Of a stretch of DNA of 37,124 nt, positions 1 through 37,124 are shown piece after piece. The translations under genes were made by a program, and so were the position numbers. The DNA is from a virus, in IMG/VR virus record IMGVR_UViG_3300011253_000628, positions 1 to 37,124 of that record; one strand, given 5' to 3'. The number at the start of each line of letters is the position of its first letter. The first letter of the stretch is position 1. The notes below the pieces were generated by a model. The model worked only from the letters and a program-made list of their open reading frames with translations. It was not told where the DNA came from and ran no database searches.

Positions 1-2
1 CC

Positions 3-473
3 CGCGACCGGGTGCTGACCGCTGGTGAAGGCGAGCGGCTGGTGGGGTCCGACGTGGGCCTGATTGCTCTCATCCTGTCCCGCACTGCCCTGCGGATCTC
101 CGAGTTGTACCGCGCCACGATCACCAACGACGGCCTCTACCTCCAAGACACTAAGAATGGATCCTCAAGAACTGTCCCCCTATGCCCGCAGCTACGGGAA
201 ACCCTGCCCAAAGGGGGGTCGCTGCGTACCGCCCTTGACCTACCCTCAGAGCGAGTTCTGCGTCGTCTGTGGGATGAGGCTGCGTCCCGAGTCGGGCTCG
301 AAGGGGTCACCTTCCACACCCTCCGTCACACGGCTATCACGCGATGGGTTGCGGGTGGAATGCCACTCCCTGCCGTCATGGCACTCGCGGGTCATCGCGA
401 CATGGCGACGACGATGCGCTACACTCACCTCACGCCTGCAACGCTGCAGGCTGCGCTCCTGGCTTGCGAGTGA
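3..473 (+). CDS. int: Tyrosine recombinase / phage integrase, 5' part missing
   Basis: Catalytic domain of a site-specific tyrosine recombinase, which would integrate or excise the phage at an attachment site. Counting from the GTG at 12, the full catalytic set is visible: Arg28 (in TALRISEL), Lys48 (in QDTKNG), His102-x-x-Arg105 (FHTLRHT), His128 (LAGHRD) and the nucleophile Tyr137 (TTMRYTH). The frame stays open to the left edge, so the N-terminal arm-binding and core-binding domains lie outside the window; the GTG at 12 is unlikely to be the true start. It lies just upstream of the RNA polymerase gene, where marine T7-like phages with integrases usually carry it. The family and the completeness of the catalytic centre are clear; whether the gene is whole outside the window cannot be seen. 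Confidence 0.93.
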   Translation, partial: RDRVLTAGEGERLVGSDVGLIALILSRTALRISELYRATITNDGLYLQDTKNGSSRTVPLCPQLRETLPKGGSLRTALDLPSERVLRRLWDEAASRVGLEGVTFHTLRHTAITRWVAGGMPLPAVMALAGHRDMATTMRYTHLTPATLQAALLACE

Positions 474-566
474 CTCCGCTGGGCTCTGCACTTGGGCCTG
501 CATCGTGACGCTGCGACTGGCGGTGGTCTTCGTCGCCTGCTACTACCTCGCCCTCATTCTGTCCGC

Positions 567-2921
567 ATGAACGACGTCACACCTGAACAGCGCGCCCTCG
601 AGGCAGAATCCCACACGCTGGGTGTCGACCGCTACCGAGCCGCGGCCAACCGTAGCCTAGAGAACGGGATGCTGTCCGTCACCAAGCCCGGGCAGCTCCT
701 CATGGCCGCAGAGATCTACTCGCTCGAGGGGGCGATCAAGCAGTGGATCGCTGACCGCGCCAAGCCCAACGCCGTGCTCGACTTCTTCGCGCCCTTCGAA
801 CCCGCGGTCCTCGCTGGCATCGCTGCCCAGACGATGATCGACTCGGCGACGAAGGGTCTCCTCCGCTCCACCACTGTCTGCAAGCTCGCCAGCCGTGTCC
901 GCGACGACGGGATGCTGTCCCTGATGCGCCGACAACACGCCCCGCTGTTCGAGCGCATGAAGAACTACCGCACCAGCCTCGGCTCGCAGGTCAAGCTCGC
1001 CAAGAAGTGGTCCGAGCAGGGTCTGTGGCAGAGCGAGGAGCACCTCCGGGAGGACCAGGTCCGTGGGGGGCTCGTCCTCTACACGCTCGCCCTCGAGCAG
1101 ACCAACATCTTCCGGCAGATCTCGGTGCAGCGTGGCCGCAAGGCCATCACCGTCCTGACTCTCACGCCTGAGTGCATGGAGTGGATCTACAAGTCCCACG
1201 CCGAGCACGAGACGCTGTGCCCGGTCTACCTGCCGATGGTTCAGGTCCCCGTCGATTGGAGCCAGTCCCAGCGGGGCGGCTACTACACTGAGGAGGCTCG
1301 CCGCCGACCGCTGTGCCGCACGCAGAAGGCTTCCCACTCGAAGCTCCTGCGGGACCGCGAGATGCCTGAGGTCTACCGGGCCGTCAACCTCTCGCAGCGA
1401 ACCGCGTGGCGCGTGAACCCCGACATCCTCGAGGTGCTCGACACCATCTGGGAGGACGGTGGAGGCTACGCTACTGTCCCGTCCCGCTCCGAGCCTGAGT
1501 TCCCCGAGCGACCCTTCGACCCCGGTGACGCCGAGGGTCCTGAGGCTGACGCTGCCCGCGAACGGCTCCGTGCGTGGAAGAGGCTCGTCGCTGCGGAGAT
1601 CGAGCAGTTCCAGGACAAGGGCAGCTCGCGCCTGCGCCACGCCCGCTGCTTGGTCGCCGGCAAGAAGTTCGTCGGGAAGGCTATCTACTACCCGCACTTC
1701 ATCGACTGGCGCGGGCGTCTCTACCCTGTCCCGCAGTTCCTCAACCACCAGGGCGCGGACTTGGCGCGGGCCATGCTGCAGTTCGACCGCCCCTCGCTCG
1801 CCCAGCATGGGTCCCCCGAGGCCGGCCACTACCTCGCCTTCGGTAAGGACCTGTGGAAGGGCGACGTTGACGAGGGGCTCGTCCGCGAGGTTGCCCTCGA
1901 CCCCCTCCACAACGACCACTGGAAGGACGCCGACAAGCCGTGGCAGTTCCTCGCGTGGTGCCTCGAGGCCGGCCCGTGGTTCGAGGACGAGGGCTCTCCT
2001 ATCCGTCAACCCATCCAGGCTGACGGGACCAACAACGGGCTGCAGATCTACTCGCTGCTCACCCGCGACGAGGTCATGGCTCGAGCTACCAACGTGTCCC
2101 CCGGCGACCGGTCGGACATCTACCAGGACGTCGCTGATGCGGTGTGGAAGGAGGTCATGGAGGACCCTTCCGAACTGGCGGCAACGTGGCGGGCTCTCCT
2201 CCCGGATGGCCTCGACCGCTCCGTCGTCAAGCTCCCCGTCATGGCAGCGCCCTACGGCATCCGCCAACACTCGGCCATGGGCTCCATGCGGCGCTGGCTG
2301 CTCGAGCTGCAGAAGGAGAAGGGGGTGGAGCCGTGGGGCCACTCGACCTTCAAGCCTGTGAAGTGGCTGTCCGACAAGGTCTGGGCTCACGTCGGGAACC
2401 ACATCGGCCCTGCCCGCCAGGTCATGGACTGGATGCGTGACGTCGCCCGGACTGTCGACGGGCCGCTGCGGTGGACGACCCCGGTGGACTTCCTCGTCAC
2501 GCAGGAGTACCCGAAGCGGACGAAGAAGAAGATCAAGGTCGCCGTCTCCTCGATCATGAAGTACGTCCGCTACCGCGGGTACGGGGAGGGCGTCGACCAT
2601 AAGCGACAGGCCGATGGGTTCGCCCCGAACTACATCCACTCCCTCGACTCCGCTGCTCTCATGAGAACCATGGGACGCTGCGCCGACCGCGGCGTCGAGT
2701 CGTTCTCCATGATCCACGACAGCTACGGCTGCCCCGTTGGCGACACTGAGACCATGGCCTCCGAGCTACGGAACGTGTTCGCTGAGATGTTCTCCGAAAA
2801 CCTCTTGACTAAGCTACGCCAAGAGGTTACACTGTGTACCGACCAAGACATCCCCGAGCTACCCGCGTTGGGCAGCCTCGATCCTAACACCGTCAGAGAC
2901 TCCAAGTTCTTCTTCGCATGA
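567..2921 (+). CDS. T7-type single-subunit DNA-dependent RNA polymerase
   Basis: Phage RNA polymerase that transcribes the middle and late genes from phage promoters (784 residues against 883 in T7 gp1). Visible motifs are DWRGRLYPV, QADGTNNG with the first metal aspartate (Asp486, T7 Asp537), the O-helix DRSVVKLPVMAAPYG with Arg551, Lys555 and Tyr563 (T7 Arg627, Lys631, Tyr639), and MIHDSYG with the second metal aspartate (Asp718, T7 Asp812). The C-terminus FFFA matches the conserved FAFA foot that contacts the active site in T7. The ATG at 567 (MNDVTPEQ) was chosen because the 25 codons before it read like untranslated leader; an upstream start at 492 is possible. The 93 bases between integrase and this gene hold no clear promoter or hairpin. 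The stop overlaps the SSB start (ATGA). Confidence 0.97.
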   Translation: MNDVTPEQRALEAESHTLGVDRYRAAANRSLENGMLSVTKPGQLLMAAEIYSLEGAIKQWIADRAKPNAVLDFFAPFEPAVLAGIAAQTMIDSATKGLLRSTTVCKLASRVRDDGMLSLMRRQHAPLFERMKNYRTSLGSQVKLAKKWSEQGLWQSEEHLREDQVRGGLVLYTLALEQTNIFRQISVQRGRKAITVLTLTPECMEWIYKSHAEHETLCPVYLPMVQVPVDWSQSQRGGYYTEEARRRPLCRTQKASHSKLLRDREMPEVYRAVNLSQRTAWRVNPDILEVLDTIWEDGGGYATVPSRSEPEFPERPFDPGDAEGPEADAARERLRAWKRLVAAEIEQFQDKGSSRLRHARCLVAGKKFVGKAIYYPHFIDWRGRLYPVPQFLNHQGADLARAMLQFDRPSLAQHGSPEAGHYLAFGKDLWKGDVDEGLVREVALDPLHNDHWKDADKPWQFLAWCLEAGPWFEDEGSPIRQPIQADGTNNGLQIYSLLTRDEVMARATNVSPGDRSDIYQDVADAVWKEVMEDPSELAATWRALLPDGLDRSVVKLPVMAAPYGIRQHSAMGSMRRWLLELQKEKGVEPWGHSTFKPVKWLSDKVWAHVGNHIGPARQVMDWMRDVARTVDGPLRWTTPVDFLVTQEYPKRTKKKIKVAVSSIMKYVRYRGYGEGVDHKRQADGFAPNYIHSLDSAALMRTMGRCADRGVESFSMIHDSYGCPVGDTETMASELRNVFAEMFSENLLTKLRQEVTLCTDQDIPELPALGSLDPNTVRDSKFFFA

Positions 2922-3547
2922 TCAAGCCCGCCATCCCCTACGAAGTCCGTGACGCCCACACCGTCAAGCACGTCTTCAAGGACGCCACTCTCATCTACCC
3001 GGCCCTGCTCGAGGCCGACACCCGCTTCGAACCCCAGTTCAAGACCGGCATCCGCTTCGACTCCGAGGAGGACCCCGCGCTGGTGGCCCTGCTCGAGACC
3101 GTCGACTCGCTCCGCACCGCGTTCATGGAGGACGCCTTCGCTGGCGGCTACGTCAAGAAGCCGAAGAAGGGCGACGTTCCTGTGAAGGACATCAAGGTCC
3201 GCGAGGTTGACGAGGAGGACGATGCCAACGAGGCCGTCTTCATCACCGCCTCCTGCAAGGCTGTCGACTTCAAGGGCAACGACATCACCATCCCGGTGGT
3301 CGACGCCGCCCGTAACCCGCTCCCCCGAAACACAGCTGTCGGCGGTGGTAGTGTCGCCAACGTGGTCGTCCTCCTCCAGCCGTGGCACATGGCCGCTCAT
3401 GGCTTCGGGGTCTCGGTCAAGCTCGTCGCCGCGCAAGTCACTCAGGTCCGCACTGGCCGACAGCAGGTCAACGTCGAGAGTGAGTTCGAGGTCGTCGAGG
3501 GTGGCTTCACCGCCGCGCTGGCCGCAGACGAAGACGGGGACTTCTAG
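2918..3547 (+). CDS. Single-stranded DNA-binding protein (T7 gp2.5-like)
   Basis: Binds single-stranded DNA at the replication fork and recruits polymerase and primase-helicase. The protein has 209 residues (T7 gp2.5 has 232). It ends in an acidic tail, AADEDGDF, with a C-terminal phenylalanine: this is the hallmark of gp2.5-type proteins, in which the tail docks on partner proteins. The N-terminal part has the beta-rich, charged composition of an OB fold, and the place between RNA polymerase and the replication genes matches T7. The ATG lies inside the RNA polymerase stop (ATGA), which suggests coupled translation. The assignment rests on position, size and tail rather than on a strong motif. 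Confidence 0.85.
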   Translation: MIKPAIPYEVRDAHTVKHVFKDATLIYPALLEADTRFEPQFKTGIRFDSEEDPALVALLETVDSLRTAFMEDAFAGGYVKKPKKGDVPVKDIKVREVDEEDDANEAVFITASCKAVDFKGNDITIPVVDAARNPLPRNTAVGGGSVANVVVLLQPWHMAAHGFGVSVKLVAAQVTQVRTGRQQVNVESEFEVVEGGFTAALAADEDGDF

Positions 3548-3548
3548 G

Positions 3549-3950
3549 ATGGTGAACTCCCGCTCCAAAGGGAAGCGCGGAGAGTTGATGGCCCGCGACC
3601 TCGTGCGCGCACACTGGCACTGCCCAGGCGCTGAGCGAGCGGGCCAAACATCCGGGTCGGTCTGCGCCGACCTGATGAACACGCTCCCCGCTTCGCACCC
3701 TGAGGTCAAGTGCCTCAAGCGCCACGGGGTTCTCCGTCACTACGAGCAGGCAGAGCGGGACGCCAAGGTTGACGAGCTGCCCTACCTGCTCCTCCGTGAG
3801 ACCGACACAGCCAACAAGACGTGGCTGGTCGCCTTCGATGCCGAGCGAGCTGAGGACTTCGTCCAACGCTTCCTCCGCGCCATGCACCTCTCCGAGTCGA
3901 CCGAGTACGTCGAAGCCTTCATCTCCAAAGCCCTCCACCAACGCCCATGA
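3549..3950 (+). CDS. Holliday junction resolvase-like PD-(D/E)xK endonuclease
   Basis: Probable small nuclease that resolves branched DNA and breaks down host DNA, taking the place of T7 endonuclease I (gp3). The 133-residue protein starts with NSRSKGKRGE, a common opening of phage Hjc-like nucleases in which Glu12 is catalytic. The rest of the fold is recognisable: Asp41, then Glu52-Val-Lys54 in SHPEVKCLK forms the (D/E)xK pair, and the late NKTWLVAF strand is typical. The ATG at 3549 follows the SSB stop by one base; an overlapping longer frame begins at 3207, but its first part is a shadow of the SSB gene. The stop overlaps the primase-helicase start by ATGA. The substrate is inferred from family and context. 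Confidence 0.75.
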   Translation: MVNSRSKGKRGELMARDLVRAHWHCPGAERAGQTSGSVCADLMNTLPASHPEVKCLKRHGVLRHYEQAERDAKVDELPYLLLRETDTANKTWLVAFDAERAEDFVQRFLRAMHLSESTEYVEAFISKALHQRP

Positions 3951-5536
3951 CCGACTCCGACGTGGTCTCCAAAGGCCCCTGCGATAGCTGTAGCTCATCT
4001 GATGGGAAGCACCTGTACGACGACGGCCACTCCTACTGCTTCGTGTGCGAGACACACTGGCAGGGGGAGGCCACGCCGCGAGAAGAGCCGGGCGGGGGGA
4101 TGAAGCTCGTCAGTTTCCAGGACCTCAGGGCAAGGGGGATCGACGTCAAGACCTGCCGCCGCTATGGGTACGGAGTGTCCACAGATGGGCGGCAGGTCGC
4201 GCAGTTCTACGACGACACGGGCAAGCTGATCGCCCAGAAGACCCGCGACAAGGACAAGCGGTTCACGGTGCTCGGCGACACGAAGAAGATCGGGTCCATG
4301 CTCTACGGCAAGCACGTCGCCCAGGAGGGGGGTAAGTACCTGACCATCACCGAGGGGGAGCTGGACTGCCTCTCCGTCGATCAGATGATGGGCAATGAGT
4401 GGTCGGTCGTCTCCCTCCCGCAGGGGGCGAACAGCGTCGAGAAGGCGTTCAAGGCCAACCTCCAGTTCATCGAGTCCTTTCAGAAGGTTCGCATCTGCTT
4501 CGACAACGACGAGCCTGGGCGCGAGGCGGCGATCACCGCGGCCAAGCTCCTGACTCCCGGGAAGGCGCAGATCGTGCGGCTCCCTGAGGGCAGCAAGGAC
4601 GCTAACGATATGTTGAAGGCGAACAAGGTCGCCGGCTTCATGACCGCCTGGTGGGGGGCCAAGCCTTGGAGACCTGACGGCGTCCTCGAGTGGGCCGACG
4701 TCTTTGCTGAGGTCCGTAACAGTCCCGCGCCCCCGATGGTCCCTTGGAACCATACGGACCTGCAGCGCCGCACGGGCGGCATCCAAGAGGGCAGCCTCGT
4801 CGTCGTCGCCGCCGGCCCCGCGAGCGGGAAGAGTACCTTCGTCCATGAGCTTGTCCACCACCTTGCTGCTCTCGATCACCGCACTGGCGTCATTTCTCTG
4901 GAGCAGAGCGAGCGCGAGACGGTGTTGGGTCTGCTCACGCCCCTCGCTGGCGTACCTCTGCATCGCGTGCCTGACCTCAACCTCTCGGACTACGACGAGC
5001 AGGCGGCGAAGCTCGACGGGCACGTCTCCGTCTATCGGCACGTCGGGCGCATGGACGCCGCCGCCCTCGAGGAGACAGCGATGTGGATGGCACGCGCCGA
5101 TGGGTGCTCGCACATCATCCTCGACAACCTCAGCGTCGTCGCATCCTCCGAGAACGGCGGAGGCAACAACGACCGGCAGGTCATCGACGATCTCCTGAAC
5201 CGGCTCATCAGCCTCTGCAAGAACACGAAGGTCACCGTGATCCTCGTCGTCCACCTCAAGCGACCCGGCCTCGGGCTTGGGTACAGCGAAGGGCGCGTCC
5301 CGAAGCTCGAGGACATGAGGGGCAGCGGGATGATCGAGGCCATGAGCTACACGGTCATCGGCCTTAGTCGGGACCAGAGTAGGGAGGACGGCTTGGCTGA
5401 GCTGCATCTGCTCAAGTCCAGGCACACAGGGGAGGCTGGTCCTTGCGGCCACCTCAAGTACGATAGAGAGACCGGTCGCCTCGTGGAGGCTACGGATTTC
5501 GAGGAACCTGAAGAGAGAGTTGAGGATTTCGAATGA
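3947..5536 (+). CDS. Bifunctional primase-helicase (T7 gp4-like)
   Basis: Unwinds DNA ahead of the polymerase and makes RNA primers for the lagging strand (529 residues, T7 gp4A 566). An N-terminal zinc ribbon uses Cys12-x2-Cys15 and Cys31-x2-Cys34. A TOPRIM primase core follows with TEGELD (about residue 135) and FDNDEPG (about 185). The RecA-like DnaB-type helicase has Walker A GPASGKST with Lys295, Walker B HIILDNLS (about 390) and VVHLKRP (about 435). The C-terminal tail is acidic and ends VEDFE, with a phenylalanine next to the end, as in T7 gp4, where the tail binds the DNA polymerase. Because the zinc ribbon is present, this is the full-length primase form. Start and stop both overlap neighbours by ATGA. 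Confidence 0.97.
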   Translation: MTDSDVVSKGPCDSCSSSDGKHLYDDGHSYCFVCETHWQGEATPREEPGGGMKLVSFQDLRARGIDVKTCRRYGYGVSTDGRQVAQFYDDTGKLIAQKTRDKDKRFTVLGDTKKIGSMLYGKHVAQEGGKYLTITEGELDCLSVDQMMGNEWSVVSLPQGANSVEKAFKANLQFIESFQKVRICFDNDEPGREAAITAAKLLTPGKAQIVRLPEGSKDANDMLKANKVAGFMTAWWGAKPWRPDGVLEWADVFAEVRNSPAPPMVPWNHTDLQRRTGGIQEGSLVVVAAGPASGKSTFVHELVHHLAALDHRTGVISLEQSERETVLGLLTPLAGVPLHRVPDLNLSDYDEQAAKLDGHVSVYRHVGRMDAAALEETAMWMARADGCSHIILDNLSVVASSENGGGNNDRQVIDDLLNRLISLCKNTKVTVILVVHLKRPGLGLGYSEGRVPKLEDMRGSGMIEAMSYTVIGLSRDQSREDGLAELHLLKSRHTGEAGPCGHLKYDRETGRLVEATDFEEPEERVEDFE

Positions 5537-6135
5537 CCTACGAACCGACAGACGAAGAGGTGCGCCTATTTCGGTGCCGTTACTCCGTCCTCCCTCTTGC
5601 GGCCTGGGACTCAGACGTTCTCGCTGAGATTATGAAGGCCGCCTGGGCCGTGTCCCCGGGGCCGCGCATGGAGCGCGCAGAGGAGATCCGCTACCGCCAC
5701 CGGCAGAGCCTCGACCGGCGGGTCACCGCGCTGACGCAGGCGCTGCGAGACCTTGCCTGTAAGGCGCACTCCCTTGTTCGCTGCGGGGGGAAATCGGGCG
5801 GCTGTCTGGTTTGCGGGCGGCTGGTCGAATGCTGTTGTGAGCTAGGCCCGGCGATTGATCGCGCCGACGATCTTACCGGCGCCGAGCCCGAGCCCGACCC
5901 CCGGGACGCGGGCGGGGAAGCCCTCAAGTACGGGCCGCTGCACATGGCCGAGAGGCTGGCGGCGTCGGAGGCCGCCCTGGCCGAGCGTGACGAGCGCATC
6001 GCGGCGCTGGAGCGCCTGGTCGAGGCTGCCTACCGAGAGGGGCACCGGGAGGCCACGGGGGCTCATCGCCCGAACGCCGACGATGACTGGAGCGGGTCAC
6101 AGTCCCGCGCCGCGCTGCGGGAGGTGAAGCCGTGA
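5533..6135 (+). CDS. Hypothetical coiled-coil protein with Cys-rich middle
   Basis: Unrecognised 200-residue protein. The first 80 residues are helical and charged. The middle holds a cysteine cluster (LVRCGGKSGGCLVCGR, then ECCCE) that may bind zinc. The C-terminal part carries the heptad-like segment LAERDERIAALERLVEAA, which recurs almost unchanged in the next two genes. The start lies in the primase-helicase stop (ATGA) and the stop overlaps the next start (GTGA), so it is part of the replication operon. The layout resembles the loosely conserved Ea22-like accessory proteins of temperate phages, but no function can be assigned. Confidence 0.75.
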   Translation: MTYEPTDEEVRLFRCRYSVLPLAAWDSDVLAEIMKAAWAVSPGPRMERAEEIRYRHRQSLDRRVTALTQALRDLACKAHSLVRCGGKSGGCLVCGRLVECCCELGPAIDRADDLTGAEPEPDPRDAGGEALKYGPLHMAERLAASEAALAERDERIAALERLVEAAYREGHREATGAHRPNADDDWSGSQSRAALREVKP

Positions 6136-7150
6136 GCGGGCTTGCCGAGAAGCTGCGCGCACTCGCGGCCCGCTGCAAGGACCGCGACATTGAGGGGAGC
6201 CTGTACCTCTCCGCGACGGACGCAGAAGCGAACTACTGCTGCTACGAGACCGTGGACGCCCTGCGCGCCCGCGCCGAGGAGGCCGAGGCCGAGCGGGACG
6301 AAGCGGTGCGCGCCTTGAAGCAGGCTGTGGCCCCAACAGATGTCGGTGGCGGACCCCTCGCGGTACTGCACGCCTGCGTGGCCGAGCGCGACGAGCGCAT
6401 CGCGGAGTTGGAGGCGCGGCTCGAGAAGGCGCGGGGGCTGGAGCGGTACGCCATGACCTATACCAGCGCGCTAGGGGACCACATGGCTGAGGAGTACGGA
6501 GGCGACTGGATGCGCGCCGACGACGTGCTCGACGCGCTCTCCCCCACCGAGGAGGACACCGATGGGAATGGCTGATCCGTTCTCGATTGACCCGTCGCCC
6601 GAAGCTGAGATCCGGCGGCAGCGCGCCCGCGCCGAGGAGGCCGAGGCCGCCTTGGCCGAAGCTCGCGGCGACTCTGTTCGCCAGTGGCGAGCCCTGGGGA
6701 ACCTCCTCCCCGACTCCGTGCCCGACTTAGGGGACGGGCTGCAAGCTCGCCTCGGTCGCGTCGTGGCCCGCCTGGCCGAGCGCGACGAGCGCATCGCGGA
6801 GTTGGAGGCTGAACGAGGCGTGAGCGGCTGGGCACTTTCCGGTCTCAGCGAGCAGATTCAGGAGCAAGATCAACGCATCGCGCAGTTGGAGGGCAAACTC
6901 GCCGCCGTAGCCGAAGAACGTAGGAGCGAGTGGATTCGTGCGGAGAAGGCCGAGTCCACCCTAGCCGAGCGGGACGAGCGCATCGCGGCGCTGGAGGGCC
7001 TGCTGCGCGAGGTCGAGTTCGGGAACTACGACAGCGAGTGGGACGTTCGCTCCTGCCCGATCTGCGACGGCGAGCAGCGGCGGTCGCAGGCCAATCGCGG
7101 TCACGAGGCGGACTGCCGACTCCTCGCCGCGCTCTCCCCCACCGAGGAGG
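5977..7150 (+). repeat. Dispersed direct repeats across three coiled-coil genes
   Basis: Three repeat families are visible. A 36-base unit encoding (L/V)AERDERIA(A/E)LE occurs at 5977-6012, 6378-6413, 6772-6807 and 6961-6996; the second and third copies are identical over 37 bases (6379-6415 and 6773-6809). A 28-base exact repeat encoding ARAEEAEA lies at 6263-6290 and 6621-6648. A 23-base exact repeat encoding ALSPTEE lies at 6533-6555 and 7128-7150; it ends in GAGGAGG and sits 6 bases before the next ATG in both places, so it also supplies the ribosome binding site. The pattern fits duplication of a gene unit followed by divergence. Confidence 0.85.
6132..6575 (+). CDS. Hypothetical coiled-coil protein, paralogue of neighbours
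   Basis: Unrecognised 147-residue protein with a long predicted coiled coil. It contains ARAEEAEAERDEAVRAL at about residues 45-62 and VAERDERIAELEARLEKA at about 83-100, and ends LDALSPTEEDTDGNG. The first two modules and the ALSPTEE ending recur in the next gene with exact DNA identity over tens of bases. The GTG at 6132 was chosen because it overlaps the upstream stop (GTGA) and follows GGGAGGTGA, a good ribosome binding site. The 3' end overlaps the next gene by 14 bases. A structural or regulatory role is possible; nothing in the sequence decides it. Confidence 0.72.
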   Translation: MSGLAEKLRALAARCKDRDIEGSLYLSATDAEANYCCYETVDALRARAEEAEAERDEAVRALKQAVAPTDVGGGPLAVLHACVAERDERIAELEARLEKARGLERYAMTYTSALGDHMAEEYGGDWMRADDVLDALSPTEEDTDGNG

Positions 7151-7164
7151 CCCCCGATGCCTGA
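6562..7164 (+). CDS. Hypothetical coiled-coil protein with CxxC ending
   Basis: Unrecognised 200-residue protein, almost entirely heptad-like helix, with three copies of an AERDERIAxLE-type unit (about residues 70-85, 102-118 and 133-148). Near the end is SCPICDGEQ followed by HEADCRLLAALSPTEE, a C-x2-C...H-x3-C pattern that suggests a small zinc site. The start could be ATG 6562 or the in-frame ATG 6568 (MADPF); both follow the GAGGAGG site at 6549-6555. It shares exact DNA repeats with the gene before it, which points to duplication. The stop overlaps the next gene by 8 bases. No function is assigned. Confidence 0.72.
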   Translation: MGMADPFSIDPSPEAEIRRQRARAEEAEAALAEARGDSVRQWRALGNLLPDSVPDLGDGLQARLGRVVARLAERDERIAELEAERGVSGWALSGLSEQIQEQDQRIAQLEGKLAAVAEERRSEWIRAEKAESTLAERDERIAALEGLLREVEFGNYDSEWDVRSCPICDGEQRRSQANRGHEADCRLLAALSPTEEAPDA

Positions 7165-7459
7165 CCCCACCCCGAGCCCCCAAGTCCCCGGCGGTCGCTG
7201 CCTATCGTGCCGTGCGATCCTGCTGGACAGCGGGTGGTGTCCCGACTCGGCCTGCAACCGCAGCGAGAGCTACCGGGGGCCGCTGTTCCGCGTGGTCGAT
7301 GCCGAGGGCCGAGAGTTGGTCGACCACCTCGACTACTTCATCGACAGCGACGGTGATGTTTGGGAGCGCACCGAAGACAGGCACGACACCCCGTACGTTG
7401 AGATCACCGGCACCAGCCTCCGCGTCGAGTGGCTTCGCGACCCTACAGAGAATCTATGA
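7157..7459 (+). CDS. Small hypothetical protein with zinc-ribbon-like N-terminus
   Basis: Unrecognised 100-residue protein. Two cysteine pairs near the start (GRCLSCRA, then GWCPDSACN, residues about 15-34) look like a small zinc ribbon. The remainder is acidic and beta-prone (EGRELVDHLDYFIDSDGDVWERTED). It starts 6 bases after a GAGGAGG ribosome binding site that belongs to the repeat at 7128-7150, and its stop overlaps the DNA polymerase start (ATGA), so the two are probably translated together. No role can be inferred beyond membership of the replication operon. Confidence 0.7.
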   Translation: MPDPTPSPQVPGGRCLSCRAILLDSGWCPDSACNRSESYRGPLFRVVDAEGRELVDHLDYFIDSDGDVWERTEDRHDTPYVEITGTSLRVEWLRDPTENL

Positions 7460-9396
7460 CTACACTCATCTTCGACACCGAGACCAACGGCCTGCTCAAC
7501 GAGGCCACGATGATGCATTGTATCTGCATCACCACGCCGGGGAGTAAGGAGGTCCACTCGTTCCACAACGACCCGGAGATCCCGGCGCACGGCTCGCTCC
7601 AAGTCGGGCTCGACTGGCTGGCCGAGGCCGACGAGTTGGTGGCCCACAACCTCTGCGGGTTCGACTACCCGGTGCTCCGCAAGCTGTTCCCCTACTGGGA
7701 CGTGAAGGAAGGCTGTGTCCTCACCGACACGCTGCGCCTCTCGAAGCTCCACTTCTCCGACCTCTACGAGCGCGACCAGAAGCGGAAGTACCAAGGGTTC
7801 CCTGGTCATATGTTCGGTCGCCACTCGCTCGGCGCTTGGGGCATCAGGCTCGGCAACGAGAAGGACGACTACTCCGGTGGTTGGGACAAGTTCACCCTCG
7901 ATATGCTGACGTACTGCCAGCAGGACGTGCGGGTTCTCAAGTCCCTGCACTCAGGGCTCCTCAAGCAGGGCGGCGACCCGCGGGCATGGGCACTCGAGAA
8001 CGCCTTCGCTGACGAGCTGGACCGGGCCAACCTTCGGGGCGTCATGCTCGACGTCGACAAGACCGAGGCGCTCTACGCCAAGCTGACCATCAGGGAGGCT
8101 GAGGTCCACGCCGAGCTGCGGGATGCGTTCGATGATTTCGAGGACGAGGTCGTGGTGCCGCCGAGCCCGCGGGGGAAGTACCCGGTGCTGGCGCTACAGA
8201 AGCACGGGTGGTGGCCGACCGCGCTGACGAAAAGTGGGAAGCCGCGCTTCACGAAGGCTATCCTCGACGAGCTGGTCGCGACCCCGAGTAAGTGGCAGGG
8301 GGCGGCGATGGCCATTCGCGACGAGCAGTGGGTTCTCATCGGCCCCGTCACCGAGACCAAGGTTACCGAGTTCAACCCCAGCTCCCGCGCCCACCTCATC
8401 CGCCACCTCCGCGCCCAAGGCTGGGAGCCCGACGACGAGGAGTACACCCCGACCGGCATCCCGATCCTGTCCGAGGCTGTGCTCGAGCGCATGGACGTGG
8501 AGAAGCACCCGCAGGTCCCGCTCATCCTGGAGCACCTCCTCCTCGATAAGCGCATCGGCCAGATCGGTCGGGGCCGCAACGCCTGGCTCAAGCTGGTGGG
8601 CAACGACGGGATCATGCATCCCTACGTCAACCACATCGGCACGATCACCTTCCGCTGCTCCCACTCGAAGCCCAACGTCGGGCAGGTCCCTGCGTCCCGC
8701 TCGCCTTATGGGAAGGAGTGCAGAGAGTGTTGGGTTCCTCGCCCCGGTTATGTTCTACTAGGCTCCGACGCAGCCGCGGTGGAGTTCCGCATCCTGGCCC
8801 ACTACCTCGCCCCCTTCGACGACGGCGCGCTGATCGAGGTGATCGAGAGCGGCGCTGATATGCACACCCGCAACATGGAGCTGGCCGGCCTCGACAACCG
8901 CGACTTCACGAAGATGGCGACCTACGGGACGCTCTACGGGATGGGACCCGCGAGCCTAGGGAAGCGCGGGGGCGTGTCGACCTCCAAGGCCCGGAGTATG
9001 CAGAAGAAGCTGGTAGGGGCGCTCAAGGTTGACAAGCTCGAGGAGGGCCTGAAGGCTGTCTTCAAGCGCAAGGGCTACCTCAAGGGTCTCGACGGTCGTC
9101 GCGTCCCTGTCCGCACCCAACGTGCGCTGCTCAACACTCTCATTCAATCCGGCGCTTCGGTCCTCATCAAGCAGTGGACCGTCTGCGCCCTCCAGAATCT
9201 CCGGGCCGCCGGGCTCGACGCCCACCTCGTCCTGCACGTTCACGACGAGCTGCAGATCGAAGCGCCGCCGGCTGAGACGGAGGCCGCTATGGCTATCGTG
9301 AAGGAATCTATGACCGAAGCGGGCACCACTTTGGGGCTCCGCGTAACCTGCCTGGCTGATGCCTCCACCGGAGCGAGCTGGGCCGACACCCACTAG
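7456..9396 (+). CDS. Family A DNA polymerase with 3'-5' exonuclease (T7 gp5-like)
   Basis: Replicative polymerase of 646 residues (T7 gp5 has 704). The N-terminal proofreading exonuclease shows IFDTETNGL (Asp7, Glu9), AHNLCGFDYPVL and YCQQDVRVL. The polymerase palm and fingers show motif A GSDAAAVEFR (Asp438), the O-helix with Arg482, Lys486, Tyr490 and Tyr494 (TKMATYGTLYGMG), and motif C VHDEL (His596-Asp597-Glu598). Tyr490 takes the place of E. coli PolA Phe762, as in T7. The ATG at 7456 overlaps the upstream stop (ATGA) and puts the exonuclease motif at the usual distance from the N-terminus, so it is preferred to the in-frame start at 7429. In T7 the host thioredoxin binds gp5 for processivity; whether that holds here cannot be read. 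Confidence 0.98.
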   Translation: MTTLIFDTETNGLLNEATMMHCICITTPGSKEVHSFHNDPEIPAHGSLQVGLDWLAEADELVAHNLCGFDYPVLRKLFPYWDVKEGCVLTDTLRLSKLHFSDLYERDQKRKYQGFPGHMFGRHSLGAWGIRLGNEKDDYSGGWDKFTLDMLTYCQQDVRVLKSLHSGLLKQGGDPRAWALENAFADELDRANLRGVMLDVDKTEALYAKLTIREAEVHAELRDAFDDFEDEVVVPPSPRGKYPVLALQKHGWWPTALTKSGKPRFTKAILDELVATPSKWQGAAMAIRDEQWVLIGPVTETKVTEFNPSSRAHLIRHLRAQGWEPDDEEYTPTGIPILSEAVLERMDVEKHPQVPLILEHLLLDKRIGQIGRGRNAWLKLVGNDGIMHPYVNHIGTITFRCSHSKPNVGQVPASRSPYGKECRECWVPRPGYVLLGSDAAAVEFRILAHYLAPFDDGALIEVIESGADMHTRNMELAGLDNRDFTKMATYGTLYGMGPASLGKRGGVSTSKARSMQKKLVGALKVDKLEEGLKAVFKRKGYLKGLDGRRVPVRTQRALLNTLIQSGASVLIKQWTVCALQNLRAAGLDAHLVLHVHDELQIEAPPAETEAAMAIVKESMTEAGTTLGLRVTCLADASTGASWADTH

Positions 9397-9400
9397 AACC

Positions 9401-10030
9401 ATGCGACTGCACACCACCATCCTCTCCGTCCTGGCCCTGCTCGCCCTCACCTTCGCTGCCAACGCTGGCGGCGACCGCACCTCCCTGCAGACTGTCGCCA
9501 CGCAGTTCGCGTTCATCGACGACGGCGCTGGCTCGGTCCAGCTCCCGGGGTTCAACCCGGCGCTCGGCACCCTGCAGTCCGTGCAGATCGGTGTCGAGGT
9601 CGATGGGACGTTCGAGATGACGGTCACCGCTGACGGCTCTGACATCTTCGCTACCTCCTGGGCACCCGCCTTTGCTGGCTCGGCGTTCCCCCCGGCCAAG
9701 GCTGAGGGCTCCGCTGGCTACAGCCGCTTCGGTCTGATCGCCACCCGCCCTGACGGCGGCGTCACGGGGGTCTCGTCCCTTGGCCCCGTCCGCATCGCCT
9801 CTCTTCTACCGGGCGTGCCCACCGTCATCAGCGACTTCGTCGACGGCAACCCCGCGTTCACTGGTCCCCCCGTGACCGACCCGGAAATCCTCGCTGAGTT
9901 CACTGGCGGCACCGTGACGATCCCCGTCGCAACTACCGGCGCGATCTACAACGTCGGCAACAGCCAAGGGACCATCTCCACCAACTGCTCCGCAGTCGGT
10001 CGCATCTACATCCGCTACTTCTACAACTAG
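9401..10030 (+). CDS. Secreted beta-rich protein, choice-of-anchor-E-like
   Basis: A 209-residue protein with a clear Sec signal peptide: positive MRLH, a hydrophobic core (ILSVLALLALTF) and an AANA-GG cleavage site near residue 23. The mature part is beta-rich and resembles the choice-of-anchor E family of secreted bacterial proteins: LPGFNPALGTLQSVQIGVEV near its start, DPEILAEFTGGTVTIPV near its end, and a final YIRYFYN strand. The C-terminal anchor usual in that family is absent. The ATG at 9401 begins the signal peptide; an in-frame start at 9359 would bury it. It sits between DNA polymerase and exonuclease, an odd place for an exported protein, and looks acquired from a bacterium. The family match is by eye and the function is unknown; a surface role during infection is possible. 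Confidence 0.7.
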   Translation: MRLHTTILSVLALLALTFAANAGGDRTSLQTVATQFAFIDDGAGSVQLPGFNPALGTLQSVQIGVEVDGTFEMTVTADGSDIFATSWAPAFAGSAFPPAKAEGSAGYSRFGLIATRPDGGVTGVSSLGPVRIASLLPGVPTVISDFVDGNPAFTGPPVTDPEILAEFTGGTVTIPVATTGAIYNVGNSQGTISTNCSAVGRIYIRYFYN

Positions 10031-10032
10031 TC

Positions 10033-10776
10033 ATGGCAAAAGTCGTCGCCGTTGATTCCGACCTGATGGTCTACCGTGTGGGGTTCGCGTGCCAGCAGGC
10101 CGTGGACTTCGGCGACGACTACGACCAGGTCACCGTGTATGGGGACAAGAAGAAGGCAGAGTCGATGTTGATCGCGGAAGCCGTGAAGCTGCGGGAGCAC
10201 TTCGGCAAGCGAGCGCACATCGTCTTCTGCCTCTCTGACCCCTACAACAACTTCCGCAAGGACGTCCTCCCCTCCTACAAGGGTAACCGCAACAACAGCG
10301 CGCAGCGCCCGGTGCTCTTCAAGTTCATCCGCGACTGGTTCATCTTCAACACCGAGACCCGCTGCGAGGACACGCTCGAGGCGGACGACCTGCTGGGGAT
10401 GATGGCTACTGGACCGGAGCAGGCTCTGATGGTCTCAATCGACAAGGACCTCTTGACGATTCCCGGGACCCTCTACGACCCTGAGACCCTGAAGCCCGTG
10501 AAGACCGACGCTGACACAGCTCAGTACAACCACTTCTACCAGACTCTGGTCGGCGACTCGGTCGACAACTACAAGGGCTGCCCGGGGCTCGGGAAGGTCA
10601 AGGCAGCCAGGCTCCTCGACGAGGAGTGTAGCTGGGAGGCGGTGGTCGCTGCGTTCGAGAAGAAGGGGTTGACCGAAGAGGACGCCCTCGTCCAGGCCCG
10701 GGTGGCCTACATCCTGCATCACAAGAACTACGATTTCGACACCAAGGAGGTGACGCTGTGGACGCCGCAAGAGTAG
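10033..10776 (+). CDS. 5'-3' exonuclease (T7 gp6-like, FEN superfamily)
   Basis: Degrades host DNA for nucleotides and removes RNA primers. The 247-residue protein has the FEN/PIN order of acidic motifs: AVDSDLMVYR (Asp8, Asp10), FRKDVLPSYKGNR (phosphate-binding Arg/Lys), LEADDLLGMMA, SIDKDLLTIPG and the helix-3-turn-helix GDSVDNYKGCPGLGKVKAA. The length is close to that of other phage exonucleases of this group and shorter than T7 gp6 (300). The ATG at 10033 lies 2 bases after the previous stop. The 3' end overlaps the following gene by 19 bases, and a strong ribosome binding site for that gene is embedded in the codons for KEVTL. Confidence 0.93.
   Translation: MAKVVAVDSDLMVYRVGFACQQAVDFGDDYDQVTVYGDKKKAESMLIAEAVKLREHFGKRAHIVFCLSDPYNNFRKDVLPSYKGNRNNSAQRPVLFKFIRDWFIFNTETRCEDTLEADDLLGMMATGPEQALMVSIDKDLLTIPGTLYDPETLKPVKTDADTAQYNHFYQTLVGDSVDNYKGCPGLGKVKAARLLDEECSWEAVVAAFEKKGLTEEDALVQARVAYILHHKNYDFDTKEVTLWTPQE
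10744..10753 (+). promoter_or_regulatory. Strong ribosome binding site deciding the GTG at 10758
   Basis: AAGGAGGTGA is a near-perfect Shine-Dalgarno sequence, with 4 bases between it and the GTG at 10758. It lies inside the end of the exonuclease reading frame and makes the GTG, rather than any later ATG, the likely start of the next gene. Confidence 0.75.
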
Positions 10777-11186
10777 ACACCAAGCCCACCAACCCCAAGG
10801 ACGCTGTGGGCTGCACGAAGCCCGCGCTCCACTACGTCCCGATGGGCCCCGTCTACGAGGCGGGCCTTGCGCTGACCGAGGGGGCGTGCAAGTACGGCGC
10901 GCACAACTGGCGCGATGCCGGAGTCCGCGGCTCGATCTACTTCGACGCCGCGCTCGGCCACCTCACCGCCTGGTGGGAAGGCGAGGATGTCGATGAGGAC
11001 TCTGGGGTCCACCACGTCACGAAGGCCATCGCTGGCCTGATGGTCCTGCGGGACGCGATGCTCTGCGGGAAGTACAACGACGACCGCCCGCCGAAGACCA
11101 AGAACTGGCGTAAGGAGCTGGCCGATCAGGCCGCCGCCCTGCACGCCAAGTACCCTGACCCGAAACCTCCAATCACTGAAGCATGA
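10758..11186 (+). CDS. dATP/dGTP diphosphohydrolase-like protein (DUF5664)
   Basis: A 142-residue member, by eye, of the family first called DUF5664 and now described as a dATP/dGTP diphosphohydrolase domain. Matching stretches are NPKDAVGCTKPALHYVP at the N-terminus, EGACKYGAHNWRDAGVR in the middle, and AALGHLTAWWEGEDVDEDSG followed by HHVTKAIAGLMVLRDA near the end. The last two carry the His/Glu/Asp residues expected to bind metal and phosphates. The enzyme would remove pyrophosphate from purine dNTPs and shift the dNTP pool. It follows the exonuclease and so fits nucleotide metabolism. In some phages related enzymes serve modified-base genomes, but no purine-modifying synthetase gene is visible here. 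GTG start, see the ribosome binding site at 10744. Confidence 0.75.
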   Translation: MDAARVDTKPTNPKDAVGCTKPALHYVPMGPVYEAGLALTEGACKYGAHNWRDAGVRGSIYFDAALGHLTAWWEGEDVDEDSGVHHVTKAIAGLMVLRDAMLCGKYNDDRPPKTKNWRKELADQAAALHAKYPDPKPPITEA

Positions 11187-11581
11187 AAGCATTCCTCTCT
11201 CTCGTGGCCCTCGTGGTCTTCGCCCTCCCGTCCTTCGCTGCCAACCCGTTCTCCAAAGAGCCGTCGCTCTTAGAGGCGCGGACCGACATGGTGTTCGGTA
11301 ACCAGGTGCCCGTCACCAGCAACAACGGCTGCACGGTCACCTACTTCCAGATCTGGGCGATCACCATCGGGGACTGCTGGGAGTACAAGTGGACGGTCGG
11401 CACCGAGTGGTACTACGAGTGCAAGAGCACCGGAGACGACTGCGACGTGTTCATCGAGGGCAACGACCACCTCGGCCAGAAGGACTACAACGTCGAGATG
11501 GGATGCGGTGAAGGCCACTTCTTCACCTTCGACACCAGCAACAACACGATGTGGTTCGACAGCTACTCGTGCCCTGAGTAA
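11183..11581 (+). CDS. Small secreted six-cysteine protein
   Basis: Unrecognised 132-residue protein with a typical Sec signal peptide (MKAFLSLVALVVFALPSFAA, cleavage after SFA at about residue 19). The mature part contains exactly six cysteines (NGCTV, GDCWE, YECKS, DDCDV, MGCGE, YSCPE), enough for three disulfides, and many aromatic residues, so an exported compact fold is likely. The ATG overlaps the stop of the diphosphohydrolase gene (ATGA). It is the second exported protein in an otherwise cytoplasmic replication operon. A part in superinfection exclusion or host envelope alteration would fit an exported phage protein, but nothing specific shows it. Confidence 0.72.
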   Translation: MKAFLSLVALVVFALPSFAANPFSKEPSLLEARTDMVFGNQVPVTSNNGCTVTYFQIWAITIGDCWEYKWTVGTEWYYECKSTGDDCDVFIEGNDHLGQKDYNVEMGCGEGHFFTFDTSNNTMWFDSYSCPE

Positions 11582-11627
11582 CCCATAAGAGTTCCGGGGG
11601 GCTGCGGGCGGGCTATGCTTTGGGTGG

Positions 11628-11661
11628 GTGGCGACGAGCGGAGTCTGTGCCGCTTCGCCAC
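11628..11661 (+). other. Long bulged hairpin between early and structural genes
   Basis: Inverted repeat with arms 11628-11641 and 11650-11661 that pair over 12 bases with a 2-base bulge (CG at 11635-11636) and an 8-base loop. It lies in the 133-base gap before the two-TM gene, one of the few real gaps in the genome. No T-run follows, so it is not a classical terminator. An RNA processing site of the kind RNase III cuts in T7 is a reasonable guess. No clear phage promoter was seen in this gap. Confidence 0.5.
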
Positions 11662-11714
11662 GAGCCACTCACCTCTCCCGTCTGCGGCCCTCTACTCTCT
11701 CACCCACGCATACC

Positions 11715-12011
11715 ATGGATCCTGAACAAGCCCGCACCCTCCGAGAGTTCCTGGAGCTGGAAGCAGTCCGCGCCGACGACGAGGTCCACCTCGCCCGCCA
11801 GGCCGCCGGCCAGTCCAAGCTCGGCTCCGTCGTCGAGACCGCGGTCAACGTGGGGTCGGGCTACCTGCTCGCCCTCATCACACAGCCCATCATCTACTCC
11901 TACTTCGGCCTGGAGATCAACATGGGGCAGTCGGCGGCGGTCGCCCTGGTCTTCACCACCCTCTCCCTCATGCGGTCCTTCGTGGTCCGCCGGATCTTCA
12001 ACGCCCTATGA
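11715..12011 (+). CDS. Small two-TM membrane protein (DUF7220-like)
   Basis: A 98-residue protein with a charged N-terminal helix (residues 1-35) and two hydrophobic segments, GYLLALITQPIIYSYFGL and AAVALVFTTLSLMRSFVV, followed by RRIFNAL. The pattern VNVGSGY...FGL...GQSAAVALVFT...RSFVVRRIF closely matches a family of small phage membrane proteins (DUF7220) common in tailed phages; their role is not established. It could serve as a holin, since no other clear two-TM candidate is present. The ATG at 11715 was chosen over the GTG at 11628 because the latter lies in a hairpin and adds an unlikely N-terminus. The stop overlaps the homing endonuclease start (ATGA). Confidence 0.72.
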   Translation: MDPEQARTLREFLELEAVRADDEVHLARQAAGQSKLGSVVETAVNVGSGYLLALITQPIIYSYFGLEINMGQSAAVALVFTTLSLMRSFVVRRIFNAL

Positions 12012-12433
12012 TCGAAGACATCAGCCGAATGCCGCGCTACCCCTCCCTCGAGTACCTCGGGGGTTTCTTCGACGGCGAGGGTAGTATCGGGATCTTTAGT
12101 AGCAGCCTCTGCGCCCGCGTGACCAATACGGACCTCCATGTCCTGGAGGCGTTCCTGGCTGAGTGGGGCGGCTCCATCGTCCCCCACACCGCGGCTGGCC
12201 CCAAGCGAAAGGAGTGCCACCAGTGGAAGTGCTACGGACAGAACGCCGAGGACGCCCTGACGGACCTGTTCCCCCACCTCCGCGAGAAGCGGATGCAGGC
12301 TTTCATGGGGATCGAGTACCGCCGCCTGCTCCCTAAGGACCCTAAGCGCCCTTGGATCGAGCGGGAGATCTCGACCCTCAAGCACCTCGGTAGGAAGAAG
12401 ACAACCCCTTGGTCCCTCATTGGGGCACTGTAG
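12008..12433 (+). CDS. LAGLIDADG homing endonuclease, free-standing
   Basis: A 141-residue protein with one LAGLIDADG motif, YLGGFFDGEGSIGI (about residues 16-29), whose aspartate and glutamate would bind catalytic metal. Later parts (AFLAEWGGSIV, KCYGQNAEDALTDLFPHL, KRMQAFMGIEYRRLL) match the spacing of single-motif LAGLIDADG proteins, which act as homodimers. It is not inside an intron or intein: flanking genes are intact and the ATG overlaps the upstream stop (ATGA). Free-standing homing genes spread by cutting related phage genomes that lack them, usually near their own position. The product could instead have become a regulator, but the motif is well kept. Confidence 0.88.
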   Translation: MIEDISRMPRYPSLEYLGGFFDGEGSIGIFSSSLCARVTNTDLHVLEAFLAEWGGSIVPHTAAGPKRKECHQWKCYGQNAEDALTDLFPHLREKRMQAFMGIEYRRLLPKDPKRPWIEREISTLKHLGRKKTTPWSLIGAL

Positions 12434-12438
12434 ACCTC

Positions 12439-12681
12439 ATGTACGATCCCGACCTCGACCAGCCCCTCGCCCTCCAGCGAGCCCAGGCTGCGTCCCTCGA
12501 CGAATCGTCCATCCCCCCTCACCCGGACCTCACCCCGGCTCTGGGCACCTGGCTGCGGAACTGCTTCCCAGTCTCGGTCCCCTCGGTCGACGCGAGCATG
12601 GCTGAGATTCAGAGGCGCGCAGGGCACCAAGACGTTGTGGCCTTCGTGCTCCAGGCCATTGACAACCTAGAGGAGACGTGA
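12439..12681 (+). CDS. Small hypothetical protein before the portal gene
   Basis: Unrecognised 80-residue acidic protein, rich in helix-forming residues. No cysteines beyond one, no membrane segment and no known motif were seen. The ATG at 12439 (MYDPDLDQ) lies 5 bases after the homing endonuclease stop; an upstream TTG at 12409 would overlap that gene and is less likely. The position matches the small T7 genes 6.5-7.3 that precede the portal, several of which are virion or assembly proteins, so a minor virion role is possible but not shown. Confidence 0.6.
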   Translation: MYDPDLDQPLALQRAQAASLDESSIPPHPDLTPALGTWLRNCFPVSVPSVDASMAEIQRRAGHQDVVAFVLQAIDNLEET

Positions 12682-12683
12682 CC

Positions 12684-12854
12684 ATGTGTGGTGCCACGCC
12701 CAAGCTGCAGCCCGACAAGCCCGTACCCACCAAGGCTTCCGTCCGGGCTAAGACCGCGACCGAGATCCGCCGCCCAGAGGGGCAGCGTGAGGAGCAGACG
12801 CTCGCTGCCCGCCTCGGTACTGCCCAGCTCCGAGCCCCGCTGGTGGGACAGTGA
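12684..12854 (+). CDS. Small Lys/Pro-rich protein, possible gp7.3-like assembly protein
   Basis: A 56-residue frame that begins MCGATPKLQPDKP, is rich in lysine, proline and alanine, and ends TLAARLGTAQLRAPLVGQ. GGAG at 12672-12675 gives a ribosome binding site, the ATG follows the previous stop by 2 bases, and the stop overlaps the portal GTG (GTGA). T7-like phages usually have a short, basic, low-complexity protein here (T7 gp7.3, needed for tail assembly and adsorption). Similarity is limited to position, size and composition, so this is a tentative match. Confidence 0.6.
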   Translation: MCGATPKLQPDKPVPTKASVRAKTATEIRRPEGQREEQTLAARLGTAQLRAPLVGQ

Positions 12855-14371
12855 AGGGCGCGGCTGAGGCAGCCTACCGCAGGCTCATGGGAGAGCGGGA
12901 GGGCGTACTCGACAAGGCTCGGGAATGCTCCTCGCTCACGATCCCCTACATCCTCCCGCCTGAGGGCACCACGCCCCAGACCAAGCTCCCGACCCCCTAT
13001 CAAGGGACGGGGGCTGAAGGCGTAAACAACATCGCCTCGAAGCTCTCGCTGACCCTGTGGCCGAACCACCGTCCGAGCTTCATGTTCGTGGTCGACCCGG
13101 CCCGGGTCCAGGAACTCGCCGCCGAGGCGGGGGCCAACCCTGAGCAGATCCTGACCGACGTGCAGGCTGACCTGTCTGTGCTCGAGCGCACCGTCCAGAA
13201 CGAGATCGAGCGCCGGCAACTCCGACCCGCCCTCAACGAGGAGCTGAGGCACCTCGTCATCTCTGGGAACGGGATGCTCCAGTGGAAGCCTGACGGAGGT
13301 CTGCGGACCTGGGGGCTCGACCAGTACGTCGCCAAGCGGGACAACGCCGGCACCCCCCTGTGGGTCGTGACCAAGGAGGGTATGGACCGCAGCGCCCTGC
13401 CGGACGGCGTGGAGCCGCAGGGCGACAAGAAGAAGCAGACCCTCTACTCGGCCATGCGCCGCACGGACGACGGGAAGTACCAGGTCTGGCAGGAGATCAA
13501 CGGGGTAGTCTTCAACCCCGACACCGTCGACACGTTCGAAGAGGGACCCTACATCCTCCCTCGGATGTTCGAGGTCGCTGGTGAGACCTACGGGCGCGGG
13601 CTCGTCGAGCACTACCTCGGTGACCTCGTCTCGCTCGAGGCCATTACCCGAGCCATCGTACAGGCCACCGCCGCCGCCTCCAAGGTGGTGTGGATGGTCA
13701 ACCCCAACGGGTTCACTAACCCTCGGAAGCTGCAGAAAGCAGTCTCCGGGGGTTACGTCATGGGCTCCCCTGAGGACGTGCGCCCCCTGCAGCTCGAGAA
13801 GAACGCTGACCTCCAGACCGCCTTCGCGGCCAAGGGCGAACTCGAGTCGAAGCTCCACCGGGTCTTCCTCCTCAACACCGCAGCCCAGCGGGACGCTGAG
13901 CGCGTCACCGCCGCTGAGGTGCGCTACATCGCGCAGCAACTGGAGGACGCGCTGGGCGGGGTCTACACCAACTTCAACGACCAGCTCCAGTTCCCCATCG
14001 TCAACCGCGTGATCGCGGACATGGAGAAGCAGGGCCAACTCCCCGACCTCCCTGAGGGCGTCATGTCCGTCAGGATCGTGACGGGCCTTGAAGGTCTTGG
14101 GCGAGCGCGGGACCTCGAGTCCCTGCGCGGATTCCTCATGACCATCCAGGAAGCGTTCGGTCCTGCAGCTCTGGGGCTGCTGGATGAGCGCAACCTCATG
14201 ACCCGTGTGGCCGCTGCGTATGGCGTCGACACCCTCGGCCTCGTCAAGTCTGAGGAGACCGTCGCCCAAGAGCAGCAGGCAGCCCAGCAGGCAGCCATCG
14301 CCGAACAGGTTGCCGCCCCCATCGCGGGTGCCGTAGCGAAACCCGTAGCCGAACAGACCTTCAATCAATGA
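12851..14371 (+). CDS. Portal / head-to-tail connector protein (T7 gp8-like)
   Basis: Forms the dodecameric ring at the capsid vertex through which DNA is packed and ejected (506 residues, T7 gp8 536). Family features are the N-terminal helical KARECSSLTIPYILPPEG, GTGAEGVNNIASKLSLTLWP, and the central EGPYILPRMFEVAGETYGRG that precedes the long helical wing. The C-terminus is Gln/Ala-rich (EEQQAAQQAAIAEQ type). The GTG at 12851 overlaps the small upstream stop (GTGA) and gives the expected N-terminus (KGAAEAAYRRLMGERE). The following scaffold gene overlaps by ATGA. Confidence 0.95.
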   Translation: MKGAAEAAYRRLMGEREGVLDKARECSSLTIPYILPPEGTTPQTKLPTPYQGTGAEGVNNIASKLSLTLWPNHRPSFMFVVDPARVQELAAEAGANPEQILTDVQADLSVLERTVQNEIERRQLRPALNEELRHLVISGNGMLQWKPDGGLRTWGLDQYVAKRDNAGTPLWVVTKEGMDRSALPDGVEPQGDKKKQTLYSAMRRTDDGKYQVWQEINGVVFNPDTVDTFEEGPYILPRMFEVAGETYGRGLVEHYLGDLVSLEAITRAIVQATAAASKVVWMVNPNGFTNPRKLQKAVSGGYVMGSPEDVRPLQLEKNADLQTAFAAKGELESKLHRVFLLNTAAQRDAERVTAAEVRYIAQQLEDALGGVYTNFNDQLQFPIVNRVIADMEKQGQLPDLPEGVMSVRIVTGLEGLGRARDLESLRGFLMTIQEAFGPAALGLLDERNLMTRVAAAYGVDTLGLVKSEETVAQEQQAAQQAAIAEQVAAPIAGAVAKPVAEQTFNQ

Positions 14372-15183
14372 CCACCCAATCCCACACCGCCGACATCCCC
14401 GGCGAGACCCCCGTCGCGGCCCCTGATGCTCCCGTCGCTGAGGCTGAGGTCTCTGCTGAGGCCCCCGCTGAGGTTGCCGCTGAGGCAGTCTCTGCCGTGC
14501 CCGAGAAGTTCCAGAACCCTGACGGGTCCCTGAACTCCGAGGCGCTCCTCGAGAGCTACCGGAACCTTGAGTCCAAACAGGGCGAGACTCCCGCAGCACC
14601 CGAGGCCCCCGAGGCTCCTGCGACCCCCGAGGACATCGCCCGCCAGGTCCCCCTATCCGAGGCTCTCGGCTCCTTCGCCGAGGAGTACGCCAAGGACGGC
14701 ACCCTGAGCGACGGCACCTACACCAAGCTCGAGAAGGAGTACAACGTGGACCGCGCTGCGGTCGACCGCTACATCCAAGGCGAGCAGGCCATCGCTGAGC
14801 AGGCCACCCGCGAGATCTTCGACATTGCCGGCGGCAAGGAAGAGTACCAGAAGGTCTTGGCGTGGGTCCACAAGAACGAAGGCGAGGACGCCACCAACGC
14901 CCTGACCGAGCGGCTCGGAACCATGATCGGCTCCGCTGACCGCGACGGCATAAGGCGCGAGATGCAGGGCGTCCTAGCCCGCTACAAGGAAGGCACCCGC
15001 ACCGGCTGGGCTCCCTCCATCACCGGGCGTGACGCCGCCGGCAACTCCATCCAGCCGTTCTCCAGCGAGCGCGAGATGCAGCAGGCCCAGCAGGACCCGG
15101 CCTACCGCGACGGTGACAGCGCGGCCCACAAGGTGTTCGACGAGCGCCTCCGTCTGTCCTTGAACATGGGGACGATCAAGTGA
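14368..15183 (+). CDS. Scaffolding / capsid assembly protein (T7 gp9-like)
   Basis: Internal scaffold that directs procapsid assembly and leaves before maturation (271 residues, T7 gp9 307). The N-terminal 75 residues are acidic and repetitive in Ala, Pro, Glu and Val, with EKFQNPDGSLNSEALLESY, a region typical of T7-group scaffolds. The middle is helical (FAEEYAKDGTLSDGTYTKLEKEYNV is the usual pattern before a long helix). The C-terminal part is basic and helical, ending RLRLSLNMGTIK, and would bind the capsid protein. It lies between the portal and capsid genes, with two small membrane-associated genes between it and the capsid. Confidence 0.9.
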   Translation: MTTQSHTADIPGETPVAAPDAPVAEAEVSAEAPAEVAAEAVSAVPEKFQNPDGSLNSEALLESYRNLESKQGETPAAPEAPEAPATPEDIARQVPLSEALGSFAEEYAKDGTLSDGTYTKLEKEYNVDRAAVDRYIQGEQAIAEQATREIFDIAGGKEEYQKVLAWVHKNEGEDATNALTERLGTMIGSADRDGIRREMQGVLARYKEGTRTGWAPSITGRDAAGNSIQPFSSEREMQQAQQDPAYRDGDSAAHKVFDERLRLSLNMGTIK

Positions 15184-15551
15184 AGTACCTAATCATCCTA
15201 CTGCTCTTCGCATCCTGCGTCGTACCCTCGGACCTCGAAGCCGTCCGCCATACCCAGGGGTCCTTCGAGGCCGCGGTCCTCGCGGACTTCCAGGCACTCG
15301 AACAGGGCACCATCAGCCGCGAGGAGTACCTCGTCCGCGTCGACCTCGCTGAGGCTGAACGCGACCGTGAGGTGGAGGCCATCGAGGAGCGGGTGATCGC
15401 CCGCACCGAGGCCATCGCCTCCGGGGTCCCGCTCACCGGCAGCCCGCTACTCGACCTCGCCCTCCAAGGCGGGGCCGCCGCCGCGCTCGCCGCGTTCGGC
15501 GTCAACAAGTACCGTAACAAGAAGCGGGTGGCTCGCGGGGAGCCGACTTGA
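15180..15551 (+). CDS. Lipoprotein with C-terminal hydrophobic segment, u-spanin-like
   Basis: A 123-residue protein beginning with a lipoprotein signal: KYLIILLLFAS followed by Cys at residue 13, a lipobox of FAS-C type. A charged helical middle (SREEYLVRVDLAEAERDREVEAIEE) leads to a weakly hydrophobic C-terminal stretch (LLDLALQGGAAAALAAFG) and a basic end (NKYRNKKR). An N-terminal lipid anchor plus a C-terminal membrane segment is the layout of unimolecular spanins such as T1 gp11, which fuse inner and outer membranes at lysis. The Ala-rich segment is a modest TM candidate, so this is a hypothesis. The GTG overlaps the scaffold stop (GTGA). Confidence 0.6.
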   Translation: MKYLIILLLFASCVVPSDLEAVRHTQGSFEAAVLADFQALEQGTISREEYLVRVDLAEAERDREVEAIEERVIARTEAIASGVPLTGSPLLDLALQGGAAAALAAFGVNKYRNKKRVARGEPT

Positions 15552-15847
15552 TGGACCTTGATGAGCGCGCAGCAATCGGCAAGTCCACCGGCATGACCAT
15601 CGGACTCGCCATCATCGTCATCGGCGCCGCCGTCTCGGCTGCCTGGTGGTTCGGACACTGGACGGGCGCGGACAGCGCATGGAAGGAAGGCACCGCGGCC
15701 CAGCTCTCTGGGATCGAAAATCGCCTCCAGTCCATCGAGCAGGGCGCTCTCCACGACAGGTGGACCGCGACCGACATGAAGCGGTGGGCCAAGCGCCTCC
15801 GCGAGGACAACGAAGACGTCGACGTCCCCGAACCTCTCACCCACTAA
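15551..15847 (+). CDS. Small single-TM protein with DRWTxxDM motif
   Basis: A 98-residue protein with one N-terminal membrane segment (MTIGLAIIVIGAAVSAAWW, about residues 13-32), a helical linker (QLSGIENRLQSIEQGAL), then DRWTATDMKRWAKRLREDN and a Pro-rich end. The DRWT..DM...W pattern is one I associate with small phage membrane proteins of unknown role that often sit near lysis or tail genes. The ATG at 15551 shares one base with the upstream stop (TGATG); an in-frame TTG at 15548 would add one residue. Placed next to the lipoprotein, it may be a holin or an inner-membrane partner. Confidence 0.6.
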   Translation: MDLDERAAIGKSTGMTIGLAIIVIGAAVSAAWWFGHWTGADSAWKEGTAAQLSGIENRLQSIEQGALHDRWTATDMKRWAKRLREDNEDVDVPEPLTH

Positions 15848-15872
15848 CAGGGCCTTCACGGGCCGCGCCATC

Positions 15873-15925
15873 AAGGAGCCTGCGACTGACGCGCCATTAT
15901 CGGCTGCGCTGGCGCAGGCTTCCTT
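15873..15925 (+). other. Large stem-loop upstream of the capsid gene
   Basis: Arms 15873-15884 (AAGGAGCCTGCG) and 15913-15925 pair over 12 bases with a single bulged T; the 28-base loop can form a short inner stem. It lies in the 226-base gap before the capsid gene, the largest non-coding stretch in the window. A short T/C-rich run follows (TTCCTTC), so weak termination or an RNA processing site ahead of a highly expressed gene are both possible. No promoter could be identified with confidence in this gap. Confidence 0.5.
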
Positions 15926-16058
15926 CATGGCAAACACACCACTCTCACGCGACCTCATGCCACCGTCAGTCCCGGGGCCCGCTTAGGCGGACAACCCGAC
16001 TGCAGGTAACGACGGAACCGGACAGGAACGCAGAGTGTGGCAGACACGTTACCCAACC

Positions 16059-16068
16059 AGGAGGTGAT
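16059..16068 (+). promoter_or_regulatory. Strong ribosome binding site of the capsid gene
   Basis: AGGAGGTGAT matches the 16S rRNA anti-Shine-Dalgarno end over all ten bases and stands 5 bases before the ATG at 16074. It is the strongest site seen in the window and fits the highest-expressed gene. Confidence 0.85.
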
Positions 16069-16073
16069 CCGGC

Positions 16074-17051
16074 ATGGCCGATCTTACCCCCCTTATCTCA
16101 CCGGGCCGGGCTGACGGCGCTGGTGACTACGATGCCCTCTTCCTCCGCAAGTTCAGCGGCGAGGTCATCACCGCCTACACCGCGGAGCTGAAGCTACTGC
16201 CTCGCATCCGCATGAAGACCCTCACGGGTGGCAAGAACTACACGTTCGCTGCTACCGGCGAGGCCACGGCTCGACTGCACCTTCGCGGCGAGCGCGCCAT
16301 CGACAACCTCTCGAACATGGAGTTCGGCGAGCGGCTGGTCCACCTGGACCGTCCCATCGTTACCGAGCACTTCGTCGACGAGTGGGAAGAGATGGTCAAC
16401 CACTTCGACGTCCGCGCCCCGCTCACTGAGCAGATGGGCCAGGCCGTTGCTGAGCTGGCGGAAGTCCACGCTATGCGTGCGCTCTTCCGGGGCTCGGAAG
16501 TCTCTACCGATGTCGCCGGCCAGGCGCTCGGCAACCAGCAGGTCGTCGCTAACGTGGCGACCTCGGCTGCTGACGCGCTCGGTGCCATCGAGGCGCAGAT
16601 CCTCGACTGGAACCAGAAGAACGTCCCGATGCCGGGCCGCTTCGCTCTGGTCACCCCCGAGGTCTGGAACCTCCTTGTCGACCTGACGGACTTCCAGTCC
16701 GTTGACCTCGGCAACGGCGGCAACGGCTCGATCAAGTCGAACGAAGTCGGCACGATCAAGGGCGTCGAGATCATCATGACCTCGATCATGCCGCAGTCCG
16801 ACTTCACGACCACGCCCTCGCTGAGTGATGGCACGAACGGCTACGCCAACAACTACGTTGGCGACATGGAGTTCTGCCACATCCTGTTCGGCACCAAGCG
16901 CGCCGTTGGCGGTGTGACCCTCAAGGGTCTGCAGATCGTCGCCAAGAAGGAGGAGATGGACGGTGGTACCTACCTCCGCGCCGCGAAGACCTGTGGCTTC
17001 TCCGTGCTCCGTGAGTCCGATTGTGGCTCCGTGATCTCGGAAGCCGACTGA
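16074..17051 (+). CDS. Major capsid protein (T7 gp10A-like)
   Basis: Main shell protein of the icosahedral head, HK97 fold by family (325 residues, T7 gp10A 345). Recognisable parts are the early FSGEVITAYTAELKLLPRI, the GGKNYTFAATGEATARLH strand, the E-loop and spine helix region QMGQAVAELAEVHAMRAL, and LVTPEVWNLLVDLTDF. The start is fixed by a near-perfect ribosome binding site. There is no room for a 10B-type frameshifted extension, because a terminator-like hairpin begins 30 bases after the stop. Host-type codon use and a private ribosome binding site suit high expression. Confidence 0.95.
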   Translation: MADLTPLISPGRADGAGDYDALFLRKFSGEVITAYTAELKLLPRIRMKTLTGGKNYTFAATGEATARLHLRGERAIDNLSNMEFGERLVHLDRPIVTEHFVDEWEEMVNHFDVRAPLTEQMGQAVAELAEVHAMRALFRGSEVSTDVAGQALGNQQVVANVATSAADALGAIEAQILDWNQKNVPMPGRFALVTPEVWNLLVDLTDFQSVDLGNGGNGSIKSNEVGTIKGVEIIMTSIMPQSDFTTTPSLSDGTNGYANNYVGDMEFCHILFGTKRAVGGVTLKGLQIVAKKEEMDGGTYLRAAKTCGFSVLRESDCGSVISEAD

Positions 17052-17081
17052 TCTCTCCTAGTCGCTACCTAGGACTCTCTT

Positions 17082-17109
17082 GGACCCCTGCTCTTCGGAG
17101 TGGGGGTCC
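17082..17109 (+). terminator. UUCG-capped hairpin terminator after the capsid gene
   Basis: GGACCCC (17082-17088) pairs with GGGGTCC (17103-17109). Inside it, after a TG/TG mismatch, CTC (17091-17093) pairs with GAG (17098-17100) around a TTCG tetraloop. The T-run that follows is weak (TCTACCCC). T7 has its main late terminator T-phi at exactly this place, between capsid gene 10 and tail gene 11, so it probably sets the high capsid-to-tail ratio. Confidence 0.75.
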
Positions 17110-17126
17110 TCTACCCCACGCACAAC

Positions 17127-17729
17127 ATGGCAGCCGAAGCAACTGAACTAGAGTGCCTGAACCGCATCCTGGCTGGCGCACTCTCTCACCCAGCGACTGC
17201 CACGTCCGACAACCGTCCCGACGTGCAGAGCGCCCTGCGGATCCTGCAGGAAACTGACCGGGACATCCAGACCCAAGGCCACTTCTTCAACACCTACTAC
17301 GGCGAGACGTTCAGCCCAGCCGCTGACCGCATCACCATCGACGCCGCCATCATCTCTATCCAAGAGGGTAGCGGGTGGGACGAGCCTGGCGTTGAGTACG
17401 GCGTTCCTGAGGCGTCCTACTCGATCCGTTACGACGGGGCCACCCGCAGCCTGTTCAACAACATCACGAACAGCTTCGTCTTCGCCAACGATGTCGTCCT
17501 CAACGTCGTCCGCCGCATCGACTTCGAGAAGCTCCCGCAGTACGTTCGAGAGTACATCACCAACCGCGCCGCTGCTGAGTTCTACGAGCTGGCCCGCGGT
17601 ATGAGGAGCGCCCGACTCGAGGAGCGCGAGCAGTCCAGCCGCGCATCCTTCCATCAGCAGGAGATGGAGATTGGCGACTTCAACCAGTTCCGTAACCCCT
17701 ACGACGCCTGGGTGAGGTACAACAGATGA
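17127..17729 (+). CDS. Tail tubular protein A, gatekeeper (T7 gp11-like)
   Basis: Dodecameric adaptor between the portal and the tail nozzle (200 residues, T7 gp11 196). The N-terminal helix region (ATELECLNRILAGAL), LRILQETDRDIQTQGHFFNT, and the end REYITNRAAAEFYELARGM match the family. The last part (MEIGDFNQFRNPYDAW) resembles the usual DNRYN-like ending. The ATG at 17127 is used; the GTG at 17100 lies within the terminator hairpin. No clear ribosome binding site precedes the start, so read-through past the terminator may be poorly translated, which would also keep expression low. The stop overlaps the next start (ATGA). Confidence 0.93.
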   Translation: MAAEATELECLNRILAGALSHPATATSDNRPDVQSALRILQETDRDIQTQGHFFNTYYGETFSPAADRITIDAAIISIQEGSGWDEPGVEYGVPEASYSIRYDGATRSLFNNITNSFVFANDVVLNVVRRIDFEKLPQYVREYITNRAAAEFYELARGMRSARLEEREQSSRASFHQQEMEIGDFNQFRNPYDAWVRYNR

Positions 17730-20700
17730 CTGAGTTCCAGAAGGTCTCGCCGTCCCTAACGGGCGGGGTGAGCCAGCAGCCCCCCGGGTCGCGCAACCCC
17801 GCCAACGTCAGCGAGTGCATCAACGGCCACCTGTCCCTCGTCGACGGTAACGCCAAGCGCCCGCCCACAACGAGGGCGAAGGACCTTCCGCTCGTCTACG
17901 ATCTCCCCGACGACGCTGAGTTCCACATCGTCGAGCGGGACGGCAAGGACTACGTCGTGGTCCTCCAGTCGCAGACCGCCTCTGATACCGACGCGGAGTG
18001 CATCAGGGTCTTCGACCGCGACGACGGCACCGAGCTGACGCTGGTCGCCAACGAGAACGTGCCGACGTTCAACCTCGGCTACAACGGCATCGCTCCGAAC
18101 AACTACATCTACCACTGGCGGCTCCCCGGCCTCTCTGCCGGGTGGCCCGCTGACGGCGGCTCCCCCATCGCGGTGTCGATCAGCACGGTGGACGGCCCTG
18201 CTCTGGAGAACCACGACACCGGCACGACGTCGATGAAGCTGACCACGTCGCTGGCCGGCACCAACAACGACAACCAGGTCGCCACCGACTGCTACACGCG
18301 CTTCGGCGAGCGTGTGACCTACTGCTCCGTCTACGTCCAGGAGGACGACTCCCTCGACCACTTCGGCATCCGGCTCTACAACGAGACCCAAGGGGTCTGG
18401 CACTCCAAGTTCTTCACTTGGAACACCGGGGTCCCTGAGCTTGCTGATGGTCCTGACGGCGGTATCAACGCCGACACGCGGGTCAACAGCGCCAACCCCG
18501 GCGAGGTCCTCATCGAGCAGGTGGGCGTGTCTGATTGGTATCGGATCACCTACTTCATCGACGTCGCTGTGACCACGGACGCCGACACGAACTGGCCCGT
18601 CGCTGGTGACCAGATCACGTCGATGCAGATCCTGATCTCCGACACCGACATGAGCGACGGCGACCTCTTCTACGGAGCCGCTGTCGGGCACATCGACGGT
18701 GACGTCCCTGCGGTCTCCCCGCCCATCGAGAGCGGCTTCGGCTCCTTCCGCTTCCTGACCATCGCGGACGCCACGTTCATCGTGAACACCGCCTGGGACA
18801 CTCGCATGACGCGGGACGGCACCGATAGCCGTGCGAGCTACCTCGCATCCGTCCCATCCGTGGCTGAGTCCACGGTGAAGATCACGCTCACGGCCTTGCA
18901 GGGCGGGGCGTACTACGACTACTCGATCACCAACAGTGCTGTAGGTAGCCCGTTCGCCGGGCAGATCGAGGCCGGGTTCCCGCAGCAGACGGCTACCGGA
19001 GCCCCGAAAGAGCCCTGGGGCTGGTCCGCTGTCGCACAGGCCATCGCTGACGCCATCACCGCAGAGGACGTCTCCCTCACCGCCACGGTCGAGGGTGATC
19101 GTACCATCGTCGTCGACTCCACCAGCCCCGTCACGGCCTGCACGGTCACCGCTGGCCGCATGGTCTCGTCCATCGTGAACGAGGAGGACACCCTCTACAT
19201 CATCGCGGTCGAGCCCCCGACGTCCAACGACACGGTGACGTGGTCGATCACGAACGACGCGGGTACGCACACCGCCGCCCCGGCGATCAACTCGGCGGAC
19301 ACGACCACGCAGATGGCTACCACCATCGCCGCGAGCATCACCGCTGCCGACGCCAGCCTCATGGCCACGCCGAGCGGCGCTGAGGTGGTCGTCACGTCGA
19401 CGAGCAAGATCACCGAGTTCTTCCAGTACATGACCGCCGAGGAGGCTGCCTCCAACGTGGACGCCTACGGGCGGTTCTCGATGTACCGGGAGCAGGTTAC
19501 GGACGTTGCGTACATCAGCGTCGTCCAGGGCGTTGCGGACAGCGACTACACCTGGGAGATCAAGACGACCGCTGGCACCTTCACAGGCACCCACACCGTC
19601 GCCACGTCCGGCAACACCGACACGGACGACATCGCGAACAACATCGCGCAGGACATCCAGGCTGCCGACATCACCCTCGAGGGTACCGCCGCGTTCGGCA
19701 GCGTCGTCGAGGTCCGGTCGACCGTACCCATCGAGGACTTCCGGACGGCGGACACGCAGGCCGAGAACCTCATGGTCGCCTTCTGGACGGAGGTGGAGTC
19801 CATCGCGGACCTCCCCCTGTACTTCCGGGACGGCTACAAGGTCAAGATCAGCACCGACCCCACCACGGACGAGGAGGACCAGTACGTCAAGTTCCAGACG
19901 ACCAGTGGCCTCGCCGGGTTCGGCCTGGGCCAGTGGGTGGAGTCGACGGACTGGGGGGCTGAGAAGTTCCTCGACGACTCCTCGATGCCGCACCGTCTGC
20001 AGCTCGAGCGCGATGACGAGAGCGGGACCGTCACCGGCACCGCCTACGCGAAGTACTTCTCCTACGGGCCGCAGGACTGGACGCCCCGGCGCGTCGGGTC
20101 GGACGTCACGAACCCTGATCCCTCGTTCGCCGGCGGCAAGCTGACGGACATCCACTTCGCCAACAACCGCCTCGGGTTCCTGGAGGACCAGAACTGCGTC
20201 CAGTCCGAGGTCGGCGTGTACTTCAACTTCTGGAGGACCACGACCGCGGCTATCCCCGACAGCGACCCTATCGACGTCTCCTCGAACGAGCCTGAGATCG
20301 CCGTCCTCCACACTGCCCACACGCTGGGCGAGCAGCTCATCGTCACCTCGACGGCGGGCCAGTTCGTCTTGGCTGGGGACCCTCCGACGCCAGCGACGGC
20401 CTTCCTCCGCAAGGTTACGAGCTACCGATTCCAGAACCTAGAGCCCGCAGCGTCGGGGCGCTCCCTCTTCTACTCCGTCCCCGGCCCCCAGGACACGACC
20501 ATCGTCGAGTTCACCCGGGTCACCGAGGGCTTCCAGACCGACGAGATCACGCGAGCCGCGCCCGCCTACATCACCGGCACCGCCGAGTGGCTGGTGGCCC
20601 TGCCCTCCGCGAACTTCCTCGCCGTCAAGGCCGAGGCCGCCAACAAGCTGTACGTCTACAAGTACAACTGGCGGTCGGACCAGCAGAAGTCCCAGAGCGC

Positions 20701-21427
20701 CTGGGCGACGTGGGAGTGGTCCTCGAACGTGGAGTTGCTGCATTTGCACTTCCTCGAGGAGGACGGGCTGCTGCTCTACCGCTACGACGGGGACCTCTAC
20801 CTCGACACCTTCCAGCTCGCCGACGCGCTGCGGGACTCGGGGCTGACCTACCAGGTCCACCTCGACCACAAACTCCCGAAGTCCTCACTGACAGAGCTGC
20901 CGGACACCCCCGTCGCCGGGACCACCAGGGTCGCCGCCAACGCCTTCTACAAGAACGGCGAGACCCTGAACCTCGTCGACACTGACGGCACGCTCGTCGC
21001 TACGTCGACCACCGGGATCTTCGACGTCCTCACCGTGGACCTCCCCGCCGACTATTGGGTGGGGGTGCCCTACACCCACAGCGTCACGCTGTCCCCGCCG
21101 ATCCCGCAGACCCAAGACCGCCTTACGGGCGAGCACTACCCGAGGTCCGGCAGGTTCAGCGTGGTGACCCTGCAGGTCGAGGTGGCGCAGACCGGGGAGT
21201 TCCAGGCCGACTGGAGCCCCGAGTGCGTCTCCGACACCTACACCTTCGCGTTCGACCACGTCGACTACTGTGACGCCGACGACCTGCTCGAGGGGTACTA
21301 CCAAGTGCCCGTCATGCAGGCCAACGCCGACGCACTCGAGGTGGTCCTCAGCAACGACAGCGCCTTCCCATCGCGATTCCTATCCGCGATCTGGAGAGGG
21401 CGCATCGCCCCCCGAGGTATCCTATGA
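17726..21427 (+). CDS. Tail tubular protein B, tail nozzle, enlarged (T7 gp12-like)
   Basis: Forms the hexameric tail nozzle. It is far longer than T7 gp12 (1233 against 794 residues). The N-terminus (SPSLTGGVSQQPPGSR, then ECINGHLSLVDGNAKRPPTT) and FRFLTIADATFIVN (about residue 340) are diagnostic. Between IRVFDRDDGTELTL (about 92-105) and FRFLT lies an insert of about 230 residues, beta-rich, with FGIRLYNETQGVWHSKFF and SDWYRITYFIDV, that looks like a jelly-roll or lectin-like module. Residues about 383-681 contain three tandem copies of a roughly 90-residue beta-alpha-beta unit, each with a DI-A--IAADI-type helix and a following --S strand. The C-terminal half continues with normal propeller-like family sequence. 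The insert may bind host surface glycan; this is inference. Confidence 0.93.
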   Translation: MTEFQKVSPSLTGGVSQQPPGSRNPANVSECINGHLSLVDGNAKRPPTTRAKDLPLVYDLPDDAEFHIVERDGKDYVVVLQSQTASDTDAECIRVFDRDDGTELTLVANENVPTFNLGYNGIAPNNYIYHWRLPGLSAGWPADGGSPIAVSISTVDGPALENHDTGTTSMKLTTSLAGTNNDNQVATDCYTRFGERVTYCSVYVQEDDSLDHFGIRLYNETQGVWHSKFFTWNTGVPELADGPDGGINADTRVNSANPGEVLIEQVGVSDWYRITYFIDVAVTTDADTNWPVAGDQITSMQILISDTDMSDGDLFYGAAVGHIDGDVPAVSPPIESGFGSFRFLTIADATFIVNTAWDTRMTRDGTDSRASYLASVPSVAESTVKITLTALQGGAYYDYSITNSAVGSPFAGQIEAGFPQQTATGAPKEPWGWSAVAQAIADAITAEDVSLTATVEGDRTIVVDSTSPVTACTVTAGRMVSSIVNEEDTLYIIAVEPPTSNDTVTWSITNDAGTHTAAPAINSADTTTQMATTIAASITAADASLMATPSGAEVVVTSTSKITEFFQYMTAEEAASNVDAYGRFSMYREQVTDVAYISVVQGVADSDYTWEIKTTAGTFTGTHTVATSGNTDTDDIANNIAQDIQAADITLEGTAAFGSVVEVRSTVPIEDFRTADTQAENLMVAFWTEVESIADLPLYFRDGYKVKISTDPTTDEEDQYVKFQTTSGLAGFGLGQWVESTDWGAEKFLDDSSMPHRLQLERDDESGTVTGTAYAKYFSYGPQDWTPRRVGSDVTNPDPSFAGGKLTDIHFANNRLGFLEDQNCVQSEVGVYFNFWRTTTAAIPDSDPIDVSSNEPEIAVLHTAHTLGEQLIVTSTAGQFVLAGDPPTPATAFLRKVTSYRFQNLEPAASGRSLFYSVPGPQDTTIVEFTRVTEGFQTDEITRAAPAYITGTAEWLVALPSANFLAVKAEAANKLYVYKYNWRSDQQKSQSAWATWEWSSNVELLHLHFLEEDGLLLYRYDGDLYLDTFQLADALRDSGLTYQVHLDHKLPKSSLTELPDTPVAGTTRVAANAFYKNGETLNLVDTDGTLVATSTTGIFDVLTVDLPADYWVGVPYTHSVTLSPPIPQTQDRLTGEHYPRSGRFSVVTLQVEVAQTGEFQADWSPECVSDTYTFAFDHVDYCDADDLLEGYYQVPVMQANADALEVVLSNDSAFPSRFLSAIWRGRIAPRGIL

Positions 21428-21924
21428 TCACCGTCCGCCAATCCGTCTCCAACGACCCCCACGACCTTGCGCCCCGGATGCGTCTAGCCGACGTCGAGGA
21501 GCTTGAGGCTTCCAGCGGCATGACCCCGCTCGAGGGGCTCGTCACGGCCTATGAGGTCTCGCAACTCTGCCTGACCGCAGAGATCGACGGAGAGGTGGTG
21601 GCGATGTTCGGGGTCGCTGAGGACGATGAGGTCAGCCGGCACATCGGCCTACACTACGGGAACATCTGGTATCTCGGGTCCCCGGAGAGTGTCAGTGATG
21701 CCAGGCTCTTCATGCGGGAGAGCCGCGCCTGGCTGGATGCCCTCGGCAAGAGGTTCAACGGCCTCGGCAACGTGGTGGACGCCCGCAACACGAAGCACGT
21801 TCGCTGGATCAAGGCGATGGGCTTCACCTTCATAGACACGATCACCGACTACGGACCTGAGGGGCACACGTTCCTCAGGTTCTACAAGACCTGCGAGGGA
21901 CTCGAATGTGCAACCCCGCACTAG
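21424..21924 (+). CDS. Internal virion protein, acetyltransferase-like (T7 gp13-like)
   Basis: A 166-residue protein corresponding to T7 gp13, which helps assemble the internal core, and to the DUF2833 group with a GNAT acetyltransferase-like fold. Matching parts are an opening MITVRQSVSND, the central GNIWYLGSPESVSD (T7 has a comparable VWRLSG stretch), and NVVDARNTKHVRWIKAMGF followed by FLRFYKT. The ARNTKHVRWIKAMGF part corresponds to the region that carries acetyl-CoA contacts in active GNATs; activity cannot be judged. It overlaps the nozzle gene by ATGA and the next gene by 19 bases. Confidence 0.85.
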   Translation: MITVRQSVSNDPHDLAPRMRLADVEELEASSGMTPLEGLVTAYEVSQLCLTAEIDGEVVAMFGVAEDDEVSRHIGLHYGNIWYLGSPESVSDARLFMRESRAWLDALGKRFNGLGNVVDARNTKHVRWIKAMGFTFIDTITDYGPEGHTFLRFYKTCEGLECATPH

Positions 21925-22418
21925 GGCTCGCCGCGGTATCCGTTGCAGCGACCTACAAGATGCAGAGGAACCAGGCGTCCTTCCAACAGAAGGCTCAAGA
22001 CCGCAACGCTGACATCGCCCACACTCAGGCGGTCGCCAGCGCGAACACCTCCAACATGGCCCTGGCAGCCCGCCGCCAAGAACGAGCCCTAGCCGATGCG
22101 TCGTCCAAGTCCCGCCTCGTCCGAGAGACGGAGCAGCGGCGTGGACAGGCGAGCCTAGGGGGCGCGGGGCGCTCAGCCGGCGCTGTCCTCACCGACCTCG
22201 CCGCGCAGCAGTCCAACGCTCGAGCGGCCATCGACCGGGGCTCCGAGTTCTTCGCCCAGCAGTCCGACCGGGACGCCAAGGCTATCTACGAGCGCACACG
22301 CGCCCGCAGCCTAGGCCAGTACACTGTCCCGCAGCCGTCGCTGGCTCTGCCCCTCATCTCGTTCATCGGCAGCAACGCCGCCACCTCCTACATCGAGAAG
22401 AAGTTCCCCATCGAATGA
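21906..22418 (+). CDS. Internal virion protein B (T7 gp14-like)
   Basis: Ejected protein that forms the outer-membrane part of the DNA ejection channel (170 residues, T7 gp14 196). It starts MCNPALGLAAVSVAATY, like the MC-plus-hydrophobic start of T7 gp14. A long helical Gln/Ala/Arg-rich middle follows (NADIAHTQAVASANTSNMAL), then TDLAAQQSNARAAIDRG, and a C-terminal ALPLISFIGSNAATSYI that mirrors the SSAASAY ending region of T7. Its start lies 19 bases inside the gp13-like gene, and the stop overlaps the next gene by ATGA. Confidence 0.88.
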   Translation: MCNPALGLAAVSVAATYKMQRNQASFQQKAQDRNADIAHTQAVASANTSNMALAARRQERALADASSKSRLVRETEQRRGQASLGGAGRSAGAVLTDLAAQQSNARAAIDRGSEFFAQQSDRDAKAIYERTRARSLGQYTVPQPSLALPLISFIGSNAATSYIEKKFPIE

Positions 22419-25207
22419 AACGCTTCACCATCCAAGACCTGCAGCGCCCTAACCAGCAGTACGAGTCGAGGGTGGGTGACGACTTCCAGCCGCTCGCTGT
22501 ACGCCTCCCCAACCTCCCTGCGGTTCCCGACCTCATGAAGATCGCTGACGCGACCTCGAGGTTCCTGGATCGCAAGGAGGCCCACGACGAGCAGCAGGAC
22601 CAGTTCGCCGCCGAGGAGTGGAACAAGACCACCAACGGCGGACTAGAGTCTGCGCTCGGTAGGCTCACCGCAGCGGCTGAGGGGAAGGAGGGCGACGACG
22701 TCGAGAAGGCGTGGATCGTCGAGACCCGTAAGATGGTCGAGGAGGGCTTCATGCCCGCCGACGCCAACATCACCTGGGTCCGCCACCTCGCGGGCCTGGA
22801 GGCCGAGCGAGTCAAGTCCAAGCTCGGCTCTGAGCTTGAGGCTGAGGCGTGGAGGCTGAGCCGCATCGTCGACGACAACGGCGACCGGGTCAGCCGCGAG
22901 GGCTCTGATGAGGCGTTCGACGCTCTCTACTCGCAGGCGCTCGACAACCCCGTGTTCGCGCAGTCCGAGACCGCGATGCGGAGCATGATCGAGGGCTCTG
23001 AGGCCATGCGCGCTGAGTTCAGTGATGCCGTCTACGAGATGACCTCCCAGGCCGAAAGGGTCCGCGGGGACTCGCTGGTCTCGCAGGAGTTCCTGGCCGG
23101 CGACAAAGGTCTACCCGGGATCGCGGCCTGGGGCAACGCGGACCTCAAGGGAGCCGACCGCCTCGCCTCGATCCAAGCCACCAACGAGCGCCTGCAGGAG
23201 CACCTCACGGTCCACGGCACCCCCAACGCCGTCGAGCTGTTCGTCAACACCGGGTTCTCCCACGCCCGCTCGCTGGTTGCCGGCGGCTTCGCTGACCAAG
23301 CCAAGCTGGTCCTAGGGTCCCTGGCGGAAGTGCAGGCATCGAAGGGTCTGCGGGTCGAGGACGACGAGAGGTTCCAGGAGGACTTCGCGCTCGCCTTCAG
23401 GAACGCCGACCAGGCTTCGGACCAGCAGGAGGAGCGGCTTGGCCTCAAGCGCCGCCAGTTTGTCGGGGATGCGGAGACGCAGTTCGACGGGAAGTACTAC
23501 AAGGCGCTGGCCGCAACCAACGGCGACCACGCAGCCGCGCTCGAGCTGGCCGAGGCTGACCTGTATGAGTCCGAGGAGTTCCAGGACCTCCTCAAGAGCG
23601 CTGAGTACGCCGCCGCCCCTGACTTCCTCGAGGGCCTGTTCATCGGGCGCGCACAGGCAATCGACCGCGGCTCCCGCGCTGCGAACACCGCAGAGAGCGC
23701 GGAGCACCTCGCCAAGTACCAGCTCGATGAACTCATGGGCCTTGACCGCAACCTGCTCGTCAGCCAGGTCACCATGGACGAGCGCATGACGCCCGCTGAC
23801 AAGCTCAAGATCCTCGAGGACCCTTCGGCTGACCGGTGGGGTCAGTGGCGGGACCACCAGGAGAGCGCACTGCTCGACGACGCCATCGCCTCGGCGACCA
23901 ACATCGGCGGGATCTCTGACGAGCAGGACTCCAAGTTGTCTGACGCCGAGATCAAGCTGCGCCGCCGGCTACGTCAGATCATCGTGGCGAGTGACGAGCC
24001 CTTCGAGCAGATCACCGCTTCGGATGCGTGGGGTCGGGCGGTCACCGAGTTCCAGAACCAGGCCGGGGCCGCTCGAGCAGAAGCCGTCGCCGCCCGCGCC
24101 ACCATCAGCCAGGCGATCAGCCAAGGGGATTGGGCGGGTGTCCAGACCGCTACCGATGAGGCCCAAGGGACTCTCAGCCCTGACTACCTGCGGGCCGAGA
24201 TGGACCGTGCCCGCCTGCGCGAGACCGCGCAGTACAGGGAGGCCCTGGACGGACCGCTGGCGGCGGCTGGTAGGGCACGGGTTGGGCGAGCCATCGACCT
24301 CGCCAACGCCGCTCTCGGGATTGAGAAGGGCGACCAGGTCGACGTCATTGCCAAGCAGCGATACGAATCAGCCTTCGACCGGCGGATGCTAGAACGCGAC
24401 CTCGAGATCCGCAAGCTCCCCCCCGCCGAGCAGCGTGCCGCTCGCCGCGATATGGCGGACTTGGTCGCGGCTGAACTTGAAGCCGAGATCGTCCCTGAGA
24501 ACGAGCAGGCCGCGAAGGTCACGCTGGAGGATAAGGACCTCGAGTTCGCGCAGCAGTTCTACGCCAGTCGGTCGGCCATCGACGCCCTCGGTGAAGGGCA
24601 GACGTGGTCGAACTCTCTGCCGGGCAGGCTGAAGGTCGCAGCTATGGACTCGCCGTACTCCACCACCCCGGCGCTGGAGTTCATCACCCGCCCCTCCACT
24701 ACTGCCCGCCGGGTTCGAAGGGAGCTGGGCAACGAGTTCTTCCGAGTCGCCCAAGCAGGTGACTATGAGAAGATGGAGGCAGACCTGCTAAAGCAGTCGC
24801 TGGCTGTCGGGGCGGTGGCTGCCGAGCAGGCTTCCCTGTCCGGGTTCAAGCCCAAGGTCCGTCTGGAGATGGAAGGGCCGCCCCAGATTGACGAGGAGAC
24901 CGTCGCATTCTACAAGTCGAAAGGGTGGGAGTACACGCCTGGCAAGATCGTCGGGCGCGGGCTATCCGCCCCCAGCCGCTTCACGAAGGTTGCTGAGGCA
25001 GAGGTCGACCCCTACCTGACGCTCTACTTCGCTGGCGACACCAAGGTGGGTGGGTACGAGAAGCTGGGGCAGTGGCTCAGCGGCACACCCGACGACCTCC
25101 GCGAACACTTCTACCGCTCCAGCGGACGCCCCTTCATCGACCTCGAAACCTCCGACCGTGAGTTCGAGCGCCACCAGCGGGTGCTCCTAGACCGCCTGAC
25201 CAAATGA
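22415..25207 (+). CDS. Internal virion protein C (T7 gp15-like)
   Basis: Large ejected protein of the internal core that spans the periplasm during DNA entry (930 residues, T7 gp15 747). It is predominantly helical and charged, with few cysteines and no membrane segment. The first 70 residues (QYESRVGDDFQPLAVRLPN, then FLDRKEAHDEQQDQFAAEEW) fit the N-terminal pattern seen in T7-like gp15 proteins. The order between gp14-like and gp16-like genes is the main evidence. It is about 180 residues longer than in T7, and the extra length is spread through helical repeats rather than an obvious domain. ATGA overlaps on both sides. Confidence 0.85.
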   Translation: MKRFTIQDLQRPNQQYESRVGDDFQPLAVRLPNLPAVPDLMKIADATSRFLDRKEAHDEQQDQFAAEEWNKTTNGGLESALGRLTAAAEGKEGDDVEKAWIVETRKMVEEGFMPADANITWVRHLAGLEAERVKSKLGSELEAEAWRLSRIVDDNGDRVSREGSDEAFDALYSQALDNPVFAQSETAMRSMIEGSEAMRAEFSDAVYEMTSQAERVRGDSLVSQEFLAGDKGLPGIAAWGNADLKGADRLASIQATNERLQEHLTVHGTPNAVELFVNTGFSHARSLVAGGFADQAKLVLGSLAEVQASKGLRVEDDERFQEDFALAFRNADQASDQQEERLGLKRRQFVGDAETQFDGKYYKALAATNGDHAAALELAEADLYESEEFQDLLKSAEYAAAPDFLEGLFIGRAQAIDRGSRAANTAESAEHLAKYQLDELMGLDRNLLVSQVTMDERMTPADKLKILEDPSADRWGQWRDHQESALLDDAIASATNIGGISDEQDSKLSDAEIKLRRRLRQIIVASDEPFEQITASDAWGRAVTEFQNQAGAARAEAVAARATISQAISQGDWAGVQTATDEAQGTLSPDYLRAEMDRARLRETAQYREALDGPLAAAGRARVGRAIDLANAALGIEKGDQVDVIAKQRYESAFDRRMLERDLEIRKLPPAEQRAARRDMADLVAAELEAEIVPENEQAAKVTLEDKDLEFAQQFYASRSAIDALGEGQTWSNSLPGRLKVAAMDSPYSTTPALEFITRPSTTARRVRRELGNEFFRVAQAGDYEKMEADLLKQSLAVGAVAAEQASLSGFKPKVRLEMEGPPQIDEETVAFYKSKGWEYTPGKIVGRGLSAPSRFTKVAEAEVDPYLTLYFAGDTKVGGYEKLGQWLSGTPDDLREHFYRSSGRPFIDLETSDREFERHQRVLLDRLTK

Positions 25208-28200
25208 CCGACTACAGCATCGACTCCTTCCTCAAGGAGCAAGACGAGCTTCGCCAGCAGCGACGGCTCGAAGAGGACCGGGAGGAGGCCCTACAGCCTG
25301 GCTTCGCGGTCGACGAAGAGTCGAAGCTCCTCGACACCGACGACCTCCTCCTGTTCGCCCCTAGGGCCGCTGAGGGCTTCGTCCGTTCCATTGGGTCCCT
25401 ACTCCCCGGCCTGGACTTCGACGACAACCGCTTCTTCGGTCGCTCCGACACCTTCGTCGGCGGCGCGCTCGAGACCATCTCGCAGTTCGGGCTGGCGATG
25501 ATCCCCGCCGGCGGGATCGCTGCCGGCCTCTCCGGGCTCGCCAAGGCTGGGAAGCTCGGCTCCACCCTGGCAAACGCCGGCAAGCTCGGCCAGACCGTCA
25601 GCGCCATGAAGGGCGGGAAGTTCTTCATGACCATGGCGGACGGCGCGGGTAAGGGGGCCATCGCTGACTTCCTCGCCTTCGACGGTCATGAGCAGAACCT
25701 CTCGGCTGTCCTCAACGCCGTCCCTCAACTCGAGGGCGTGGTCCCTGACTTCCTCGCCGCTGACGGGGAAGACGCCGAGATCGTCGGTCGCCTCAAGAAC
25801 ACGCTCGAGGGCGTCGGGCTTGGCGCAGCCTTCAACGTCCTGTACGCCGGGCTGCGCGGCATCAAGGCCGGGCGCAAGGGCACCGAGGAGGCCCTCGAGG
25901 TCCTGGACCCCTCCAAGACCCGGGAGGTCATCACGTCCACTGTCGACACCGGCAGCATGGACGAGGCCCTCAAGGAGATCGACTCCACCCGCTACAGCCC
26001 CTCCCCCGATCAAGTCCGCGAGATCGAGCTTGAGGACGCGGCTAAGGAGGCCGGTGAGGTGGGAGTCCCCAAGGGCGTGGCCCCCGAGCGAGACATCCCG
26101 AGGACCCTGCGGCGCGTGATCGACACTGAGGGAGTCACACGCGAGATCGACATCGCCGAGCCCCTGCGCCCCGGCGCGGACCCGAGCGAAGCGATCACCG
26201 CCAAGCCCGGCGGGCGCGAGGCTCTCCTCCGCGAGTTCGTCCAGAACACCCCCGAGGGTGAAGAACTGTACGCCGCCCTGATCGAACGTAGGGACATGGG
26301 CGACCTCACCTTGAACCCGCGTGAGCTCAAGACGACCCAAGAGCAGCTCGAGCAACTCGTCACCAGCAAGCACAGCAACCTCAAGACGCTCCTGGCCGAC
26401 AAGGACAAGGGTGCCGCCTGGGTCATCCGGGCATTCGAGGACCTTGGTCACCTGGACCCCCCGAAGGGCGTCTCCCCCGAGGCTCGCACCGCCGCGGTCG
26501 AGGCGTACATCCGCGCCTTCGATGCCGGCCTGCCGCCCGAGGAGTGGGTCAAGAAGATGATGGCTCGCACCGCTGATGGTAGGGCCTCCATCGAGGACCT
26601 GATGATCCACGGCGAGGCGTTCGCGAAGACCATCGCGGCTCTCGGTAGCGGCATCGGCGAGGGCTTCGACGCCATCGTCAAGGGTGAGATCACCGAGGAG
26701 ACCATCAACACCATCAACCGCCTGGGAGCCGGGTACTTCGAGGCCCAGAAGGAACTGCGGGGTCTCAAGGGAGGCTTCGGCGAGGCTCTCGTCTCTGTGA
26801 AGCGGTGGGCTGATGACAGCGATGCCGCCACCCGATTCACCCGCCAGCTCTTCGAAGCGCACGAAGCGGGCGACGAGACCCTGAAGAAGTTCGCCGAGGA
26901 GTGGAAGTACGCCCAGAGCGTCGGGAAGTCCAAGGAGAAGTTCGTCCGCTCGCGTGAGTTGGCCGAGCTGACCGTTGGGCGGCAGGTCTGGAACATGACC
27001 ACCGAGCTGTTCGTGAACAACATCCTCGGGGGCTTCAAGACCCTGGCGATCCAGCCGCTCTCTGGCTCCATCCTCTCCGTCGCTCTGCCTATGGAGCAGA
27101 TGATCGGCGGCGCGGTGATGGGCAACAGCCGGGTCGTGAAGGAAGCCTTCAACGAGATGACCGGCTACAGCGGAGCGTTCATGGAGGCAGCCCGCTGGGC
27201 CTACGAGGCGTTCAAGAAGGGCGACACGATCATCGGAGGGCGCGGGCTCACCGAGGGCACGCAGCGTCGAGCCTGGAGCGCAGGGGCCCTGGGCACGAAG
27301 CCCGGCACTGCCATGGGTGATATGCTCGACATGATGGGCGAGGCGATCAACCTCCCCTCCCGCCTCATCGGCAGCGCCGACGAGTTCACCAAGCAGATGA
27401 GCGCACGGTCCACGATCCGCGCCAGGCTGCTCACCGAGGCTTCGACGAAGCAGCTCGACGAGTGGGTGGAGGGGGTCTATGACTCGGGTTACCCCGGGCA
27501 GAAGCCAGTGAACACGAAGGTGCTCAAGAAGCGCAACCGCACCCAGCCTGAGATCGACGAGTACGTCGAGACGAAGATGCGCGAGCTGATCGTCGACGGG
27601 CAGATGAGCGCCGAGGTTGCCGCTAAGAAGCGAGCCTACGCCGAGGCCAACGCGAAGGGCGTCACTGGTGCGGACAACGTCGAGAAGTACGTCAACGACA
27701 ACTGGCGCACCCACTTCAGCGACAACGAAGGCCGCATGGTCGCAGCCGCTGAAGAGCGGATGAAGGAGGTCACCCTCCAGACCGACCTGGACTACCAGGA
27801 TTGGGAGGGGCAGGTTGGCCTCGCCCTGAACTCCCACCCGCTGTTCAAGCTGGTCGTGCCGTTCTACAAGACGCCGCTGAACTCCATCAAGTTCGGGGCG
27901 CAGCGTGTGGACCTCCCCGGGGTCGCTCAGCACCTGTTGGGCACGAAGTTCCCTAACGCCTTCCCCGGCATCAACGCATCGAAGAACCGGCTGGTCCGTG
28001 ACCTGCTCAGCAGCGACCCGCGCATGGCTGCCCGTGCCAAGGGACGCATGGCCGCTGGGCTGTCCTTCACCACCATGGGCGTCGGGTTGGCCTCGCAGGG
28101 CATCCTGACGGGTCGCGGTCCTGCGAACCCGGACGAGCGCCGCACGATGATGGACGCCGGCTGGCAGCCCTACTCGATCAAGGTCGGGGATAAGTACATC

Positions 28201-29067
28201 TCCTACGCCCGCCTCGAGCCGTTCAGCCAGTTCTTCGGGTTCATGGCGGACATGACCGACGCCACCCGCCTGGCTGGCGAGGATGGGAGCACCGATGCCC
28301 CTGAGGTCATGATGGCCTACTTGGTGGCGCTCTCCAACAACGTCACGCAGAAGTCCTTCCTGCAGGGCATCGGAGCCTTCACCGCGGCGATGGGCGACCC
28401 CACCAACAAGATGGAGTCGTTCATGTCTCAGTACGCTGGAGCTGTCGTGCCGTCGAACCTCGCCCAGATGGTCGCGGTCTTCGGCGACGACTCGATGAAG
28501 GACACCCACGGCATGATGGAGCGAATCTACAGCCGAGTCCCCGGGTGGTCCGAAGGGGCCACGCCGCGCCGAAATATGCTCGGCGAGGTGATGACCCGAT
28601 CCAAGTCTGTCGGCGAGGATGCGCTTGGTGCCTTCTACGGAACCTTCGTCCCCATCGCCTACCGCGAGGTCGGCAGTGACCTGATCCGCAACGAGCTTGC
28701 TGATCTTCGCCACGGCTTCAGCGCCCCGCGCTCCACGGTCCAGGGCGTCGACCTCCGCGACTTCGACAGTGGCGGGCAACACGCCCACGACCGCTGGCAG
28801 GAGTTGCACGGGGTCGTCAAGGTCGGCGGGAAGTCCTTCCGCCAGTCCCTCTCTAACCTCATCCGCAGTCCCAAGTACCGTAGGCTCCCTGCGGACACCA
28901 CCTCCACCGAGGAGTCCCCCCGAGTCGGGCTCATCCGCACGATGCTGGGGCGCTACCGCGCCAAGGCGTTCGAGCAGCTCCTCGACGAGTACCCCGACCT
29001 CGCCCGGGCCATCCAAGAGCGCGAGGAAGCTCGCGCCGCAGCCAAGCGCGGCATCGCCGCTCTCTAA
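25204..29067 (+). CDS. Internal virion protein D (T7 gp16-like), no transglycosylase domain seen
   Basis: Largest internal core protein (1287 residues, T7 gp16 1318), ejected with gp14/gp15 to build the channel and pull in DNA. The N-terminus has a charged coil (SFLKEQDELRQQRRLEE), then a Gly/Ala-rich hydrophobic stretch (LAMIPAGGIAAGLSGLA). T7 gp16 starts with a lytic transglycosylase domain; its ESRF and GLMQ-type motifs are not seen here. The C-terminal half has features common to the family: HPLFKLVVPFYKTPLNSIKF, GLSFTTMGVGLASQGI, YISYARLEPFSQFFGFMADM, and EYPDLARAIQEREEA near the end. Membrane-inserting segments lie around 27050-27120 and 28060-28110. Confidence 0.92.
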   Translation: MTDYSIDSFLKEQDELRQQRRLEEDREEALQPGFAVDEESKLLDTDDLLLFAPRAAEGFVRSIGSLLPGLDFDDNRFFGRSDTFVGGALETISQFGLAMIPAGGIAAGLSGLAKAGKLGSTLANAGKLGQTVSAMKGGKFFMTMADGAGKGAIADFLAFDGHEQNLSAVLNAVPQLEGVVPDFLAADGEDAEIVGRLKNTLEGVGLGAAFNVLYAGLRGIKAGRKGTEEALEVLDPSKTREVITSTVDTGSMDEALKEIDSTRYSPSPDQVREIELEDAAKEAGEVGVPKGVAPERDIPRTLRRVIDTEGVTREIDIAEPLRPGADPSEAITAKPGGREALLREFVQNTPEGEELYAALIERRDMGDLTLNPRELKTTQEQLEQLVTSKHSNLKTLLADKDKGAAWVIRAFEDLGHLDPPKGVSPEARTAAVEAYIRAFDAGLPPEEWVKKMMARTADGRASIEDLMIHGEAFAKTIAALGSGIGEGFDAIVKGEITEETINTINRLGAGYFEAQKELRGLKGGFGEALVSVKRWADDSDAATRFTRQLFEAHEAGDETLKKFAEEWKYAQSVGKSKEKFVRSRELAELTVGRQVWNMTTELFVNNILGGFKTLAIQPLSGSILSVALPMEQMIGGAVMGNSRVVKEAFNEMTGYSGAFMEAARWAYEAFKKGDTIIGGRGLTEGTQRRAWSAGALGTKPGTAMGDMLDMMGEAINLPSRLIGSADEFTKQMSARSTIRARLLTEASTKQLDEWVEGVYDSGYPGQKPVNTKVLKKRNRTQPEIDEYVETKMRELIVDGQMSAEVAAKKRAYAEANAKGVTGADNVEKYVNDNWRTHFSDNEGRMVAAAEERMKEVTLQTDLDYQDWEGQVGLALNSHPLFKLVVPFYKTPLNSIKFGAQRVDLPGVAQHLLGTKFPNAFPGINASKNRLVRDLLSSDPRMAARAKGRMAAGLSFTTMGVGLASQGILTGRGPANPDERRTMMDAGWQPYSIKVGDKYISYARLEPFSQFFGFMADMTDATRLAGEDGSTDAPEVMMAYLVALSNNVTQKSFLQGIGAFTAAMGDPTNKMESFMSQYAGAVVPSNLAQMVAVFGDDSMKDTHGMMERIYSRVPGWSEGATPRRNMLGEVMTRSKSVGEDALGAFYGTFVPIAYREVGSDLIRNELADLRHGFSAPRSTVQGVDLRDFDSGGQHAHDRWQELHGVVKVGGKSFRQSLSNLIRSPKYRRLPADTTSTEESPRVGLIRTMLGRYRAKAFEQLLDEYPDLARAIQEREEARAAAKRGIAAL

Positions 29068-29079
29068 CCACAACCTCAC

Positions 29080-29442
29080 ATGACCACCACCGGAAGAACC
29101 TTCCTCCTCTTCTCCAACGCCGGGACTGGTGCGGAGATCGGCGCGGGCACGCAGGCCGGTGCCAGCGCAAGCTACTCCCCGCAGCTCGCCCTTGACACCG
29201 ACGAAGACGCACTACTCCAGATCAGCGCCGAGGATGGCACGCCGACCTTCAATATGTTCATCCAAGGCAGGCTGCGCCCTGACCTACCCTGGACGGACCT
29301 GATCCCCGTCGTGACCCAGGCCGCTCTCACCTCCAACGACTCGCTCCTCATCCCCTGCCCGCTGGCACCCTACATGAGGGTCTTCGTCTCGGCCAACACC
29401 GACACCACCGCCGGCAACCTCACCGTCTACGTTCTCAACTAA
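29080..29442 (+). CDS. Hypothetical beta-rich virion protein candidate
   Basis: Unrecognised 120-residue protein. It has no charge clusters or cysteine pairs, is rich in Thr, Ala, Ser and Gly, and ends in a pattern of alternating hydrophobic residues (MRVFVSANTDTTAGNLTVYVLN) typical of a small beta-sandwich. TFNMFIQGRLRPDLPW in the middle may be a loop. It follows the core protein gene by 12 bases and shares one base with the small terminase start (TAATG). Position among late genes and composition suggest a decoration, fibre or tail component. Confidence 0.65.
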   Translation: MTTTGRTFLLFSNAGTGAEIGAGTQAGASASYSPQLALDTDEDALLQISAEDGTPTFNMFIQGRLRPDLPWTDLIPVVTQAALTSNDSLLIPCPLAPYMRVFVSANTDTTAGNLTVYVLN

Positions 29443-29747
29443 TGAACCTCCCGGAAGCTCTCGAGCGCATCAAGTATCTCGAGGAGCGCCTTGCCTACTT
29501 CGAGTCTCGCGGCCAGAAGCTCATGGACCTGACCTACAATCAGATCCTCCAGAAGCTCGAGGACGCTAACAGCGACGAGATGACCCCGGCGTTCCTCACC
29601 ACCTGTACCCGGTTCCTCAAGGACCAGGGCATCATCGACCTGAAACCGGGCGGTGCCACTGGACCCAAGTCCCTTGAGAACCTCCCGTTCGCTCTCCCGG
29701 CTGAGGGGGACGACGACACCTTCGGAACCCTAGCCACAGAAGCCTGA
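29442..29747 (+). CDS. Small terminase subunit (T7 gp18-like)
   Basis: Recognises phage DNA for packaging and regulates the large terminase (101 residues, T7 gp18 89). A coiled-coil start (EALERIKYLEERLAYFESRG) is followed by the helix LTYNQILQKLED. The segment TPAFLTTCTRFLKDQGI and the late SLENLPFAL match small terminases of marine T7-like phages, which typically read TP--L---R-FLKDNGI---L---LPF. The end is acidic. It stands before the fibre, whereas T7 places gene 18 after fibre gene 17. Confidence 0.78.
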   Translation: MNLPEALERIKYLEERLAYFESRGQKLMDLTYNQILQKLEDANSDEMTPAFLTTCTRFLKDQGIIDLKPGGATGPKSLENLPFALPAEGDDDTFGTLATEA

Positions 29748-29749
29748 CC

Positions 29750-30283
29750 ATGACTCGCTCCTACACGAAATTCAACTCCACCCGCTCCAAGGCGGAATTC
29801 GCCCGCAACGCCCTCGCTGGTGTTGTCATCGCCCAACTCGCCACCGCCACCGCTCCGACTGGCCTGGCTTCTCCCCCGCTGACTGGCTGGGCCGGGGCTC
29901 CCACTGACATCACCCTGAGTGTCGCCACGGCTGCCTACAAGGGCGACTCCAGTGATTGGGCGTCTACGTCCTCCGGTGGCCTACTCCTTGAGCCCGGAGA
30001 ATACTCCTTCGACCTGCGGGCGACGATCACCGTGACGTCGGCTGCTGACGGGGTCTTCCATTGGGCGCTCACGGATGCCGCCTTCGCGCCTCTGTACGAG
30101 TCCAGCTTCGGTGAGGCCATGACGGTGACCGTCCAGAACGGCGTCGGTACGCTCACTGGATTCGCGCAGATCACCCTCGCCGAGCAGACCCTCGTCGAGC
30201 TGCACGTCGCCCTGGAGGGTTCCGCCACCGGCACCATCACCCGCGGCGAGTCCAGCCAGCTCCTCGTTCGCAAGGTGGGGTGA
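29750..30283 (+). CDS. Hypothetical beta-sandwich virion protein
   Basis: Unrecognised 177-residue protein, probably virion-associated. The first 35 residues may bind another virion protein (TKFNSTRSKAEFARNALAGV). The rest is beta-rich: LEPGEYSFDLRATITVTSAA, then TLVELHVALEGSATGTI and a final SSQLLVRKV. The GxYxxxxxxxxT pattern and alternating strands resemble C1q/TNF-like jelly rolls found at the ends of phage fibres. No signal peptide or cysteine is present. It sits between small terminase and fibre, so a fibre tip, adaptor or head fibre is likely, but which cannot be told. Confidence 0.65.
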   Translation: MTRSYTKFNSTRSKAEFARNALAGVVIAQLATATAPTGLASPPLTGWAGAPTDITLSVATAAYKGDSSDWASTSSGGLLLEPGEYSFDLRATITVTSAADGVFHWALTDAAFAPLYESSFGEAMTVTVQNGVGTLTGFAQITLAEQTLVELHVALEGSATGTITRGESSQLLVRKVG

Positions 30284-30286
30284 TCT

Positions 30287-31771
30287 ATGTCGATCCGCAA
30301 CGATAGACAGGCGTGGTCCATGATCACGAACGAAATCGCACGGCGGATCGCCATCGCCCTTGACGGGATCGGCGGCGGTTCGGGGGTCAGTGAGACCCGC
30401 GTGCGCGAAATCATCGACGAGGAGATCGTTGATGGTCAAGCCATTGACGCGGCTATTGACGCCCTGATCGCCGCCGAGACCCACCTAACCACGGCCAACG
30501 TCGAGGCCATCATCGACGCAGAGATCGTTGGCGGGCAGTCCATCGACAACGCCATCGACGCTCTCATCTCCACGCACCTCAGCGCGGCGGACCACCCGAG
30601 CACCGCCGACATCGAGACGGTCATCCTGGCCGAGCTGGTCGACGGGCAGAGCATCGACCTCGCCATCGACGCGCTGATCGCTACTCACCTCAGCGGCGCT
30701 GACCACCTCAGCACCACCGACGTCGAGGACGTGATCACCGCCGAGACCACAGCAGCCGGGATCATCGACAACGCCATCGACGCACTGATCGCCACTCACG
30801 TCAGCGACCTACCCCACACCGCCGCCAGGGACAAGGTCAACGTCTGTGCGGTCATGGGGACCGCGCAGCAGACCCTCACCGGATCGAGCGTCGTGGTGAC
30901 CATGGACGGCTCTGGGTCGACGTTCGACACGAACTTCGGATCGTCGTTCAGCGTCAGCGGCGGTGTCATCACCTACAGTGACAGTGACGCCATCGGGACC
31001 TTCACCGCCGAGGTGACCGTCTCCGTCACCGGGAAGCACACCGCCGACGACGGTAGGGCGCTGGAGTATCGGGCGGAACCCTACTACGGAGCCACGCCCT
31101 CCATCTACGCGCCTGGCATCATCTACGGCCACACGGGCGTAGCCAACGGCTCGAACGACTCACGCTCCAGGACCTTCCAGGTCGACCTGGCTTCCGGGGA
31201 GACCTTCGAGGTGCGGGCGAAGTACGCCAACAGCGCCGCAGGGGACGGCGGGTTCCTCGCGGTCGCGGGGGCCTACACGGACTCGGGGTCCGACACCCTC
31301 TCGACGACCCAGGTCGCCATCGGCTACAACACCAGCGAGATCAGCGACACCAACCTGACGCTCAACGGTGACGGGTCAGTGTCCATCGCGGTCGGCGGCA
31401 TCTACCAGGTCAACTACACACTCCCCATCAACGACGACGGTACGGCTGGCAACCCCAGGTCGGCGGTCACGGCTCACTGTGAGTACGACGTGAACGACGA
31501 CGGGGCTGGCTACGTTGACGTGCAGCAGTCGTTCTCCCAGGACTACGCCCGCGAGACCTCCGGTGGTCAGGGTGTCGCCGGGTCCTTCGTCATCGACGCG
31601 GCCAGCGGCTCCCGCATCCGCATCGTCTGCATCTCCAGCAGCACGACCGCTATGTCCACCGAGACGGGCCTCGCCGGTCTCTCCCTCCACCGCGTCCCCG
31701 CTGCTGAGGACGGCTCCCAATCCGGTGCCATCGCTGCCTTCGGGTGCATCATCAACATCAGGGAAGTATGA
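30287..31771 (+). CDS. Tail fibre / receptor-binding protein with repeat shaft
   Basis: A 494-residue fibre candidate. After a short basic start (MSIRNDRQAWSMITNEIARR) come four tandem repeats of 33-37 residues (39-182) built on EIVDGQSIDNAIDALI, likely a trimeric helical shaft. Two C-terminal beta domains follow (about 185-345 and 350-490); the second has GGIYQVNYTLPI, typical of C1q/TNF-like trimer heads, which bind receptors. The T7 gp17 N-terminal attachment domain is not seen, so it may be linked through the proteins at 29080 or 29750. It precedes the large terminase, whose ATG overlaps its stop. A function in host recognition is inferred from architecture and place. Confidence 0.78.
   Translation: MSIRNDRQAWSMITNEIARRIAIALDGIGGGSGVSETRVREIIDEEIVDGQAIDAAIDALIAAETHLTTANVEAIIDAEIVGGQSIDNAIDALISTHLSAADHPSTADIETVILAELVDGQSIDLAIDALIATHLSGADHLSTTDVEDVITAETTAAGIIDNAIDALIATHVSDLPHTAARDKVNVCAVMGTAQQTLTGSSVVVTMDGSGSTFDTNFGSSFSVSGGVITYSDSDAIGTFTAEVTVSVTGKHTADDGRALEYRAEPYYGATPSIYAPGIIYGHTGVANGSNDSRSRTFQVDLASGETFEVRAKYANSAAGDGGFLAVAGAYTDSGSDTLSTTQVAIGYNTSEISDTNLTLNGDGSVSIAVGGIYQVNYTLPINDDGTAGNPRSAVTAHCEYDVNDDGAGYVDVQQSFSQDYARETSGGQGVAGSFVIDAASGSRIRIVCISSSTTAMSTETGLAGLSLHRVPAAEDGSQSGAIAAFGCIINIREV
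30401..30832 (+). repeat. Four tandem repeats in the fibre shaft
   Basis: Residues 39-71, 72-108, 109-145 and 146-182 of the fibre share the pattern (V/I)E-II-AEIVDGQSID-AIDALI-THLS-ADH-STAD. The first unit is four residues short and the fourth has lost the VDGQ part. The two middle units are the most alike. Copy number could vary between related phages by recombination. Confidence 0.85.
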
Positions 31772-33486
31772 AACGAGATATCCCCAGACTCGACCCGCAG
31801 CTCAAGGACTTCAGGAACGCCTGCTACGTCATCTGGAAGCACCTCGGACTCCCGCCGCCCACGAAGATCCAGTACGACGTCGCCGACTTCCTACAGAGCA
31901 GCGGCGACCGTAAGCTCATCATGGGCTACCGCGGCATGGCGAAGACCTACCTCGCCTCGGCGTGGGCGGTCCATGAGCACAGGCTGCGGGTCGAGGAGTA
32001 CGGCTACGACGACCTCGCCACGATCATGCTCTCGGCTGGTAAGGACCACGCCGACATCGTGTCGCTCTTCTGCATGAGGCTGATCTGTGAGATCCCCATG
32101 TACCAGTGCCTCAAGCCTGGCCCCGACCAGCAGCAGAGCACGGTGAAGTTCGACACCGGCCCGAAGAAGGTCATGAAGGACCCCTCCTTCAAGTCCGCCG
32201 GCATCCTGGGGGCCTCGGTGGGCTCGCGTGCCCAGCGGGTCCTGCTGGACGACGTGGAGACCCCGAACACCGCGGGGACCGTGGGGATGCGGGACAAGCT
32301 CCGCTCCCGCGTGGACGGCATGGCTGACCTCCTGCCGCCCGAGGGTGGTACGATCACCGTGCTCGGGACGCCCCACTTCGAGGACTCCCTCTACAACCAC
32401 ATGATCGCCGATGGGTACGAGGCGCGGATCTACCCGGCGCGCTACCCGACCCTCGAGCGCGCTGAGATCCTCGGCAACTCGCTGGCCCCGATCATCCGGG
32501 AGGCCCTGCTCGCCGACCCCGACCTTGTGGGGAAACCCACGGACCCGGGCCGCTTCGACGAGGAGGCTCTGCAGCAGCGGGCCGCGCCCATCTCGAAGGC
32601 TCACTTCGACCGGCAGTATATGCTGGACACGACGACGGGCGACCGCGAGGCCCACCCGCTGTCCCTGAAGGACCTGATCATCTCGCCGATCGACTGCGAG
32701 CTGGGGCAGTCCAACATCGTGTGGACCTCCAACGTCATCAAGGACCTCGACGTCTGGGGGCTCGCCGGGGACCGCCTGCACTCCCCGATGGAAGTTGAAA
32801 AGCCCCTCCTGCTTCCGTTCACGGGCTCGATCATGACCATCGACCCCTCGGGCAAGGGCAAGGACGAGACGGCGTACTGTGTCGCCAAGATCCTGGACAG
32901 CCGCGTCTACATCCCCGACTTCGGAGGGTACACCCAAGGCTACGACGAGAGCACCCTCACCGCCCTCGCCATGACTGCCATGCGGTGGAAGGTGAACGAG
33001 ATCGTGGTCGAGAGCAACTACGGCGGCGGGATGTTCGAGTCCCTGCTGAAGCCCGCCCTGAAGAAGGTGGGCTACCCCTGCACGATCACCAGCGTCACCC
33101 ACTCGACCCAGAAGGAGCTGCGGATCTGCGACACGCTCGAGCCCGTGATCTCGCAGCACCGCCTCATCATTGACGAGAGCGCCATGCGCCGCGACGGTGG
33201 GGCGAGACCGGGGCTAAGCGACGAGAAGGCCATGCACTACCGCCTGGCCTACCAGATGAGCAGGGTCACGCGGGAGCGGGGCTGCCTGCCCCACGACGAC
33301 AAGCTCGAGGCTCTCGCCATGGCTGTCGGCTACTGGGTCGAGCACCTCAGCCGCTCCATCGAGGACGTACAGGCCGAACGCCTCGACGAGGAGTTCCAGG
33401 CCATCCACGACGAATGGGAAGAGGCCACAGGGGCCTACAGCACCGACAACTGGAACGACGGGACCATCCCGGAGGGAATGCTATGA
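31768..33486 (+). CDS. Large terminase subunit (T7 gp19-like)
   Basis: ATPase and nuclease that packs DNA into the head (572 residues, T7 gp19 586). The ATPase shows Walker A GYRGMAKTY with Lys59, Walker B VLLDDVETP (Asp161, Asp162, Glu164) and the coupling motif VLGTPHFEDSLY. The RNase H-like nuclease has MTIDPSG (Asp359), VVESNYGGG (about residue 414) and HDDKLEAL (Asp510, Asp511). The ATG at 31768 (MKRDIPRL) overlaps the fibre stop (ATGA) and is preferred to an in-frame start at 31744. Related terminases cut concatemers to leave direct terminal repeats; no such repeat is visible in this window. Confidence 0.96.
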   Translation: MKRDIPRLDPQLKDFRNACYVIWKHLGLPPPTKIQYDVADFLQSSGDRKLIMGYRGMAKTYLASAWAVHEHRLRVEEYGYDDLATIMLSAGKDHADIVSLFCMRLICEIPMYQCLKPGPDQQQSTVKFDTGPKKVMKDPSFKSAGILGASVGSRAQRVLLDDVETPNTAGTVGMRDKLRSRVDGMADLLPPEGGTITVLGTPHFEDSLYNHMIADGYEARIYPARYPTLERAEILGNSLAPIIREALLADPDLVGKPTDPGRFDEEALQQRAAPISKAHFDRQYMLDTTTGDREAHPLSLKDLIISPIDCELGQSNIVWTSNVIKDLDVWGLAGDRLHSPMEVEKPLLLPFTGSIMTIDPSGKGKDETAYCVAKILDSRVYIPDFGGYTQGYDESTLTALAMTAMRWKVNEIVVESNYGGGMFESLLKPALKKVGYPCTITSVTHSTQKELRICDTLEPVISQHRLIIDESAMRRDGGARPGLSDEKAMHYRLAYQMSRVTRERGCLPHDDKLEALAMAVGYWVEHLSRSIEDVQAERLDEEFQAIHDEWEEATGAYSTDNWNDGTIPEGML

Positions 33487-33761
33487 TCTATCGCGTCGAC
33501 TTCCTCGACCACTGCCAGGACTACAATATGCCGGTCGAGTGCGCTGTCTATGGCCTGCTCATCGCGGAGGACGAGGAGAGCATCACACTCGAGGTGTGGT
33601 CGCACACAGACGACGACCAGCGGGAGGACTTCGGGAACGACAACTGCTGCTTCACCCTGGTCCGTGGGGCGATCAAGAGGCTGACCCCCATGTTCGAGGG
33701 CCAGCCTGTAGATCACAACACCTTCCCGCTTAGTACATCGTCGGTCGGACGAGCTGGATAG
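33483..33761 (+). CDS. Small hypothetical acidic protein after the terminase
   Basis: Unrecognised 92-residue acidic protein (MIYRVDFLDHC, SITLEVWSHTDDDQREDFG, then CCFTLVRGAIKRLTPMFEG). The body, alternating strands and acidic turns, fits a small beta protein. The last 10 or so residues are encoded antisense to the end of the opposite-strand gene at 33730-35232, with a 32-base overlap, so the original C-terminus may have been replaced when that cassette arrived. The ATG overlaps the terminase stop (ATGA). T7 has the small gene 19.5 here, but there is no visible similarity. Confidence 0.65.
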   Translation: MIYRVDFLDHCQDYNMPVECAVYGLLIAEDEESITLEVWSHTDDDQREDFGNDNCCFTLVRGAIKRLTPMFEGQPVDHNTFPLSTSSVGRAG

Positions 33762-35232
33762 CCGGGTCGTAGGGGTCGCCCACGTTCCCCTTCCAGACCA
33801 GAGCGGCCTCGAGGAACGTCGGGTCCTCGCGGATCAGATCGTACAGCGGGTAGTAGCCGTCCCTGAAGGGCGGCAGGTCGTCGGCGAGGTGCGGGTACTT
33901 CCTGAAGTTCGTTCCCCACCAGGGGCTCTCGTAGGCGCTGATGGCCGTAGGGACGCTGGTGTGGGTGCCGCGCTGCATCGTCTGCCGCACGTTTATCAGC
34001 TCCAGCTCGAGACCGCCCAGGCGGCGCATCGGGACGTACAGGAGGTCAGCCTCGCGGGACCTACAGGAGTCGGGGTTCCCGTACTGCGGGTCGACCCCCA
34101 TGTTCATGACGAGCCCTGCCGGCGTGACGACGTGCCGAATGAACTCCCGCAGGAAGTCCATCCAGTGCTCGCCCTGCGTGTTGATCTGGACCTTCTCACC
34201 GAAGCCACCCGAGCCGCGGGTTTTGTGGCTGAGGTAGGGGATCGACATGGCGAAGCAGCCGACCGCGTGGGCGAACCCTCGACCGCCGCGGGACCAACCC
34301 TCGCCGCCAGGTCCCTCGATGACCTGCCAGAGCGGCTGGAACAGAGCGTCGTCGGAGGCGTCCCCGTCGAGCCAGCAGCAGAAGTCGTTCCAGTAGTGCT
34401 CGACCAACACGATGCGGGCGAACACGTCACGCGGCGCGAGCATACCGGGGGCTGCGGTGGCCCGGTGCATATGGTCGGCGTTGTGGGGCTGGTAGGTCTG
34501 CAGCTCCTCGAGGGACGTGAAGTCCGGCTCGTGGCCCTTCAGGAACACGTTGGACCTGCCGCACCAGTAGGGTCCTTCGGGCTGGTAGGGGGCGAGGGTG
34601 TGCTCCTCGTAGTAGGCGAGCGGGGTGCGGGCAAGCTCCGCGAGGAACTCCAGCTCGGCCCAGCGGTAGCCGTCGCTGTAGGCGCGCTGCCAGCCTTCGG
34701 GGCCGAAGTGGTACGGGCCGACCCGGTAGCCGCCATGGCTGCCGTTGAAGCTCGTGGTGCCCTTGACCTTGGGGGTGCCGATGGTGTAGTCACCGACCTG
34801 CTCGATGGTGTTGTAGCCGCCATCACGGAAGCCGTGGTAGCCCTTGGTCGCCAGCTCGGAGTGCCACCACTCCGGGGAGCAGGGGGCGGGCTCGGCGGTG
34901 GGCTCGTAGAAGTCCTCGCCCCAGGTCTTGCGGCGAGCGAAGGTACCCGCCACCCGGATGCCCCCGGGGCCACCGTCGTGGAGGGTGACCATCTCGTCGC
35001 CCTGGGAGATGATCTGCAGGGAGTCCCACAGCAGGTTGCCCGTGCCGGCGAACCCGTTGATGAGAGCCACGGTGACGCGGCGGCTGTCCTTGTAGCGGTC
35101 CCAGCAGGCGATGACCAGGGCTCCCTTGAACTCCTGGCGGACGACGGAGAAGGAGTAGTCCCCCTCTGTCCACTCTCCGGGTTGGAGTTGTAGGACGTCG
35201 CTGTCCCAAGCGATCTGGATGAACTCTCTCAT
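33730..35232 (-). CDS. Unknown 500-residue protein paired with a sulfatase
   Basis: Unrecognised protein. Residues 1-110 are beta-rich (VLQLQPGEWTEGDYSFSVV, IRVAGTFARRKTWGEDFY). The rest is helical and rich in Trp, Tyr, His and Gly: PHNADHMHRATAAPGML, RIVLVEHYWNDFCCWLDGDA, WSRGGRGFAHAVGCF. Short helices separated by aromatic, His- and Arg-rich loops recall alpha/alpha-toroid glycan-active enzymes (lyases and hydrolases), but no family motif is secure. There is no signal peptide or membrane segment. It overlaps the sulfatase stop by ATGA on the - strand, so the two are translated together and probably act on the same substrate. It converges on, and overlaps, the last + strand gene. A receptor or capsule depolymerase role is a hypothesis. 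Confidence 0.7.
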   Translation of the reverse strand: MREFIQIAWDSDVLQLQPGEWTEGDYSFSVVRQEFKGALVIACWDRYKDSRRVTVALINGFAGTGNLLWDSLQIISQGDEMVTLHDGGPGGIRVAGTFARRKTWGEDFYEPTAEPAPCSPEWWHSELATKGYHGFRDGGYNTIEQVGDYTIGTPKVKGTTSFNGSHGGYRVGPYHFGPEGWQRAYSDGYRWAELEFLAELARTPLAYYEEHTLAPYQPEGPYWCGRSNVFLKGHEPDFTSLEELQTYQPHNADHMHRATAAPGMLAPRDVFARIVLVEHYWNDFCCWLDGDASDDALFQPLWQVIEGPGGEGWSRGGRGFAHAVGCFAMSIPYLSHKTRGSGGFGEKVQINTQGEHWMDFLREFIRHVVTPAGLVMNMGVDPQYGNPDSCRSREADLLYVPMRRLGGLELELINVRQTMQRGTHTSVPTAISAYESPWWGTNFRKYPHLADDLPPFRDGYYPLYDLIREDPTFLEAALVWKGNVGDPYDPAIQLVRPTMY

Positions 35233-36890
35233 GCGGTGTACGGCTCTCCGAAGAAGTTGGTGTGGTAGACCATCAGCTCGAGCAGGGCTCGGCCTCTGGC
35301 GGTGGTGGCACCCTCGGCGTCTGCGAGGGCGAATAGGTCGTTCGACTCGTCCGGGTCAGCGGAGAGGTCGTACAGGTCGAAGTTGTCGGCGGTGACGCTC
35401 TCCTCGTAGTGGCGGCGCAGCTTGTAGCCCTCACCGTCCGTGGAGGCTGTGGTGCCCACGACCGACATATCGAAGTTGTCGAGCACGGTCGTCGGCCCGT
35501 GGGCGTAGCCGGTCTGGAAGACGACGTGGTGGGTGAAGAGCTTGGTGCCGGTGGCGCTGCCGGTGCGGAAGGCGTCGGCGAAGGAGACCCCGTCGATGTA
35601 CTGCTCGATCCCGTGCTGCTCGCGCCACTCGGGCTTGATCAGGTCCAGGATGGTGGGGTACATATCGCAGCCGTCGATGTAGCGATCACAGTCAGTCCCC
35701 TCGAGCGCCGGGGGGATCGCGGCCCCCCAGACCAGCAGGGGGCTGAGGATGCCCTCGTCCTTCGTGGAGCCCTTAGCGTCCTCGGCGATGTGGTACTGGT
35801 CCCCACTGACCGTGCCGTCCGAGGTCGGCGGGATGACGTTGGCGTAGGTTGCCCCCAGGGCGGCGAACTCCGTGGTGGTCCGCGGGGTCAGGACCGACGT
35901 GTCACCACCGTTGTCGGCGTAGTGCATGAAGGTCGTCTTCGCGTACTCGTCGGGGTAGTTCGTCTCGATGAACTCCTCGATCTCCTTGGTGAGCTTGTCG
36001 ACGCACTCCATGAGAGCGATGTAGCGACGGAAGACCAGGTGGACCTGCCCGTTGATCCCATAGGGCTCGCCCGCATCCACCACCGGGACGGCGATGGTGC
36101 TGTTGGCAGCGTAGCCGCCGTCGCCAGTCTCCCCGTTGTTGCCCGCCGGGTCATCCACCAGCTCGGCCTGGGTGTAGGTCGTGTGCATCGAGACGTTGCG
36201 CGTCTGGAAGGGGTCCTTCAGCTCGTGCGTGGTCGCCAGGTACGGCCAGTTGCCGTGGGGGAGGTTCATCTCGTAGTCGACCACGAAGGGCTTGCCTGCG
36301 TCGACCGCGTCCTTGATGAAGTTCGTGATCTTGTTGTACATCAGCGCTGGGCTGAAGATGTTCGTGGTGCCCTCCCCCGGGAGGTCAGTACCGGAGATGT
36401 ACTCCGACTGAGCCGTGCGGGTCGTGTAGACGTAGGGGTAGCTGTAGTACCCGTAGTCAGGCTCGCCGGGAGTTCCGCTGGTGTTCGTCAGCAGGGCCTC
36501 GTGGGACTCATCGAAGCCGAGTTCGTCGACGATGGCTCGAGGGTTGAGCCGGTTCGTCAGGGTACCGCCGGCCTGCGAGTAGTTGAAGAGGTGGTGCTTG
36601 CCGAACATCCCCTTGAGGTGCCCAGAGCCAGCAGCCACCGCGGGCCACGGGTTCTGGTCGGGGGTGATCCCCTTGTAGAACGGGAACTGCCCGGTCGTCA
36701 CGTTGCCCAGGACGTCACCGATGCCGGTGCCGAAGGGGTGGGCGTTGGTCCTGTGGCCCTGCCGACCCGTGTAGATCTCGGAGCGCGTGGGGGCGCAGCG
36801 GGCGTCGACGCGGAACTGCGTGAACCGCAGGGCGCGAGGGACCACATCGGACTCGAGGTGCGGCTGGTCGGCGTAGGGGAAGCTGCCCAA
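35229..36890 (-). CDS. Formylglycine-dependent sulfatase, N-terminus in another frame
   Basis: Type I sulfatase (553 residues from the TTG at 36890), which removes sulfate esters. The catalytic signature is RCAPTRSEIYTGR, with the cysteine (codon 36797-36795) that becomes formylglycine. Other family motifs in order: FGKHHL (normally FGKWHL), LPHGNW, DNGGDTS (metal Asp-Asn), AKGSTKDEGILSPLLVWG, DMYPTILDLI and DLYDLSADPDESNDLF. The N-terminal aspartates that complete the metal site are not in this frame; the frame is open back to 36944, and the expected start lies in the neighbouring frame (see 36930-37044). There is no signal peptide, unusual for bacterial sulfatases, which are mostly exported. 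A host formylglycine-generating enzyme would be needed. Confidence 0.9.
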   Translation of the reverse strand: MGSFPYADQPHLESDVVPRALRFTQFRVDARCAPTRSEIYTGRQGHRTNAHPFGTGIGDVLGNVTTGQFPFYKGITPDQNPWPAVAAGSGHLKGMFGKHHLFNYSQAGGTLTNRLNPRAIVDELGFDESHEALLTNTSGTPGEPDYGYYSYPYVYTTRTAQSEYISGTDLPGEGTTNIFSPALMYNKITNFIKDAVDAGKPFVVDYEMNLPHGNWPYLATTHELKDPFQTRNVSMHTTYTQAELVDDPAGNNGETGDGGYAANSTIAVPVVDAGEPYGINGQVHLVFRRYIALMECVDKLTKEIEEFIETNYPDEYAKTTFMHYADNGGDTSVLTPRTTTEFAALGATYANVIPPTSDGTVSGDQYHIAEDAKGSTKDEGILSPLLVWGAAIPPALEGTDCDRYIDGCDMYPTILDLIKPEWREQHGIEQYIDGVSFADAFRTGSATGTKLFTHHVVFQTGYAHGPTTVLDNFDMSVVGTTASTDGEGYKLRRHYEESVTADNFDLYDLSADPDESNDLFALADAEGATTARGRALLELMVYHTNFFGEPYTA

Positions 36891-36929
36891 CCAGCGGTTG
36901 AGGACGTCGTAGTAGGGGCAGGATAGAGC

Positions 36930-37044
36930 GGCTGACGACGTCCATCATGAAGAGGACGAGATTGCCGCGCGCGGGGCGCTGGGGGACGGAACCGAGCGTC
37001 TGACGGAGCGCGTTGGCGCGCTGGTTGTGCTTGGGATACGGCAT
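36930..37044 (-). pseudogene. N-terminal piece of the sulfatase in a shifted frame
   Basis: The ATG at 37044 opens MPYPKHNQRANALRQ and continues to RGNLVLFMMDVV, which matches the first strand of sulfatases (N-(I/L)-(V/L)-x-(I/F)-x-x-D-D). From about 36944 the neighbouring frame reads WTSSAALSCPYYDVLNRW, then LGSFPYADQ, which is the expected continuation. So one gene seems split by a shift near 36947-36935, next to the metal-binding Asp-Asp. Causes could be a real mutation, an assembly error near the contig end, or recoding. The frame A continuation down to 36715 is a shadow and not coding. Confidence 0.7.
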
Positions 37045-37057
37045 GGGGGCGTGTCGA

Positions 37058-37120
37058 CTACAGGTGTAGGCGATTACTTGGGGTGTGAAGGGGTCTGGAG
37101 GGTTCTGCAGGGGCCTACAC
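37058..37120. repeat. Inverted repeats near the right edge
   Basis: CTACA-GG-TGTAG at 37058-37069 is a short palindrome, and GTGTAGG at 37064-37070 can alternatively pair with CCTACAC at 37114-37120. They lie upstream of the - strand sulfatase, in the last 80 bases, and could be an operator, a leader hairpin or a terminus element. No convincing promoter boxes were seen on the - strand here. Confidence 0.35.
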
Positions 37121-37124
37121 GGGG

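Follow-up and report, generated by a model that had tools for sequence, protein, structure and literature searches.

The 37,124-base stretch of DNA analysed here (the window), an uncultivated-virus record in IMG/VR, carries near one end a gene that we read, with a probability of roughly 0.88, as a phage-borne S1 sulfatase bearing an ordinary one-base frameshift and a separate Asp-to-Val change. One surplus base at or next to a CCCC run would separate the reading frame of the first ~43 codons from that of the ~560 that follow, and the change of the second calcium-ligand Asp to Val would be a substitution independent of it. The sequence as given would yield either a short out-of-frame peptide or a protein started at TTG and lacking the Asp-Asp strand, and no active sulfatase.

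A sulfatase gene read in two frames

The gene lies on the minus strand and can be read only by joining two frames, the break being located 206-209 nt from the contig end. This agrees with the earlier sequence-only reading, which had proposed that a frameshift close to the end of the contig divides a sulfatase gene. The first frame opens with an ATG at 37044, runs through GNLVLFMMD, reads GNLVLFMMDVVSRSILP before its resemblance to sulfatases ends, and closes at a stop at 36715. The second frame reads WTSSAALSCPYYDVLNRW, includes PYYDVLNRW and continues down to 35229, where the sulfatase ends. In this second frame, a TGA is found immediately 5' of TGG, and no ATG, GTG or TTG occurs before a TTG at 36890. 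The main part contains CAPTR (the motif in which Cys becomes formylglycine), GKHH, NLPHG, DN and AKGSTKDEG. The relevant features are:

36919..37044, minus strand: 5' part of the sulfatase, with ATG start, MPYPKHNQRANALRQTLGSVPQRPARGNLVLFMMDVVSRSIL; GNLVLFMMD-V-RS--P is homologous to the four homologues; codon-usage signal from ~37050 to 36950
36940..36948, minus strand: Met-Met-Asp, ATGATGGAC, with the first metal-ligand Asp present
36937..36939, minus strand: GTC, a Val codon, where the alignment places the second metal-ligand Asp; Asp in four of four homologues
36915..36918, minus strand: CCCC run (GGGG on the plus strand), site of the frame change; best-scoring one-base placement, tied with the adjacent 36919; the window has one nucleotide more than the homologues from MMD to NRW
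35229..36914, minus strand: main part of the sulfatase, a single open frame from YYDVLNRW to the stop
33730..35232, minus strand: 500-aa ORF sharing 4 nt with the sulfatase gene at its stop

Four homologues sharing 47-62% identity with the sulfatase domain of the window were identified in other viral contigs. A related-locus search returned IMGVR_UViG_3300030095_004938 (L002/L006), which is 57% identical by tblastn and 62% over the aligned domain. IMGVR_UViG_3300032257_000325 (L004; 50%), IMGVR_UViG_3300032277_000022 (L003) and IMGVR_UViG_3300032373_000071 (L005; both 47-48%) were added using a two-sequence alignment. All four are unbroken and encoded in a single frame. They are not independent of one another, as L003 and L005 are near-identical in the region of the break.

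Position and origin of the frame change

The consensus of the homologues across the break is NLVL[FW]MMDD[VT]xRSxxPxYDxxNRW (n=4), the metal site being continued by MMDDVPRSMIPYYD or MMDDTGRSQMP(S/M)YD (L002, LVLFMMDDVPRSMIPYYDAENRW; L003 and L005, LVLWMMDDTGRSQMPSYDDFNRW; L004, LVLFMMDDTGRSQMPMYDDLNRW). The break had been placed exactly at the Asp-Asp, yet the first frame keeps matching the homologues for eight further codons beyond MMD. These codons read VVSRSILP and include the Arg, Ser and Pro that are invariant in the alignment, thereby moving the frame switch to ~25 nt downstream of MMD. The score of VVSRSILP against the homologues (19) was equalled by only 49 of 63,019 random 8-mers taken from the six frames of the window. 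Furthermore, when all one-base placements were scanned, the best homologue score was obtained at CCCC (36915-36918), tied with 36919. Codon usage, expressed as log-odds trained on the window's own genes, supports a switch between about 36950 and 36930: in sliding windows of 12 codons the coding signal lies in the first frame between ~37050 and 36950 and in the second frame from ~36930 onward, and over the disputed stretch the first frame averages +0.24 log-odds per codon, the second -0.26. The placement, residue-score and codon tests agree, although they were chosen after the alignment had been seen.

The sequence-only reading had explained both frames by the loss of 8 nt between two copies of TGGACG in an ancestor encoding MMDDWTSS. 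Such a deletion has the merit of accounting for both frames in a single event while preserving the Asp-Asp, and the TGGACG arithmetic holds in the sequence, whereas the one-base reading has to assume two differences, an insertion and the Asp-to-Val change. The comparison with the homologues nevertheless makes it improbable. MMD and NRW are separated by 57 nt (19 codons) in all four homologues and by 58 nt in the window; the spacing would be 66 nt in the proposed ancestor, which would be three residues longer than any homologue and devoid of the invariant R-S--P. Even with one three-residue gap allowed, this ancestor scored 36, 28 and 33 against three homologous segments, whereas the one-base reading reached 58, 42 and 47 and thus scored higher against each homologue. 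Its codons fall below background in the codon score, and the match of VVSRSILP would be left to coincidence. WTSSAALSC, taken to be the normal continuation of the enzyme, matches none of the four homologues, and the Trp expected after the Asp-Asp is absent from all of them.

Recoding had also been put forward. Slippage on proline codons makes CCC C a plausible site for a +1 slip, the more so as the next codon, CTA, is disfavoured here; programmed or spontaneous +1 frameshifting at this site would give the full protein from the unchanged sequence. However, the conserved frame break expected of a programmed +1 gene is seen in none of the four homologues, there is no stop codon at the shift site, and the product would retain Val at the second metal ligand. 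Recoding is thus very unlikely, since no homologue is frame-broken and the other catalytic residues are intact.

The other two options offered initially, a dead gene or an assembly error, were the sensible choice. We infer that the cause was an ordinary one-base event, arising either as a sequencing or assembly error or as a recent mutation. An error near the contig end is slightly favoured, at about even odds, because the break lies ~200 bases from that end, the Val codon is a second unusual difference only 20 bases from the break, and no other frame break was noticed in the window, 98% of which is covered by ORFs. On the other hand, a run of four Cs is a weak error site in short-read sequencing. 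A recent inactivating mutation in the phage itself is a real possibility, if a somewhat less likely one. The gene would not have been decaying for long, as its other active-site residues are kept and the 560-codon remainder is open. A search of viral contigs for near-identical sequence across the break, in which the gap was allowed to vary, found none. The frameshift itself, being an ordinary indel, is of little importance; it teaches that homologues, rather than an expected motif, should decide where a reading frame is broken.

Active site and family membership

The window protein resembles the S1 (formylglycine-dependent) sulfatases of PF00884, including those of PDB entries 6uss, 7oza (YdeN), 9s8f and 7stt (PyuS), in its CxPxR (CAPTR), DN, GK-H and AKGS--EG motifs and in its C-terminal sulfatase stretch. 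It differs from them in being frame-broken, in carrying Val at the second Asp, and in scoring below the PF00884 cut-off. The read-through protein remained below this cut-off despite being 62% identical to L002, which, like the three other homologues, scored above it. Using phmmer, the main part matched the PDB sulfatases 6uss and 9s8f, and a profile built from the five sequences matched eight solved sulfatases. An AlphaFold model computed from the same five sequences had a mean pLDDT of 37 and was not usable. Searches for relatives of the window protein or of the L002 domain among 50,697 deposited phage records, and an alignment search of GTDB genomes, returned none.

Calcium is bound in PyuS by Asp15, Asp16, Asp276 and Asn277 together with formylglycine (PMC8746622). 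By comparison with these ligands, which include Asp16, the Val encoded at 36937..36939 replaces a metal ligand of the window enzyme; the first Asp, the third Asp and the Asn are present. With its second calcium ligand missing, the window copy would be a broken relative of the S1 sulfatases and not a working member. CAPTR, common to all homologues, occupies residues 83-87 of the read-through, and no change is seen in GK-H, in the DN further on or in the AKGS Lys. In terms of positions, Cys83, Arg87, Lys149, His151, His263, Asp377, Asn378 and Lys424 are the same as in the homologues. The Lys and His positions are presumably catalytic in this family.

These conserved pocket residues, carried in a long intact frame, could also be expected if translation from the TTG at 36890 produced a shortened protein with a non-catalytic function, for instance in binding sulfated glycans. 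This protein would lack the first strand of the fold and both of its Asp ligands, which are retained in every homologue, and we consider such a function highly doubtful. Homologues starting internally without the Asp-Asp, which would have counted against the sequence-only reading by its own terms, were not encountered: all four keep it.

Phage context and related sulfatases

The window encodes a T7-type RNA polymerase, a head-tail adaptor and a terminase large subunit, as identified with PHROGs, and is a T7-like phage contig. From the terminase to the right end, it is filled by a minus-strand pair composed of the 500-aa ORF and the sulfatase. The two genes are likely cotranscribed given their shared strand and 4-nt overlap. 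For the 500-aa ORF, searches of Pfam, PHROGs, NCBIfam, phage records and viral contigs gave no match. Furthermore, neither the window terminase nor this neighbour matched the other sulfatase-phage records, L003 and L005 included, in a search run without a positive control.

The window sulfatase is related to domains of other uncultivated phages that either stand by themselves or form part of a long protein, probably of the tail. In L003 and L005 the domain is stand-alone as in the window, but their genes are intact and read MMDDTGRSQMP, while that of the window is broken. In contrast, the sulfatase forms the C-terminus of a 1381-aa protein in L002 and of a protein of at least 967 aa in L004. 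The corresponding fused ORFs are found at L002:1649-5794 and L004:1-2904. The 1381-aa ORF follows a tape-measure-like ORF, and a gpJ-like ORF lies two ORFs further on, suggesting that this sulfatase is borne by the tail. Unlike this position within a tail module, the window sulfatase is encoded on the strand opposite to the window's structural genes.

Sulfatase has been mentioned as a viral auxiliary gene in deep groundwater (PMC10029852), and some Pseudoalteromonas phages encode a formylglycine-generating enzyme (PMC10232697). No phage tail sulfatase was found with the terms used, in literature covering few subscription journals. We consider it an even chance that the window gene belongs, as a stand-alone copy either recently broken or mis-sequenced, to a clade of phage sulfatases, carried on the tail in some phages, that desulfate polysaccharide, extracellular or on the host surface, as the phage adsorbs. 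The enzyme may sit in the tail and remove sulfate from a polysaccharide coat. Phage-carried sulfatases, one of them in a tail module, would be candidate openers of sulfated polysaccharide coats, and the group is modestly interesting in this respect.

Three further observations concern the window. By eye, positions 1-473 encode the C-terminal portion of an integrase resembling tyrosine recombinases, truncated by the contig start, which suggests a temperate T7-like phage. At the opposite end, just upstream of the sulfatase start, lies a perfect 8-nt inverted repeat, GTGTAGGC/GCCTACAC (37064-37071 and 37113-37120). Together with the integrase fragment, it could conceivably mark an attachment site, or else a terminator, though a repeat this short may be due to chance. 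Finally, an ORF at 12008-12433, with small genes on one side and the portal gene on the other, contains a GFFDGEGSI motif and appears by eye to be LAGLIDADG homing-endonuclease-like.
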